DNA of 54,859 nucleotides, from contig JAMCVZ010000001.1 in NCBI GenBank assembly GCA_023476565.1, positions 1 through 54,859 of the forward strand, given 5' to 3'. The number at the start of each line of letters is the position of its first letter. Positions within the stretch are counted from its first letter, which is position 1. Position numbers and translations under genes: made by a program. Shown piece by piece: positions 1 to 54,859 of the stretch. The notes under the pieces are model-generated. The model was not told the DNA's origin. It saw only the letters and a list, made by a program, of their open reading frames with translations, and did not search any database. Origin of the DNA: Nitrospirota bacterium (lineage in GTDB: Bacteria > Nitrospirota > Thermodesulfovibrionia > Thermodesulfovibrionales > Dissulfurispiraceae).

Positions 1-951
1 TATGTTCATCAAGAAGGGCTTAACTCCTATGTCTCTCAGCTTAAGGGAGAGGCTGCTTGCCTCTGCCTCGAAAAGATCCTCAATGCCTTCGAGAATGCTC
101 TTCAGCCTGTCGATCTCCGTATCCATGGATATAAGGGTTTCCTTATTGATCGGGTATATTCCATCCACCATGCTTTCAAGCTCACTTTTTACGACCCCGA
201 GGGGAGTTCTGAGTTCATGGGCAACATTGGAGATAAGTTTCTTCCTGAGCGTCTCCTGCATATAAAGGCTTTGAGCCATCATATTGAAGGTGTCTGACAG
301 TGTTTTCAGCTCGCCGCTGCTTGAGATAGCGACCCTGCTTTTGAAGTCGCCTTTACTGACAGCCTTTGCAGCAAGGGTGAGTTTTTTTATAGGGTCGGTT
401 AATTTTTTTGAGAAAACAATACTCAGAACCAAAGCAATTCCACCCAGTGCAAAAAGAGAGATAAGGAGGAAGCTGTTCGACCTCTCAATGAAGACCGATT
501 CCTTTCTGGGCCTCAGGAATCTGACTTCAACAGAGCCTATCTCCTTTCCTTTCAGAAATAAGGGATATGGATTAAAATCCCCGGCCATTCCGGATGCCTT
601 GAACTGCGAAACCGCCGGCACTCTCTTCTCCATTAACTTGGGAAGCGTGGCAATAGCCTCTTTTGTATCCATCATTACCGCGCCATTTACGTCCCTTATC
701 TTTATCTCAAGGCCGAGCATCAACGCCCAGATGGTATCCTCAATAATGATGTCTTCTTTCCATCCATTATATTTCACATAGGTATTCTCAAGGTCGGCGA
801 TAACCCAGTAGACCCTATCCTCCATCTCTCCTTCCAGGTACTCCCGGAAGTCCCCGATCATGAGTTCGCGAAGGAGCAGGGCGGCAGAAAGCGAGATGGC
901 CGAGACGGTGATGAGGAGAACGAGAAACTTTATCCACAGGCTTTTATGCAT
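1..951 (-). CDS. Sensor histidine kinase, partial (C-terminus outside window)
   Basis: Membrane histidine kinase that would phosphorylate the response regulator encoded just upstream. About 317 codons are visible before the window edge. Seen: a transmembrane segment at about residues 8-28, a periplasmic stretch of about 120 residues, a second membrane segment at about 159-180, a HAMP-like linker at about 182-232, and the HisKA H-box SNVAHELRTP with the phospho-accepting His at about 245. The ATPase domain lies beyond base 1. The ATG at 949-951 overlaps the regulator's stop by 8 bases (ATGCATAA), which implies translational coupling. The stimulus is unknown. The order regulator then kinase is usual for OmpR/PhoB-type pairs. 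Confidence is high for the family and nil for the ligand. Confidence 0.9.
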   Translation of the reverse strand, partial: MHKSLWIKFLVLLITVSAISLSAALLLRELMIGDFREYLEGEMEDRVYWVIADLENTYVKYNGWKEDIIIEDTIWALMLGLEIKIRDVNGAVMMDTKEAIATLPKLMEKRVPAVSQFKASGMAGDFNPYPLFLKGKEIGSVEVRFLRPRKESVFIERSNSFLLISLFALGGIALVLSIVFSKKLTDPIKKLTLAAKAVSKGDFKSRVAISSSGELKTLSDTFNMMAQSLYMQETLRKKLISNVAHELRTPLGVVKSELESMVDGIYPINKETLISMDTEIDRLKSILEGIEDLFEAEASSLSLKLRDIGVKPFLMNI

Positions 952-1645
952 CTCTCTTCCCTGAGAATCTGTATCCTACGCCGTAGACGGTGAGAATGAG
1001 TTGCGGCTCGGAAGGGTCGTCCTCGATTTTCTGCCTGATGTGCCTTATGTGAGCATCAATGCTCCTCTCATACCCATCGAATTGATAGCCGAGGGCTTCC
1101 TCGACAAGCTCCTTTCTTGTGAATGTTTTGCCCGAATGGGATGCGAGGGTGTAGAGGAGCTTGAATTCAGTCGGCGTCAGATTTACGGTGTGCCCCTGCC
1201 TTTTTACCTCGTACCTCTGTCCGTCCAGTACCAGAAAGCCGTCGTTGAAACTTATCAGTTCTGCACTCACCAGGTCTTTTTTCTCGGCCCTCTTCAAGAC
1301 CGATTTTACCCGATAAACCAGTTCCCTCGGGCTGAACGGTTTGACGACATAGTCATCGGCGCCGAGGGCAAAGCCTGCAAGCCTTTCTTCCTCTGTGGAC
1401 CTCGATGTAAGTATAATCACCGGAAAGTCTCCACATTCTTTCATCTCCATAAAGACTTCCTCGCCGGTCGTGTCGGGCAGCATCAAATCCAATATCAGCA
1501 AGAGCGGAACAGCTTTCCTTGCAGCTTCAACAGCGTCCTTTCCCTTTTCAAAATACTTCACGCTGAAGCCGGCGCTTTCGAGGTAAGCCTTTACCACCTT
1601 CGCCATTTTCATATCATCCTCTACTACGAAGATCGACTGGAACAC
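944..1645 (-). CDS. OmpR/PhoB-family DNA-binding response regulator
   Basis: Two-component response regulator of 233 residues. The N-terminal receiver domain (about 1-120) has the acidic pair D10/D11, the phospho-acceptor D53 in LILDLMLPD, T80 and K102 in VVKPFSP. The C-terminal winged helix (about 130-230) ends with the family-typical VYGVGYRF. The start is GTG at 1645, preceded by GGAGG seven bases upstream. It is translationally coupled to the kinase that follows (8-base overlap). It is divergent from the HMA metallochaperone at 1955, so regulation of that gene is possible but not shown. The target regulon is unknown. Confidence 0.95.
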   Translation of the reverse strand: MFQSIFVVEDDMKMAKVVKAYLESAGFSVKYFEKGKDAVEAARKAVPLLLILDLMLPDTTGEEVFMEMKECGDFPVIILTSRSTEEERLAGFALGADDYVVKPFSPRELVYRVKSVLKRAEKKDLVSAELISFNDGFLVLDGQRYEVKRQGHTVNLTPTEFKLLYTLASHSGKTFTRKELVEEALGYQFDGYERSIDAHIRHIRQKIEDDPSEPQLILTVYGVGYRFSGKRDA

Positions 1646-1788
1646 CGCACTACCTCCGGTTACTCATCGCCCATACACGCCCGTACCTTTACAGTTCACT
1701 GCTTTCCATTTCAAAATTATAAGCATCACCTACGCTCTTTTATTATAACAAAACCGATTCCGGAAACCGCTTCTGTGCCTTTTTGACC

Positions 1789-1859
1789 CAGCAATTCTCA
1801 TTTTGAAAGATGGGTAATAAGCCATCAGGCGCAGGAACTTTCCATAATGAGAATTGCTG
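1789..1859. repeat. 14-bp inverted repeat in a divergent intergenic region
   Basis: The 309-base gap 1646-1954 between the divergent response regulator and the HMA gene contains a perfect inverted repeat with arms 1789-1802 and 1846-1859 (core AGCAATTCTCAT) separated by 43 bases. The arm spacing is too long for a simple operator. It could be a small non-autonomous element, a long hairpin at the start of either transcript, or paired regulator sites. No ORF is visible in the gap. Only the repeat is observed; its function is unknown. Confidence 0.7.
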
Positions 1860-1877
1860 TCCGGCGTTATCCAGAGC

Positions 1878-1906
1878 TTGTGGATTTAAGGTTTTTTGGA
1901 TATAAT
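1878..1906 (+). promoter_or_regulatory. Sigma-70-type promoter of the HMA gene
   Basis: TTGTGG (1878-1883) and a perfect TATAAT (1901-1906) are separated by 17 bases. They lie about 50 bases upstream of the HMA start, whose ribosome site GGAGG lies just before the ATG. The -10 is consensus and the -35 is weak (3 of 6), a pattern often seen at activator-dependent promoters. Confidence 0.6.
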
Positions 1907-1954
1907 TAATTGTCTATCACTTGCTTAACTCTTTAACAATATGGAGGTTTCATC

Positions 1955-2161
1955 ATGGCAGAAGCAACGTTGAAAATCGAGGGCATGAGCTGCCGGCATT
2001 GCGTAATGAGAGTGAAAAAAGCTATTGACGCCCTTGCAGGAGTATCGGGCTCGGACGTGGCTGTCGGCAGCGCAACGGTCAAATTCGACGAGTCTAAAAT
2101 TAAAAAGGAAGATATGAAAGCCGCGGTCGAGAAGGCAGGGTACAAAGTCATTAGTTGGTAA
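1955..2161 (+). CDS. HMA-domain metallochaperone (CopZ-like)
   Basis: A 68-residue single heavy-metal-associated domain. The metal-binding motif GMSCRHC is at about residues 10-16, with both cysteines present, in the beta-alpha-beta-beta-alpha-beta pattern of copper chaperones and of the N-terminal modules of CopA and MerP. It would carry Cu(I), or another soft metal, in the cytoplasm. No signal peptide is seen, so a periplasmic MerP role is unlikely. No P-type ATPase or metal regulator lies nearby; the only regulator is the divergent two-component pair. GGAGG precedes the ATG. The TAA stop (2159-2161) lies inside the heptamer hairpin 2158-2190. The metal is inferred from the family, not shown. 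Confidence 0.88.
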   Translation: MAEATLKIEGMSCRHCVMRVKKAIDALAGVSGSDVAVGSATVKFDESKIKKEDMKAAVEKAGYKVISW

Positions 2162-2190
2162 CAAGTGACGAGTTACCGGTAACTTGTTAC
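2158..2190. repeat. Heptamer-hairpin element, GTAACGA type
   Basis: Inverted arms 2158-2165 and 2183-2190 (GTAACAAG/CTTGTTAC) enclose the 14-bp palindrome AGTTACCGGTAACT (2171-2184). It lies between the convergent HMA and pheT genes and supplies the HMA stop codon. It is the smallest copy of the family and may act as a two-way transcription end. Confidence 0.75.
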
Positions 2191-2200
2191 TGTCTTATCC

Positions 2201-4306
2201 TTACTGTCTCAACTGTCCCTTCGTCTTTTCGAGAATATAATCGACCAATGCGTGGTGGAGCGCATCTATTTCCTCGTCCTTCAGGGTCCTGTCCGCTGAC
2301 CGGTAGCGTACATTGAAGGCGATGCTCTTCTTGCCCTCCGGAATATTCTTGCCCTGAAATACATCGAATATCGAGATATCCTCTATCAAGTCCGAAGGAT
2401 AGGACTTGAGCCATTTGATTATTGTTGAAGTCTCAAGAGACGCATCGATTATGGTTGCCGTATCCCGCTCGATAAAGGGATATCTGGGGAGCGGCCTGTA
2501 TTTGATCTGCTGCATGGTATACGGGAACAAACTATCGATGTTGAGCTCCGCTGCCAGGAATGACATCTTCTGCGCTTTCATATCGAGGCGGTTTACAATA
2601 TCAGGGGAAAGCGCCCCGATATAACCTACCCTGTTGCCCTCGATAAGTATATCGGCGGACTGGCCCGGGTGCAGGAACGGCTCGTTCGACCTGGCAAAGG
2701 AGTAATCGTAAACCTTCAGGTCGTTGAGTATCGCCTCGAACACTCCCTTGAGTATGAAGAAGTCAGGGGCCTCCTCCCTGTAGAGGGATTTTACCTTTTC
2801 CTTATAGTAAACTGCGGCAAGGTGATTCCGCTCTGCAGGCAGTCCGGGATTTGCGGGCCCGGGATCGCCGGATGGGCGGCCGATAAACACCTTCGATATC
2901 TCGAACAGCCTTAATTCCCTGTTGCCGTGCGCTACGTTGTACACGATATTTCTTATAAGCTGGGGAACAAGCGTTGTGCGCATAAAGGAATCCTCTACTC
3001 TCAAAGGATTCTTTATCTGCACCACGTTTCTCCTCTCGTCACCGATACCGAGGAGATCGAGGTCCTGCAGGCCCATAAAGCTGTAATTGACGACTTCAGT
3101 AAAGCCTGTCCTCAGGAATGAGTCCTTTAATGTTCCGATAAGCCTCCCATAAGAAAGCTTTCCTTTATCTGCCTTTCCCTCAATGCCGATGACCGCCTTC
3201 GGCAGGTCCGCGGGGATTCTATCGTAACCGTAGGTCCTCGCCACCTCCTCGATTATATCCGCATCGCCCTCTATATCCATCCGGTAGGCCGGCGGCTTTA
3301 CCTTGATGCTCCCGTCGAGTTCCTCGACCTTAAAGCCCAGCCCGCTCAGATAATTGATGATTTCCTTCCTGGGCAGCTTGAGCCCCAGGGTCCTGTTTAT
3401 CTTTTCGTATTTAACGGTTATATCCGGCGGGGTGTATTTTTTCGGGTATATATCTATCTTCCCGTAAATCGAGCCGCCGGCCACCTCTTTCATGAGGAAC
3501 GCAGCCCTGTCGAGAGCCTTCTTCAGCATCTTGATGTCCGTGCCTCTTTCAAACCTGTATGAGGACTCTGTCTTAAGTCCCAGGGCCCTGGAGGTTTTCC
3601 TTACGGACACGGGATCGAAATAGGCGCTCTCGATAAAGATATCCTTCGTGGTATCGCTTACTTCCGCCTCGAGCCCGCCCATGATTCCGGCAACGGCTAC
3701 CGGCCTTTTCGTATCCCATATCAGAAGGGAATCTTTAGGGATTGCGCGGTCAACACCGTCAAGGGTCTTGAATTCGATTTCCGCAACCCGGCCCTTTATG
3801 CTCGCAGGCGTACCGACCCGTATGCGGTGGCCTTTTATCGTCCGGAGGTCAAAGGCGTGGAGCGGGTGGCCGAATTCGAGGAGGACATAATTCGTGACAT
3901 CGACAACGTTATTGATCGACCTGATCCCGCACTTCTCCAGTCTCTTCCTCATCCATTCAGGCGACTGGCCGATCTTGAGGTTCCTTACAATGCGCCCTGC
4001 GTACCTCCGGCAGAGGGCCGTATCGAGGATGTCCACATTGAAATCGAGCTCCCCCGGCTCAGCCACGACGTCATGCGCCGGGAATTTCAGTTTGATCCCG
4101 TATGCGGCTGAAAGCTCCCGCGCTATACCGATTATACTCAAGCAATCGGATCTGTTGGGAGTGACATTGACTTCGAAGACAATATCGCCGTCTATCTCCT
4201 CGGCAGCCTCCACCTCGAGTCCCAGCATGGTAAGCCTGCCGGCGACCTCTTCAGCGGTTGCTCCGATATTAATCAGCTCTTTCAGCCATTCAAAAGGAAC
4301 ACGCAT
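2201..4306 (-). CDS. pheT: Phenylalanine--tRNA ligase beta subunit, short form
   Basis: Beta subunit of the (alpha-beta)2 enzyme that charges tRNA-Phe. At 701 residues it is shorter than the usual 790-810. The sequence runs from the N-terminal B1 segment (FEWLKELINIG, LTMLGLEVEAAEEIDGD) straight into VNVTPNRSDCLSIIGIARE at about residue 47. The OB-fold, EMAP-like tRNA-binding domain of about 100 residues that normally lies between them is therefore absent. The B3/B4 editing module, the B5 region and the C-terminal anticodon-binding FDX-ACB domain (about 605-701) are present. ATG at 4306 has GGAG six bases upstream. It is last in the thrS-infC-rpmI-rplT-pheS-pheT cluster and follows pheS after a heptamer hairpin. 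Confidence 0.96.
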   Translation of the reverse strand: MRVPFEWLKELINIGATAEEVAGRLTMLGLEVEAAEEIDGDIVFEVNVTPNRSDCLSIIGIARELSAAYGIKLKFPAHDVVAEPGELDFNVDILDTALCRRYAGRIVRNLKIGQSPEWMRKRLEKCGIRSINNVVDVTNYVLLEFGHPLHAFDLRTIKGHRIRVGTPASIKGRVAEIEFKTLDGVDRAIPKDSLLIWDTKRPVAVAGIMGGLEAEVSDTTKDIFIESAYFDPVSVRKTSRALGLKTESSYRFERGTDIKMLKKALDRAAFLMKEVAGGSIYGKIDIYPKKYTPPDITVKYEKINRTLGLKLPRKEIINYLSGLGFKVEELDGSIKVKPPAYRMDIEGDADIIEEVARTYGYDRIPADLPKAVIGIEGKADKGKLSYGRLIGTLKDSFLRTGFTEVVNYSFMGLQDLDLLGIGDERRNVVQIKNPLRVEDSFMRTTLVPQLIRNIVYNVAHGNRELRLFEISKVFIGRPSGDPGPANPGLPAERNHLAAVYYKEKVKSLYREEAPDFFILKGVFEAILNDLKVYDYSFARSNEPFLHPGQSADILIEGNRVGYIGALSPDIVNRLDMKAQKMSFLAAELNIDSLFPYTMQQIKYRPLPRYPFIERDTATIIDASLETSTIIKWLKSYPSDLIEDISIFDVFQGKNIPEGKKSIAFNVRYRSADRTLKDEEIDALHHALVDYILEKTKGQLRQ

Positions 4307-4322
4307 CTTCTACTCCAAACTC

Positions 4323-4441
4323 GAAATCCTAATATCTAAATCCTAAACAAAAGTAAAATTCCAATAGCAACAACTGTTTTGATTTTTTGAATTTGGTATT
4401 TCGGCATTGTTTAGAATTTAGGGTTTCGGATTCAGGATTTT
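4323..4441. repeat. Heptamer-hairpin element, AAATCCT type
   Basis: The left arm 4323-4351 shows period-7 units (AAATCCT AATATCT AAATCCT). The right arm 4408-4441 is its degenerate complement (ATTTAGG GTTTCGG ATTCAGG). It fills the gap between pheS and pheT, which are transcribed across it. Confidence 0.7.
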
Positions 4442-4449
4442 GCATCTTA

Positions 4450-5457
4450 TCAGAATTGCCTCAGGAATCTCATATCGTTTTCAAAAAAGAGTCTAAGGTC
4501 ATCTATGGAATACTTCAGCATCGTAATCCTCTCTATTCCCATGCCGAAGGCAAAGCCCGTATACTCTTCAGGATCATAACCCACGTGCCCGAAAACGTTC
4601 GGGTGTACCATCCCGGCGCCGAGTATTTCAAGCCAGCCCGAGCCCTTGCACACCCTGCAGCCGGATCCGCCGCACAAAATGCACCCTATATCCACCTCGG
4701 CCGACGGCTCCGTAAAGGGGAAGAAGCTCGGCCTGAACCTCACCGGGGTGTCAGGGCCGAACATCTGGTGAAGGAAGGTCTCGAGGATGCCTTTCAGGTT
4801 GCTGAACGTTATGTCCCTGTCCACCATAAGCCCTTCCACCTGATGGAACATGGGGGTATGCGTTATATCCGCATCGCACCGGTAAACCTTTCCGGGCGCG
4901 ATAAACCTGACAGGAGGTTTTCTTTTTTCCATGCCCCTCACCTGGACAGGCGATGTATGGGTCCTGAGGACGATATCCCCGCTGACGAAAAAGGTATCCT
5001 GCATGTCCCGCGCAGGATGTTCTTTAGGGAAGTTAAGGGCCTCGAAGTTATAGTAATCAAGCTCAACCTCAGGACCTTCCTCAACGCTGAACCCCATCCT
5101 TACGAAGATGTCCACCACTTCGGAAAGCGTCCTGTTTACAGGATGCACCCTGCCGAAGGGGGTAAACTTGCCGGGCAGCGTTATATCGATCGCTTCAGCC
5201 TGCAATTGCTTTTTCAGCTCTTTTTCCCTGAGCTGCGCCTCTTTTACATCAAGCTGACCCTCGATAAAATTTTTATCGTCATTTATTTTCTTGCCGAAAA
5301 ACGGCCGCTCACCGGGAGGCAGAGACGAGAGCGATTTCAATTGCGAGGTTATAACCCCTTTTTTGCCGAGGTATTTGACTCTGAGTTGAAATAGGTCGGC
5401 AGGATTTTCCATGGATTCTAATTCAGTGAGGAATATTTGTTTCAGGTCTTCAACCAT
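4450..5457 (-). CDS. pheS: Phenylalanine--tRNA ligase alpha subunit
   Basis: Catalytic subunit of PheRS, 335 residues, normal length. An N-terminal coiled-coil arm (about 1-85) for tRNA contact precedes the class II core. Visible class II features are the motif 2 region with MFHQVEGL and the motif 3 glycine-rich segment GFAFGMGIERITML near the C-terminus. A C-x2-C-x6-C-x2-C patch (CILC...CRVC, about residues 254-270) sits in an insertion and may bind zinc, as in some PheS proteins. ATG at 5457. It is flanked on both sides by heptamer hairpins, upstream against rplT and downstream before pheT. Confidence 0.97.
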   Translation of the reverse strand: MVEDLKQIFLTELESMENPADLFQLRVKYLGKKGVITSQLKSLSSLPPGERPFFGKKINDDKNFIEGQLDVKEAQLREKELKKQLQAEAIDITLPGKFTPFGRVHPVNRTLSEVVDIFVRMGFSVEEGPEVELDYYNFEALNFPKEHPARDMQDTFFVSGDIVLRTHTSPVQVRGMEKRKPPVRFIAPGKVYRCDADITHTPMFHQVEGLMVDRDITFSNLKGILETFLHQMFGPDTPVRFRPSFFPFTEPSAEVDIGCILCGGSGCRVCKGSGWLEILGAGMVHPNVFGHVGYDPEEYTGFAFGMGIERITMLKYSIDDLRLFFENDMRFLRQF

Positions 5458-5463
5458 AATTTA

Positions 5464-5547
5464 GTAAAAGTGAGAAGTAAGAAGTGAGAAGTAAAAGCGG
5501 AAGGCCCTCTTCCTTATTTACTTCTTACTTCCTACTTTCTACTTTCT
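5464..5547. repeat. Heptamer-hairpin element, GTGAGAA type
   Basis: Left arm 5464-5498 is built of GTGAGAA/GTAAGAA units; right arm 5512-5547 is the complement (TTACTTC/CTACTTT). It lies between rplT and pheS and contributes the rplT stop codon (TAG, 5539-5541). Confidence 0.85.
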
Positions 5548-5892
5548 CTCTGCTACCTGTTCTACGAGTTTGCTGAAGGACTTGAAATCGTTGTATGCCA
5601 GATCAGCGAGGGCCTTTCTGTTTAAGGTAATGTTCGCTTTCTTCAGCCCGTTCATAAACTGGCCGTAAGACATGTCCAGCGATCTGACGGCGGCGTTGAT
5701 CCTCGCTATCCAGAGCGCCCTGAATTCGCGCTTTTTACGCCTTCTATCCTTGTACGCTGCAATAAGGGCCTTGTCAACCGTCTGCAATGCGATCCTGTAA
5801 AGGCGACTCCGCGCACCGTAATAGCCTTTCGCGTTATCAAGAACCTTCTTGTGATATCTTTTAGACTTAAAACCACCTTTTGCCCTCGGCAT
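5539..5892 (-). CDS. rplT: 50S ribosomal protein L20
   Basis: A 117-residue basic protein, full length for L20, which binds 23S rRNA early in large-subunit assembly. The start [18 protein letters not shown] and the segment [13 protein letters not shown] are characteristic. ATG at 5892 with GGAGG seven bases upstream. It follows rpmI by 21 bases as in most bacteria. In Escherichia coli and Bacillus, L20 represses this operon by binding a leader; a candidate leader here is at 6148-6219. The stop codon is contributed by a heptamer hairpin. Confidence 0.98.
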
Positions 5893-5913
5893 TGTTCCTC
5901 CTTCTTATCTTTC

Positions 5914-6114
5914 TTAAAACATATACGGCAGCAGCTTTTTGATGTTGTCATACTGCACGTCGGGAACCAAAGCGCTTTTCCTGAGGTTCCTTCCCCTTTT
6001 GGGGGATTTACCCGTCAGGAGGTGACCCTTATACGCTTTGCTTCTTTTTATTTTTCCGCTGCCCGTCACTTTAAATCTCTTGGCAGCGCCTCTGTGTGTC
6101 TTAAGTTTAGGCAT
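5914..6114 (-). CDS. rpmI: 50S ribosomal protein L35
   Basis: A 66-residue, highly basic L35. [24 protein letters not shown] is spread over the first 24 residues and the conserved HLL segment follows. ATG at 6114 with GGAGG upstream. It sits between infC and rplT in the conserved IF3-L35-L20 order. The 128-base gap upstream is unusually long and structured and may be the L20-responsive leader. Confidence 0.98.
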
Positions 6115-6147
6115 TGTATCCTCCCTTTCTCTTCAAATTAACACCAC

Positions 6148-6219
6148 ATAGCCGGCAGTCCAGTCATGTAAAAGAGTCTATTATAACACTTTTCCTCTTT
6201 TATTGGAACCACCGGCTAT
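6148..6219 (-). promoter_or_regulatory. Candidate L20 autoregulatory leader / internal promoter before rpmI
   Basis: The 128-base infC-rpmI gap holds two nested perfect 8-bp stems: outer ATAGCCGG (6148-6155) with CCGGCTAT (6212-6219), and inner TAAAAGAG (6169-6176) with CTCTTTTA (6195-6202). Between the inner arms, on the minus strand, lies a TATAAT (6180-6185) with a weak -35 (TTCCAA) 17 bases upstream. The gap could therefore be an internal promoter, a leader RNA, or both. L20 is known to bind a structured mRNA site before rpmI in E. coli. Assignment here rests on position and structure only. Confidence 0.5.
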
Positions 6220-6242
6220 TATATATTTTGAGAGGTATCGAT

Positions 6243-6743
6243 CTATTTGCTGCTCGGCGTTATCACCATGGTGATATGATTGCCTTCCAGCCTGGGCCGC
6301 TGCTCTACGCTGTACTTCCCGGTAAGCAGCTCTGTCAGCCTCTCGAACACCTTCATGCCTATTTCAGGCCTGATGATCTCACGGCCCCTGAAGTACATGG
6401 TGACTTTGGCCTTATCCCCTTCATCCAGAAATCTCCTGATGTTCTTAACCTTGAGCTGGAGGTCATGGTCCGTTATCTGGGGCCTTATCTTGACTTCTTT
6501 TAAGTCGGCTGTCTTCCGTGACGTATGCTTCTTGCTCATCTGGTACTTGTACTTGCCGAAATCCATCACCCTGCACACCGGCGGTGCGGCGTTGGGCGCG
6601 ACCTCGACAAGATCATACCCTCTCTCTCTCGATATCCTCAGTGCCTCCTGGATAGGAACAACCCCGAGCTGTTCGCCTGCATCACCAATCAGCCTTACTT
6701 CCCGCGTCCTGATCTCCTCGTTTACTCTAATGTCTTTGCTTAT
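6243..6743 (-). CDS. infC: Translation initiation factor IF-3 (probable AUA start)
   Basis: IF-3 binds the 30S subunit and checks initiator tRNA and start-codon pairing. The N domain (RVNEEIRTREVRLIGDAG, then GYDLVEVAPNAAPPVCRVMD) and the C domain (KVKNIRRFLDEGDKAKV, FRGRE) are both complete, giving 166 residues. No ATG, GTG or TTG precedes the N domain in frame. GGAGG lies seven bases before an in-frame ATA at 6741-6743, so AUA is the likely start. The first GTG (6578) would remove the N domain. E. coli infC starts with AUU, which lets IF-3 repress itself, so a rare start fits the family. It follows thrS. Confidence 0.93.
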   Translation of the reverse strand: MSKDIRVNEEIRTREVRLIGDAGEQLGVVPIQEALRISRERGYDLVEVAPNAAPPVCRVMDFGKYKYQMSKKHTSRKTADLKEVKIRPQITDHDLQLKVKNIRRFLDEGDKAKVTMYFRGREIIRPEIGMKVFERLTELLTGKYSVEQRPRLEGNHITMVITPSSK

Positions 6744-6763
6744 GTTCTCACCTCCGTGAATTC

Positions 6764-6849
6764 AGTAACGAGTAGTCAGTAACGAATAACGGGTTAAAGG
6801 ATAAAAAAGAATCCGAAAACTCGTTACTTGTCACTTGTCACTTGTTACT
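6764..6849. repeat. Heptamer-hairpin element, GTAACGA type
   Basis: Left arm 6764-6797, right arm 6820-6849 (units GTTACTT/GTCACTT). The minus-strand loop has the TTTCGGATTCTTT core shared with the copies in ybeY and, more loosely, udg. On the minus strand it encodes the last residues of ThrS (KVTSDK) and its TGA stop, then runs into the infC leader. Confidence 0.9.
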
Positions 6850-8753
6850 TTTTTTTGTACTTCTTCTCTTATTATCTCTATAAATTCGTCAATTGTAAAT
6901 GGCCCGATGTTCTCGCCGTTCCTCTTTCTTACCGTTATCTTCCCTTCGGCGGCTTCCTTTTCCCCTAAAATAACGAGATAGGGTATCTTCTTCATTGTGG
7001 CCTCTCTGATCTTGTACCCTACTTTTTCGTTCTCCAGATTTATTTCGGCTCTTATGTCCGCTTTCTTGAGCGCCTTATATATTTCTTTCGCGTACTCCTC
7101 ATGTTTTTCGGATATGGTCAAGACCGATACCTGGACAGGCGAAAGCCATAAGGGGAATATGCCCGCATAGTGCTCGATGAGAATACCGAAGAACCTCTCG
7201 AGCGATCCCATAAGCGCCCGGTGGATCATTATGGGCCTGTGCTCCTTGCCGTCGCTGCCGCGGTAGACTGTATCGAACCTCTCGGGAAGGTTGAAATCGA
7301 CCTGTATGGTGCTGCATTGCCATGCCCGGTTCAGCACGTCCTTTATTTTTATATCTATTTTAGGTCCGTAGAAGACGCCCTCCCCCGGATCGATCGTGTA
7401 CGGCAAGCCCTTTTTCTCAAGGGCCTGTTTGAGCGCGCCGGTCGCCCTTTCCCAGTTCTCCAGGGACCCGACATACTTTTCAGGCCGTGTGGAAAGATAA
7501 ATATCGTAAGAGTCAAAACCGAACGTCTTGAGGATAAAGATCGTAAAATCGAGGATATTCAGTATTTCATCCTCTATCTGATCCTCCCTGCAGAATATAT
7601 GCGCATCGTCCTGGGTAAAGCCCCTTACCCTCAGTAATCCGTGAAGAACTCCCGAACGCTCATACCGGTAAACAGTCCCCAGTTCGGCATATCTTACCGG
7701 CAGATCCCTGTAACTCTTCAGGGCGCTCTTGTAGATCTCTATGTGGAAGGGACAATTCATCGGTTTTGCTTCATAGGCGACCTCGTCTATTTCCATAGGT
7801 GAATACATGTTCTCCCTGTAGAAGTCCCAGTGGCCGCTCTTTTGCCAGAGCTTCAGCTTCGCGATATGCGGGGTGAAGAGTATTTTATAATCCGCCTTAA
7901 GATGCTCGCTTCTCCAGAAATCCTCGATGGTCTTCCTGATAATCGCGCCGTTGGGGTGCCAGAGTATGAGCCCCGGCCCTATTTCATCGCTGAGGCTGAA
8001 CAGTTCGAGCTCCCTGCCGAGTTTCCTGTGGTCCCTTTTCTTGACCTCTTCAAGGAAATCGAGGTATGCCCTCAGTTCCTCTCTCGTATAAAAGGCCGTC
8101 CCGTATATCCTCTGGAGCATCTTGTTTTTCTCGTCGCCCCGCCAGTATGCCCCGGCAATGCTCAGAAGTTTGAATGCCTTGACTCTCCCTGTTTTTGAGA
8201 GGTGAGGCCCCCTGCAGAGGTCTACGAACCCGTCCTCCTCGTAGAGGGACACCGTTTCATCAGGGATCTCTTCAAGGAGCTGCACTTTGTAGTCTTCCCC
8301 CGCTTTCCTGAAGAGGTCTATAGCCCCGCCCCTGGGGAGCGCCTTTCTGATAAACGGGCTGTTCTTTTTGATGAGCTCCTTCATCCTCTTCTCGATCTTT
8401 TCAAGATCTTCAGGGGTAAAGGGCCCTGCCTTATCGAAGTCATAATAGAAGCCCTCTTCGGTTGCTGGCCCTATGGCCAGCTTCACATCGGGGAACATAT
8501 CTTTTACGGCGTGCGCCAGAATATGCGACGTGCTGTGCCGGTAAATTTCCAGGCCCTCTTTTGAACCGGGGATGACAAGCTCCACAACTGACTGAGGACC
8601 GACATCCTCCAGAGATGATAGTTCCCTCAGTTCACCATTCACTCTTACAGCTACGGGGCTGCCGTTAGATGATTTCAAAGACTCTATATATTTTTTGAGC
8701 CCGGATATTTCTGTTTCTTTTTCCGTACCGTCAGGCAACTTAAATGTGATAAT
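6831..8753 (-). CDS. thrS: Threonine--tRNA ligase (probable AUU start)
   Basis: Charges tRNA-Thr and edits mis-charged Ser-tRNA. It has a TGS domain (about 1-62), an editing domain with HSTSHILAHAV and LCRGPHLSKTG, a class II core with zinc ligands in MNCPFH, DDAHIFC and IMIHRA, and an anticodon-binding domain from about 545. GGAGG ends six bases before an in-frame ATT (8751-8753) that begins IITFKLPDG, the conserved first strand of TGS. The next candidate, TTG at 8738, would delete that strand and lies 21 bases from the ribosome site. ATT is therefore preferred; with TTG the protein has 635 residues. The last six codons and stop come from a heptamer hairpin. Confidence 0.96.
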   Translation of the reverse strand: MITFKLPDGTEKETEISGLKKYIESLKSSNGSPVAVRVNGELRELSSLEDVGPQSVVELVIPGSKEGLEIYRHSTSHILAHAVKDMFPDVKLAIGPATEEGFYYDFDKAGPFTPEDLEKIEKRMKELIKKNSPFIRKALPRGGAIDLFRKAGEDYKVQLLEEIPDETVSLYEEDGFVDLCRGPHLSKTGRVKAFKLLSIAGAYWRGDEKNKMLQRIYGTAFYTREELRAYLDFLEEVKKRDHRKLGRELELFSLSDEIGPGLILWHPNGAIIRKTIEDFWRSEHLKADYKILFTPHIAKLKLWQKSGHWDFYRENMYSPMEIDEVAYEAKPMNCPFHIEIYKSALKSYRDLPVRYAELGTVYRYERSGVLHGLLRVRGFTQDDAHIFCREDQIEDEILNILDFTIFILKTFGFDSYDIYLSTRPEKYVGSLENWERATGALKQALEKKGLPYTIDPGEGVFYGPKIDIKIKDVLNRAWQCSTIQVDFNLPERFDTVYRGSDGKEHRPIMIHRALMGSLERFFGILIEHYAGIFPLWLSPVQVSVLTISEKHEEYAKEIYKALKKADIRAEINLENEKVGYKIREATMKKIPYLVILGEKEAAEGKITVRKRNGENIGPFTIDEFIEIIREEVQKKVTSDK

Positions 8754-8780
8754 AGCAAGCCTCCGCTTAAAAAGTAGTAT

Positions 8781-8809
8781 ATCATAACTGATTTACAATC
8801 ATTATTCAA
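8781..8809 (-). promoter_or_regulatory. Sigma-70-type promoter of thrS and the translation cluster
   Basis: On the minus strand, TTGAAT (8804-8809) and TATGAT (8781-8786) have a 17-base spacer, matching 4 of 6 and 5 of 6 consensus positions. The predicted transcript starts about 20 bases before the thrS start, leaving little room for the kind of thrS operator known from E. coli. Confidence 0.65.
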
Positions 8810-8828
8810 TTCATTGGACTTTCATTCA

Positions 8829-9539
8829 TTAGACTTTTAACCGGCCATCCACCATCTCCAGAAGCTTGTGACATCTTCTGGACAGGGATTCATTATGGGT
8901 CACGATAATAAAGGTCACCCCGCGCTTCGTATTTATGTCCAGGAGGAGCCGGAAAAGCTCCTCGCCGGTCGCCGTATCGAGGTTGCCTGTGGGCTCGTCT
9001 GCAAGGACAACGCTTGGGTCAAGGAGCAGGGCCCTCGCAACGGCAACCCGCTGCTGCTCTCCGCCCGAGAGCTCGCCCGGCTTGTGGAGCCTCCGTTGAT
9101 AAATCCCGAGCTCATCAAAAAGCCTTTCGGCCTTATCATATAATTCTTGCTTACTGCTTACTTCCGGGTTCCGGCTCCTGGCTATAAGCCCGGGCATTAC
9201 GACATTTTCGAGGGCATTGAATTCCGGCAAAAGGTGGTGGAACTGGAATACGAACCCGAGCGCTCTGTTTCTGAAAGCCGCAAGATCTTTGTCTGACAGG
9301 GAAAAAGGAGCAACATCTCCGCCTTTCCATAAGCCTTTGTACACGACAGTTCCTGCCGTAGGCCGGTCCAGTGTCCCGAGGATGTGCAAAAGAGTGCTTT
9401 TCCCGACGCCGGACGCGCCGACAATGCTCACCATTTCTCCTTTGTTGAACGCCGCTTCTATATCCTTTAAGACATGGAGGTCCCCGGCGGGCATTGAAAA
9501 TGTTTTTGCAAGCCCCTCTACCCTTATCAGCTCATCCAT
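8829..9539 (-). CDS. lolD: Lipoprotein-releasing ABC transporter ATPase LolD
   Basis: ATPase of the LolCDE complex, which extracts outer-membrane lipoproteins from the inner membrane and passes them to LolA. 236 residues. Walker A GASGVGKST (about 41-49), Q-loop FVFQFHHLLPEF, signature LSGGEQQRVAVARAL and Walker B VVLADEPTGNLD are intact. The ATG follows the TAA of the small upstream gene directly, so the two are coupled. About ten extra residues (SRNPEVSSKQ) after PGLIA coincide with period-7 DNA at 9143-9188, possibly another in-frame repeat insertion. Close MacB or FtsE relatives are alternatives, but the lolC neighbour favours LolD. Confidence 0.93.
   Translation of the reverse strand: MDELIRVEGLAKTFSMPAGDLHVLKDIEAAFNKGEMVSIVGASGVGKSTLLHILGTLDRPTAGTVVYKGLWKGGDVAPFSLSDKDLAAFRNRALGFVFQFHHLLPEFNALENVVMPGLIARSRNPEVSSKQELYDKAERLFDELGIYQRRLHKPGELSGGEQQRVAVARALLLDPSVVLADEPTGNLDTATGEELFRLLLDINTKRGVTFIIVTHNESLSRRCHKLLEMVDGRLKV
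9143..9188. repeat. Possible heptamer element inside lolD
   Basis: The stretch reads as degenerate heptamers (TTGCTTA CTGCTTA CTTCCGG GTTCCGG CTCCTGG) and encodes the residues that look extra in LolD. No complementary second arm is clear, so this may be half an element or chance. Confidence 0.4.
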
Positions 9540-9830
9540 TTATTTCTTGAGAATTCCCTCTTTCTTAAGTTCTTTCACATTCTCCAGCGACTTTTCAGCC
9601 CCGCCTTCCCGCTTGCCCGACCACTTCTTTACCTTTTCCGCTATCCCTCCTACCGACTCCTTTATGCTGTCGGCCTTATCCGCAAGCTTGTAGACCCCCT
9701 TCTGCATAAGCCCCTCTGCTTTATCTCCAAGCTCCCTGATCTTTCCTCCGCCGCTCCATGCCGCAAGAGACACAAACCCTATCCAGGCGACTACGAGAAT
9801 GCATACCATATTTTTGAAACACTTGAACAT
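9540..9830 (-). CDS. Small membrane-anchored protein between lolC and lolD
   Basis: I do not recognise a family for this 96-residue protein. It has one hydrophobic N-terminal segment (about residues 5-25) and then a charged, Lys/Glu-rich, probably helical tail with KLADKADSIKES and VKELKKEG, reminiscent of YtxH-like or LEA-like stress proteins. The tail is predicted soluble. The ATG (9828-9830) overlaps the lolC TGA by one base, and its TAA abuts the lolD ATG. It is thus translated within the lol operon and may act with lipoprotein export. A GTG one codon earlier is possible. Function unknown. Confidence 0.75.
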   Translation of the reverse strand: MFKCFKNMVCILVVAWIGFVSLAAWSGGGKIRELGDKAEGLMQKGVYKLADKADSIKESVGGIAEKVKKWSGKREGGAEKSLENVKELKKEGILKK

Positions 9831-11059
9831 CACTCGTACCTTAAAGGCTCGACCGGATTGAGCTTGGCCGCGTGATATGAGGGGTAAAGCGTGGAAAGAA
9901 AACTTATGGTAACGGCCGAAACCGAAACGGTAATGAAATCGAACAATTTCATCTTTACCGGCAATTTGCTCAGGTAATATACATCCGCGGGCAGCTTGAT
10001 GAGCTCATAATTGTTCAGTATCTTGCCGAGAATATACCCGCCGGTGACGCCTATGAATGTCCCGACAAGCCCTATCATCAATCCCTGGGACATGAACACC
10101 ATCATGATGCCGCGGTTTGTCGCGCCCATCGACTTCAGTATGGCGATCTCCCTCTGTTTCTCCATGACGTTCATCATCAGGGTGCTGACGATATTGAACG
10201 AGGCGACCAGCACGATGAGTATCAGGATAATAAACATCGCGAATTTTTCGAGCTTCAGCGCGGAAAACAGGTTCCTGTTCATCTGCATCCAGTCCCTCGC
10301 ATAGTAAGGGAACCCGATTCTCTCTTTGATGGATTCCCGGACTGCGGGCGCCTTATAGATATCATCCAGCCTCAGTTCGACGCCGGAAACGGCGCTGCCG
10401 TAGCCGAAAAAATCCTGCGCCGGCTTTATACCGGTCAGGACAAGGCTTGTATCATATTCGAACATGCCCATCTCGAAGACTGCGGCGACCCTGAACTGCT
10501 TCACCTTAGGAAGCATTCCGAGCGGCCCGACCTCCCCGGCGGGGGAGATCACGTTAATGTCGTCATCCGGGAAAACGCCCAGCATTGCCGACAATTCGCT
10601 GCCGATAATTATCCATGGGGCGCCGTTTTTTTGCCCGAGGTCCCTGATGCTGCCGTACTTGATATGCTTCAGGATATCGGTTGTCCTGAATTCCAATGAG
10701 GGCTCTATGCCCCTGATGACTACGCCATGCGCCTTTTTGCCGGAGGAGACCATTACCTGTCCCATAACAAAGGGAGATACTGAAACGACATGAGGGATGC
10801 CTTTCAGTTTTTCGACTACGGCATTGTAGTCCTCTATTCCTCCCCTGTAGCTCTGTATTACAACATGGGCATTGGCGCCGAGTATCTTTTTCTGGAGATC
10901 CTCCTGGAAGCCGCTCATGACCGAGAGCACGACAAGAAGCGCCATGACCCCCACCGCAACACCGGCAACGGACACGGCGGTATTGAAAGAGACGCCCCTG
11001 TGCTTCTTCTTTGATTTAAGATACCGTAATGATATAAACAACGGATAGGGGAGGTTCAT
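9830..11059 (-). CDS. lolC: Lipoprotein-releasing system permease LolC/LolE
   Basis: Integral membrane subunit of the lipoprotein-releasing ABC transporter, 409 residues. The layout is the MacB/FtsX type: TM1 at about 25-45, a large periplasmic domain (about 50-260), and three C-terminal segments at about 268-293, 317-343 and 373-395. The conserved MNVMEKQREIAILKSMGAT and LYPSYHAAKLNPVEPLRYE termini are typical of LolC/E. A single gene probably serves both halves (a LolF-like homodimer), as only one permease gene is present. It is coupled to the next gene by a one-base overlap (TGATG). The leader holds only a weak ribosome site next to the 11070-11167 hairpin. Confidence 0.93.
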   Translation of the reverse strand: MNLPYPLFISLRYLKSKKKHRGVSFNTAVSVAGVAVGVMALLVVLSVMSGFQEDLQKKILGANAHVVIQSYRGGIEDYNAVVEKLKGIPHVVSVSPFVMGQVMVSSGKKAHGVVIRGIEPSLEFRTTDILKHIKYGSIRDLGQKNGAPWIIIGSELSAMLGVFPDDDINVISPAGEVGPLGMLPKVKQFRVAAVFEMGMFEYDTSLVLTGIKPAQDFFGYGSAVSGVELRLDDIYKAPAVRESIKERIGFPYYARDWMQMNRNLFSALKLEKFAMFIILILIVLVASFNIVSTLMMNVMEKQREIAILKSMGATNRGIMMVFMSQGLMIGLVGTFIGVTGGYILGKILNNYELIKLPADVYYLSKLPVKMKLFDFITVSVSAVTISFLSTLYPSYHAAKLNPVEPLRYE

Positions 11060-11069
11060 AACAACTTCA

Positions 11070-11167
11070 AATAAGAAATTGGAAATTGGAAATTGGAAAT
11101 AAAGGGCAAAGCACTCTCAGCTCCCGGTTTTTTACTTCTCACTTCCCATTTCTCATTTCTCATTTGT
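11070..11167. repeat. Heptamer-hairpin element, AAATTGG/GTGAGAA mixed type
   Basis: Left arm: four AAATTGG-like units (11075-11100). Right arm: TTACTTC TCACTTC CCATTTC TCATTTC TCATTTG (11132-11166). It lies between lysS and lolC, directly after the lysS stop. Confidence 0.75.
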
Positions 11168-11169
11168 CC

Positions 11170-12645
11170 TTACTGTTCCGGTTTCAACTGGGGGAATAAT
11201 ACGATATCCCGTATGGACTGGGAATTGGTAAGGAGCATGACCAGCCTGTCTATGCCTATGCCCTCACCGGCGGCGGGCGGCATGCCGTACTCAAGGGCCC
11301 TGACAAAATCCTCATCCATCCAGTGGGCCTCTTCATCACCCTCCTGTTTTGCCTCTACCTGTTTCATGAATCTCTCCCTCTGATCGATTGGATCGTTCAA
11401 TTCAGAGAAGGCATTGGCGACTTCCCTCGCCGCGATAAACAGTTCAAACCGCTCGACGAGCTCCGGACTGCCGGCTTTTCTTTTTGCGAGGGGCGAGAGC
11501 TCCACCGGGTAATCGGTTATAAAGGTCGGTTGTACGAGCTCCGGCTCCACGAACTCCTTGAATATTTCATCCAGGACCTTGGTGTGAGAGGACCCGGTCG
11601 GGATATCGAGCTTCTTCGAGCGCGCCCATTCCATTGCCTTTTCGGGATCGGTAATGGCGGCGTCAGGCACACCCTTCTGCTTGAGGGCGTCAAGCATGGG
11701 AACCCTCGGCCACGGCGGCGCCAGATCTATCACCTCATCCCCGTAAGGGACTTTCAGCGTGCCGAGCACTTTATGTGCAACGAATGAAAGAATCTCTTCG
11801 GTAAACGACATCAGGAAATTGTAATCTTTATACGCCATATAGAATTCAAGCATCGTGAACTCGGGGTTGTGCTTGGTCGAAATCCCCTCGTTCCTGAAAT
11901 TCTTGTTCAGCTCAAAGACCCGCTCATAGCCGCCGACGAGCAATCGCTTCAGATATAATTCCGGCGCGACCCTGAGGTACAGATCGATGCTCAGGGCGTT
12001 GTGATGGGTCTTGAAAGGCCGTGCAGCGGCTCCTCCGGGGATCTGGTGCATCATGGGAGTCTCGACCTCTATGAACCCTTTCGCTTCGAGGAATTCCCTT
12101 ATGGATTTGATAATCGCGCTCCTCTTGGCAAAGATATCCTTTACTTCAGGGTTAACGATAAGGTCAACGTATCTCTGCCTGTACCTGATCTCGATGTCCT
12201 TGAGCCCGTGCCATTTCTCGGGGAGCGGCCTCAGGGACTTGCTCAAAAGAACGAGATCCTTTACCCCGACAGTAAGCTCATTGGTCTTTGTCCTGAACAC
12301 CTTTCCGGAAACCCCGATTATATCGCCTATGTCCAGCTTCTTTACCAGAGCATATTTTTCGCCGAGGGCATCCTTCTTCAGATATATCTGGATCTTACCG
12401 GTAGCGTCCTGGATGTGGGCAAACGAGGCCTTGCCGAAATCCCTCATGGCGATAATCCTGCCCGCCACTGAGGTATGAAACTCCTCTGCCTCCAAAGTTT
12501 CCCTGGAGGCTGATTCGAATTTCGACTTCAGGTCTTCGGCATGCGCTTCCGGGCAAAACCGCCCGCTGTAGGGGTCTATGCCGAGGCTGCGCAGATCATC
12601 GAGCTTTTTAAAGCGCTGTTCTACAAGTTCGTTGGTTTCTTCCAT
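11170..12645 (-). CDS. lysS: Lysine--tRNA ligase, class II
   Basis: LysRS of 491 residues that charges tRNA-Lys. The N-terminal OB-fold anticodon-binding domain (about 55-165, with VAGRIIAMRDFGKASF) is followed by the class II core: motif 1 RYRQRYVDLIVNPEV, motif 2 FRNEGIST with PEFTMLEFY, and motif 3 GIGIDRLVMLLTN near the C-terminus. The ATG at 12645 has no Shine-Dalgarno sequence, and a strong promoter ends only nine bases upstream, so the mRNA is probably leaderless. It lies upstream of lolC on the same strand, separated by a heptamer hairpin. Confidence 0.97.
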   Translation of the reverse strand: MEETNELVEQRFKKLDDLRSLGIDPYSGRFCPEAHAEDLKSKFESASRETLEAEEFHTSVAGRIIAMRDFGKASFAHIQDATGKIQIYLKKDALGEKYALVKKLDIGDIIGVSGKVFRTKTNELTVGVKDLVLLSKSLRPLPEKWHGLKDIEIRYRQRYVDLIVNPEVKDIFAKRSAIIKSIREFLEAKGFIEVETPMMHQIPGGAAARPFKTHHNALSIDLYLRVAPELYLKRLLVGGYERVFELNKNFRNEGISTKHNPEFTMLEFYMAYKDYNFLMSFTEEILSFVAHKVLGTLKVPYGDEVIDLAPPWPRVPMLDALKQKGVPDAAITDPEKAMEWARSKKLDIPTGSSHTKVLDEIFKEFVEPELVQPTFITDYPVELSPLAKRKAGSPELVERFELFIAAREVANAFSELNDPIDQRERFMKQVEAKQEGDEEAHWMDEDFVRALEYGMPPAAGEGIGIDRLVMLLTNSQSIRDIVLFPQLKPEQ

Positions 12646-12653
12646 AAACTTTG

Positions 12654-12683
12654 ATTATACTTATCCGTAATCATTCAAGTCAA
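12654..12683 (-). promoter_or_regulatory. Strong sigma-70-type promoter of lysS
   Basis: On the minus strand, TTGACT (12678-12683) and TATAAT (12654-12659) have an 18-base spacer. Transcription should begin near 12647, two bases before the lysS ATG, which predicts a leaderless message. Confidence 0.72.
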
Positions 12684-12761
12684 CGCTTTACTCTATGCAA
12701 GATAAGAACGGCGAGCACGGAAAACTCTTGCATCCCGGCCCCTGTGCGAGAGTGAAACCGC

Positions 12762-12790
12762 TTGACATGGAAGCCGTAATAAGCTAAATT
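12762..12790 (+). promoter_or_regulatory. Sigma-70-type promoter of tpiA
   Basis: TTGACA (12762-12767), a 17-base spacer and TAAATT (12785-12790). The expected start point coincides with the tpiA ATG at 12797, again predicting little or no leader. Only the weak AGAAAG precedes the ATG. Confidence 0.65.
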
Positions 12791-12796
12791 AGAAAG

Positions 12797-13543
12797 ATGC
12801 GCAAACCTTTTATAGCAGCCAACTGGAAGATGAACAAGACGGCAGGGGAGACCCGGGCCTTCCTGGACGAGTTTCTGCCGCTTGTGCGTGATGTGCAGGA
12901 TGTCGATATCGTCATTGCTCCGCCTTTTACGTCCCTGCCTGCTGCAGCAGCCCTTATAAAAGGGAGCAACGTACTTCTTTCAGCACAGGATATCTTTTAC
13001 GAGGACAAGGGTGCGTATACAGGGGAAATATCTCCGGTAATGCTTACGGATGTCGGGTGTACGCAGGTGATAATCGGTCATTCCGAAAGGCGCCAGTACT
13101 TCAAAGAGAGCGATGAAATAGTAAACAAAAAGATAAAAGCGGCACGGAAGCACAATCTGGATGTAATTTTCTGCATCGGAGAAGCGCTCGAAGAGAGGGA
13201 GGCCGGAAAGACATTCGATGTGCTGAAAAGGGAAGTTGAAGAAGGGCTGAAAGACGTACCTTCGGACAGCATTGTAGTGGCTTACGAGCCGGTCTGGGCA
13301 ATAGGCACGGGCAAGACGGCAACAACAGGGCAGGCCCAGGAGGCGCATAAATACATCCGCGAAAGGCTTTCCGCCCTTTACGGGGGCGCTGCACAGGATA
13401 TAAGAATTCTTTACGGCGGCAGCGTAACGCCCGAAAACATCGATTCACTTATGGACTGTGCGGATGTGGACGGAGCCCTTGTAGGCGGCGCCAGCCTGAA
13501 GGCCGGCAGCTTTGCAAGGATTGTAAAGTTTAACTGTAAATAA
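12797..13543 (+). CDS. tpiA: Triosephosphate isomerase
   Basis: Interconverts dihydroxyacetone phosphate and glyceraldehyde 3-phosphate in glycolysis and gluconeogenesis. 248 residues, normal for a TIM barrel. Catalytic Lys in NWKMNK (about residue 11), His in IIGHSERR, Glu in AYEPVWAIGTG and the phosphate-binding loop LYGGSV are all present. ATG at 12797 is preceded by a promoter so close that the transcript may lack a leader. The gene is followed by secG after 53 bases, a common tpiA-secG pairing. Divergent from lysS. Confidence 0.98.
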   Translation: MRKPFIAANWKMNKTAGETRAFLDEFLPLVRDVQDVDIVIAPPFTSLPAAAALIKGSNVLLSAQDIFYEDKGAYTGEISPVMLTDVGCTQVIIGHSERRQYFKESDEIVNKKIKAARKHNLDVIFCIGEALEEREAGKTFDVLKREVEEGLKDVPSDSIVVAYEPVWAIGTGKTATTGQAQEAHKYIRERLSALYGGAAQDIRILYGGSVTPENIDSLMDCADVDGALVGGASLKAGSFARIVKFNCK

Positions 13544-13596
13544 TGAGAATCGGACTTTTTAAGCCTGAAATCATCAATCCTTATAAGGAGGTAGTT

Positions 13597-13938
13597 TTGG
13601 CAACCCTTTTGATAATCATTCATATAGTGGCCTGTCTTTTTCTGATATCCGTAGTCTTGCTGCAGAGCGGCAAAGGCGCTGAGATAGGCGCTGCCTTCGG
13701 CGGCTCAAGCCAGACCCTTTTCGGCAGCAGGGGGGCGGCAACCTTCCTTAACAAACTCACTACCGCCGCTGCTATAGTCTTCATGCTGACGTCCCTTACA
13801 CTCACAATGATTACGACAAAAAGCAGTTCCATCATAAAGCAGACCGCACCCGCTGACCAGAAGGCCGTTCCGCAGCAGCAGGCGCCGTTACAGCCGCAGC
13901 CGCAAACGCCTGTACCGCAGAAACCGCCCAGCAAGTAA
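13597..13938 (+). CDS. secG: Protein translocase subunit SecG
   Basis: Auxiliary membrane subunit of SecYEG. About 113 residues with two membrane segments (about 2-22 and 53-73) joined by the conserved loop LLQSGKGAEIGAAFGG and SQTLFGSRG. The C-terminal tail is rich in Pro and Gln (QPQPQTP). The TTG at 13597 is chosen because GGAGG lies five bases upstream and MATLLIIIHIVAC is the usual start. The longer reading from 13543, directly after the tpiA stop, lacks a ribosome site and would add a polar extension. It pairs with tpiA as in many bacteria. Confidence 0.95.
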   Translation: MATLLIIIHIVACLFLISVVLLQSGKGAEIGAAFGGSSQTLFGSRGAATFLNKLTTAAAIVFMLTSLTLTMITTKSSSIIKQTAPADQKAVPQQQAPLQPQPQTPVPQKPPSK

Positions 13939-13984
13939 GTGTCAGTGACAGTGGTTAGTGTCAGGGATAAAGGAGAGCAGTACT

Positions 13985-15580
13985 ATAAGATTAAAATATA
14001 AATACCTTTTACTGACACTGACGCTGCTCACTTTTCTTCCGGGCTGCTCGTGGGAGCCCGGGATCAAATACCCGAATACAATAACCTTTGGAGCTTCAGC
14101 CGATGCAAAACGGCTCATTCCGTTCCTCGCGTCGGACAGTGCATCGGGAGATATAAGCGGGTATCTCTTCAACGGCCTTGTAAAATACGACAAGAACATC
14201 CAGTTGATCGGCGATCTTGCAGAATCATGGGATGTAAGTCCCAACGGGCTTGTCATCACCTTCCATTTAAGAAAAAACGTCAAATGGCATGACGGCGCGG
14301 AATTTACCTCCGATGACGTTGTTTTTACCTATCAGAAGGTAACCGACCCGAAAATACCGACGCCGTACAGCAGCATTTACGGTCCTGTCGATAAGGTCGA
14401 GGCACCCGACAGGTATACGGTGAGAGTCACCTATAAGGAACCATTCGCTCCGGCGCTTGAATCATGGAGCATGGGAATCATCCCCAAACATCTGCTCGAA
14501 GGTAAGGACCTCGCCTCCCCCGAAATAAACCGCAGTCCGGTAGGGACCGGTCCGTATAAAATGGGGGAATGGATTACCGGGCAGAGGGTCACCCTTGAGG
14601 CCTTTGATAATTATTTTGAGGGGAGGCCGAATATCGACCGTATTATTTTCCGGGTAATCCCCGATTCGGCCACCATGTTTCTGGAATTGAAATTCGGCGG
14701 CATTGATTTCATGGGCGTTACGCCTCCGCAATACAAGCTCCAGGTAAATACGGATTTCTTCAATAAATATTTCCAGAAGTTCAGGTATCCGTCTTTCGGC
14801 TACACGTATCTCGGATACAATCTCTTGAATCCTCTATTCTCCGATAAGCGTGTAAGGCAGGCAATAGCTTACGCTCTCAACAAGAAAGAGATTATTGCCG
14901 GGGTCCTTTTGGGGTATGGCACACCCTGCACCGGGCCCTTTCCTCCGGAATCATGGGCCTATAACAAGAATGTCAAAGATTTTGAATACAGCCCGGACAA
15001 GGCAATAAAACTGCTTTCGGAGGCCGGCTGGGAAATGAATCCCTCCGGATTGCTCCAAAAAAACGGCAGGATTTTCTCTTTCACTGTCCTTGTCAATCAG
15101 GGCAACGAGGCCAGGCTGAAGTCCGCGCAGATCATCAAGGAGCAACTCAAGAAGGTCGGCATCGAGATGAACATAAAAGTACTCGAGTGGCAGGCAATGC
15201 TCCACGAATTCATCGATAAAAAGAAATTCGAAGCCATTATCATGGGGTGGGCGTTGTCGAGAGATCCTGACCTCTACGATATATGGCATTCGTCAAAAAC
15301 CAAAGAGGGGGAGTTCAACTTCATCTCTTATAAAAACAAGGAAGTCGACACATTGCTCATAGAGGGCAGGCAGACTTTCGATATTGGAAGACGGAAGAAA
15401 ATATACCACAGGATCCACGAAATCCTTGCTGATGAACAGCCGTACACATTCCTTTACGTTCCCGATGCCCTTCCCGTGCTCCACAAGAGGTTCAAGGGTG
15501 TGGAGAAAGCCCCCCTCGGCATCATGTATGATTTCATCCACTGGTACGTGCCGAAAGACAAAGCGGAGTGGTATAAGTAA
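13985..15580 (+). CDS. Peptide-binding lipoprotein, ABC family 5 (probable AUA start)
   Basis: Solute-binding protein of the DppA/OppA class. After the lipobox LPGC the mature domain has the family signature region with WHDGAEFTSDDVVFTYQ and later YTYLGYNLLNP and RVRQAIAYALNK. About 531 residues. GGAG lies nine bases before an in-frame ATA (13985-13987) that gives a well-formed lipoprotein signal (MRLKYKYLLLTLTLL). The upstream GTG at 13958 has no ribosome site and would add nine polar residues. No permease genes of this transporter family are adjacent, so it is an orphan that may serve a distant system or act as a receptor. The substrate may be peptides; unproven. Confidence 0.88.
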   Translation: MRLKYKYLLLTLTLLTFLPGCSWEPGIKYPNTITFGASADAKRLIPFLASDSASGDISGYLFNGLVKYDKNIQLIGDLAESWDVSPNGLVITFHLRKNVKWHDGAEFTSDDVVFTYQKVTDPKIPTPYSSIYGPVDKVEAPDRYTVRVTYKEPFAPALESWSMGIIPKHLLEGKDLASPEINRSPVGTGPYKMGEWITGQRVTLEAFDNYFEGRPNIDRIIFRVIPDSATMFLELKFGGIDFMGVTPPQYKLQVNTDFFNKYFQKFRYPSFGYTYLGYNLLNPLFSDKRVRQAIAYALNKKEIIAGVLLGYGTPCTGPFPPESWAYNKNVKDFEYSPDKAIKLLSEAGWEMNPSGLLQKNGRIFSFTVLVNQGNEARLKSAQIIKEQLKKVGIEMNIKVLEWQAMLHEFIDKKKFEAIIMGWALSRDPDLYDIWHSSKTKEGEFNFISYKNKEVDTLLIEGRQTFDIGRRKKIYHRIHEILADEQPYTFLYVPDALPVLHKRFKGVEKAPLGIMYDFIHWYVPKDKAEWYK

Positions 15581-15598
15581 ACCCTGGAAGGATCGGAT

Positions 15599-15627
15599 GG
15601 GGTCAATTCTTTGATTTTGACAATTCC
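15599..15627. repeat. Short GGGGTCAA...TTGAC repeat-like sequence
   Basis: GGGGTCAATTC followed by an inverted TTGAC gives a small hairpin (arms 15602-15606 and 15617-15621) in the 139-base gap before the ABC-2 pair. It resembles short REP-like sequences common near Y1 transposase genes, from memory only. A single copy is seen in this window. Confidence 0.3.
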
Positions 15628-15719
15628 ACCTCAATTCGCGCTACAATCCCCCGCAGGTTCTTATCTCTCTCCAATCTCTCCCGCAGCATTTTATGCCGAT
15701 TTGAGTTAAACTTAAGGAT

Positions 15720-16703
15720 ATGTCCATAATAACCGTAGAAAATTTAACAAAAAAATTCGGCCCTATTGCAGCCGTTGACGGGATATCCTTCGGGGTTGAA
15801 AAGGGCTCGATATTCGGCTTTCTCGGGCCCAACGGCGCGGGGAAGACGACGACCATCAATATCCTCTGCACACTTCTATCCCTGACATCCGGAAAGGCGC
15901 TGATAGATGGTCACGATTGCATGAAAGAATCGTCCGAAGTCAGGAAGAAGATAGGCATCGTCTTCCAGGATAATACGCTCGACAAGGAACTCACCGCATA
16001 TGAAAATCTGCTCTTTCATTCCTATCTGTATAATGTCCCGAAAAATGACAGGAAGCCGAGAATAGAGGATGCGCTGAATTTTGTCGGGCTGTATGAGAGA
16101 AGTAATGAACCGGTGAAACGGTTTTCCGGCGGCATGAAGCGACGGCTGGAAGTGGCAAGGAGCATTGTCCATCAGCCCAAAGTATTGTTCCTCGACGAGC
16201 CGACCCTCGGGCTCGACCCGCAGAGCAGGACGAGCCTGTGGGAATTCATATCAAAGCTGCCCGAGAAACACGGGGTCACCATATTCATGACCACTCATTA
16301 CATGGAAGAGGCCGAGATTTGCAATAAAATAGCCATTATCGATAAGGGAAAGATTATTGCCCAGGGCTCGCCGGAAGACCTGAAAAAGATGGTCGGCGGC
16401 GATGTCATCTACCTGAAGACAAAGGATAACAGGAAAGCGATAAAAGATATAAAAGAGGCCCTGAACCTCGATGCAGAAGAACAGGACGGGGAGATCTACC
16501 TGTCGGCAGCGAGGGGGGATGCCTGCATTCCTACGCTCATACAAACCCTGGCCGATATGGTTATCTCTGTGCGGCTCCAACGGCCTACGCTCAATGACGT
16601 ATTTTTAAAGCTTACAGGCAAGGCCATACGGCCCGAGGCGGTATCAGGCGGGAACGAAATTAAAGAGGCCATACGGTCTTATAGAAGAAAATTCGACAAA
16701 TGA
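15720..16703 (+). CDS. ABC-2 type transporter ATPase (DrrA-like)
   Basis: ATP-binding subunit of an exporter, 327 residues. Walker A GPNGAGKTT (about 38-46), Q-loop VFQDNTLD, signature FSGGMKRRLEVARS, Walker B LFLDEPTLGLDP and switch His in TTHYMEEAE are intact. The C-terminal extension of about 90 residues (DVFLKLTGKAIRPE) is the DrrA/NodI type. It overlaps the permease by four bases (ATGA), so the two form one translated unit. Substrates of this class include drugs, lipids and polysaccharides; the sequence does not decide. Confidence 0.93.
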   Translation: MSIITVENLTKKFGPIAAVDGISFGVEKGSIFGFLGPNGAGKTTTINILCTLLSLTSGKALIDGHDCMKESSEVRKKIGIVFQDNTLDKELTAYENLLFHSYLYNVPKNDRKPRIEDALNFVGLYERSNEPVKRFSGGMKRRLEVARSIVHQPKVLFLDEPTLGLDPQSRTSLWEFISKLPEKHGVTIFMTTHYMEEAEICNKIAIIDKGKIIAQGSPEDLKKMVGGDVIYLKTKDNRKAIKDIKEALNLDAEEQDGEIYLSAARGDACIPTLIQTLADMVISVRLQRPTLNDVFLKLTGKAIRPEAVSGGNEIKEAIRSYRRKFDK

Positions 16704-17470
16704 TCAGATCGGATTTTAACGCCATATACGTTATCGTTGCACGGGAACTCATAAAGTTTGTCAGGGAAAAAGGAAGACTGATATCCACCCTCGCCCGGCC
16801 CCTCGTCTGGCTGTTTCTCGTCGGGGGCGGCATGTCGAAAATGGTGTCCCCTGATATGGGGGTCCCCTACATACAATTCATCTTCCCCGGCATAATAGGA
16901 ATGACCATCCTCTTCAGTTCCATATTCTCGTCCATATCCATCATCTGGGACAAGGAATTCGGTTTCATGAAGGAGATGCTGGCAGCGCCTGTCTCCAGGT
17001 TTTCCATTGTGGTGGGCAAGGCCCTGAGCGGCACCGCAGTATCGACAATACAGGCATTGGTCATACTGCTGCTCTTCCCCGTCATCGGCCTGAAGCTCGG
17101 CATAATACAAATCCTCTTTATCCTCTGTATCTCGATAATCCTGTCATTCTGCCTCTCTGCGCTCGGCATACTCATCGCGACATTTTACGAGAATTTCGAA
17201 AGCTTCAGCGTGATCATGAATTTCATCGTTATGCCGATGTTCTTCCTGTCAGGCGCAATGTACCCGGTCAGGCTCCTGCCCCCTGTGCTCGGCATATTTA
17301 CAAGGATCAACCCGCTGACCTACGGTATAGACGCTTTGAAATACATGGTGCTTCCTGAGAAAAAATTGCTCACGCAGGACTTTCCCCTGGGCCTCGATAT
17401 CTCAGTGATCGCCGTAACTTCGGTCATCTTCGTTGTCATTGCAGCGAATGTTTTTGAAAGGCGGAAGTGA
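16700..17470 (+). CDS. ABC-2 type transporter permease
   Basis: Membrane partner of the preceding ATPase, 256 residues with six predicted membrane segments. The conserved ABC-2 signature is in MFFLSGAMYPVRLLPPVLG and NPLTYGIDALKYM. An N-terminal amphipathic helix with ELIKFVREKGRL precedes TM1. It is the only permease gene, so the transporter is probably a homodimer of each subunit. The locus ends here and a promoter for the next lipoprotein gene follows. Confidence 0.93.
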   Translation: MIRSDFNAIYVIVARELIKFVREKGRLISTLARPLVWLFLVGGGMSKMVSPDMGVPYIQFIFPGIIGMTILFSSIFSSISIIWDKEFGFMKEMLAAPVSRFSIVVGKALSGTAVSTIQALVILLLFPVIGLKLGIIQILFILCISIILSFCLSALGILIATFYENFESFSVIMNFIVMPMFFLSGAMYPVRLLPPVLGIFTRINPLTYGIDALKYMVLPEKKLLTQDFPLGLDISVIAVTSVIFVVIAANVFERRK

Positions 17471-17497
17471 AGGAAACATGGAAAAAACACTTTATTC

Positions 17498-17526
17498 TTG
17501 ACAAGGATTTCTATATATGTTAATAA
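17498..17526 (+). promoter_or_regulatory. Promoter of the small lipoprotein gene
   Basis: Perfect TTGACA (17498-17503) with TAATAA (17521-17526) 17 bases away in an AT-rich stretch. A leader of about 50 bases with AAGGAGGTGA before the GTG follows. A strong ribosome site and consensus -35 suggest high expression. Confidence 0.55.
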
Positions 17527-17586
17527 TTTAGATGGTATGAATATTACCTTATTCTATAGTATGTTTTTGGAAGGAGGTGACTAATA

Positions 17587-17793
17587 GTGAAAAAGGTTTT
17601 AGCTTTAATACTTTCTTTATTGCTCGTTGTAGCATTTACCTTTGCAGTTGGCTGCAAAAAGGCTGAAGAGCAGAAACCCGCAGAGGCTCCTGCACCTGCT
17701 CCGGCTCCAGCTCCTGAGCAGAAGCCTGGTGAAGCTCCGGCTCCTGCACCTGCTCCGGCTCCTGAGAAACCAGCAGACGCTCAGAAGAAGTAG
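17587..17793 (+). CDS. Small Pro/Ala-repeat lipoprotein
   Basis: A 68-residue secreted lipoprotein. A classic type II signal (about 1-22) ends in FAVGC, which lipidates the Cys, followed by KKAEEQKP and two blocks of alternating Ala-Pro (APAPAPAP) separated by EQKPGE. The tail is disordered and acidic-basic mixed, like the linkers that let lipoproteins span periplasmic space. GTG start with AAGGAGGTGA eight bases upstream. It is monocistronic: own promoter upstream and a strong terminator just after. No enzymatic domain; function unknown. The strong expression signals suggest an abundant envelope spacer. Confidence 0.85.
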   Translation: MKKVLALILSLLLVVAFTFAVGCKKAEEQKPAEAPAPAPAPAPEQKPGEAPAPAPAPAPEKPADAQKK

Positions 17794-17804
17794 TATTTAT
17801 AAAA

Positions 17805-17846
17805 AACACCATGAGGGCGAAAAAGCCCTCATGGTGTTGCTTTTTT
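17805..17846 (+). terminator. Rho-independent terminator
   Basis: Perfect 14-bp stem (17805-17818 with 17825-17838, AACACCATGAGGGC) around a six-base A-rich loop, followed by GC and six T. Ends the small lipoprotein transcript and insulates rimP. Confidence 0.95.
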
Positions 17847-17932
17847 GTACCAAAAACTGTTATATTTTAAGTATATTTACAGCAGAAAAATCCTTGAAGA
17901 GTGGGTAGTCCCACTCTTTTGTTTTAATAGGC

Positions 17933-18418
17933 ATGATGGATACCAATAGCGCAAAACAAAAAGTTTATAAACTGGCCTCTCAGGTAGCTGAAGAAGAGGG
18001 CCTGGAACTTGTGAGTGCGGATATTCTCGGCACGGGCAGAAGGCTCCTGGTGCGGGTTGTTGTCGACAAGGAAGGTGGGGTAACCATCGGAGACTGCGAA
18101 AGAATGAGCAGAAGCCTCGAGGCCTTGATGGATGTGGAGGACCCGATAAAAGGTCCTTATGTCCTCGAAGTATCATCACCCGGACTTGACAGGCCGCTTA
18201 CACAGCAAAGGGACTTTGAAAAGAACATAGGTAAACTTGTCCGTATCGTTACGACCGAAAAAATCGACAACCAGACGTTCCTTATCGGCAGGATCTCCGA
18301 TGTCGGGGATGGGTGGATAAGGCTGAACATTGAGAGCAAGGGTCACGGTAAGGATTTGTTTGTTCCTCTTGACAGGGTTTCGAAGGCAAGGCTTGAAATA
18401 GAGATGAAAAAGGGGTAA
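17933..18418 (+). CDS. rimP: Ribosome maturation factor RimP
   Basis: Cytoplasmic factor for 30S assembly, 161 residues. The N-terminal domain has the conserved GLELVSADILG and VVVDKEGGVTIGDCERMSR segments; the motif YVLEVSSPGLDRPL is diagnostic. The C-terminal Sm-like barrel follows (about 90-160). Two ATG codons in tandem (17933, 17936) make the start ambiguous by one codon. It precedes nusA by five bases, the usual rimP-nusA order, though infB does not follow here; recG does. Confidence 0.97.
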   Translation: MMDTNSAKQKVYKLASQVAEEEGLELVSADILGTGRRLLVRVVVDKEGGVTIGDCERMSRSLEALMDVEDPIKGPYVLEVSSPGLDRPLTQQRDFEKNIGKLVRIVTTEKIDNQTFLIGRISDVGDGWIRLNIESKGHGKDLFVPLDRVSKARLEIEMKKG

Positions 18419-18423
18419 CGGCG

Positions 18424-19542
18424 ATGACAAAAGAACTTTGCATGGTAATAGATCAGATCAGCAGGGAGAAGGGAATCTCACGGGACGCTTTGTTGAGGGT
18501 CCTGGAGGCGGCGCTGCTTTCCGCGGTCCGGAAGAGATTCGGCGGCAGGACCAATATAACCCTGCAGATTGACCCGAAGACGTGCACTATCGAGGCGTTC
18601 GAGGTTAAAACGGTCGTTGAATCGGTAAATGACAAGAATGAAGAGATCAGCCTTAAAGAGGCTGCAGCCATCTCTCCTGACAAGAAAGCCGGCGATACTG
18701 TTGAAATACCGGTCCCCCTCCATGACCTCGGCAGAATAGCGGCCCAGACCGCCAAGCAGGTTATTTTCCAGAGGGTACGGGAAGCCGAGAGGGATATTAT
18801 CTATGATGAATTCAAGGACAAGGTGGGACAGATAGTAAGCGGCACCGTGGTGAGGAAGGAAAAAAATACCTATATCGTGAGCATAGGCAAGACCGAAGCG
18901 TTTCTGACACAACGTGATACCCTGCCGAACGAGACCTTGAAGAGGGGCGATATCGTCAAGGCATATCTTGCCGAAGTCAAGCAGACATCGAAGGGGCCCG
19001 CCATCATACTATCGAGGACGGACCCCCATTTTATAGTCGGCCTCTTCAAAATGGAAGTCCCCGAAATAAGCGACGGGGTCGTTATTATCAAGGGGCTCGC
19101 GAGGGAACCGGGAGAAAGGACAAAGATCGCGGTAGCTTCGAAAGACCCTTCCGTAGATGCGGTAGGCGCCTGCGTCGGCATGAAAGGGACAAGGGTCCAG
19201 TCCATCGTCAGGGAACTCAGAGGGGAGAGGATCGATATTATCCCCTGGAGCGAGGACCCGCGCATATTTATAGCACGGGCGCTTACGCCTGCGACTGTCG
19301 ACAGGGTCGGGATCAGTGAGAATGAAGAGGAGAAGACAGCCATGGTGATAGCCGATGACCAGCAACTGTCACTCGCGATCGGCAAACGCGGCCAGAACAT
19401 AAAATTAGCGACAAAATTGACCGGTTGGGAGATAGAGATACTGAGCGAATCCGAATACTCGAAGATAAAGATGGAGGAAACGAATAAGTCTCTCGACAAG
19501 GCAATCATGGAGACGAGACAGTCAAAGAGTAATGAGTCATGA
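18424..19542 (+). CDS. nusA: Transcription termination/antitermination factor NusA
   Basis: RNA polymerase-associated elongation factor, 372 residues. N-terminal polymerase-binding domain (about 1-125), S1 domain (about 130-200, GQIVSGTVVRKEKNTYIVSIG), and two KH domains (about 230-345) with GACVGMKGTRVQSI and LAIGKRGQNIKLA. The C-terminal acidic repeats of gammaproteobacterial NusA are absent, as in most phyla. The final codons overlap recG by 11 bases. Confidence 0.97.
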   Translation: MTKELCMVIDQISREKGISRDALLRVLEAALLSAVRKRFGGRTNITLQIDPKTCTIEAFEVKTVVESVNDKNEEISLKEAAAISPDKKAGDTVEIPVPLHDLGRIAAQTAKQVIFQRVREAERDIIYDEFKDKVGQIVSGTVVRKEKNTYIVSIGKTEAFLTQRDTLPNETLKRGDIVKAYLAEVKQTSKGPAIILSRTDPHFIVGLFKMEVPEISDGVVIIKGLAREPGERTKIAVASKDPSVDAVGACVGMKGTRVQSIVRELRGERIDIIPWSEDPRIFIARALTPATVDRVGISENEEEKTAMVIADDQQLSLAIGKRGQNIKLATKLTGWEIEILSESEYSKIKMEETNKSLDKAIMETRQSKSNES

Positions 19543-21640
19543 CCTGTCATCGCCTGTTCAGTATATAAAGGGCGTTGGCCCCCAAAGGGCCGGACTACTT
19601 TCCCGCCTTGGCATAACCACCATAAGGGACTCCCTCTTCTACCTGCCCTGCAGGTACGAGGACAGGAGTTCCGCAAAAAAAATAGTTCACCTCTCATACG
19701 ATGTATTCCATACGATAACGGGCAAGGTTGTAAGCGCCGAAGTCGTCACGCCGAACCCGCGAAGACCGAGACTGAAAATTTTCGAGGTTGTCATTACCGA
19801 CGGCAGCGGGCTTTTAAAGGCAAAGTGGTTCAATCAGATATACCTGAAGCGGATATTCAAGCCCGGCCAGGAAGTCGTTTTGTACGGCCTGGTCAAGCGA
19901 AACTACTGGGGCGCAGGGTTCGAGCTCACCAATCCCGAGTACGAGATACTGGATGAATCCGACAGCGCTTCCGCACCGGCCAATTCGGTTCAAATACATA
20001 CGGGCAGGGTAGTTCCCCTGTACAGGCTGACCGAGGGGCTGAGCCAGAAACAGCTCAGGAATATCATACACGCTGTCCTGGGCAGTTCGATATCCTCACT
20101 GGAGGATACCACCCCCGCAGAAATCATTAAAGCTCTCGGACTGCCCGGCCTGCAGGAAAGCCTGATGAATGTCCACTTCCCGGAGGCGTCCGATGCCCTG
20201 GAGGACTTTAACAGGGGGGTAAGTCTTTACCACCAGAGGTTGGCATTTGATGAGCTCTTTATACTCCAACTCGGCCTCGCTGCCCTTAAAAGGGGCGAGG
20301 TACTGGAAAAGGGGATTGCCTTCTCCCCTGACGGGAGATCCATAAACAGACTTCTGGGCGCCCTCCCCTTCAAGCTGACAAAGGCACAGGAAAGGGTATT
20401 TGAAGACATATTGCGGGACATGAGGGCGCCCGTTCCCATGAACAGGCTTATACAGGGAGATGTCGGTTCAGGCAAGACGATAGTCGCGCTCCTGTCAATG
20501 CTTGCCGCCGTTGAATCAGGATACCAGGCCGCATTGATGGCGCCGACGGAAATCCTCGCAGAGCAGCACTATATAAATATCCACAGGCTTGTGGAGGACC
20601 TCGGGCTGACAATACAGCTCCTTACCGGAAGCAGGAAAAACAAAGGCCTCGATACCATTTCATCGGGTAATGCCGACATTGTAATCGGCACCCACGCCTT
20701 GATCCAGGAAGGGGTGTCCTTCAAGAAATTAGGCCTTATCGTGATAGATGAACAGCACCGGTTCGGAGTCATGCAGAGGGCGACCCTCAAGAAGAAAGGG
20801 ACCAACCCGGATACGCTCATTATGACCGCCACGCCGATACCGAGGACGCTCGCGCTCACGCTCTACGGCGATCTCGATTACTCGGTAATCGATGAGCTCC
20901 CCCCCAACAGAAGCCCGGTCATTACCAGGCAGGTCTATGAGAAACAGAAGCATTCAGTTTACCGGCTCATCGAGGACGAGGCGAAAAAGGGAAGGCAGAT
21001 ATATGTAGTCTATCCCGTTATAGAGGAAACGGATAAGACTAACCTTAAAGCCGCCATAACGGGCAGGGAGGCCTTCCAGATGAAATTCCCCCAGCTCAAG
21101 GTCGGGTTGATCCACGGGAGGATGAAACCCGCCGAGAGGGAGGAGATAATGAGAGAGTTCAAGAGCGGCTCTATCCACATCCTCGTATCCACCACGGTGA
21201 TAGAAGTGGGCGTTGACGTGCCAAATGCGACCTTAATGATTATAATACATGCGGAACGGTTCGGCCTTGCACAGTTGCACCAGTTGCGGGGAAGGGTCGG
21301 CAGGGGCGGCAGCCAGGCTTACTGCATACTCCTGAGCTACGGCTTGACCGAAGATTCGAAAAGAAGGCTTGACGTGATGGTCAAAACCAATGACGGGTTT
21401 ATTATCGCTGAAGAGGATTTGAACATACGCGGCCCGGGCGAATTCTTCGGCACAAAGCAGTCGGGCATGCCCGACCTCAAAGTAGCGAATATAGTAAGGG
21501 ATGTCAAACTGCTGGAGGCGGCGCGCAAAGAGGCCTTTTCGCTCATGGAAAAGGACCCGTCCCTCAGCGCATATCCCCGGCTCAGAAATTCCCTTGAGGA
21601 CTTCTGGGGAAAGAGACTTGAATTGTTTAAAACAGCGTAA
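19532..21640 (+). CDS. recG: ATP-dependent DNA helicase RecG
   Basis: Branch-migration helicase that remodels stalled forks and Holliday junctions. 702 residues with an N-terminal wedge/OB domain (about 55-150), Walker A GDVGSGKT at about residue 310, the DEQHRFG box, motif III TATPIPRTLAL and motif VI QLRGRVGRG. ATG at 19532 lies inside the nusA coding end, so the two are coupled. A heptamer hairpin follows the stop at once. Confidence 0.97.
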   Translation: MSHDLSSPVQYIKGVGPQRAGLLSRLGITTIRDSLFYLPCRYEDRSSAKKIVHLSYDVFHTITGKVVSAEVVTPNPRRPRLKIFEVVITDGSGLLKAKWFNQIYLKRIFKPGQEVVLYGLVKRNYWGAGFELTNPEYEILDESDSASAPANSVQIHTGRVVPLYRLTEGLSQKQLRNIIHAVLGSSISSLEDTTPAEIIKALGLPGLQESLMNVHFPEASDALEDFNRGVSLYHQRLAFDELFILQLGLAALKRGEVLEKGIAFSPDGRSINRLLGALPFKLTKAQERVFEDILRDMRAPVPMNRLIQGDVGSGKTIVALLSMLAAVESGYQAALMAPTEILAEQHYINIHRLVEDLGLTIQLLTGSRKNKGLDTISSGNADIVIGTHALIQEGVSFKKLGLIVIDEQHRFGVMQRATLKKKGTNPDTLIMTATPIPRTLALTLYGDLDYSVIDELPPNRSPVITRQVYEKQKHSVYRLIEDEAKKGRQIYVVYPVIEETDKTNLKAAITGREAFQMKFPQLKVGLIHGRMKPAEREEIMREFKSGSIHILVSTTVIEVGVDVPNATLMIIIHAERFGLAQLHQLRGRVGRGGSQAYCILLSYGLTEDSKRRLDVMVKTNDGFIIAEEDLNIRGPGEFFGTKQSGMPDLKVANIVRDVKLLEAARKEAFSLMEKDPSLSAYPRLRNSLEDFWGKRLELFKTA

Positions 21641-21643
21641 AGG

Positions 21644-21720
21644 CAGTAACGAGTGACGAGTTATAAGTAATAAGCAACAGATTATAAGCCTCTCAACTCG
21701 TTACTCATCACTCGTTACTG
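21644..21720. repeat. Heptamer-hairpin element, GTAACGA type
   Basis: Left arm of five heptamers (GTAACGA GTGACGA GTTATAA GTAATAA GCAACAG, 21645-21679) and complementary right arm 21696-21720. It is the clearest copy of the period-7 pattern and lies between recG and a small coiled-coil gene. Confidence 0.92.
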
Positions 21721-21738
21721 TCCTTAAAAGGAGGCCCT

Positions 21739-22050
21739 ATGTTAAGCAGGGTAAAAAAGGATCTGGATAGCGGCATTGAGAAATTGAAGTGGTTTTCCTC
21801 TCTGATGTCCGAACGGGTAAGAATCGAGATCGCCATATTCAAATTGCTGTACAAATCCGAGGAAATGAAAAAGCAGAGGGACAAGCTGCTCAGGCAGATC
21901 GGGGAGGAAGTCTACGAGATGAGAGGCAAGGACAAGAACGTTTATGCCAATAAAGAGATCGCACACGCGATCAAGGAGCTTGAAGCACTGGAACCGGAAA
22001 TAAAGGAGACGGCTGAAAAGGCGTCGGAAATCAGCAAGCTGGTATCATGA
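21739..22050 (+). CDS. Small coiled-coil protein of unknown function
   Basis: 103 residues, almost entirely helical and charged, with no signal peptide or membrane segment. Long heptad-like helices (EEMKKQRDKLLRQIGEEVYE and the C-terminal EPEIKETAEKASEISK) suggest a coiled-coil dimer. I considered ZapA and phasin-like families, but no signature supports either. GGAGG lies six bases before the ATG, indicating good translation. It is followed closely by the prepilin peptidase gene. Confidence 0.8.
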   Translation: MLSRVKKDLDSGIEKLKWFSSLMSERVRIEIAIFKLLYKSEEMKKQRDKLLRQIGEEVYEMRGKDKNVYANKEIAHAIKELEALEPEIKETAEKASEISKLVS

Positions 22051-22075
22051 AACTATTCCTTAACGGTATTGAACA

Positions 22076-22909
22076 ATGCCCGGTTATCTTGAATTAATCA
22101 CCTTCGTTTTCGGGCTCATCGTGGGCTCATTTCTTAATGTCTGCATCTACAGGCTGCCCCGGGATATCTCGGTGGTCAGGCCTCCGTCGGCATGTCCCCT
22201 CTGCACTACGAGGATCAGGCCCTGGGAAAACATCCCGGTTGTAAGCTTTCTCTTTTTAAGAGGCAAATGCAGGCATTGCGGCGAACTGATCTCAATCCGC
22301 TACCCGCTTGTCGAACTGCTGAACGGTATTTTCTATGTATCGGTATTCAGACACTTCGGTCCTGGCTGGCATCTCCCTTTCCTCCTTGCCCTTGCATCAG
22401 CCATGGTAGTGATAACATTCATTGATCTGGATTTCCAGGTAATCCCCGATGTTATCACGCTGCCCGGCATTATCGTCGGGATCGTGGGGGCATCCCTTTT
22501 TATACCTGACCCGTTTCTAACCGCAGATGTCGGGCCCCGGATTCCAGACTTTATAAATTTTCAACCAGCGATCATAAACCATCAGGCAATCGTAGGTTTT
22601 AAAAATTCCCTTATCGGACTGCTCTTAGGGGGTGGACTGTTTTATCTCATTGCCGTTTTGAGCAGGGGCGGCATGGGAGGCGGGGACATAAAGATGATGG
22701 CCATGGTAGGGGCGTTTATGGGCTGGAAGGCCGTTCTCCTCACCACTTTCCTGGGGAGCCTTACCGGCTCCGTTGTCGGCATATTCCTGATGATCGCAAA
22801 AGGGAAAGGCAGAAAGGCGAAAATACCGTTCGGGCCGTTTCTGGCGCTTGGCGCGCTTATAACCCTGTTCCTCGGCGGCAATATTTTAAGATGGTATTTT
22901 CATATGTAA
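22076..22909 (+). CDS. pilD: Type IV prepilin peptidase / N-methyltransferase
   Basis: Bifunctional inner-membrane aspartyl protease that cleaves type IV prepilin and pseudopilin leaders and methylates the new N-terminus. 277 residues. The N-terminal cytoplasmic loop keeps both zinc-type cysteine pairs (CPLC and CRHC, about residues 40-68). The catalytic aspartates are in FIDLDFQVIPD (about 122-132) and GGGDIKMM (about 202-209). About seven further membrane segments. No pilin gene is in the window. A stretch near residues 155-173 (IPDFINFQPAIINHQ) looks longer than usual. Confidence 0.95.
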   Translation: MPGYLELITFVFGLIVGSFLNVCIYRLPRDISVVRPPSACPLCTTRIRPWENIPVVSFLFLRGKCRHCGELISIRYPLVELLNGIFYVSVFRHFGPGWHLPFLLALASAMVVITFIDLDFQVIPDVITLPGIIVGIVGASLFIPDPFLTADVGPRIPDFINFQPAIINHQAIVGFKNSLIGLLLGGGLFYLIAVLSRGGMGGGDIKMMAMVGAFMGWKAVLLTTFLGSLTGSVVGIFLMIAKGKGRKAKIPFGPFLALGALITLFLGGNILRWYFHM

Positions 22910-23039
22910 ATAAGTTAATATATCAGTTCCCGGTTCAACAGCCTGCATTCCCCAGTCCAGAATAATTCATGAGGAATCGATATCCACCTTATATAAGCGA
23001 CTGTCGACCGGAGATCACCGGCTGAATTGTGAGGATTAT

Positions 23040-24848
23040 ATGAAACGTGAAGACTTAAGAAATATAGCGATTATCGCCCACGTAGACCACGGCAAGACGA
23101 CCCTTGTCGACGGTATGCTGAGGCAGGCGGGGATTTTCCGTTCCAACGAGAGGGTCCAGGAAAGGGTGATGGACAATATTGACCTCGAAAGGGAACGCGG
23201 CATCACCATCATGGCTAAAAATACCGCTGTCGAATACAAGGGGGTAAAGATAAATATTGTCGATACGCCCGGCCACGCGGACTTCGGCGGCGAGGTGGAA
23301 AGGACGTTGAAGATGGTCGACGGCGTTTTGCTCATGGTCGACGCATCGGAGGGCCCCCTTCCCCAGACACGGTTCGTCCTCAAGAAGGCGCTTGAGCTGA
23401 AGCTGCCGCCGATTATCGTTATAAACAAGATCGACAGGCCCGATGCGCGGATACAGGAGGTCCTGAACGAGGTCTACGATCTCTTTATCGACCTCGATGC
23501 AACCGAAGAGCAGCTTGAATTCCCCATAGTTTATACAAATGCCAAAAGAGGCACTGCCGCTCTGAGCATGGAAGACGGCTCTGAAGACCTGAGGCCCCTC
23601 TTCAATCTGATCCTTGAAACGATACCTGCTCCTGAAGGCGATCCACAGGGAATCCTTCAGCTCCTCGTAACCAATATCGATTACAACGATTATGTGGGCA
23701 GGCTCGCAATCGGCAAGATATTCTCGGGAACTGTCAAAGTCGGAGACCCTGTAGCAATGGTGAACGGCACAGGGGAAGTAATAAAGATGAAGATCACTTC
23801 AATATACACGTTCCAGGGACTCGACAGGATCGACGCCAGGGAATCATCAATCGGGGATATCGTCGCACTTGCCGGGATCGAGGGAATAAATATAGGAGAT
23901 ACGATTACGCATATCGAGACTCCCAGGCCCCTGCCCCGCATCAAAGTGGATGAGCCCACCATATCCATAGTATTTTCCGTTAACAATTCTCCTTTTGCGG
24001 GCAGGGAAGGGAAGTATGTGACCTCGAGAAACTTAAGGGAGCGGCTCGAAAAAGAACTGCTGTACAATGTCGCCATCAGGGTCGATTTCGACAATACCGA
24101 CTCTTTCAAGGTAATGGGCCGCGGTGAATTGCAGCTTGCGATCCTCATCGAGATGATGAGGAGAGAGGGGTATGAACTCTCGGTATCCATGCCTGAAACC
24201 ATTACAAAGGCGGTTAACGGCGCCCTGCATGAGCCTATGGAGTTGCTGGTCATCGATGTGCCCGAGGAGTTTGTCGGCGTCGTGACGCAGCAGGTCGGCA
24301 TAAGGAAGGGCAAAATGCAGAAAATGCAAAACAACGGCCACGGCAGGGTGAGGCTTGAATTCAGGATTCCGTCAAGGGGATTGATAGGGTTCAGATCGCA
24401 GTTCCTGACCGATACAAAAGGCACAGGGCTTCTGAACCATCTGTTCGACGGATACGAGCCCTGGCACGGCGTCATGTCGAAGAGGCAGACAGGGGCGCTT
24501 GTAGCGGACAGAGCCGGCAAATCGACCACCTACGCCCTTTTCCACCTGCAGCCGAGGGGAACCCTCTTTATCAACGAAAATACGTCTGTTTACGAGGGAA
24601 TGATTATAGGCGAAAATTCAAGGGATAATGATCTGGACGTCAATGTCACGAAGGAGAAGAAGCTCACTAATATGCGGGCTTCAGGCTCCGATGATTCGCT
24701 GCAGCTTATTCCGCCCAAGGTGCTGAGCCTGGAGCAGGCCATAGAGTTCATCAAGGAGGATGAGCTTGTCGAGATAACTCCACAATCCGTCAGGCTGAGG
24801 AAGAAGGTATTGGATGTCAACAAAAGGCCGAAGCCGCAGAAGGATTAG
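23040..24848 (+). CDS. typA: Ribosome-associated GTPase TypA/BipA
   Basis: Translational GTPase of 602 residues involved in 50S assembly and stress adaptation. G1 AHVDHGKT (about 14-21), switch region [13 protein letters not shown]3 [13 protein letters not shown]4 NKIDRPDA. Domains II, III and V and the C-terminal TypA-specific domain (from about 485, [18 protein letters not shown]) are complete. GAGG five bases before the ATG. The 130-base gap upstream has only a small hairpin (ACCGG..CCGGC). Confidence 0.97.
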
Positions 24849-24892
24849 CTGCGTATTGATTACGCGATACGTGCTTGCCGTGTTTTTTGAGT

Positions 24893-25219
24893 TTAGAGCT
24901 TCCGTTTTTCGGGTCCGTTGTAATCGCCTTCATGCTTAACCCGTATCGGATCACACCCCAGATTGACCCACCCGTCTACCCGGCAGAATTTCTTGATCTC
25001 AGCCTCTTCTATCAATTCATCGAGCACAAAACCCTCAACGGTACCCAGAGTGCCGTTATGGTACATTACCTTTATCCTGCCGGCTTTTTTTTCGTAATGG
25101 AATGAACAGGACCTGAAATCCGCGGCCAGGCAGTAGCTTTCCTTTTCGACCATGCTCGGGATATAGGTCCCTTGTGCAACGCAAACCCCATAATGTTTAG
25201 GCTTGAAAAACGGACACAT
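24893..25219 (-). CDS. GSU3473-like small protein with N-terminal four-Cys module
   Basis: 108 residues. The C-terminal part (about 48-93: RIKVMYHNGTLGTVEG, LDELIEEAEIKKFCR, GWVNLGCDPIR) matches my memory of the GSU3473-type domain of delta- and Nitrospira-like bacteria, of unknown function. Ahead of it lie four cysteines (C2, C13, C30, C38) with spacing fit for metal or Fe-S binding. No signal peptide. GGAGGG nine bases before the ATG supports translation. It is convergent with typA and isolated from other genes. The metal idea is inference from cysteines only. Confidence 0.8.
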   Translation of the reverse strand: MCPFFKPKHYGVCVAQGTYIPSMVEKESYCLAADFRSCSFHYEKKAGRIKVMYHNGTLGTVEGFVLDELIEEAEIKKFCRVDGWVNLGCDPIRVKHEGDYNGPEKRKL

Positions 25220-25565
25220 AGCAGCTAACCCTCCTTACGGCATTAGAATTACCATCTATTTGATCTACATGCTTGCTGAGCCGGGTATTCCCTTAAGAGC
25301 TTTTCACTTCCTCAAAACAGCGCCAAACGCCGGGTTTGTCGGGAAATTCACCTGTACTTTATAAAAAACTGTTACGCTTGTCAAGCCCTCCTACAGGCCC
25401 TGTCAAGCCAAAATGAAAATGTCCTGTTCTACAGGCCCGCCTATAGGGAAATTTGAAAATTTGACACAGCTCAGGCCGGGATTTGCTTTAATGTCGCCGG
25501 ATACTTTAAAATTTTCAGGACAAAAAGAAAAACCGTACTATAAATCAATAGAATAGGTTATTTGC
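25220..25565. other. Gene-free 346-base interval with short direct repeats
   Basis: Between the divergent Cys-module gene and mtgA. CTACAGGCCC occurs at 25391-25400 and 25429-25438, and TGTCAAGCC at 25379-25387 and 25401-25409, giving a repetitive patch that may be the scar of a mobile element. A TTGACA at 25461-25466 lacks a good -10. TATAAA near 25540 could serve mtgA. No ORF or RNA recognised. Confidence 0.5.
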
Positions 25566-26444
25566 ATGTCGCGGACACGATCTCTTAAGGGCCCCCTAAA
25601 GGTTATCCCGTTTATTATTGTTTCATTAATAATCCTGATAATCGTTTCCTCCTTTGTATTCCCAAGTATATCACGATTGAAAAAGGGGAGCATCAAGAAA
25701 ACCTCTTTTATGGAATACCGCGAGCGGGAATGGCACAATACCGGGAAAAAATTAAAGGTCAGGCAGATATGGACCCCCCTTTCACGCATTTCACCATATC
25801 TTATCAAAGCTGTTCTTATTGCCGAGGATGACAAATTCTGGACCCATGAGGGCTTTGATCTCGATGCGATACAGAAGGCGGTTGAGAAAGACTTCAAAGA
25901 ACGGAAACTTAAATTCGGGGGGAGCACCATAAGCCAGCAGCTCGCAAAGAACCTTTACCTGACCCCTTCCAAAAATCCTTTGAGGAAGTTGAAAGAGGCC
26001 ATCCTCACCTGGAGGCTTGAGAGAAAACTCTCGAAAAGGAGGATCCTTGAGCTCTATCTCAATGTAGCCGAATGGGGAGAGGGCATATTCGGCATCGAGG
26101 CTGCTGCGCGCCACTATTACGGCAAGCCCGCATCCGCCCTTGGACCCGAAGAAGCCGCGCGGCTTGCTTCGGTGCTTCCCAACCCGTTGAAATACAATCC
26201 CCTCAGCGCGTCCGGGTACGTTGCGAACCGGTCGAGAATAATTTATAACATCATGGTGAAAAGGGGGATAGTAATTCCGGAATATGAAGAGGTTATGGAG
26301 AACCCGCGCGGTGATGAGGGCCAGGAACCGCCCGGGAATCAGGCCATCGAAAAGCCCGATAAGACAAACATAAACAATGTTCAGGAGGACAGTGCGGAAA
26401 CGTCTGCTTTTCCTGCAACCGGAGGCACGGGCAGCGGGCTTTAG
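25566..26444 (+). CDS. mtgA: Monofunctional peptidoglycan glycosyltransferase
   Basis: GT51 enzyme that polymerises lipid II into glycan strands, anchored to the inner membrane by one segment (about 12-34). Catalytic Glu is in VLIAEDDKFWTHEGFD (about 83-98); GGSTISQQLAKNLYL, RKLKEAILTWRLERKLSKRRI and LYLNVAEWGEGIFGIEAAA are the other GT51 motifs. 292 residues, with an acidic Pro/Asn-rich tail of about 50 residues beyond the usual end. It lies convergent to the DgkA-PAP2 gene, a functional neighbour in undecaprenyl phosphate metabolism. Confidence 0.95.
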   Translation: MSRTRSLKGPLKVIPFIIVSLIILIIVSSFVFPSISRLKKGSIKKTSFMEYREREWHNTGKKLKVRQIWTPLSRISPYLIKAVLIAEDDKFWTHEGFDLDAIQKAVEKDFKERKLKFGGSTISQQLAKNLYLTPSKNPLRKLKEAILTWRLERKLSKRRILELYLNVAEWGEGIFGIEAAARHYYGKPASALGPEEAARLASVLPNPLKYNPLSASGYVANRSRIIYNIMVKRGIVIPEYEEVMENPRGDEGQEPPGNQAIEKPDKTNINNVQEDSAETSAFPATGGTGSGL

Positions 26445-26461
26445 CTTTCACCCCATCCTAC

Positions 26462-27160
26462 TCAACGAAAAACGAGAAACAATAATAAAGTAATCCCTGA
26501 GCCGATAAATGCCCCTACGATCACCTCCGCCGTACTGTGGGCCTTGTCGGATACCCTGCTCTGGGCCACAACCACAGCCAATACAAAAGAGAGAATAGAG
26601 GCCATGAAATCTTCGGTGCTGTAGGTGATTGCAATCCAGAACGAAAATGCCATGGCAGCGTGGCCGCTGGGCATACCGCCGCGCAGCGGATGCCCTTTTC
26701 CGTAATAAGCCTTCAGCACAACCACAAGTATCAGGACAAAGATAATCGAGATGAGCGTTATTTCCTGCTTTGAATGTTTTGCAACGTAAACGCCTTTTTC
26801 AAATATATCCCTGAAATACGGAAAGAGGATGATATATCCCAGCACCGCGGCGCCGAACGCGGTGATGAGGACCGCACCCGCGGACACGTCCTTTGCAACC
26901 CGGGCCCCCTCGCTGTATTCCGGAGAGATCATATCAACCAGATATTCGATCGCGGTGTTGACCATCTCCGCAAGCAGGACGAGAATAACGGCAACGGAGA
27001 TTATCAGGAAATCGGTCCTCTCGACGCCGAGAATATAGCTCAGGAACAGGGCTGCCGAGGCGAAATAGAGGTGGTATCTCAGATGCCTCTGCGTCCGCGC
27101 GGCGTGGAGAATGCCTTCTATGGCGTTATTTGCGCTATATATCCATTTTCTGAGCGGCAT
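26462..27160 (-). CDS. DgkA-type undecaprenol kinase fused to PAP2 phosphatase
   Basis: A 232-residue membrane fusion. N-half: DgkA family, with the metal and ATP-site residues E65, N68, E72 in EMVNTAIEYLVD and the KDVSAGAVL segment (K90, D91). C-half: PAP2 superfamily, with PSGHAAM (164-170) and SRVSDKAH (201-208). The usual PAP2 third motif ends H-x3-D; here it is H208-x3-E212. The pair would phosphorylate and dephosphorylate a polyprenol or diacylglycerol. It is last in the phoH-pgpH-ybeY run, where Firmicutes also carry dgkA. The recycling role is inference. Confidence 0.92.
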   Translation of the reverse strand: MPLRKWIYSANNAIEGILHAARTQRHLRYHLYFASAALFLSYILGVERTDFLIISVAVILVLLAEMVNTAIEYLVDMISPEYSEGARVAKDVSAGAVLITAFGAAVLGYIILFPYFRDIFEKGVYVAKHSKQEITLISIIFVLILVVVLKAYYGKGHPLRGGMPSGHAAMAFSFWIAITYSTEDFMASILSFVLAVVVAQSRVSDKAHSTAEVIVGAFIGSGITLLLFLVFR

Positions 27161-27176
27161 GATACTCCACGATAAA

Positions 27177-27246
27177 AGAAAAAAATGAAAAATAAAAAAT
27201 TAAGGCATTCCGATATTTTTAATTTTTATTTTTGCTTTTTAAATTT
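27177..27246. repeat. Heptamer-hairpin element, AT-rich type
   Basis: Arms 27177-27203 and 27214-27246 are AT-rich period-7 strings (AAAAATG, AAAAATA against TTTTTAA). It encodes the last YbeY residues (about ENLKSKNKN), the same peptide found at the start of SpoIID. Confidence 0.7.
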
Positions 27247-27761
27247 TCGATCAGTTCCTCTTCCATCTTTCTCATCTTCCGTGCCTGATAGGCGTTCTCT
27301 TCGTGCTCGTAGCCGAGCAGGTGAAGAAGCCCGTGAATCAAGAGACGGCTGACTTCTTCATAAAAGGTCGTCCCGTGCCCCCCGGCCTGGCTCCTCGCCT
27401 TCACAGGGCTTATCACAATATCTCCTAACGGCAGTAACGGGTGACGGGTAACGGGTAGCGAGTTTGCGGAAGGTTTCTGATTGAGCTCGTTACTGTCGTA
27501 TTGCGGGAACGAGAGTACATCGGTCGTCCTGTCAATGCCTCTATAGGTAACGTTCAGGGTCCGCATCCTCCGGTCGCTTACGAAAAGCACACTTACCTCG
27601 AGTGACGAGTTTTCGGATTCTTTCTTATTCTTTAACTTGTTACTCGTTACTGGTAACTTGTTACTGCCTTCAAGGTATTTGAGTGCTTTCCCGAGGATCC
27701 TCTTTATTTTCCGGTGATTGACTCTTACCCGCTTCTGGCTGTCCTTTATTACTATTTCCAT
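27219..27761 (-). CDS. ybeY: Endoribonuclease YbeY with two repeat-encoded insertions
   Basis: Metal-dependent RNase for 16S rRNA maturation. The zinc site HGLLHLLGYEHE is near residues 141-152. 180 residues against a usual 145-165. The excess comes from two in-frame heptamer elements: one after KYLEG giving SNKLPVTSNKLKNKKESE, one after SFPQYD giving SNELNQKPSANSLPVTRH. Both precede intact core segments (VLFVSDRRMRTLNVTYRGIDRTTDVLSFP in parts, then GDIVIS). The C-terminus is also element-derived. The start codon lies 92 bases inside the end of the upstream HD gene, a long overlap. The fold should tolerate both loops, but activity is untested. Confidence 0.93.
   Translation of the reverse strand: MEIVIKDSQKRVRVNHRKIKRILGKALKYLEGSNKLPVTSNKLKNKKESENSSLEVSVLFVSDRRMRTLNVTYRGIDRTTDVLSFPQYDSNELNQKPSANSLPVTRHPLLPLGDIVISPVKARSQAGGHGTTFYEEVSRLLIHGLLHLLGYEHEENAYQARKMRKMEEELIENLKSKNKN
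27432..27496. repeat. Heptamer-hairpin element inside ybeY (copy 1)
   Basis: Plus-strand left arm AGTAACGG GTGACGG GTAACGG GTAGCGA, right arm GCTCGTTACTGTC. Minus-strand reading gives SNELNQKPSANSLPVTRHPL, the same frame as the udg copy (SNELK...PVTRYSL). Confidence 0.88.
27600..27667. repeat. Heptamer-hairpin element inside ybeY (copy 2)
   Basis: Minus-strand reading GSNKLPVTSNKLKNKKESEN. The loop TTTTCGGATTCTTTCTTAT matches the copy between thrS and infC closely. The peptide matches the udg insertion [20 protein letters not shown] over its full length. Confidence 0.9.
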
Positions 27762-29340
27762 TTCCCTGTACAGATACCGCCGCCGGTGAATTTTTTTCTG
27801 CGGATATTCTGGCGCCTGTTTCAGTTGCCGCCCTGTCCGCCTTATGCGCCGTGCCCTTTGTACTGAACTCAGGATACTCTATTCTCCTGTGGAAGATGCT
27901 GGTCAGGATATAGGTGAACCGTTTCTTTATCTCCGATATGTCCTTCAGCGTGAGCTCGCACTCATCGATCTGGCCGTCCAGGAAGATATTATTGATGATC
28001 TTTTCCACCAGGGCCACAATCCTTGCAGGCGTCGGATCGGTAAGGGCATGTGAGGCCGCCTCGACCGCGTCAGCCATCATTACAAGCGCCGCTACCCTTG
28101 TCTGCGGCTTCGGGCCCGGATAACGGTAATTTGCCTGCGACGGAATACTATCGGCTGTTTGCTGCTCCAGGGCCTTCTGGTAAAAGAACGCTATAAGGCT
28201 TGTGCCGTGGTGCTGCTGTATGATGTCGATGACCGATTTGGGCAGCTTGTACTGTTTTGCAAGCTCGACCCCCTCTTTGGCATGGGAGATAATGATCATG
28301 CTGCTCATATGGGGGGCCAGTTTATCATGCCTGCTCGGCGCGCCCTTCTGGTTCTCCACGAAATAATCGGGCATCTTCAGCTTTCCTATATCGTGGTAAT
28401 ATGCGGTTACCCTCGCAAGGAGAGGATTGGCGCCGACCGCCTCCGCCGCAGCCTCCGCAAGGCTCCCCACAATGACACTGTGGTAATAGGTGCCCGGGGC
28501 AGCTATCATGAGATTACGCATCAAGGGTTGCTCCAGATCCAGCAGTTCGATGAGGCTTATATCGGTCGTAATCCCGAATAGGTACTCGATAACAGGCAGG
28601 ATGAAAGAAACCACGGCAGCGACCATAATTCCCGATATGGATGCAAACAAAAAGGCGGATGGCGCGGTCGGGGCGAACAGGCTGCCGCTCAGGAGAAGCA
28701 CAATACCCGCGGTGACCATATTGACGGCGCTCACATATATGCCCCCCCTGATAAGCGCTGAACGCCTCTTGCAGCGTATTACGCTGAACGCGGCTGTCAG
28801 GCTGCCGATAAATGTGTAGAGGGGATAGAACGGATCGTGAAGCCATATGCCCGTTAACAGGCTTATTACGAACGAGAAGATAATGGCCGTATGGAAATCG
28901 AATATGAGGGTGACCAGCATTGCCCCTATCGGGATCGGGATGCCGAAAATAAAAGACCTCCCGCCGGGGAGGTCAAGTCCTTTGTAGAGTCCTGAAAGCA
29001 GGTATTCGAATATCCTGCCCGACAGGAGCGTGCCTGTCACGAGGAACCCCAGGAGAAGCAGCATCTTGTAATCTTCGAAATAGGAAGGCTTGTAACGCCG
29101 TATGTCCTTGTAGAAGATGAGCATGATGACCGCGGTTATCAGGAAGCTCCCGGTAAGATATTCAAAGCCTATCTTTTCCTGAATTACCACGGCTGAGGCA
29201 AGGCTCAAGATGAGCAAGACGCCTATTTTCGAGAAATCTTTCCTGTGCTTTTGCCTGTAATCCTTGAGGGATTCCCGGATGCCTTTCGTTTTCAGCGCCT
29301 GACTATTCTTTGACTGATTGCCGTTTTTCATATCTCTCAT
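27670..29340 (-). CDS. pgpH: 7TM-HD domain phosphodiesterase (PgpH-like)
   Basis: Membrane HD-domain protein; characterised PgpH proteins hydrolyse c-di-AMP. About eight hydrophobic segments (about 38-255), then a cytosolic HD domain with H287 in GTYYHSVIVGSLAEAAAEAV and H316-D317 in YYHDIGKLKMPDYF. 556 residues; the large extracellular N-terminal 7TMR-HDED domain of full PgpH is missing and the protein starts directly with the membrane part. The tail (from about 505) is polar and low complexity, and its end overlaps ybeY by 92 bases. The start overlaps phoH by 38 bases. c-di-AMP use is inferred from the family and the phoH-pgpH-ybeY order. Confidence 0.93.
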   Translation of the reverse strand: MRDMKNGNQSKNSQALKTKGIRESLKDYRQKHRKDFSKIGVLLILSLASAVVIQEKIGFEYLTGSFLITAVIMLIFYKDIRRYKPSYFEDYKMLLLLGFLVTGTLLSGRIFEYLLSGLYKGLDLPGGRSFIFGIPIPIGAMLVTLIFDFHTAIIFSFVISLLTGIWLHDPFYPLYTFIGSLTAAFSVIRCKRRSALIRGGIYVSAVNMVTAGIVLLLSGSLFAPTAPSAFLFASISGIMVAAVVSFILPVIEYLFGITTDISLIELLDLEQPLMRNLMIAAPGTYYHSVIVGSLAEAAAEAVGANPLLARVTAYYHDIGKLKMPDYFVENQKGAPSRHDKLAPHMSSMIIISHAKEGVELAKQYKLPKSVIDIIQQHHGTSLIAFFYQKALEQQTADSIPSQANYRYPGPKPQTRVAALVMMADAVEAASHALTDPTPARIVALVEKIINNIFLDGQIDECELTLKDISEIKKRFTYILTSIFHRRIEYPEFSTKGTAHKADRAATETGARISAEKNSPAAVSVQGNGNSNKGQPEAGKSQSPENKEDPRESTQIP

Positions 29341-30283
29341 ACGCTTTCACGATCTCCTGGACAAGCCGGTGCCTCACAACGTCCCGTTCCGAAAAGTGTA
29401 CTATTTTTATATCCTCCACGTCCTTGAGAATACGTATCGCCTCAACGAGCCCCGATATCCTGTCGGGCGGGAGGTCTATCTGGGTAATGTCCCCGGTGAT
29501 GACCGTCTTTGAGCCGAAACCGAGCCTTGTCAGGTACATCTTCATCTGTTCAGGCGTCGTATTCTGTGCCTCATCAAGGATCACAAAAGAATCGTTCAAT
29601 GTCCTGCCTCTCATGAACGCAAGAGGCGCTATCTCGATAATACCCCTCTCAATCAGCTTTGATGCCTTGTCGATCTCCATCATATCGAACAAGGCGTCAT
29701 GCAAAGGTCTCAGGTAGGGGCTTACTTTCTCCGCTATATCGCCGGGCAGGAAGCCGAGCTTTTCTCCTGCTTCAACCGCGGGCCTGACCAGCACGATCCT
29801 TGAGACCTGCTTGGTCAGGAAGGCGTTTATGGCCATGGCCATTGCGAGATATGTTTTCCCGGTGCCCGCCGGCCCTATCCCGAAAACGATATCATACGTG
29901 CGTATTGCATCTATATAACGCCTCTGCGTCTCGGTCTTCGGGATTATAAATCTTCTTTTTGAAAAGACGGGGATGTTATTCGAAAAAAGGTCCTTTACGG
30001 AGAGATCTTCGCCTTCCGCTACGGACCTCACGGCGTAGCTTATGTCTTCAGGTTTCAGGATATAGCCGCCTTTGTTTACCGTCCTTATCTCCTCTATCAG
30101 CTTTTCGGCTCTTTCGATATTTCCGTTTTCCCCCTGAATTATGAGCTTGTCGCCCCTCACGCTTATAGCGACTCCAAAGGATTCCTCTATCACCTTGAGT
30201 GTCTTGTCAATCCCGCCGTGAAGAAAAGGATACTCCTTCTCCTCATCGAGCACAAGTTCTATGGTTTTCGTAGTTACCTCCAC
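29303..30283 (-). CDS. phoH: PhoH family ATPase (YbeZ-like)
   Basis: P-loop protein linked to RNA processing with YbeY. Walker A GPAGTGKTYLAM and Walker B SFVILDEAQN are intact, followed by GFGSKTVITGDITQIDLP. An N-terminal KH-like region (about 20-70) is present. The start is uncertain. A heptamer hairpin ends just upstream, and GGAGG (30277-30281) lies five bases before an ACG rather than a standard codon. GTG 30283 is chosen as the closest standard start to the family's N-terminal pattern (KTIEL). A TTG at 30316 inside the hairpin would add 11 residues. Operon head of phoH-pgpH-ybeY. Confidence 0.95.
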   Translation of the reverse strand: MEVTTKTIELVLDEEKEYPFLHGGIDKTLKVIEESFGVAISVRGDKLIIQGENGNIERAEKLIEEIRTVNKGGYILKPEDISYAVRSVAEGEDLSVKDLFSNNIPVFSKRRFIIPKTETQRRYIDAIRTYDIVFGIGPAGTGKTYLAMAMAINAFLTKQVSRIVLVRPAVEAGEKLGFLPGDIAEKVSPYLRPLHDALFDMMEIDKASKLIERGIIEIAPLAFMRGRTLNDSFVILDEAQNTTPEQMKMYLTRLGFGSKTVITGDITQIDLPPDRISGLVEAIRILKDVEDIKIVHFSERDVVRHRLVQEIVKAYERYEKRQSVKE

Positions 30284-30290
30284 AACAAAA

Positions 30291-30376
30291 AGTGACGAGT
30301 CAAAAGCAACGAACAACGAGTTGAAAAATCAAAAGCAATCCGAAAACTCGTCGCTTGCTGCTCATCACTCGTTACT
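30291..30376. repeat. Heptamer-hairpin element, GTAACGA type
   Basis: Left arm 30291-30322 (GTGACGA GTCAAAA GCAACGA ACAACGA GTT), right arm 30346-30376, loop with GCAATCCGAAAA shared with other copies. Lies between the SPOR gene and phoH and may contain the phoH translation start region. Confidence 0.9.
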
Positions 30377-30380
30377 AATT

Positions 30381-31241
30381 TTATTTTATCGTTACAAAAT
30401 TCTGCAGCCCTGTCTGCATAGAGAGCTCGGCTGCACTTCGTTCCGCATCTTTTTTAGTGTTAAACGAACCGACCCTGACCCTGAAATAGCCGTCCCCGCC
30501 GCCGGCAGCAATATACGGCTTATATCCCTTGGCTTTCAGACTCTGCTGCAACTGTTCAGCTCCCTCTCTGGTCGGGAAAGCGCCCATCTGGACGGTATAC
30601 GATCTCAGTGCGGATTCGGACCCGGTCCTTTGAGAGCTTTTCTTCACAACCTCCCCTGCAGGCTTACGGACTTTGATCTTGCGGCCCGTCTTCTTTTTAG
30701 TGTGTGCGCCGGCTGTGGACTTTTTCCTGGTCGTTCTCTCTGCTGCCGATTTATATTTTCCGGCAGGCCCGTGATCTTCCCGTCCCCGTTTTTTGCTTAC
30801 TGAATCAGCAGTCTTCTCTCCCTTGGGAAACCCCGTATCCTGCGTTTTGGACGCCTCCGGCGATTTCCGGGGAGCGACTTCCGGGATAGGCTCAGGCGGT
30901 TTGATCGAACCCGTTTTTGCAGGAGTTGGAGGAACAATAGGGGCACTGGGTTGAGCGGCCGGTTGAGTAATCGGCTGAGCGGCCTGCACGGCGAGTGGAG
31001 ACTCTTTACCTGATGAAGCTTCCAATACCTTTTTTTCCTCTTCAGGCTGGGTTTCGCCCGCTTTGGGGATCTCCTTCTCCTGTTTTTCAACCTGTTTTTC
31101 GGGCTCTGTGCTGCCAGTACCTTTATAGCCGAAAAAGTAGCCGAGCCCGAAACTGATGACCGTAACGACAACGGCTCCGATTATCACGGTATTTCTACCG
31201 AGCAGCAAAATCGAGGACCTATCCGTAACTCTTCCCCTCAT
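30381..31241 (-). CDS. SPOR-domain membrane protein
   Basis: 286 residues. One membrane segment (about 16-36) with the short N-terminus in the cytoplasm. A periplasmic Pro/Lys/Glu-rich linker of about 170 residues (PEPIPEVAPRKS, KKKTGRKIKVRKP) follows. A C-terminal SPOR domain (about 208-286: SYTVQMGAFPTREGAEQLQ and YFRVRVGSF) binds denuded glycan strands at the division septum. Architecture like FtsN or DamX but with no further similarity claimed. ATGA overlap with the queA stop. Likely expressed with queA and spoIID; the SPOR-SpoIID proximity is notable, since both recognise denuded glycan. Confidence 0.92.
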   Translation of the reverse strand: MRGRVTDRSSILLLGRNTVIIGAVVVTVISFGLGYFFGYKGTGSTEPEKQVEKQEKEIPKAGETQPEEEKKVLEASSGKESPLAVQAAQPITQPAAQPSAPIVPPTPAKTGSIKPPEPIPEVAPRKSPEASKTQDTGFPKGEKTADSVSKKRGREDHGPAGKYKSAAERTTRKKSTAGAHTKKKTGRKIKVRKPAGEVVKKSSQRTGSESALRSYTVQMGAFPTREGAEQLQQSLKAKGYKPYIAAGGGDGYFRVRVGSFNTKKDAERSAAELSMQTGLQNFVTIK

Positions 31242-32473
31242 AAAATTAGCATAGCATCCCCATAGGAAAAAAATCTATAATTTAAGGCAACTGCCTCTTC
31301 ATAAGCCCTTGATATTTTTTGGAAACCTGAAAACGACGTTGCAAGCATCAGGGGGGTGGAACGGGGCAGATGGAAGTTGGTTATCAGGCTGTCCACTGCC
31401 TTGAATTTGTAACCGGGGTAAATAAAAATATCCGTATACCCTTTTATTAAACCGCCGGGGACAGTCCCCATTCTACGACTCCGCTTCACTTCGTCCGTGG
31501 TAAACCACCTACTGTTAGTAAATAGGGCCAGTCCCCTCCGCTTCCCCGTAATGCGTGATGCGTCTAAGGGTTCTTTGTCTTTATCCGTTAACTCATTACG
31601 CATTACGCTTAACGCTTCACTGTCTTTATATCTTCCGCTCATGAAGCCCTCCAATGTCCTTGTGGCGGTCGTGCCCACCGCGACAAGCCTGTTGCCCTTA
31701 CGTTTAACATCCTCTATCTCTTCCATAAGGGATGATTCGATTTCAAAATATTCGGGATCCATACGATGTTCATCCAGGGACTCTGCCTTTACCGGCTTGA
31801 AAGTACCGATACCGACGTGCAGGGTCACGGTCCTGACGATTATTCCCTTCTCCCTTATCCTGCCGAGGAGTTCCCCGGTAAAATGCAGCCCCGCTGTCGG
31901 GGCGGCGATGGAGCCCTGCCTCTCGGCATAGACCGTCTGGTACCTGCTCTTGTCCTCCTCATCCGGTTTGCGTTTTATATAGGGCGGCAACGGCATATAA
32001 CCGTAGCGCCAGAGCATATCAGCAAGGACATGCTGCCCGACGTCGAGGAATCTCAAAAGCCTTCTCCCCCGTGATGCGTGATGCGCAATGCGTAACGAGT
32101 CTGAAGGCAGTGACGAGTGACTGTCTTCCGTCCTGATTTCCGCCTTGAGCCCTCCGAAAACCGTGAGCACGCCGTTGAAGCCGCCTTTACAGAGCACTTC
32201 CCATGTCCCGTTGTTGTCGAGGGCCTTGATAAGCAGGATATCGACCTTCCCGCCGGAGGGCTTGGCGCCGATGATGCGGGCTGGGAACACCTTCGTATTA
32301 TTCAGCAGGAGCATATCTCCCTTGTTAAGGTATTCCCCTATATCGGTGAATATCCTGTGTTCAATGCCGCCGTCCCTGTGAAGGACGAGAAGCCGTGAGT
32401 GGTCTCTTTTCCCGGAAGGGCGTGCGGCAATTAATTCTTTTGGAAGGCTGAAGTCGAAATCAGCGGTTCTCAT
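31238..32473 (-). CDS. queA: QueA, enlarged by three in-frame repeats
   Basis: S-adenosylmethionine:tRNA ribosyltransferase-isomerase, the step that makes epoxyqueuosine in tRNA. 411 residues, against about 340-350 usual. Conserved parts are present: RTADFDFSLPKELIA, GKVDILLIK, AAPTAGLHFT, VGTTATRTLEG, DIFIYPGYKFKAVDSLITN, NFHLPRSTPLML. Extra residues: HSSLPSDSLRIAHHASRG (32070-32125), and a block of about 55 between EGFMSG and KGYTDIFIYPG made of MRNELTDKDKEPLDASRIT plus the GGGGACTGTCCC element. ATG 32471-32473, inside the end of spoIID (14-base overlap). The frame stays open through three separate insertions. Confidence 0.94.
   Translation of the reverse strand: MRTADFDFSLPKELIAARPSGKRDHSRLLVLHRDGGIEHRIFTDIGEYLNKGDMLLLNNTKVFPARIIGAKPSGGKVDILLIKALDNNGTWEVLCKGGFNGVLTVFGGLKAEIRTEDSHSSLPSDSLRIAHHASRGRRLLRFLDVGQHVLADMLWRYGYMPLPPYIKRKPDEEDKSRYQTVYAERQGSIAAPTAGLHFTGELLGRIREKGIIVRTVTLHVGIGTFKPVKAESLDEHRMDPEYFEIESSLMEEIEDVKRKGNRLVAVGTTATRTLEGFMSGRYKDSEALSVMRNELTDKDKEPLDASRITGKRRGLALFTNSRWFTTDEVKRSRRMGTVPGGLIKGYTDIFIYPGYKFKAVDSLITNFHLPRSTPLMLATSFSGFQKISRAYEEAVALNYRFFSYGDAMLIL
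31457..31536. repeat. GGGGACTGTCCC element inside queA
   Basis: About 80 bases bounded by GGGGACAGTCCCC and GGGCCAGTCCCC. Its reverse complement matches 33781-33861 at roughly 90%, including GGTGGTTTACCACGGACGAA and CGGAGTCGTAGAAT. In queA it reads through as LFTNSRWFTTDEVKRSRRMG. Confidence 0.92.
31546..31624. repeat. Heptamer-hairpin element inside queA, GCGTAAT type (copy 1)
   Basis: Plus-strand left arm GTAATGCGTGATGCGTC, right arm CATTACGCATTACGCTTAACG. Minus-strand reading SVMRNELTDKDKEPLDASRIT runs parallel to the udg insertion [19 protein letters not shown] although the heptamer type differs. Confidence 0.88.
32070..32125. repeat. Heptamer element inside queA, mixed type (copy 2)
   Basis: GTGATGC GTGATGC GCAATGC GTAACGA followed by GTGACGAGTGACTG. 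Minus-strand reading SHSSLPSDSLRIAHHASRG. The two arms belong to different heptamer types, so this copy may be recombinant. Confidence 0.8.
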
Positions 32474-33506
32474 ATAATTCCAGGGTAGTCCCCGGATAAA
32501 AAGTGGAGAGTATCTCTTTGTAGTTTTTACCCTCTTTTGCCATTTCCAGGGCGGTCCACTGACACATACCCACGCCGTGGCCGAATCCTTTGCCCTCAAA
32601 AATGTAATTGTTTCCATTTCTGGTGAGGTTTGTTACCATGGTGCTGGGCAGTTTGTCCCAGCCCAGATTCCTCCTGAAGTCCTTCCCGGGAATATCGAAC
32701 TCGCCCGTCTCGGTAATGATCTTGAAATTCCTTACACGATTCGAATCCGTATATGCATCTATGAGAATATCTTTCAGCCCGTTTGTATTCAAGGCCTTCT
32801 CAATATCCGATACGGGTATTCTCTTTTCCCACATGTAATAGGGGGAGAGCTCGCAGCTCGTCTCCACGGATTTTAAGTAAGGGTAGCTCTTTCCAAAGAC
32901 CTCGACAGGGTCTTCGGTGATGCCCCCGCTCGTTGAGTGATAGTATGCCGCTATCGGGCTGCCCTCGTAAGTCAGTATCTCTCCTTTTGTATCGTCTACA
33001 GCCCTTCTTATCGACTCGGGGATATCCCCGCCTTTGTAGACCTGATGTAAAACCGATGAAGTAACGTTATAGGAGATCTTGTTGACGCCGCTGTTCAATT
33101 TCTGATAAAGGGCATATGTCCGTGCTGCAACTGCCTGTGCTTTCAGCGCCTCAAGATCCCATTTGCTTCCGACCTCAGCGGCAACGACCCCTTTTACATA
33201 ATCCTCCAGAGAGACCTCATTTACTATATAGAGCCCGCTCTCTCCTTTCCAGACGTCGATAGCGCCAGGATATTTCAGCCCGCTGATTATCACCTCTCCC
33301 CTGGCATTGCCGAGCTGCTCGAGCTTTTCATTCTTATAGGGGACCCTTGAATTCTGGCCGTCCAGAAGCAGCACCCGTATGGTAGTCCCGGCATAGGAAG
33401 GAGAGAAATGGGAAAAAAACGCGAAAATCAAGATGTAAAATGCAAAGATCAAAACTGTGGAGCTCCTCAATTTTACATTTTGATTTTTGCTCTTTAAATT
33501 TTCCAC
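32460..33506 (-). CDS. spoIID: SpoIID/LytB-domain protein, repeat-derived signal peptide
   Basis: Secreted protein with a SpoIID/LytB domain; SpoIID of Bacillus is a lytic transglycosylase acting on denuded glycan. Conserved region VSLEDYVKGVVAAEVGSKWD with the catalytic-type Glu, then LKAQAVAARTYAL, YYHSTSGGITED and GFGHGVGMCQWTALEMAKEGK. 348 residues. GTG at 33506 with GGGAG eight bases upstream. The signal peptide core (VLIFAFYILIFAFF) is encoded by the arm of an AT-rich heptamer hairpin, 33421-33503. The preceding n-region (ENLKSKNQNVKL) matches the YbeY C-terminus. Spore formation is not implied; the domain is widespread in non-sporulating bacteria. Confidence 0.93.
   Translation of the reverse strand: MENLKSKNQNVKLRSSTVLIFAFYILIFAFFSHFSPSYAGTTIRVLLLDGQNSRVPYKNEKLEQLGNARGEVIISGLKYPGAIDVWKGESGLYIVNEVSLEDYVKGVVAAEVGSKWDLEALKAQAVAARTYALYQKLNSGVNKISYNVTSSVLHQVYKGGDIPESIRRAVDDTKGEILTYEGSPIAAYYHSTSGGITEDPVEVFGKSYPYLKSVETSCELSPYYMWEKRIPVSDIEKALNTNGLKDILIDAYTDSNRVRNFKIITETGEFDIPGKDFRRNLGWDKLPSTMVTNLTRNGNNYIFEGKGFGHGVGMCQWTALEMAKEGKNYKEILSTFYPGTTLELYENR
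33421..33503. repeat. Heptamer-hairpin element, GCAAAAT type, at spoIID start
   Basis: Left arm 33421-33454, right arm 33467-33503, with the core GGAGCTCCTCAATTTTACAT shared with 36838-36908. On the minus strand it covers codons about 2-29 of spoIID. Confidence 0.88.
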
Positions 33507-33507
33507 T

Positions 33508-33723
33508 TCACTTTCTCCCTAAAAGCCATAAAACAAGCGCCAATAAAATACTGAGCAGAATACTCGTCGCCAGGGGAAAATAGAAGGTGAAATTCTTCTT
33601 CTGAATAACGATATCCCCCGGAAGCCTGCCGAGCCAGGGAATCTTCCCTGAGAGCATCAGCAACCCCCCGATCACAACCAAAAAAAGCCCGGCAATGATC
33701 AGGATTTTCCCTACAGCCTGCAC
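33508..33723 (-). CDS. DUF2905 family small membrane protein
   Basis: 71 residues with two hydrophobic segments (about 3-24 and 47-67) around the conserved GKIPWLGRLPGDIVIQ and NFTFYFPL motifs that define DUF2905. Function unknown. GTG at 33723 is chosen because AGGAGG ends eight bases upstream; the GTG at 33732 overlaps the ribosome site. One base separates its stop from the spoIID start, so the two are coupled. Confidence 0.92.
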   Translation of the reverse strand: MQAVGKILIIAGLFLVVIGGLLMLSGKIPWLGRLPGDIVIQKKNFTFYFPLATSILLSILLALVLWLLGRK

Positions 33724-33780
33724 GCCGTCCACCTCCTAAAGCAACAAGTAGTTTTTATCGCAATGACAGTATAGCACCGA

Positions 33781-33895
33781 GGGGACTGTCCCTATTTACC
33801 AACGGTAGGTGGTTTACCACGGACGAAGCAGCAGCGGAGTCGTAGAATAGGGACTGTCCCCGAGACACGATGATAACTTTTGAAACACCACACTA
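33781..33895. repeat. GGGGACTGTCCC element, intergenic copy
   Basis: Core 33781-33861 is bounded by GGGGACTGTCCCT and AGGGACTGTCCCCG and contains an internal GGTGGTTTACCACG palindromic section. The adjoining stretch to 33895 ends in AAACACCACACTA, found again at 54616-54628 in reverse. It supplies the queH stop codon (TAG, 33893-33895). Confidence 0.9.
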
Positions 33896-34441
33896 TGTGC
33901 TGCCGGCTACCGGCTTTTTAATGTATCTCTCCATTTCCGAATATATGCAGCCGCAATATTTCTGGCGGTAGAGACCCATATCACGCGACATCTTTCTCCC
34001 CGCATTAAAGCCGCTCCTGAAGTCTTCAGCATAAAATTCTACAGAATACCGTTCCTGCAAGATCCTGCCGATTTCCAGGATCTTGTCGAATTTCTGGTAT
34101 GGGCTCACCAGCAGGGATGTCGTAAACGCATCGGCGTTTATTTCCCGTGCAGTGCCCGCTGTCCTCTCCAGCCGCACCGTGTAACAGTATGCACATCGGT
34201 CGTCTTCATTGCCGACCACGTTTCTCAGGTATTCTTTCAAGCCGTAATGATCACTATACGCTATGTCCAGTTTCCATAAATCCTGGAGCTTTTTGAGCGC
34301 ACCGAGCCTGTTGCTGTATTCCGTATAGGGGTGGATATTGGGATTAAACCAGAGACCTTCTACGGCAATGCCCTTTCCCCTCAAAGCGCTTACCGGATAC
34401 AGCGCGCAGTTGGCGCAGCATATGTGCATCAAGAGTCTCAT
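33893..34441 (-). CDS. queH: Epoxyqueuosine reductase QueH
   Basis: Iron-sulphur enzyme (former DUF208) that reduces epoxyqueuosine in tRNA to queuosine, the step after QueA, whose gene lies 1.4 kb downstream on the same strand. 182 residues. Cysteine motifs HICCANCALY (about 6-15), DDRCAYCYTVRL and QKYCGCIYS are the family's Fe-S and metal ligands. ATG at 34441; a longer reading from 34459 runs into a heptamer element and lacks a ribosome site. The stop is donated by the GGGGACTGTCCC element. Confidence 0.94.
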   Translation of the reverse strand: MRLLMHICCANCALYPVSALRGKGIAVEGLWFNPNIHPYTEYSNRLGALKKLQDLWKLDIAYSDHYGLKEYLRNVVGNEDDRCAYCYTVRLERTAGTAREINADAFTTSLLVSPYQKFDKILEIGRILQERYSVEFYAEDFRSGFNAGRKMSRDMGLYRQKYCGCIYSEMERYIKKPVAGST

Positions 34442-34442
34442 A

Positions 34443-34524
34443 ACAAGATTAAAGAGCAAAAATTAAATATCAAAGTCAAGGAACTCCATTATTTTTAATT
34501 TTTCTTTTTACATTTTAAATTTTT
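34443..34524. repeat. Heptamer-hairpin element, AT-rich type
   Basis: AAGAGCAAAAATTAAATATCAA against TTTTTAATTTTTCTTTTTACAT with a GGAACTCC centre; diverged relative of the 33421 and 36838 copies. Between ruvB and queH. Confidence 0.8.
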
Positions 34525-35545
34525 AGAACAGCCCTTGCGGCAACTTCTTCCCCAAGTGCTCATAAGCGAGCCTTGTGGCAAGCCTCCCGCGGGAAGTCCT
34601 CTCAAGGAGCCCCTCCTGCAGAAGATACGGCTCATAGACGTCCTCTATCGTCTCTCTGTCCTCTCTCATTGAGGCTGCAATGGCGTCAACGCCCGCGGGC
34701 CCGCCGCTGAATTTCTCGATCAGGGTGCGCAGCAGTTTCCTGTCTATCTCATCGAGCCCCAGATTGTCGACGTCAAGGGCGGCAAGCGCCTCCCTGGTTA
34801 TGTGCATGTCGATAGTGCCGTTGCCCTTGACCTGGGCAAAATCCCTTATCCGCTTGAGAAGCCTGTTGGCGATCCTGGGAGTGCCCCTGGACCTCCGGGC
34901 AATCTCAATAGCCGCATCCCCTTTTATCTCTATTGCGAGGAGTTGCGCGGAGCGGTTTACTATCTCTTTCAGTTCTTCGGGATTATAGAACTCAAGCCTG
35001 CATATGACACCGAACCTGTCCCTGAGCGGTGAGGTCAAAAGCCCTGTCCTTGTCGTGGCGCCGATCAGGGTGAACCTGGGCAGGTTGAGCTTCAAGGTCC
35101 TTGCGTTGGGCCCCTGGCCGATGATTATATCGAGGTTGTAATCCTCCATGGCCGGATAGAGGACTTCCTCCACTATCCTCGGCAGCCGGTGGATTTCATC
35201 TATAAACAGGATGTCCCGGTCCGCGAGATTTGTCAGTATCGCGGCCAGGTCGCCGGGGCGTTCGAGCACAGGACCCGAGGTCGTCTTTATATTGACCGCA
35301 AGCTCATTGGAAATGATTGTGGCAAGTGTCGTTTTACCGAGTCCCGGGGGGCCGAAGAAGAGGGCGTGGTCCAGAGGTTCCTTTCTGAGGCCGGCAGCAG
35401 CAATGAACACCTTGAGGTTTTCCTTGATCTTCTGCTGCCCGACGAACTCGTTGAAAGACCGCGGCCTCAGACTTACTTCATAGGCAAGCTCCTCCCGGTC
35501 CGCTTCAGGGGACAAGGGGCCGATCTCTTTATCTTCTATCCTCAT
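34523..35545 (-). CDS. ruvB: Holliday junction branch migration helicase RuvB
   Basis: AAA+ motor of the RuvAB complex, 340 residues. Walker [12 protein letters not shown] (about 63), Walker [10 protein letters not shown], sensor 1 GATTRTGLL with the presensor hairpin region before it, arginine finger region SPLRDRFG, and the C-terminal winged helix ([13 protein letters not shown]). ATG at 35545 with GGAGAG six bases upstream; an upstream TTG reading is not needed. Third in ruvC-ruvA-ruvB. Confidence 0.97.
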
Positions 35546-35556
35546 ATAGAACTCTC

Positions 35557-35641
35557 CAAGCAAGAAGCGGGAAGTGAGAAGCGGGAAGTGAGAAATTGAA
35601 AATAAAAATTAAGAAGAATTCTTCCTCTCACTTCCTACTTG
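35557..35641. repeat. Heptamer-hairpin element, GTGAGAA type
   Basis: Arms 35562-35594 (AGCAAGA AGCGGGA AGTGAGA AGCGGGA AGTGAGA) and 35620-35641 (CTCTCACTTCCTACTT). It provides the ruvA stop codon and lies against the ruvB ribosome site. Confidence 0.88.
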
Positions 35642-36210
35642 CCTTCTTTAGTAAGATATTTTAATGACTCCCTCAGCAAAGTTTCAACGTCCCTGATGCC
35701 GCTACTGTAAACCTTTTCAAGGGTTTCCTGGGCAAAATTCTTTTTATACCCGAGATTCACAAGGGCGGACAGGGCATCATCGTAGATTGTATCTTTCCGC
35801 TCTTTTATCGACGGGAGTTTTTCCCTGAGCTCAAGGATCAGTCTGTGCGCCGTTTTTTTGCCGAGGCCGGGCACTTTGCACAAGACATCGACGTCCTCCG
35901 AATTTATTGCATTGTAAAACTTGTCAGGCGGTATAGTCGAAAGGAGGTTCAATGCGGTCTTCGGTCCTATGCCCGATATCCCTATCAGGGTGGTGAATAT
36001 CCGTTTCTCATCCTCTGCCCGGAAACCGTAAAGCTGCAAAGCGTCTTCCCTGACATGGGTATGGATATAAAGAAATACTTCACTGTTCTCGCCGGGCAGG
36101 GCGGAGAGCAGGGTTAAAGGCACTTGGATGCCGTACCCGACCCCGTTGACGTCGACAATCAGGCTGTCGGGTCTTTTAGATATAAGCCTTCCTCTCAAAG
36201 ATGCAATCAT
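35635..36210 (-). CDS. ruvA: Holliday junction branch migration protein RuvA
   Basis: Tetrameric DNA-junction binding subunit, 191 residues. N-terminal OB domain (MIASLRGRLISKRPD, VGYGIQVPL), two helix-hairpin-helix motifs (LIGISGIGPKTALNLLS and LCKVPGLGKKTAHRLILELREKL in parts), and a RuvB-contacting C-terminal domain (about 145-191, ALSALVNLGYKK). The ATG abuts the GCGTAAT-type hairpin at 36221-36318, and the stop is inside the next hairpin. Confidence 0.97.
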   Translation of the reverse strand: MIASLRGRLISKRPDSLIVDVNGVGYGIQVPLTLLSALPGENSEVFLYIHTHVREDALQLYGFRAEDEKRIFTTLIGISGIGPKTALNLLSTIPPDKFYNAINSEDVDVLCKVPGLGKKTAHRLILELREKLPSIKERKDTIYDDALSALVNLGYKKNFAQETLEKVYSSGIRDVETLLRESLKYLTKEGK

Positions 36211-36220
36211 AATTGCGCAA

Positions 36221-36318
36221 GGCGTTGAGCGTAATGCGTTATAGCGCTCATATATAGAGTGTCACATTCCATAAGCCGTTATTCATTATAACGCAATAGA
36301 CGCTATAACGCTATAACC
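36221..36318. repeat. Heptamer-hairpin element, GCGTAAT type
   Basis: GCGTTGA GCGTAAT GCGTTAT AGCGCTC on the left, CGTTATTCATTATAACGCAATAGACGCTATAACG in pieces on the right. It ends the ruvC reading frame (last residues GL and TAG) and separates it from ruvA. Confidence 0.82.
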
Positions 36319-36826
36319 CTTTTATTCTCTTGCTGTTGGCGTGGCAAAGCGCCAGGGCTAGGGCGTCCGCGCTGTCGGGAGACAACAAGCGGTTTATTTG
36401 CAATATCCCTGTGACCATTTTCTGGACCTGGCTTTTCTCAGCCCTGCCGTAACCCACTACAGCCTTCTTCACTTCCAGAGCGCTGTATTCATAGATCGGC
36501 AGGTCCGCCAGCGAGGCGGCAAGGAGAATCACCCCCCTCGTATGCCCGAGGCTCAGGGCCGCCTTTATCCCTTTTGCGAAAAAAATCTTCTCGATGACTA
36601 TCTCGTCGGGCTTATATTCTGCAATCACTTCCACAAGAGATGTATAGAGCTCGTTAAGCCTGGCGTGAAGGGGTTTCCCGGCCGGCAGGGCAACCCTGCC
36701 CGAAGAAATATAATTACAGCCCGGTGACGGGTGACAAACACCCTTTTTTATGCCTTTAATGTTACTGTCTTCAATGAGCCCGTATCCGCAGAGCACGCTT
36801 CCAGGATCGATCCCGAGAATCTTCAT
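36311..36826 (-). CDS. ruvC: Crossover junction endodeoxyribonuclease RuvC with insertion
   Basis: Resolves Holliday junctions. Catalytic acids: D7 in MKILGIDPGS, Glu in DEIVIEKIFFAKG, and Asp pair in SPDSADALALALCH. 171 residues. Between GLIED and ISSGRVALP lies SNIKGIKKGVCHPSPG, encoded by a heptamer element (36721-36771); the same SNIKG begins the udg insertion. ATG at 36826 has no ribosome site, and the region upstream is another element, so initiation may depend on coupling or on the TTG at 36850. Confidence 0.95.
   Translation of the reverse strand: MKILGIDPGSVLCGYGLIEDSNIKGIKKGVCHPSPGCNYISSGRVALPAGKPLHARLNELYTSLVEVIAEYKPDEIVIEKIFFAKGIKAALSLGHTRGVILLAASLADLPIYEYSALEVKKAVVGYGRAEKSQVQKMVTGILQINRLLSPDSADALALALCHANSKRIKGL
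36721..36771. repeat. Heptamer element inside ruvC
   Basis: CCGGTGACGGGTGAC arm and TGCCTTTAATGTTACTGT arm; the latter 18 bases are identical to 38701-38718 in udg. A shortened copy compared with udg, lacking the middle. Confidence 0.85.
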
Positions 36827-36837
36827 GGTAATATAAA

Positions 36838-36908
36838 TTGCAAAGCGCAAAATGCAAAATAGCGGAGCTCCTTAATTTTACATTTTGATTTCTGCATTTT
36901 GATTCTTG
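36838..36908. repeat. Heptamer-hairpin element, GCAAAAT type
   Basis: Left arm TTGCAAA GCGCAAA ATGCAAA AT, right arm TTTTACATTTTGATTTCTGC, centre GGAGCTCC. Occupies the gmhA-ruvC gap including the place where the ruvC ribosome site would be. Confidence 0.88.
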
Positions 36909-36911
36909 AAG

Positions 36912-37496
36912 CTATCTCTTTCTGGGGACCTCAAAGAGTATCTCTTCCACTATCTGGCATATGACATGTCCGAGGGTGATGTGGGTCTCCTGAACGCGCG
37001 GCGTATCATCGGACGGGACAATGAAGGCGTAATCGTTTTTTGATGCGAACTTCTCGCCCTTCAGACCTGTGAAGGCGATGGTCCTGAGCCCTTTCTTCTT
37101 TGCCACATCAACCGCTTTAAGAACGTTCTTTGAATTACCGCTCGTACTTATCGCAACGGCGATATCCCCGGCGTCCGCCAGCGTCTTTACCTGCCTGGCA
37201 AAGATCTCCGAATAGTCGTAGTCATTGGCAATGGACGTCAATACGGCGGTATCGGTGTTTAATGAAATCGCGGGCAACCCGGGCCTGTCCTTTCTAAACC
37301 GGTTAACGAACTCCGCTGCAATGTGCGATGCATCGCAGGCGCTGCCCCCGTTGCCGAAAATAATAAGTTTTCTCCCCTCATTAAAGGCGTCGGCGATCAG
37401 TTTTGATACCTCGATAATAAGGGCGCTATTCTCTTTTACAAACTTTTCCTTGACGCGAATGCTGTCTTCAAATGCCCTGAGCACCTTTTTTTCCAT
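36912..37496 (-). CDS. gmhA: Phosphoheptose isomerase (SIS domain)
   Basis: Converts sedoheptulose 7-phosphate to heptose 7-phosphate for lipopolysaccharide core synthesis. 194 residues, one SIS domain. Active-site and sugar-phosphate motifs FGNGGSACDASHIAAEF (about 47-63), ISTSGNSKNV and the C-terminal QETHITLGHVIC with catalytic His and Gln are present. Supports an outer membrane with heptose-bearing LPS. DiaA-like relatives share the fold but lack this motif set. Confidence 0.93.
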   Translation of the reverse strand: MEKKVLRAFEDSIRVKEKFVKENSALIIEVSKLIADAFNEGRKLIIFGNGGSACDASHIAAEFVNRFRKDRPGLPAISLNTDTAVLTSIANDYDYSEIFARQVKTLADAGDIAVAISTSGNSKNVLKAVDVAKKKGLRTIAFTGLKGEKFASKNDYAFIVPSDDTPRVQETHITLGHVICQIVEEILFEVPRKR

Positions 37497-37528
37497 GCGG
37501 TTAGTCTAACGGAGATAAATTAATGTAG

Positions 37529-38008
37529 TCAAGGGCTGAAAACCGGGCGGAGCTTATCATACGTCTCCAGGATATGCTCGGGGATGACCCTCACCTCGCC
37601 GACCACGGCCATAAAGTTCGCATCCCCCGCCCACCTCGGGACAATATGGATATGCAGGTGCTCTTTTATCCCGGCGCCTGCGACCTCCCCGATATTGCTC
37701 CCTATATTGAACCCCTCCGGATTGAACACCCTTTTAAGGCAGTCCACCGAATACCTGGCAAGCTTCATCAACTCGAGCAGGACATCATCTGAAAGACCGT
37801 CGAATGAGGAGGTATGGAAATACGGCACAGCCATAAGGTGACCGTTATTGTAAGGATATTTGTTCATGATTACATAGGCATGCCGCCCCCTGCAGAGGAT
37901 CAGGTTATCTCTGTCCCTGTCTTCACCTGGTTTGGCACAGAACAGGCAGTCCTTCTCCTTTTCCGAAAGTATATACTCCATTCTCCACGGCGCCCAGATG
38001 ACTTTCAT
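37529..38008 (-). CDS. HIT family nucleotide hydrolase/transferase
   Basis: Histidine-triad protein of 159 residues; triad HLHIHIVPRW (about 118-127) with the nucleophile His. The N-terminal WAPWRMEYI and CLFCAKPG segment is the subfamily with a Cys pair typical of AP4A phosphorylase-like and Fhit-like bacterial HIT proteins. Substrate is probably a dinucleoside polyphosphate or AMP conjugate; not decidable here. ATG at 38008 with GGAGGATTC upstream. Between udg and gmhA. Confidence 0.93.
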   Translation of the reverse strand: MKVIWAPWRMEYILSEKEKDCLFCAKPGEDRDRDNLILCRGRHAYVIMNKYPYNNGHLMAVPYFHTSSFDGLSDDVLLELMKLARYSVDCLKRVFNPEGFNIGSNIGEVAGAGIKEHLHIHIVPRWAGDANFMAVVGEVRVIPEHILETYDKLRPVFSP

Positions 38009-38035
38009 GAATCCTCCGAAGGGAAAGTAAAAACG

Positions 38036-38803
38036 TTATTTATAGTTATTGCTAAGTTTCTTCAGTACTGCCTGCGCATCGTCCCATGTCAGCCATTTAT
38101 CTTTCGGGTTCCTGAGCAGGTATGCGGGATGAAATGTCGGCATGACGGGGATTCCCTTATATTCATGAAATTTCCCCCTGGTTCTGGAGATCGAGAACGA
38201 GCTCAAAGGCCCCTTAATGCCCAACAGGGTATATGTGGATATCTTCCCCAGCGATACGATAATCTGGGGAGCTATCGCCTCAATCTGCCGGTCGAGGAAA
38301 GGGAAACATGTTGCCATCTCGTCGTCCAGGGGATCGCGATTCATCGGGGGCCTGCATTTAATGATGTTGGCGATATAAACATCGGTCCTTTTGAGGCCCA
38401 TCTTCTCGATAAGCTTTGTCAAAAGCCGGCCCGCATCCCCGACAAACGGCCTGCCCTGCACGTCCTCCTCTCTGCCGGGGGCTTCACCGATGAACATGAT
38501 CCGGGCGTTCGCGTCCCCCTCTCCGAAGACAAGGTGAGTCCTGCCTTTCGAGAGTTTGCATCTCCGGCAGTCCCCTATGTCCTCACGAAGGGCCCTGAGC
38601 GCGTCCTCCTTATCCGGTAACGAGTAACGAGTGACGGGTGACGGGTCTTCGGGTTCCTTCTCATCTTTTAACTCGTTGCTCGCTACCCGTAACTTGTTAC
38701 TGCCTTTAATGTTACTGTAGTTAAGCGGCAGGCTTTCGAACCCGAGCTCCCTGTAAAATTCAAGCACACATTTTACACTGTCCTGCATACGTTCATTTTC
38801 CAT
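38036..38803 (-). CDS. udg: Uracil-DNA glycosylase, Fe-S type 4, with insertion
   Basis: Removes uracil from DNA. 255 residues. Motif [17 protein letters not shown] (motif 1), the C-terminal HPAYLLRNP (motif 2) and cysteines in CRRCKLS, CRP and CFPFLDRQ suit the 4Fe-4S site of family 4. In the N-terminal part, between LPLNY and the CRRC region, lies about 45 residues [20 protein letters not shown]... encoded by a heptamer element (38615-38718). The peptide is near-identical in frame to that in ybeY. This part is variable in the family and probably outside the fold. Confidence 0.93.
38615..38718. repeat. Heptamer-hairpin element inside udg, GTAACGA type
   Basis: The longest in-gene copy: left arm GGTAACGA GTAACGA GTGACGG GTGACGG, loop TCTTCGGGTTCCTTCTCATC, right arm GTTGCTC GCTACCC GTAACTT GTTACTG, then TTTAATGTTACTGT. 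Same orientation and frame as the ybeY and ruvC copies. Confidence 0.92.
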
Positions 38804-38810
38804 ACCCGGA

Positions 38811-41800
38811 TCAGTTGCCTTTCATTTTCCTGTACTTCTCGGATCTTTCGGAATCATGCGACTTTTCAGCGTAGCTTATAAGGTCGTCAACAAAGTTCTG
38901 CCTCAAGCCTATCTCTTCGGAACGGTTGAGGTTGTCCTCGAGTATCTTTATGGCCGGCCCGTATTCTCCCTGCAATCCGTAATTGCCTGCCAGCTCCCAC
39001 AGGCCCGTCAACTCTCCTCCCACATTGCCCAGTTCACTGAAAATATTTTTCGCCAGGGCTATGCTTTCACCCGCCCTGTTATAATCACCGAGCTTTTTCT
39101 GGGCGCGGCCCAGGCTCAGGTATCCCTGGGCTATCAGATGCCTGTCCGCACCTGCGCCGAGAATTATCTTCAGGGAGTCTTCATAATACTTCAGGGCCTG
39201 CTTGTACTCTCCCTTGTCCATCATCACGTTCCCGATATTGTTCAATGCCACGGCTTGCCCATTCATGTCCCCCAGCTTTTTTACGATCTCGAGATACTTA
39301 CCGGAGTAGTAGAGCGCCTTCTCATACTCATTTTCCTGTTTGAATATATTCCCCATGAGGTTGTAGACCATGCCGAGACCCGATTCATCAGCGCCCCTCT
39401 CCGCCAGTTCACGGGCATTCTGCACATGGATTATTGCATCCCTGCTTTCACCCAGGTTGGACAGGGCCATCGCAAGGTAGTAGTTCCCATTGAAGATGCC
39501 TCTTTTATAATACATCTTTGTTGCACCGTCCAGAGATTGCCTGGAATACTTTTCCATGCCCCTGTAGTCCCCCCTCTCATAAGAGGACCAGGCATCCTCG
39601 AGCATCTTGTCTATCCCGGCTATCTCCTCATATACCGGGGGGTTTGCTATCTTTAATACTCTTATGATATCGTCTTCCATTTTAAAATCATGATTGACCA
39701 GAAATGCATAATCCAGCCTTTCCCGCGCCCTGCCCTCGTCACCGATATCCAGCAGGATATGGGTCATGTGAAAAGCAACCGTGGCCTTCAAGCTGTCGCG
39801 TGCGGCAATGTTAAAGAAGACCTCCCTGTCGGCCTTTTCGGATATCTTCCTGAATATTTCAGCGGCGTTTTTCCTGTCACCCGAGATGATAAGCACCCTG
39901 TTCTTGCCTATGAATGAGAGGATTTCAAGCTCCGGGTTCTTGGTCCTTCCGGCAATATCGATTGCACGGTCGAGGTGCTGTACGGCGCCCTTATATTTGT
40001 TCAGGAGCGCATAGCATTCCGCCACATTGTAATGAAGAGTTCCTTCTGTTGCAGCATCTTTTTGCCCGGAGGCTATCTTGATTGCCTCCTCGGTGACAGC
40101 GATAAAGTCCCCGCACTTCCCTTCCTTATACAATACGCTTGACTTATCCATGAGTTCCTGAAGATGCCTGGAGCCCACCTGCTCTTTTTTACCGGATTTC
40201 TTACCCTTTTCAGCAGCAATGGCTGTTTCAGAGTCTTTACCCTTGCCTTCTTTTTCCCCGATTCTGGATGTCGACAGGCTTACCATGGCGCCCGCGATCC
40301 AGCACTCTATGTCCTTTGAGGACTTCACCTTATACCATTTCTTGTCCGAAGTATCTTTGAATTCACCAATCACATCGAAAACAGCGCCTTTGGGAGCCCA
40401 GGCGATCACCTTTCCCTCTTGTGAGGGCTCTGCTCTCAAGATGGCGAATTCATTGGTAATGGTGATAGTCCTCTTCTTTTTCTGCTCACCTTGCACTGCC
40501 TTTCCGTCCGGTTTCCCCTTGAGCTCCTCGACTGCCCTCTCTTTAATTACTATATGTTCAGAATCACCGGGTTCCACTTTTACAAAACTGCCGTCAATAA
40601 GGCTGAATGGAGATATATTGGCCACATTGTCCGAAAGCCAGTACTCTTTGCCCTTTGCCGTCTTTACTTTATACCATTTATTCCCTGCGGCCCCGGCAGC
40701 CTCATCCACCACTTCCATAACAGTGCCTTTCGATACTTTTGCCGCTTTTTCAGAATCGAATGACGGTTTTGTTCTTAAAACGGCTGAATTGACAACAATC
40801 GTAACAATTCTCTTTTCGGTCTGCATAGGCTCTGTTGATGCAAGGGCCTGTCCTTTCCGCCTTTCTGTTCCCGGCTCTTTCGTTTCAGGCTTAATCCCGA
40901 CCGGCGGCTTATCTTCAGGTATTCCTTTCTTTGGCTCTTCACCGCCTGCCTTAACCACTATATCTCTGAGCCAGCCGGTCTTGCCGTTTTGCGCTTTTAC
41001 CTTATACCACTTTTTGCCGGCATTGTCCTTTGTCCTCTCGAGCACCTCAAATACTATTCCCTTTTTGGTCCAGGTAACAGCGCCGGAACCGGATGAGGGC
41101 TGCGCCCTCAAAGTAGCGGCATTTGAAGTGACGGTAACGAGCATTTTCCCTGTTATCCCGGGTTCCGCCTTCACCGGAGATTTCTCTTCCTGTTTCGCTG
41201 CGTCAGGAGTTTTCGCTTCAGACCTTGCACCTTCAGGCTTTAGCGCTTCGGGCTTAACGACTTCAGGTTTTGCCGCCTCAGGCTTTGCGGGTTCGGGCTT
41301 CGTCTCCCCGGGTTTCTTTGCAAGCGCCTTCTGTGCCCCGGCTTGCGGCCTGCCGCCCTCTTCAGCCTCTCTTTTTTGCTCTTTCCGGACCTTGACCACC
41401 TTGCCCACTATCCAGTATTCCCGGCCATTTGCCGCCTTCACCCTGTACCACTTCCTGCCGTTGTCTTCTTTGTGCTCGCCGGTTACCTCAAACACCGTCC
41501 CCTTTGCGGCCCATGTCACAGGACTCGACTCAAGCGACGGCTTTGCCCTCAGGTGGGCCGCGTTTTCGCTTATGGTTGCGGTTGCCTTACGGGTCCCCCC
41601 CTGAGCCCTCTCAGCAGCGCCCTGCGGTCCTGTCCCGATCTTTTGTACTTCCGTCTCTATCGGCGCGTCAACTCTATCATGAGAGAGAGCAGGTGATACT
41701 TTCGTCTGCCGGATGTCCTGATTGACGGCATATTCACCTGCTGCTTCCCGGCAGGGCATCACAATTCCGGCAAGGAAAAAGAAGAAATAGAGAAGAGGCC

Positions 41801-41828
41801 GCTTCACATCAACCGCGGTACAACCCAT
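38811..41828 (-). CDS. Large secreted protein: four SH3b domains plus TPR array
   Basis: 1005 residues. N-terminal signal sequence (about 1-32, PLLYFFFFLAG), four bacterial SH3-like domains at about 82-147, 228-293, 338-404 and 452-520, each ending with a KWYKVK...W core, then a TPR region from about 560 to 990 (at least seven helical pairs such as GEYKQALKYYEDSLK). Between SH3b 1 and 2 is a KPE-rich linker of five-residue repeats (KPEAA, KPEVV, KPEAL). SH3b domains bind cell wall or peptide; TPRs bind proteins. No enzyme domain. Likely an envelope scaffold. The next gene, udg, starts eight bases after its stop. Confidence 0.9.
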   Translation of the reverse strand: MGCTAVDVKRPLLYFFFFLAGIVMPCREAAGEYAVNQDIRQTKVSPALSHDRVDAPIETEVQKIGTGPQGAAERAQGGTRKATATISENAAHLRAKPSLESSPVTWAAKGTVFEVTGEHKEDNGRKWYRVKAANGREYWIVGKVVKVRKEQKREAEEGGRPQAGAQKALAKKPGETKPEPAKPEAAKPEVVKPEALKPEGARSEAKTPDAAKQEEKSPVKAEPGITGKMLVTVTSNAATLRAQPSSGSGAVTWTKKGIVFEVLERTKDNAGKKWYKVKAQNGKTGWLRDIVVKAGGEEPKKGIPEDKPPVGIKPETKEPGTERRKGQALASTEPMQTEKRIVTIVVNSAVLRTKPSFDSEKAAKVSKGTVMEVVDEAAGAAGNKWYKVKTAKGKEYWLSDNVANISPFSLIDGSFVKVEPGDSEHIVIKERAVEELKGKPDGKAVQGEQKKKRTITITNEFAILRAEPSQEGKVIAWAPKGAVFDVIGEFKDTSDKKWYKVKSSKDIECWIAGAMVSLSTSRIGEKEGKGKDSETAIAAEKGKKSGKKEQVGSRHLQELMDKSSVLYKEGKCGDFIAVTEEAIKIASGQKDAATEGTLHYNVAECYALLNKYKGAVQHLDRAIDIAGRTKNPELEILSFIGKNRVLIISGDRKNAAEIFRKISEKADREVFFNIAARDSLKATVAFHMTHILLDIGDEGRARERLDYAFLVNHDFKMEDDIIRVLKIANPPVYEEIAGIDKMLEDAWSSYERGDYRGMEKYSRQSLDGATKMYYKRGIFNGNYYLAMALSNLGESRDAIIHVQNARELAERGADESGLGMVYNLMGNIFKQENEYEKALYYSGKYLEIVKKLGDMNGQAVALNNIGNVMMDKGEYKQALKYYEDSLKIILGAGADRHLIAQGYLSLGRAQKKLGDYNRAGESIALAKNIFSELGNVGGELTGLWELAGNYGLQGEYGPAIKILEDNLNRSEEIGLRQNFVDDLISYAEKSHDSERSEKYRKMKGN

Positions 41829-41839
41829 TGCGCCTCACC

Positions 41840-42691
41840 TTACCTTTCACCCCATTTCAGTTTTGTCCTGAGAATCTGGAAATAATTCCGCTCAGGGGGA
41901 ATAAGGAGTTTCGTTTTAAATGTGGATTTTTTTACTTCGACCACATCGTTGTTCCTTAAAGAGAAGCCGACCTGCCCGTCAAGCGTTAAAAATACATCCT
42001 CGCTTGCAGACCTCAAGATAACCTCAACAGTGCAATCATCAGGCAAAACAATAGGCCTGTTCGTCAGGGTATGGGGGCAAATGGGAGTAAGGACGATACT
42101 GTTCAATGTCGGATACAGTATAGGGCCCCCTGCGGCAAGAGAATATGCAGTCGAGCCCGTAGGGGTTGCAATAATCAGCCCGTCGGCCTTGAACGTCGTT
42201 ACATAGGTGCTGTTTACATAGGCCTCCATATCGGTAATCCTTGCCAGCGCCCCTTTGTTTATAACCACGTCATTCAGCACGACGAAGTCAGCGATCATCT
42301 CTGCACGACGGTAGACGACCGCTGTGAGCATTATCCGCTCTTCCCGGGAGCACTTGCCCGACAGGACATCGCCTACCGCTTCAAATAATTCATCCCGGTT
42401 AACCTCGGTGATAAACCCCAATCCCCCGAGATTAACGCCGAGTATGGGCACATTTCTTCCCCCTACCAGTCTCGCAACCGACAGCATAGTGCCGTCCCCG
42501 CCGAGGACTATGATAACATCCGACAGTTCCGGTATCTGAGATCTCGAGTAACCCTCGACCTTCAGGATCTGGGCAGTCTCGATATCCAGGAATACATCGT
42601 AGCCGCTGCCCCGGAGCCACGGCAGAAAGTCTTTCAAGATATCAACAGGCTCCGGTCTTCCGGTCTTGCAAATTATCCCGATCTTTTTCAC
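41840..42691 (-). CDS. nadK: NAD kinase
   Basis: Makes NADP from NAD and ATP. 283 residues. GGDGTMLSVARL (about 65-76) is the catalytic motif; GVNLGGLGFI, NDVVINKG and ATPTGSTAYSLAAGGPI complete the diagnostic set. Cytosolic. Between tsaE and the SH3b-TPR gene with short spacing. Confidence 0.97.
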   Translation of the reverse strand: MKKIGIICKTGRPEPVDILKDFLPWLRGSGYDVFLDIETAQILKVEGYSRSQIPELSDVIIVLGGDGTMLSVARLVGGRNVPILGVNLGGLGFITEVNRDELFEAVGDVLSGKCSREERIMLTAVVYRRAEMIADFVVLNDVVINKGALARITDMEAYVNSTYVTTFKADGLIIATPTGSTAYSLAAGGPILYPTLNSIVLTPICPHTLTNRPIVLPDDCTVEVILRSASEDVFLTLDGQVGFSLRNNDVVEVKKSTFKTKLLIPPERNYFQILRTKLKWGER

Positions 42692-42708
42692 TTATCCCTC
42701 TCTATACG

Positions 42709-42752
42709 GCAGGCTATAGCCTATTGCCTATAACCTATCGCCTATTGCCCCT
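42709..42752. repeat. Heptamer repeat, CCTATTG type, at tsaE end
   Basis: Six near-identical heptamers (GGCTATA GCCTATT GCCTATA ACCTATC GCCTATT GCCCCTT). Unlike other copies it has no second arm, though the sequence is partly self-complementary (TATAGGC/GCCTATA). It encodes the last TsaE residues (IGDRL) and the TAG stop. Confidence 0.85.
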
Positions 42753-43162
42753 TCGATAATGATTTCTCTTGAATTTTCATCCTGATAATTTATCCTCACC
42801 GTGACAGCCCCTTCAGGCATTTCGGAAAGCCTTTCAGCCCATTCAATAACAGCGACCCCGCCTGAATCCATATACTCCCATATGCCCAGTGCCTCCATAT
42901 CCTCTTCTGTTTCCACCCTGTAGAGGTCGATATGATAAAAGCGGGGTATCGTATCATATTCAGCCACGATAACAAAACTGGCGCTGCCTATATCCCTTTT
43001 GGGAATGCCGAAAGCTAATGCTATTCCCTTGATCAATGTAGTCTTTCCCGCCCCCAGGTCCCCGTAGAGGAGGACCGTCCGGGTGGCATATGCTTTTAAA
43101 AGATTGCCGATTCTGTATCCTGTATTTTCCGTTTCTTCAGGCGATCCGGTAACTACTCTCAT
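42728..43162 (-). CDS. tsaE: tRNA threonylcarbamoyladenosine biosynthesis ATPase TsaE
   Basis: P-loop ATPase that cycles the TsaB-TsaD complex in t6A synthesis. 144 residues. Walker A LYGDLGAGKTTLIKGIA (about 30-46), SASFVIVAEYDT, and IDLYRVE and VIEWAERLSE are conserved. ATG at 43162 (MRVVTGSPEETEN) is preferred to 43195, which adds an odd Cys-containing leader. The C-terminus is repeat-encoded. No tsaB or tsaD in the window. Confidence 0.95.
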   Translation of the reverse strand: MRVVTGSPEETENTGYRIGNLLKAYATRTVLLYGDLGAGKTTLIKGIALAFGIPKRDIGSASFVIVAEYDTIPRFYHIDLYRVETEEDMEALGIWEYMDSGGVAVIEWAERLSEMPEGAVTVRINYQDENSREIIIEGAIGDRL

Positions 43163-43232
43163 ATAAAGTTCAACCCGTCTCAGGCATGGCATCATCGAGG
43201 GGACCCGATAGTACCGGTCTTTGCAGTTTCAA

Positions 43233-43685
43233 TTATTTTTTTGTTATACCCATGATCAAATCCATCTTCCCGATTATCCCCACTATTTCTTTACCGCTGA
43301 CGACGGGGATAAGGTGGACGTTTTTATCGGACATTATGGTGGCCATATCCTCCATCGAAGCATCCCCGGTGACGGTCACTACATCCCTTGTGCATATATC
43401 CCCGACCGTAACCGCAGCCATCCTCTTGATCTCATTCTCTATCCTGCCCGGGCTTTCGAGCATGATGTAGGCGTCAAAAAGCCTCACAACGGTAGGAATG
43501 TGCAGCCTCTTGTTCTGGCTTATAAGGTCGTTTTCCGTAACTATGCCCATCAGGTCGCCATTTTCATCCACGACCGGAACGCCGCTTATTTTGTGTTCAA
43601 TGAGGATCCGCGCCAATTCCTCTATAGTGGCAGTAGAGCTGATCGTTATCACGTCTTTAACCATTATGTCCTTTGCCTTAAGCAT
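43233..43685 (-). CDS. Tandem CBS-domain protein
   Basis: 150 residues forming one Bateman module: CBS 1 at about 1-62 (VKDVITISSTATIEELARIL, GVPVVDENGDLMGIVTENDL) and CBS 2 at about 85-145 (RDVVTVTGDASMEDMATIM, HLIPVVSGKEIVGII). Such stand-alone modules bind adenosyl nucleotides and sense energy state. No fused effector. ATG at 43685 with AAAGGAG upstream. Partner unknown. Confidence 0.93.
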   Translation of the reverse strand: MLKAKDIMVKDVITISSTATIEELARILIEHKISGVPVVDENGDLMGIVTENDLISQNKRLHIPTVVRLFDAYIMLESPGRIENEIKRMAAVTVGDICTRDVVTVTGDASMEDMATIMSDKNVHLIPVVSGKEIVGIIGKMDLIMGITKK

Positions 43686-43731
43686 GTGGTCTCCTTTAAG
43701 TGAGATTATTATTTTATATTCGCTCGCTCAA

Positions 43732-43751
43732 CCCCGCGGCAAGCTGCGGGG
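43732..43751. repeat. GC-rich palindrome
   Basis: CCCCGCGGCAAGCTGCGGGG forms a short hairpin with one internal mismatch between the CBS and pgeF genes. It resembles the terminal hairpins of IS200/IS605 relics, from memory, but one copy is insufficient to tell; it may also serve as terminator though no T-run follows in either direction. Confidence 0.5.
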
Positions 43752-43808
43752 AATACGCCCGACAGCCATTTATTTTCCGGTGTCTCTATTATAAACTACA
43801 TTGTCAAA

Positions 43809-44498
43809 TCAGACAATTCCTATAAACCCGCCCTGCCTTCCCGTCGAACCCTTTGCAAACCTGTATGAATAATACTTTCCAGGAAGACAGAACGTGCATT
43901 CACCGGATGTCCATATGTTCTCAGGAGGCACCCCGGAAGAAACCGCCTGGTATGCATTTGCGGCGGGCAGATCAATGCGATACTTTCCGCCCTTTTCATC
44001 CCAGTAGTCGCCCTCTCCGGTGGCCCTTGCAACAGCCTCTATAACCTCATACCCCACTTCATAGCAGCACCGCCGTATGCCCGGGCCGAGGGCAATCAAA
44101 ATATCCGCCGGCGATGAATGGAACCTGTACTCCATCACCGTCACCGCGTTCCTCAGAATACCCGCGGCAGTCCCCCTCCAGCCTGCGTGCACGGCTCCGG
44201 CTATACGCTTCCTCGCATCATAGAGGAGTATGGGCGCGCAATCGGCCACCTGAACGCCTATCAGAATACCCTTCCTCCCTGTAATAACGCCGTCGGCTAT
44301 CTTCGGGTCAAGGTCGTGCTCCACTATCACAATCTTATCCGTGTGTTTCTGAACAGGGATGTAGATGTTGTGCGGGGGCAAAGTGAATGCCTTTGAAACG
44401 GCGTTTCTGTCACTGCCGGCCGCTTTAGTAGTAAAAAATCCTTTTACAGGGAATCCATTAAAAACAGGAGGGGTTATAATGTTCAGCTCACAGTCCAT
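43809..44498 (-). CDS. pgeF: Peptidoglycan editing factor PgeF (laccase domain, YfiH family)
   Basis: 229 residues. Metal-type His and Cys in VPVQKHTDKIV, VQVADCAPILLYD and AVHAGWRGTAAG, the signature of the polyphenol oxidase-like YfiH family; E. coli PgeF removes L-Ser misincorporated into peptidoglycan precursors, and some homologues act on nucleosides. Start ATG at 44498 next to the doubtful repeat 44495-44561. Substrate inferred from the family. Confidence 0.93.
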   Translation of the reverse strand: MDCELNIITPPVFNGFPVKGFFTTKAAGSDRNAVSKAFTLPPHNIYIPVQKHTDKIVIVEHDLDPKIADGVITGRKGILIGVQVADCAPILLYDARKRIAGAVHAGWRGTAAGILRNAVTVMEYRFHSSPADILIALGPGIRRCCYEVGYEVIEAVARATGEGDYWDEKGGKYRIDLPAANAYQAVSSGVPPENIWTSGECTFCLPGKYYSYRFAKGSTGRQGGFIGIV

Positions 44499-44561
44499 AG
44501 GCTATAGCTCGTAGATGAAGGGGGTACGGCCATAAGCGATCAACTATAAGCTACCGGCCGT
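44495..44561. repeat. Weak CCTATTG/GCTATAG-type inverted repeat
   Basis: GGCTATAGCTCGTAG and AACTATAAGCTACCGG suggest a degenerate hairpin between the hybrid kinase and pgeF, related in bases to 42709-42752. The period is not clean, so membership in the family is uncertain. Confidence 0.4.
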
Positions 44562-46795
44562 CATAAGTTCCCCATCAGGGCATCTTCAACCTTACTTAAG
44601 AGTTCTGTGCTCTGGAACGGCTTTTGGAGAAAACCGGTATTGCTGGCTTCCAGCAATTCATAAAAATACTTTTCTTCGGCATACCCGCTGCATAAAATCA
44701 CCTTTACGTCGGGTTTTATAACCTTTATTTCCTTAAAGGTCTGTCTACCGCCCTTTACCGGCATGACCATGTCGAGGATTACAAGATCGATCCTGTCTTT
44801 ATGCTCATTAAATATCCTTATGCCCTCGTTGCCGTGGATAGCGAGGAGCACCTCGAAATTATAAGCCTCGAGGATATCTTTGCTCAACTCCCTCATCACT
44901 TCTTCGTCATCAATGATGAGAATTGTTCCCTTTGCAGGCCTTGTACCCATACTTTTCTCACCCCTTTTGTCCTCTACCGACCCTTCAGCCTTGGGCAGAT
45001 AGATGCGCATGCAGGTGCCGAGGTCCGGCTCTGAATACACGTTTATATATCCCCCGTGGTTTTTGACTATTCCGTATACCATAGCCAGTCCCAGTCCCGT
45101 CCCCTTACCGACATCCTTTGTCGTGTAGAACGGCTCGAATATCCGCTTCTTCACATCGGGACTCATGCCCCGCCCGGTGTCGGTGACACTTATCCTCATA
45201 TATTCTCCGGGAGGTATCTGGAAAAGATCGTAAACCTTCCTGTCGTGAAGCAGGTAGAATTCCGCTTTTATGTAGAGCCTTCCGCCGCCGGGCATGGCAT
45301 CACGCGCGTTCAGGCAAAGGTTCATCAATGCCTGATATATCTGATTGCTGTCTCCTTCTACGGGAGGCAGGTTTTCCTCCGAATCCAGCACTATGGTTAT
45401 ACTCCTGTCGAAGGTCTCCCTCAGGAAGCAGACCATTTCATTGAGCGTATAGTCGATATTGAACTTCTCGATGGAATACTTGCCTTTTCGCGCAAAGCCG
45501 AGCAATTGCTGCGTAAGGTTGGTCGCCCTCTTAGCGGACTTCTCAATGGTGTCTATATATTTATATATTTTTTCGTTCTCAGGCACCACGGTCTTCAATA
45601 ATGTTGAATACCCGAGCACTCCCGTAAGGATATTATTGAAGTCGTGCGCAATGCCCCCTGCGAGCAAGCCCAGGCTTTCCAGCTTCTGGGACTGCATAAC
45701 GACCTCCTCGAATTTTTTCTTTTCAGTTATGTTCACAAAATATCCGTCGTACCCTGCAATCTCACCACCCTCATCGAATTCAGGGTAAATGGACATAATA
45801 ACTGTATGTTCGTTTCCGTTTGAGCCGGTGATCCTCATTTCGACATTTTTTATGCTTTGGGAGGCGGCTCTTTGCAGGCAGGAAGTATCCCGTCCATAAA
45901 CAAATAATGAGCAGAACTTGTCTATTCCGCCGCAGATCTCGTCGAAATTCTTGTTCGTCTCGACAATATTGCCGTCTTTGTCCAACCTGAATATGGCATG
46001 CTCGACCCTGTCGAAGAGATCCCTTATCCTCTTCTCGGATCTCATCAATCTCAACTCCCTGTCCTTTATCGCCGCGCTCATCCTGTCAAAAGCTACTGCA
46101 AGCTCTCCGATCTCATCGCTGGAGGTAATCCCCTTTATTTCGGGATACTCTCCCTTTTCAATTTTTTTGACCGCGCTGAAGAGCAGCATAAGAGGTTTTG
46201 TGGCTATCGCGATCAAAATCGAAACGATGATGCCGCTGAGCGTAGCGAATATTATCGCAAGCATGACGCCTTTGAAGACAATCCTGTTCTCGGCCCTCCT
46301 CATATCGGCCTTTGAAAAGCCTATCCTGACCCATCCTATATTATCCTTAATCTGCGGGATGTTTTCCGCGCCCTGGAATATATCGATATCCTCCTTCGGC
46401 CTGAGCGTAAAAACAGGGGCGTAAAAATCAAAAAGGTCCTGCGTCTCGAAGAAGATCACCGATGAGCCGGAAGCCACGCTCCCCGGCGGCTCCGGAACAG
46501 TGATGCCATCGTGAATAAGCTCCTTCATTTTACTGTCGTAGAAGGACACGAAGACCACTTCAGGTGTGCTTTTCAGAAATGCTGCGGCGTTCTTCAGGAG
46601 TTCGGGATTTCCCGAAAGGATTGGCAGCTCACCTGTTTTGGTAGCCAGTGTTGTTATGACCTCGGCCCTTTTTATGATCTCGGTTCTCATGATGCTTTTT
46701 TCAGTGTTTATCGCCTCATAGGTGTATACCGTTGACACGATAATCAAAACCGATATCATGAAATAAAGGGCTTTGTTCTTAAACGTCAGCCTCAT
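44561..46795 (-). CDS. Hybrid sensor histidine kinase with receiver domain
   Basis: 744 residues. TM1 at about 10-28, periplasmic sensor region to about 172, TM2 at about 174-198, HAMP about 200-250, PAS about 258-360, HisKA with H384 in GGIAHDFNNIL, HATPase motifs NLCLNARDAM (N box), DTGRGMSPD (G1) and GTGLGLAMVYG (G2), and a receiver domain (about 624-744) with D675 in VILDMVMP. There is no HPt or output domain, so a separate partner must act. It is translationally coupled (4-base overlap) to the binding-protein gene upstream; the two may form a ligand-sensing unit. Confidence 0.94.
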   Translation of the reverse strand: MRLTFKNKALYFMISVLIIVSTVYTYEAINTEKSIMRTEIIKRAEVITTLATKTGELPILSGNPELLKNAAAFLKSTPEVVFVSFYDSKMKELIHDGITVPEPPGSVASGSSVIFFETQDLFDFYAPVFTLRPKEDIDIFQGAENIPQIKDNIGWVRIGFSKADMRRAENRIVFKGVMLAIIFATLSGIIVSILIAIATKPLMLLFSAVKKIEKGEYPEIKGITSSDEIGELAVAFDRMSAAIKDRELRLMRSEKRIRDLFDRVEHAIFRLDKDGNIVETNKNFDEICGGIDKFCSLFVYGRDTSCLQRAASQSIKNVEMRITGSNGNEHTVIMSIYPEFDEGGEIAGYDGYFVNITEKKKFEEVVMQSQKLESLGLLAGGIAHDFNNILTGVLGYSTLLKTVVPENEKIYKYIDTIEKSAKRATNLTQQLLGFARKGKYSIEKFNIDYTLNEMVCFLRETFDRSITIVLDSEENLPPVEGDSNQIYQALMNLCLNARDAMPGGGRLYIKAEFYLLHDRKVYDLFQIPPGEYMRISVTDTGRGMSPDVKKRIFEPFYTTKDVGKGTGLGLAMVYGIVKNHGGYINVYSEPDLGTCMRIYLPKAEGSVEDKRGEKSMGTRPAKGTILIIDDEEVMRELSKDILEAYNFEVLLAIHGNEGIRIFNEHKDRIDLVILDMVMPVKGGRQTFKEIKVIKPDVKVILCSGYAEEKYFYELLEASNTGFLQKPFQSTELLSKVEDALMGNL

Positions 46796-47667
46796 GGGTA
46801 TATCCTCTTTGCCTTCCTTATAATTTCCTCCGGGATATTTATGTTCATCTTTCGTGCGGTATCCGTGTTTATGTAAAGGTTGAACCTCTGCGGTGATGAG
46901 GGGGATACGAGCTCGGCGTTGCCGGTCGAGAGCACCGTTTTTGCCATTTCCGCCAACTGCCTTCCCATACCCGCGGTGTCAAAAACGAGCGCGAGCAGGG
47001 AACCCTCTTTCACATGCTTCTCCGAAATGCCGAGCACGGGAATCTTTTTCCGGAACGAGAACAGGTAGACGGCCTCCACGGCGGTCGGAGACAGCAGATG
47101 CTTGTCGGGAAGCAGCAGCAGCGCATCGACATTCAGCGAGTTTACGGCATTTACAAACTCATATGAATTTTTAGCCTTGAGCGCCTTTATCTGCAAGGAA
47201 TCAACAGACTTTACAAACTTCTCGGTATCACTGCTGTAAATAACACCTATCCTTCGCATACCCGGGAAACTTCTATTTATGAGAGCAAGGTACTCATCGA
47301 TGGGGGTCTCCATGTAGACTCCCGTCATGTTCTGCCGATGTGCTTTGGGCGGCATGATGAGCATCCCGTATATAACCGGGATCGATTCGGGAAGATTGAC
47401 CGCGATATCCACGGCATCTTTTCCAAGGGCGATAACAGCCTTTGCGCTCTCTTCATTAACAACGGTTCTTAAGTTCCCGTGCACCTGCGAAGGGGCATAT
47501 GCCCTGGCATGGGACGGCAGGACCTTCTCCATCTCCCTGACCACATCCAGGACAGGCTTGAGCTGGGTATCGCCGATTATGATCACCTCGGCTGATTCAG
47601 CCGGTACGACACAGCAGAGAAGCACAAAAACAGCTATAAGGTAAGAAAGCTGTCTTTTAACACTCAT
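46792..47667 (-). CDS. ABC-type substrate-binding protein (ABC_sub_bind/TrpX-like)
   Basis: 291 residues with a cleavable signal peptide (about 1-25, ending PAESA). Domain of the PF04392 class: IIGDTQLKPVLDVV, GVIYSSDTEKFV, ALLLLPDKHLLSP and VLGISEKHVKEGSLLALVFD. No ABC permease or ATPase is adjacent; instead the next gene is a sensor kinase, so the protein may present a ligand to the periplasmic domain of that kinase. Ligands in the family are aromatic amino acids or related molecules; none can be assigned here. Confidence 0.9.
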   Translation of the reverse strand: MSVKRQLSYLIAVFVLLCCVVPAESAEVIIIGDTQLKPVLDVVREMEKVLPSHARAYAPSQVHGNLRTVVNEESAKAVIALGKDAVDIAVNLPESIPVIYGMLIMPPKAHRQNMTGVYMETPIDEYLALINRSFPGMRRIGVIYSSDTEKFVKSVDSLQIKALKAKNSYEFVNAVNSLNVDALLLLPDKHLLSPTAVEAVYLFSFRKKIPVLGISEKHVKEGSLLALVFDTAGMGRQLAEMAKTVLSTGNAELVSPSSPQRFNLYINTDTARKMNINIPEEIIRKAKRIYP

Positions 47668-47749
47668 GAGAGCCTGTTTTTCCCCATATAAATTCGCGAC
47701 AGCATACCCCCCAGATGTTCAGTTATTATAATCACAACAAGGGAAAAGC

Positions 47750-48313
47750 TCAATCATTTTTGGGTTCGTGTATAAAGAAAAGGAGCACTGAAGAGCATGC
47801 GATAGCGAGTGCACTGAAATAGAATATCGACTTCAGGCCGTAGTACTTGGTCATATATCCGCCGAGCACAATGCCGGCAGCCGAAAAAATACTCACAACC
47901 GCATTGAATCTGCCAACCTCCATACCTCTCCTCTCCCTTTTCGTGAGGTCACCGAGGATCGATCCCCTCATCGTCATGCTCACTGCGTTGGTAACCCCCA
48001 ACAGGGCTTGCAGGATATAGATTTGATACGGCTTGCTTATAATCGTATACAGGAATAAAACTGTAGCGTTCATATAGGCGGTGATAAAGAGAAAGGGTTT
48101 TCTCCCGAGCTTATCGGAATAACGGCCGACAAAATATGCGGTGACTGCCTGCACGAGGATCATGATGCTGAATGCGAAACCGAGCTTCTCCATGCCTCCG
48201 CTGATATTGGCAATATAGAGGGCAAAGAAAGGTCCGATCAACCCATAAACAATCCCCCAGATGGAACTGACGGCGGTAAAGAGCCTGAGACTGTTGGTAT
48301 TACTCATCAACAT
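47750..48313 (-). CDS. Half-length MFS transporter (six TM)
   Basis: 187 residues, six membrane segments, equal to the N-terminal half of a major facilitator. The motif between TM2 and TM3 is GRYSDKLGRKPF, close to the MFS signature. It ends after TM6 with FFIHEPKND, and no second half is found downstream. Either a pseudogene end, or a true half-transporter that dimerises. The ATG is overlapped by a heptamer-like repeat (48312-48357). It sits 82 bases downstream of the radical SAM gene and 82 bases upstream of the binding-protein gene, thus possibly the export step of the peptide locus. Confidence 0.8.
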   Translation of the reverse strand: MLMSNTNSLRLFTAVSSIWGIVYGLIGPFFALYIANISGGMEKLGFAFSIMILVQAVTAYFVGRYSDKLGRKPFLFITAYMNATVLFLYTIISKPYQIYILQALLGVTNAVSMTMRGSILGDLTKRERRGMEVGRFNAVVSIFSAAGIVLGGYMTKYYGLKSIFYFSALAIACSSVLLFFIHEPKND

Positions 48314-48413
48314 AAGGATGAAAGATGAAGGATGAGGGATGAGTTAAGAATGAGGGGAAAAGAAAATATAATGAGACTCTGTCTTTTTTCAATCTTCAAC
48401 CTTTTCTTCTGTA
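48312..48413. repeat. Heptamer element, GGATGAA type
   Basis: GGATGAA AGATGAA GGATGAG GGATGAG TTAAGAA TGAGGGG (48316-48357) on the left; right arm only partly complementary (ATCTTCAACCTTTTCTTCTG). Between the radical SAM and MFS genes, touching both ends. Confidence 0.75.
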
Positions 48414-49694
48414 TTTAATATCCTGTTTAATCAATGTCTCAAGCGATGCGTCGAAATAGGGTTTCTTGCAATCTTTATTATTCACGCTACCGTCCCTTAC
48501 GTACGCCATATACCTGCACCCCCCGAAACAGAGGGGCAGGTACACGCACTCGATACATTCCTCGTTTTTCCAGATGCCTGTCCTGTATGTATCGCTGTAA
48601 TCCCTTACGCCGTCCCTGAGATTTCCCGCTGCGAAGCCCTTCCTCCCGATAAAAGCAGGACATTTGTAAATGACACCATCGTAATTCACCACATAATAAT
48701 CCTTAACCTCCACCTGGCAGGGCAGCGGTTTGAGCTTCGGCGTGTAATAGCCTCTCTTCAACACCTCTTCTCTCAGCAATGCTCCCGCCTCCACCAGCCA
48801 CGGCTCGTTCACGGACATGAAGCCGTCCGTATAGTCTGCAGGCGAGGTGTCCCCTTCAGGTCTTTTCATCACAGGACCGAACTTCACCTGGTATATCCTG
48901 TCAGGCGTGAGCCCTTCTCTTTCGAGATAATCAAGGAGGGTGATAAACCCCTGATAGCTCTCCCTGTCGAAGTTGCCGCCTATGCCGATTCTTACAAGGT
49001 CGCAGGTCTCTTTGATATTCCTTATGATGGCATCAAAGCTGCCTGCCCCTGACTTGAAAGGCCGGTATCTGTCGTGTATCTCGGCAGGGCCGTCCAGGGT
49101 AACTTTAATGCCTTTCAGTCCGAGCTTCAGCATCTCTTCCGCAACCTGCCTTTTGAAGAGAGAGCCGTTGGTGACGAGGCTGAAGGTATACGTGGCGCCC
49201 CTGCTCCCGGCAAAAGATTTCAATCGGCCGGAAATATACTTGATGAGACCGCTGCTCAGTAAAGGCTCTCCCCCGTAAAAATCTATGTTGAGAGATTTCC
49301 TGCCTGGAGTGAATTTTTCCTTGATGAAATCTATGAGGAGTCCGGCGGTCTCGTCGGACATGTAAAGTTTCCCTTTCATATCCCCCTCATAGCAGTATAC
49401 GCAGGAGAAGTTGCAGTCCATGTTGAGGAAGACGGATACGTTCATCATTGAGCCCTTTGCATTGAGCTTATCCAGGCGGCCGTACATATCCCGCTTCTCC
49501 TCTTCCCTGTCGGGCACGATAATCTCGTGTTTCAATAACAGTTCTTCATCCGCCCGGGACAGGGTGCCTTTTTCAATTGAGCGATAGATATCCTCTTTAA
49601 GGAGCAGCAGCGACGCCTTTTTTGTGGAATAGACAAGGAGTTGGCCGGGCCTTTCTTCAAAAGGGAATACTTTTAAATAATGGGAAACCTGCAT
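48396..49694 (-). CDS. Radical SAM/SPASM peptide maturase
   Basis: 432 residues. Radical SAM cluster C94-x3-C98-x2-C101 in MDCNFSCVYCYEG, SAM-contact segment DFYGGEPLLS, and a C-terminal SPASM domain with CPAFIGRKG, CIECVYLPLCFGGC and DCKKPYF, which bind two auxiliary Fe-S clusters. An N-terminal segment (about 1-75, HYLKVFPFEERPGQLLVYST) suits precursor recognition. The enzyme class installs thioether or C-C links in short peptides. It resembles, from memory, geopeptide-type maturases. A 30-residue Cys peptide gene lies 73 bases upstream on the same strand; together they look like a RiPP locus. The product is unknown. Confidence 0.94.
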   Translation of the reverse strand: MQVSHYLKVFPFEERPGQLLVYSTKKASLLLLKEDIYRSIEKGTLSRADEELLLKHEIIVPDREEEKRDMYGRLDKLNAKGSMMNVSVFLNMDCNFSCVYCYEGDMKGKLYMSDETAGLLIDFIKEKFTPGRKSLNIDFYGGEPLLSSGLIKYISGRLKSFAGSRGATYTFSLVTNGSLFKRQVAEEMLKLGLKGIKVTLDGPAEIHDRYRPFKSGAGSFDAIIRNIKETCDLVRIGIGGNFDRESYQGFITLLDYLEREGLTPDRIYQVKFGPVMKRPEGDTSPADYTDGFMSVNEPWLVEAGALLREEVLKRGYYTPKLKPLPCQVEVKDYYVVNYDGVIYKCPAFIGRKGFAAGNLRDGVRDYSDTYRTGIWKNEECIECVYLPLCFGGCRYMAYVRDGSVNNKDCKKPYFDASLETLIKQDIKYRRKG

Positions 49695-49723
49695 GAAAGG
49701 TCTGGTGATTTTTTGTGAGGCAG

Positions 49724-49752
49724 ACGGAAAGGGGAAATCCTCCCCTTTCCGT
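49724..49752 (-). promoter_or_regulatory. Strong hairpin between peptide and maturase genes
   Basis: Perfect 12-bp inverted repeat ACGGAAAGGGGA (49724-49735) / TCCCCTTTCCGT (49741-49752), loop five bases. There is no T-run after it on the minus strand, so it may be an mRNA stabiliser or partial attenuator that raises peptide over enzyme, as in many RiPP operons. Confidence 0.7.
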
Positions 49753-49767
49753 TCTCATTTTTCGGAT

Positions 49768-49860
49768 TTATACTACGGCTCCTGCTGTAGAATCACAGCA
49801 TGCGAGAGTACCTGCGAGCTCCTCCACGTCAATACCGCAATCAAGCACTATTATTTCCAT
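49768..49860 (-). CDS. 30-residue Cys peptide, putative radical SAM substrate
   Basis: Too short for ordinary gene calling. ATG at 49860 with GGAGGG six bases upstream, TAA at 49768. The translation begins MEIIVLDCGIDVEELAGTLA and continues CCDSTAGAVV: an acidic leader part (1-20) and a small core with Cys21-Cys22 and Ser/Thr/Gly; C8 lies in the leader part. It has its own consensus promoter (49907-49935) and is followed, after a hairpin, by a radical SAM/SPASM gene. These features suit a RiPP precursor whose Cys residues are cross-linked. The family is not identified; that it is modified is inference. Confidence 0.78.
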   Translation of the reverse strand: MEIIVLDCGIDVEELAGTLACCDSTAGAVV

Positions 49861-49877
49861 TTTATCCCTCCTAATCG

Positions 49878-49906
49878 GAAATGCCCCGCCAAAGACGGGC
49901 TATTTC
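49878..49906 (-). other. Hairpin overlapping the peptide promoter and leader
   Basis: GAAAT-A-GCCC paired with GGGC-ATTTC, with one or two bulges, lies between the TonB-receptor stop and the peptide start. It could slow readthrough from the receptor gene or shape the peptide leader. No T-run follows. Confidence 0.45.
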
Positions 49907-49935
49907 ATTTAACACGGGAAACCGACAAATGTCAA
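49907..49935 (-). promoter_or_regulatory. Promoter of the Cys-peptide/radical SAM genes
   Basis: Minus-strand TTGACA (49930-49935, perfect), 17-base spacer, TTAAAT (49907-49912). It begins just after the receptor stop codon, so the peptide gene can be expressed without the receptor gene. Confidence 0.72.
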
Positions 49936-49936
49936 G

Positions 49937-51907
49937 CTAAAACCTGAATTTCACCCCTGCTTCCACCCACCGTCCCGGGTTTTTATAGACATCGAAGGTA
50001 TAGTAAAAGCCGTTGAAGAGGTTATGGGCGGTGAGGAAAACCTCCGCCTCCGCCTTCGCCTTTTCCCATGAGTATACCTTCTTGCTGAGGTTCAGGTCCC
50101 AGATGAAGGCGTCATACTTCGCCGCGTTCTCGGCCCCGAGGTCCCACCAGGTGTAGTGGCCGAAGAGTTGGGCCATGAATGATTTCCTGTCGTCATATTT
50201 TACACCCGCGTTATAAGCGTAATTTACTGTCGTCCTGGACGGGGAAGAGGGCTTTATGCGGACATATGCAAACCCCGCCTTGAAAGATACATTGTGGAAG
50301 GGCACGGTCTCGGCCTCGAGCTCGAGGCCCTGGCGCTTTATATTACCCCTGTTGTTATAGACGGAGAAATTGCGTTTGCCTTCAACTTTGTCCTTCACCA
50401 GGTTATCTTCCATGTCATGGCGGAAGAGGGTAAGCTTTGTCCAGAGGTAATCCGTAACCCCTGACTCCATGCCCGCCTGGTAGGACCACACCTTTTCCGG
50501 CCCCAATGAAGGGTTCGGGTCAAGGAATACCCCCCCGCCCGAGGTAAATGTGAGGGGAGGTACGGTGAAGCCCCTTGCAACGGATGTCCTCAGAATCGTC
50601 TTTTCAGCGAGCTTATAGGTGGCGCCCAGGCTCGGGCTGGTAAAGGGGCCGGTAACATTGTTGTCGTCATACCTGATGCCGGGCGTGACAGTGAACCTGC
50701 CGAGGGTTATCGTATCGTTGGCGAATACCGCCCATTTATTGATTCCAGGCCGGATCACGGATGTCGCCGGCACCCCTATTCCCTGGTACAGCGGCCCTAC
50801 ATTGGTCGTCTGGTCCAGCTCGCCGTTGTTTATCTCAGCGCCGAAAACAGCCGTGTGCCTTCCGTGCGTCCATACGAGCTTGGCGTTCCCACCACGGGTC
50901 TCCTCGTCGAAGATGAATTCCCGGAACAGGTCTCCCGCAGCGCCGTAGAGTCCGGCGCCGAGAACAGTGTTGTTCTGGACGAACTTGTGCCTGAATGAAT
51001 TGAGGGCTACCTTCAGGCTGAGTTCCTGTGAAAGAGCGGCGTCGAGGGACGCAGTCGCAAAAAAGGCGCGGTCAGTCGTCCTTGAGATCAGGTCAAACCT
51101 CGGAAGCTCTCCGCTGCTTAAACGGGGATAGCTGTAACCCGTGGTAAAGCCGAATTTCACATCCCTTGATAATGGGACATCCAGCTTTGCATAGAACCCG
51201 TAGTTGTCGAAAAACCTGTTATTCCGCAGGCCGTTCGATTCCTGTTTGCCTGCAAACAGGTAATACCCCACAGGCCCTGTCTTGCCCGACATCTCGGCGC
51301 TGTCGTCCTGCGTCTTCCGCTTGCCGTAGGATGCGGTTATCAAGCCGGAAGGCGCACGGCTGCTGCCTGCATTCTTTGTGATGATGTTCACCACGCCGCC
51401 AAGGGACGAGCCCCAGGCAGAGGATGCAGGGCCCTTGATCACCTCTATGCGCTCGATTATCCTGACCGGTATCGAGTTGGTCTCTGCGTTTCCTCCACCA
51501 AGGAAATTCCAGACAACGCCGTCCACGAGCACGAGGACATGCCGCTCCTGGGAGCCCTGGATTCGGAGCAGGGAAATGCTCCCGAAATCCTGCCCCAGGA
51601 AATCGACGAAAACGCCGGTCACCCTGTTCAACACCTCGGCGACCGTATGGGCGTTCATGTCCTCTATCTCTTTTGCCGTGACCACCGTGATATTTTCGGC
51701 AACCTGCGAGATGGGCTTCTCATGTCTTGTGGGCGATTGGACGAACAGGTCTTTTTCTTCCCAGAAGAGAAGAAACTCCTCGATCGTCTCTTGCGACAAC
51801 TGTGACTGGCGGGATGCGGCATTGCTGTTGTCTTCTGATGCAAGGCCAACAGCAGTGGAAGACAGCATGGTACAAATAAACAAGACACGAAAAACTGCTT
51901 TTACCAT
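49937..51907 (-). CDS. TonB-dependent outer-membrane receptor
   Basis: About 656 residues. Signal peptide (about 1-24, ending VGLAS), plug domain (about 60-180: ENITVVTAKEIEDMNAHTVA, RIQGSQERHVLVLVDGVVW, IEVIKGPASSAWGSSLGGVV), 22-strand barrel and terminal GVKFRF with the C-terminal Phe used by the BAM machinery. Substrates of this class are siderophores, cobalamin, copper complexes and some peptides; BtuB/FepA-like form, not specific. ATG at 51907 (MVKAVFRV) is chosen; the 675-residue reading adds a non-signal leader. Its own promoter lies at 51936-51964. First gene of the peptide locus. Confidence 0.92.
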   Translation of the reverse strand: MVKAVFRVLFICTMLSSTAVGLASEDNSNAASRQSQLSQETIEEFLLFWEEKDLFVQSPTRHEKPISQVAENITVVTAKEIEDMNAHTVAEVLNRVTGVFVDFLGQDFGSISLLRIQGSQERHVLVLVDGVVWNFLGGGNAETNSIPVRIIERIEVIKGPASSAWGSSLGGVVNIITKNAGSSRAPSGLITASYGKRKTQDDSAEMSGKTGPVGYYLFAGKQESNGLRNNRFFDNYGFYAKLDVPLSRDVKFGFTTGYSYPRLSSGELPRFDLISRTTDRAFFATASLDAALSQELSLKVALNSFRHKFVQNNTVLGAGLYGAAGDLFREFIFDEETRGGNAKLVWTHGRHTAVFGAEINNGELDQTTNVGPLYQGIGVPATSVIRPGINKWAVFANDTITLGRFTVTPGIRYDDNNVTGPFTSPSLGATYKLAEKTILRTSVARGFTVPPLTFTSGGGVFLDPNPSLGPEKVWSYQAGMESGVTDYLWTKLTLFRHDMEDNLVKDKVEGKRNFSVYNNRGNIKRQGLELEAETVPFHNVSFKAGFAYVRIKPSSPSRTTVNYAYNAGVKYDDRKSFMAQLFGHYTWWDLGAENAAKYDAFIWDLNLSKKVYSWEKAKAEAEVFLTAHNLFNGFYYTFDVYKNPGRWVEAGVKFRF

Positions 51908-51935
51908 TGCCCCCCCATGTTTTAAATACTTTGAC

Positions 51936-51964
51936 AAAATATCACGTGACACCGGAATTGTCAA
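51936..51964 (-). promoter_or_regulatory. Promoter of the TonB receptor gene
   Basis: Minus-strand TTGACA (51959-51964), 17-base spacer containing CACGTG, TATTTT (51936-51941). The promoter lies only about 20 bases outside the IS-like element that begins at 51983. Confidence 0.65.
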
Positions 51965-51982
51965 GGCAACTGCATGAACCAG

Positions 51983-52977
51983 AATCCACCATCAAAGTTA
52001 GACATGCTCCCGGATTGAAGACCTTCGCGGAGATTTCGGGCTCGATTTCAGTAAACAGCCGCCTTATGACTAACTGAACTTGCCTTGGTTGCCTTGAAAA
52101 AGCCGGAAATTTACCGCATCAAGGCGCACCTATCCCTCTATCGATTAACCTTGCTCTCTACAAAGCTATAAAGGTGATTTTTCTTTCATCAGGATGCCGG
52201 CAACAGGGCTATCCTTCTACGCACAGCAATCAACAGTTCACTCGATGGATGTAGACCGGATATCCTCACCCACAAGCGGCGGGAATGCTCAACTACCCGT
52301 GCCGATATATTGATAAACCCAAAACGTATCGCCTTCATTCTCTTATCCGCCCACGATTCTCCAAGCACCAGTCTTTTCATCAGGACATTGAGGTTGTAAG
52401 ACAGGATCATGATCCACCACCATGCAGCGTTTTCTCCAAAATCCCCGGAGGGGAACTGTCCACCCGCAAAATCACTCTTCATCGCTGCATGCGCTTCCTC
52501 GCTCTTTCCGCAACGTTGATATAACCACGGTATAAGCTCTTCACCGGGCCAGTCCATGTTTGTTACAATCCCAAAGACCTTGTACCGCCGCTCTTTAATC
52601 CGCATCACTGGAAATAGATACTCGTTATCACTTCTTTCTATCCCAAGCAGTTCCGTCTGCTTCAGTTCTTCCCTCGTCGCAAGATAGCGGTACTCAGGCC
52701 CGTTTTTGCTGTGCCCCAGTCCCCGCTCATACCAGTAGGTGTTCAAAGGTTGATATGCCTGCCACCCTTTGTAGCTGAATAACGCATTCTTCTTAGAAGA
52801 CGTCGACAAGGTTGCATCCATCTCCAGGGTGACAGTCTCCTTTCATATTCGTAAGGAAGCCCCTTCTGTGCCATAATATATTCACCTCGTTGGTGTTAGT
52901 TTGTTTCTTGCACAAATATTCTAACATCCCGTATATACGGGAACAACGAGGTTCTTTTATTTTCTTGATGGTGGATT
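51983..52977. mobile_element. Degenerate insertion sequence, IS1380-like
   Basis: A 995-base interval flanked by a perfect 13-bp inverted repeat, AATCCACCATCAA (51983-51995) and its complement (52965-52977). It contains a transposase remnant and a CCCGTATATACGGG palindrome (52928-52941). If the ends are the true IRs, insertion trimmed the end of the nnrD gene, which lies over the right repeat. Alternatively the repeat is chance and only the remnant is mobile DNA. Confidence 0.6.
52189..52874 (-). pseudogene. IS1380-type transposase, internally deleted
   Basis: The open part (52189-52821, 210 residues) is the C-terminal part of a DDE transposase, from a first catalytic Asp in MDATLSTSSKKNALFSYKG through GIVTNMDWPGEELIPWLYQRCGKSEEAH to the end. 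Upstream, an ATG at 52874 starts a different frame (MAQKGLPYEYERRLSPWRW) that runs into the same region, so most of the N-terminal half seems deleted and the frame shifted. Full IS1380 transposases have about 430-480 residues. Inactive copy. Confidence 0.75.
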
Positions 52978-54522
52978 AGGGATGAAGACGTCTGGCAGGA
53001 AATCTATGATATCGGATGCAACCATTGAGCGCTCTCCTTTTTTCTTTGCAGCCCTGTCTCCCGATAACCCGTGAAGATAGACACCGGACAGGGACGCGTC
53101 GACCGGATTCAAACCCTGTCCCAGCAAAGAAGCGATGACGCCTGTCAGCACATCACCTGCACCGGCGGCGGCCATTCCGGGGTTGCCTGAGGTATTTATA
53201 AAAACATCGCCCCCGGGCGCAGCGACAACTGTAGGCACGCCCTTCAGCACAAGACAGACCCCTGTCTCCTGTGAGAATGAAGCCGCTACATTTATTCTTT
53301 CTTTTTCCATATCCTGAATCCCGCTCCCTGTTTTTTTAAGGAGCCGCGCCATTTCCCCGGGATGGGGGGTAAGGACTACCGGGGCCTTCGCTCTTTGCAA
53401 AACAGCCTTCAACTCGTGTTCCGTATCCGTTGCCGCGCTTAACGAGTTCAAGCCGTCCGCATCAATAACCACCGGCGCCGGCGAGCTTTGAATAAGCTCT
53501 CTCATGACCCCCTCTGTCCGGGATGAAACCCCGATTCCTGGGCCGACAGCAATGACATCCGCTTTTTTTGAAGCAAATTCGAGGATAACATCCAAAGCCT
53601 TCTCTGACATCATTCCCCTGCCGTCATCAGGCAAAGGCAAGGTCATCTCTTCGGTCACCCTACTCTGGAAGATATCCATCAACGATTCGGGAATCCCAAG
53701 GGTCACGAGACCGGAACCGCTTTTGAGACACGCCCGCGCCGTCATAAAGGCTGCCCCGGTCTTACCCCTTGAGCCGGCAACTACCAGAACATGGCCGTAA
53801 TCACCCTTATAAGAATTTCTATGCCTCGGCGCAATCAACCCCGATACCATCTCCCCGTTAATCAGGTTTATTTTCAGTTTATCCGACATGAGCAGTTGTG
53901 CAGGAAAGCCGATATCCTCCGTAAAAAGCTTACCCGCATATCCGGCGCCCGGATACAGGAGATGACCTCTTTTGGGCAGTCCGAAAGTTACGGTGCAATC
54001 GGCTCTCACGGCAGCTCCAAGGACTTCCCCCGTATCTGAAGAAACGCCTGACGGAATATCCACAGACATGACGGGGACATCTGCATTGTTCAGGAGAGCG
54101 AAAATTCCTGCAATATCCTTTCCCACGGGTCTGCTGAGGCCGGCGCCGAATACCGCATCGATAACAGCGGCGCCGTGCAAATCCCTTTCGGTAACTGCCG
54201 TGCGGAAATCCACAGAGATGCCTGTCTTCTTTGCAATCCGGTATTGCGTAGTGCAATCCGGGCCCATAGAATTCTTTTTCGCAAGCATCAGGACATGTAC
54301 CTTGAAGCCCCGGTTAAAAAGATTTCGCGCAGTTGCGAGACCATCTCCGCCGTTATTGCCGCTTCCGCAGAGGACAAGCGCCTTCATGGAAGGGTAAAGC
54401 TCCCTGAACCTCGACGCGACAGCAAGTCCGGCCCGCTCCATAAGGACAAGCCCTGGGATACCATACTCTTCAATAGTGATCCTGTCTATCTCTCTCATTT
54501 CCTGTGCAGTAACAACCTTCAT
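52957..54522 (-). CDS. nnr: NAD(P)H-hydrate epimerase / dehydratase, bifunctional
   Basis: Repairs hydrated NADH and NADPH. N-terminal epimerase (NnrE, about 1-215: LCGSGNNGGDGLATARNL, DAVFGAGLSRPVG, SVDIPSGVSSDTGEV) and C-terminal ATP/ADP-dependent dehydratase (NnrD, about 225-515: VAGSRGKTGAAFMTARA, VVIDADGLNSLSA, VVLTPHPGEMARLL, NTSGNPGMAAAGAGDVLTGVIA). 521 residues, the common fused form. GGAGAC precedes the ATG. The last residues (PNPPSRK) lie over the 13-bp repeat of the IS remnant, so the natural end may have been replaced. Confidence 0.96.
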   Translation of the reverse strand: MKVVTAQEMREIDRITIEEYGIPGLVLMERAGLAVASRFRELYPSMKALVLCGSGNNGGDGLATARNLFNRGFKVHVLMLAKKNSMGPDCTTQYRIAKKTGISVDFRTAVTERDLHGAAVIDAVFGAGLSRPVGKDIAGIFALLNNADVPVMSVDIPSGVSSDTGEVLGAAVRADCTVTFGLPKRGHLLYPGAGYAGKLFTEDIGFPAQLLMSDKLKINLINGEMVSGLIAPRHRNSYKGDYGHVLVVAGSRGKTGAAFMTARACLKSGSGLVTLGIPESLMDIFQSRVTEEMTLPLPDDGRGMMSEKALDVILEFASKKADVIAVGPGIGVSSRTEGVMRELIQSSPAPVVIDADGLNSLSAATDTEHELKAVLQRAKAPVVLTPHPGEMARLLKKTGSGIQDMEKERINVAASFSQETGVCLVLKGVPTVVAAPGGDVFINTSGNPGMAAAGAGDVLTGVIASLLGQGLNPVDASLSGVYLHGLSGDRAAKKKGERSMVASDIIDFLPDVFIPNPPSRK

Positions 54523-54615
54523 GGGGGTCTCCTTTCAGGAAGGGGCAAGAAGCTATGGCCCGTTTTTAATTGCAGGCTTATTATATCACTAAAATATATC
54601 ACCCTCAATCGTTAG

Positions 54616-54740
54616 TAGTGTGGTGTTTATAAATACATGGAATAAGTCTGTCATTCGGCAGCGAAGCGAAGAATCTTGCCGTGAGATTGCTTCGAGTATC
54701 GTGCGCTGGGGACAGTCCCTATTTACGGACGAAGTCGTAG
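54616..54740. repeat. GGGGACTGTCCC element, third copy, with GCGAAGCGAAGAATCT insert
   Basis: Right part (54707-54740) is a shortened core: GGGGACAGTCCCTATTTAC then GGACGAAGTCGTAG. Left end TAGTGTGGTGTTT (54616-54628) is the reverse of the end of the 33781-33895 copy. Between them 54648-54694 is another repeat, with CATTCGGCAGCGAAGCGAAG and GTGAGATTGCTTCGAG. The 306-base interval 54523-54828 holds no gene. Confidence 0.8.
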
Positions 54741-54753
54741 ACATAATGTATTT

Positions 54754-54828
54754 AACCTGTCCAACCTTAAGCGACGTGGGTTAAGCTAATAAAGCTCAGC
54801 TCAGAGCCACAATTAAGGAGGACAGGTT
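54754..54828 (+). promoter_or_regulatory. Inverted-repeat leader of the IS110-type transposase
   Basis: AACCTGTCC (54754-54762) pairs with GGACAGGTT (54820-54828), the latter just before the ATG and next to AAGGAGGAC. The hairpin may hide the ribosome site and limit transposase, or mark the element's end. Confidence 0.5.
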
Positions 54829-54859
54829 ATGGGAAATTATAGCAAACATGTAGGACTGG
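54829..54859 (+). CDS. IS110-type transposase, first codons only
   Basis: The window ends ten codons into this frame. MGNYSKHVGL is typical of the N-terminus of IS110-family DEDD transposases, in which VGLDVHK usually follows. GGAGG nine bases before the ATG supports a start. Partial and based on ten residues, so only moderately sure. Confidence 0.6.
   Translation, partial: MGNYSKHVGL

Follow-up and report, generated by a model that had tools for sequence, protein, structure and literature searches.

A geopeptide-type RiPP locus in a Nitrospirota bacterium with a linked TonB receptor and a predicted sensor

The window analysed here, a stretch of 54,859 nucleotides from a Nitrospirota bacterium, holds a RiPP locus from the geopeptides, a family that is curated yet a functional orphan. 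In this locus, genes for a short cysteine peptide and a radical SAM/SPASM maturase stand with those for a TonB-dependent receptor, a periplasmic binding protein and a hybrid histidine kinase. We propose, with a probability of roughly 0.55, that the peptide of this family is modified and leaves the cell, that the receptor then brings it back, and that the binding-protein/kinase pair senses it. In the literature that we searched, no paper uses the word geopeptide or the model names TIGR04280 and TIGR04229, none describes a geopeptide product, target or function, and nothing relevant turned up on the combination of receptor, binding protein, kinase and maturase; the conserved receptor-sensor module accompanying a geopeptide maturase therefore looks new. 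The joint occurrence of precursor, maturase, receptor, binding protein and kinase gives an orphan RiPP a ligand-receptor pair and a sensor, both of them predicted. Should the proposal be true, anaerobic metal- and sulfur-cycling bacteria own a RiPP-based capture or signalling system.

An initial annotation had interpreted six genes of the window as a possible geopeptide-type RiPP locus, and the order, strand, coordinates and families that it gave are all borne out by sequence and domain matches (Table 1). The genes all lie on the minus strand and run from TonB receptor through Cys peptide, maturase, MFS half and binding protein to hybrid kinase, with an overlap of 4 bases between the last two. 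Just upstream of the receptor gene lies a remnant of an IS1380-family transposase, comprising its C-terminal part (window 52189-52821).

Table 1. Features of the locus, in window coordinates.
Feature	Position	Strand	Basis
TonB-dependent outer-membrane receptor	49937-51907	minus	ATG start; PF00593 and PF07715
Alternative receptor start, TTG	51964	minus	
Candidate -35 of peptide gene, TTGACA	49930-49935	minus	sequence
Candidate -10 of peptide gene, TTAAAT (weak)	49907-49912	minus	sequence
Ribosome site of peptide gene, AGGAGG	49867-49872	minus	sequence
Putative 30-aa geopeptide-type precursor, MEIIVLDCGIDVEELAGTLACCDSTAGAVV	49768-49860	minus	conserved relatives, profile match
13-bp hairpin in precursor-maturase gap	49723-49753	minus	folding compared with shuffles
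Radical SAM/SPASM peptide maturase with RRE-like N-terminus	48396-49694	minus	TIGR04280
Six-TM MFS half, 187 aa	47750-48313	minus	PF07690, positions 9-178 of 347
Periplasmic binding protein	46792-47667	minus	PF04392
Hybrid histidine kinase	44561-46795	minus	HAMP, PAS, HisKA, HATPase, receiver

The geopeptide assignment is carried first by the maturase, which is a member of TIGR04280 ("geopeptide radical SAM maturase"), scoring 573 bits over positions 1-428 of 428 where the curated cut-off is a whole-protein score of 400 bits. Among the NCBIfam matches listed, it falls far under the cut-off of other maturase models; in particular, SCIFF membership is ruled out by a TIGR03974 score of 109 bits against a cut-off of 425. 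Across 27 relatives the radical SAM CX3CX2C cysteines (C94, C98, C101) and seven SPASM cysteines (C326, C345, C380, C383, C389, C393, C409) are invariant. An AlphaFold2 model of middling confidence (mean pLDDT 69, with the SPASM part poor) predicts an RRE-like bbbaaa N-terminus. The top fold match of this model (5why, E 6e-18) and the top PDB sequence-profile match of the protein (E 4.5e-39) are both CteB, a Cys thioether-forming enzyme whose RRE holds the leader as a beta-strand (PMC8326336). The window maturase shares RRE, radical SAM and full SPASM domains with CteB (PDB 5wgg, 5why) at about 21% identity, but the substrates differ, with six Cys in 45 residues in the SCIFF precursor and one CC pair in geopeptide precursors. 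A plasmid search returned radical SAM proteins that were all distant among the matches listed (<30% identity). In three loci (L163, L165, L166) the maturase carries a fused C-terminal extension, about 270-300 residues long, which in L165 is without a Pfam match.

The most fitting interpretation of the short peptide encoded between receptor and maturase is a geopeptide precursor of divergent sequence. Its leader contains EIIVLDCGID, and its core CC occupies residues 21-22 (49795-49800). Three sources supplied TIGR04280 loci: the window's phylum, where 40 of 396 genomes contributed, the phylum to which a Desulfobacteraceae match belongs, where 28 of 345 did, and named contigs. With few exceptions the TIGR04280 maturases inspected, whether from Nitrospirota or Thermodesulfobacteriota, are adjoined by a related ORF. 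The initial annotation had staked its reading on conservation of the peptide ORF beside orthologous maturases, and such conservation is what we find: at 40 of 46 maturases a short reading frame that has a ribosome site and a CC close to its end lies upstream, as it does at 3 of the 433 control genes taken from these loci (Fisher p 3e-48). Of the six maturases that seemed to be without one, four (L074, L079, L013 and, weakly, L082) have a precursor that is more distant or without a recognised ribosome site, and L136, L168 and L169, first thought precursor-less, have one that is more distant or on the opposite strand. A profile of the relatives, searched against the window genome, has the window ORF as its sole match (E 4.9e-9), and 12 pairs of precursor relatives give a pN/pS of 0.32, indicating purifying selection; together with the counts above, these results rule out a chance ORF.

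Conservation of the CC pair is partly by construction, because our precursor search demanded it; the leader motif [IV]xVLDxG, common to the precursors, lends support that is independent of this criterion. Among 73 distinct precursors the CC is followed by 7-11 residues in 69 and by 8 or 9 in 50, the core tends towards CCxGAxxPxR, and 60 contain two cysteines in all, namely the CC pair. The window peptide itself has no direct match to an NCBIfam model: TIGR04229 ("geopeptide"), which needs at least 30 bits, misses it, and a whole-genome search with that model does not match the locus. TIGR04229 does match 14 of 35 related precursors weakly, the best at 23.3 bits, and the window peptide aligns with 34 relatives. 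It is therefore from homology to these relatives and from the conserved neighbourhood, with a TIGR04280 maturase adjoining, that we place the window peptide in the family.

The regulatory signals proposed for the peptide gene have held up unevenly. Its ribosome site is present and the -35 element of the supposed consensus promoter is perfect, but the -10 candidate, after a spacing of 17 nt, is weak and was not listed by a promoter scan that demanded A at position 2 of the -10. The hairpin said to precede the enzyme gene is present and folds better than shuffles of its sequence (z -3.2). Precursor-maturase gaps in 71 loci behave likewise (mean z -3.25, 75% below -2) when set against 141 control gaps (mean z -0.82, 23% below -2), and across loci the position of the hairpin is conserved while its sequence varies. 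Read on the minus strand, the hairpin has no T-tract, which rules out an intrinsic terminator there and makes it atypical as a stop for the peptide message. Because the hairpin separates the precursor and maturase genes, the layout is that expected for a precursor made in excess over the enzyme. In one locus (L012) an imperfect, MITE-like palindrome of nearly 200 nt lies within the gap, beside the small hairpin.

The initial annotation had also linked the neighbouring genes to the peptide, and this part stands for the receptor, binding protein and kinase, which are kept in two phyla, but not for the half-transporter, which is accessory (12 of 90 loci). A binding protein is found in 45 of the 56 near loci with enough flanking DNA and is missing from 11; adjacent binding-protein and kinase genes occur in 38 of these 56 and in 9 of 9 distant loci. 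The two genes may stand downstream or divergently upstream, and this variable arrangement argues for a functional linkage and not for a frozen order. The sole PF04392 match in the window genome is the binding protein of the locus. Binding-protein genes stand beside genes for membrane hybrid kinases in the LuxP-LuxQ and TorT-TorS systems too, where the binding protein is likewise periplasmic. The window pair resembles these in its adjacency and in having no ABC permease among its neighbours, but its binding protein is of a different family and it is linked to a TonB receptor and a RiPP. The 12 homologues of the MFS half are 185-192 aa long, share the same ends and have 66% mean column identity. 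A truncated MFS gene is ruled out because length and end are shared; judged by sequence, the window protein is a genuine half-size protein, presumably working as a dimer. A few loci have, in a similar place, a full-length MFS protein with MFS_3 or EntS-like matches.

A homologue of the receptor is present in 51 of the 56 near loci with enough flanking DNA (5 are without), 41 of them upstream on the same strand and 9 upstream and divergent. In the window genome (2.67 Mb, 96% complete) the sole PF00593 match is the locus receptor, and one ExbD and two TonB_C proteins are encoded elsewhere. When 25 family genomes were scanned for both, a maturase over the cut-off and a strong receptor match fell in the same six; by a hand count 1 in 177,100 random assignments would fit this pattern, a figure to be read with the relatedness of the genomes in mind. 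For two further genomes with strong receptor matches, a maturase was predicted and then found. Maturase and receptor distances correlate with an r of 0.86 that 0 of 2000 permutations reach; once shared descent is allowed for, receptor sequence and peptide core do not vary together (partial r 0.05, p 0.18). Two receptor homologues (L182:5702-7576 and L183:6731-8641) had no maturase or CC peptide found nearby, and each of the two genomes has one maturase elsewhere. These receptors are possibly for foreign or shared peptides.

We envisage that the leader, through a beta-strand motif EIIVLDxG, would dock on the RRE domain of the maturase, and that the radical SAM/SPASM enzyme would then modify the C-terminal CC core. 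Resemblance to CteB makes a thioether (of the ranthipeptide or sactipeptide kind) the most likely modification. The mature peptide would exit the cell, in some loci through the MFS protein, and re-enter through the dedicated TonB receptor, after which the binding protein would hold it in the periplasm and the hybrid kinase would report it. Several observations speak against such a cycle: in our comparison of gene neighbourhoods no exporter or leader peptidase recurs across loci, the receptor does not follow the core, receptor homologues occur apart from a maturase, and one distant locus has a cobalamin context. In that locus (L146:1759-8850, minus strand) precursor, maturase and a full-length MFS gene come after CobT, CobS, BtuF-like and BtuC-like genes, and the gene run stands behind a cobalamin riboswitch.

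The lack of a recurrent exporter, the receptor's failure to follow the core and the cobalamin context of L146 would suit a different reading: an outside nutrient such as a corrinoid, haem or metal chelate is imported and sensed through receptor, binding protein and kinase, and the modified peptide is retained in the cell or periplasm, where it serves that nutrient as a cofactor, trafficking factor or regulator. It would also suit this reading that the best NCBIfam model of the receptor is the B12 receptor, TIGR01779, although the score of 145.6 bits is far under the cut-off of 599.7; at that score, and with no cobalamin riboswitch in the window, we do not assign the receptor to BtuB. No such riboswitch was found in 19 other loci either, and L146 being the single, distant exception, it is ruled out as a feature of the main group. 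The confinement of the receptor to maturase-bearing genomes, among the family genomes tested for both, is likewise hard to square with a nutrient receptor, as is the use in the distant or sister group of an OppA-type SBP_bac_5 protein with a kinase in the binding protein's stead, this being a family that includes peptide binders. On balance we regard the nutrient reading as unlikely.

Recapture and sensing of the peptide could also serve communication. The modified peptide might be a pheromone, a cell-cell signal with no metal role, perceived via the receptor by a quorum sensor resembling LuxP-LuxQ. TonB-dependent uptake usually serves nutrients or metal chelates, which counts against such a role, and we think it improbable; still, the binding-protein/kinase pair is conserved as neighbours, LuxR-type response regulators adjoin some maturases (for example at L009), and a quorum-sensing role has been reported for SCIFF ranthipeptides, according to a reference listed in PMC8326336. 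If the product is indeed a recaptured geopeptide, a peptide that binds a metal or metal complex seems to us, by analogy, somewhat more likely than a pure pheromone. A bacteriocin-like antibacterial agent is very improbable: antibacterial activity is common among radical SAM thioether peptides (sactipeptides), but no immunity gene or peptidase-exporter recurs across the loci compared, the linked genes are for uptake and sensing, and the spread over two phyla is wide and looks vertical.

The metal-binding version has a known parallel. The methanobactin operon encodes a Cys precursor of about 30 aa, the TonB receptor MbnT, the OppA-related MbnE and a putative exporter, MbnM, with MbnT recapturing and MbnE binding the product (PMC7558416). 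The geopeptide locus shares the organisation in which a TonB receptor and a periplasmic binding protein are linked to the precursor, and its distant group shares the OppA-type protein. Methanobactin is made by MbnBC, whereas the window locus has a radical SAM maturase, a kinase and, as in the main group, a PF04392 binding protein; no locus protein matches the MbnB or MbnC family, and we do not count the locus among the methanobactins. It is tempting to speculate that geopeptides are the anaerobes' radical-SAM-made counterpart, a cross-linked, secreted CC peptide that binds a metal or metal complex, is returned by TonB and reported by a kinase, from Nitrospirota to Thermodesulfobacteriota. We offer this tentatively, as a possibility with the odds against it.

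Outside the main group, sister-group maturases have about 30% identity and fall under the TIGR04280 cut-off. Their peptides, found at L090, L093, L094, L095, L096, L145, L148 and L149, are 23-26 aa long with a single Cys (MK[IV][IV]KKGxRK...C) and are encoded just downstream of the maturase. Another variant occurs at ten loci (L068, L070, L072, L073, L075, L076, L081, L045, L047, L050), where the precursor has a Lys/Ala-rich, histone-H1-like leader, reaches up to 88 aa in total, and keeps the same CC core and the position upstream of the maturase. This group may have one origin, with which the maturase tree is compatible, some unlabelled rows falling within the group. Several genomes carry the histone-H1-like type and the normal type as separate copies.
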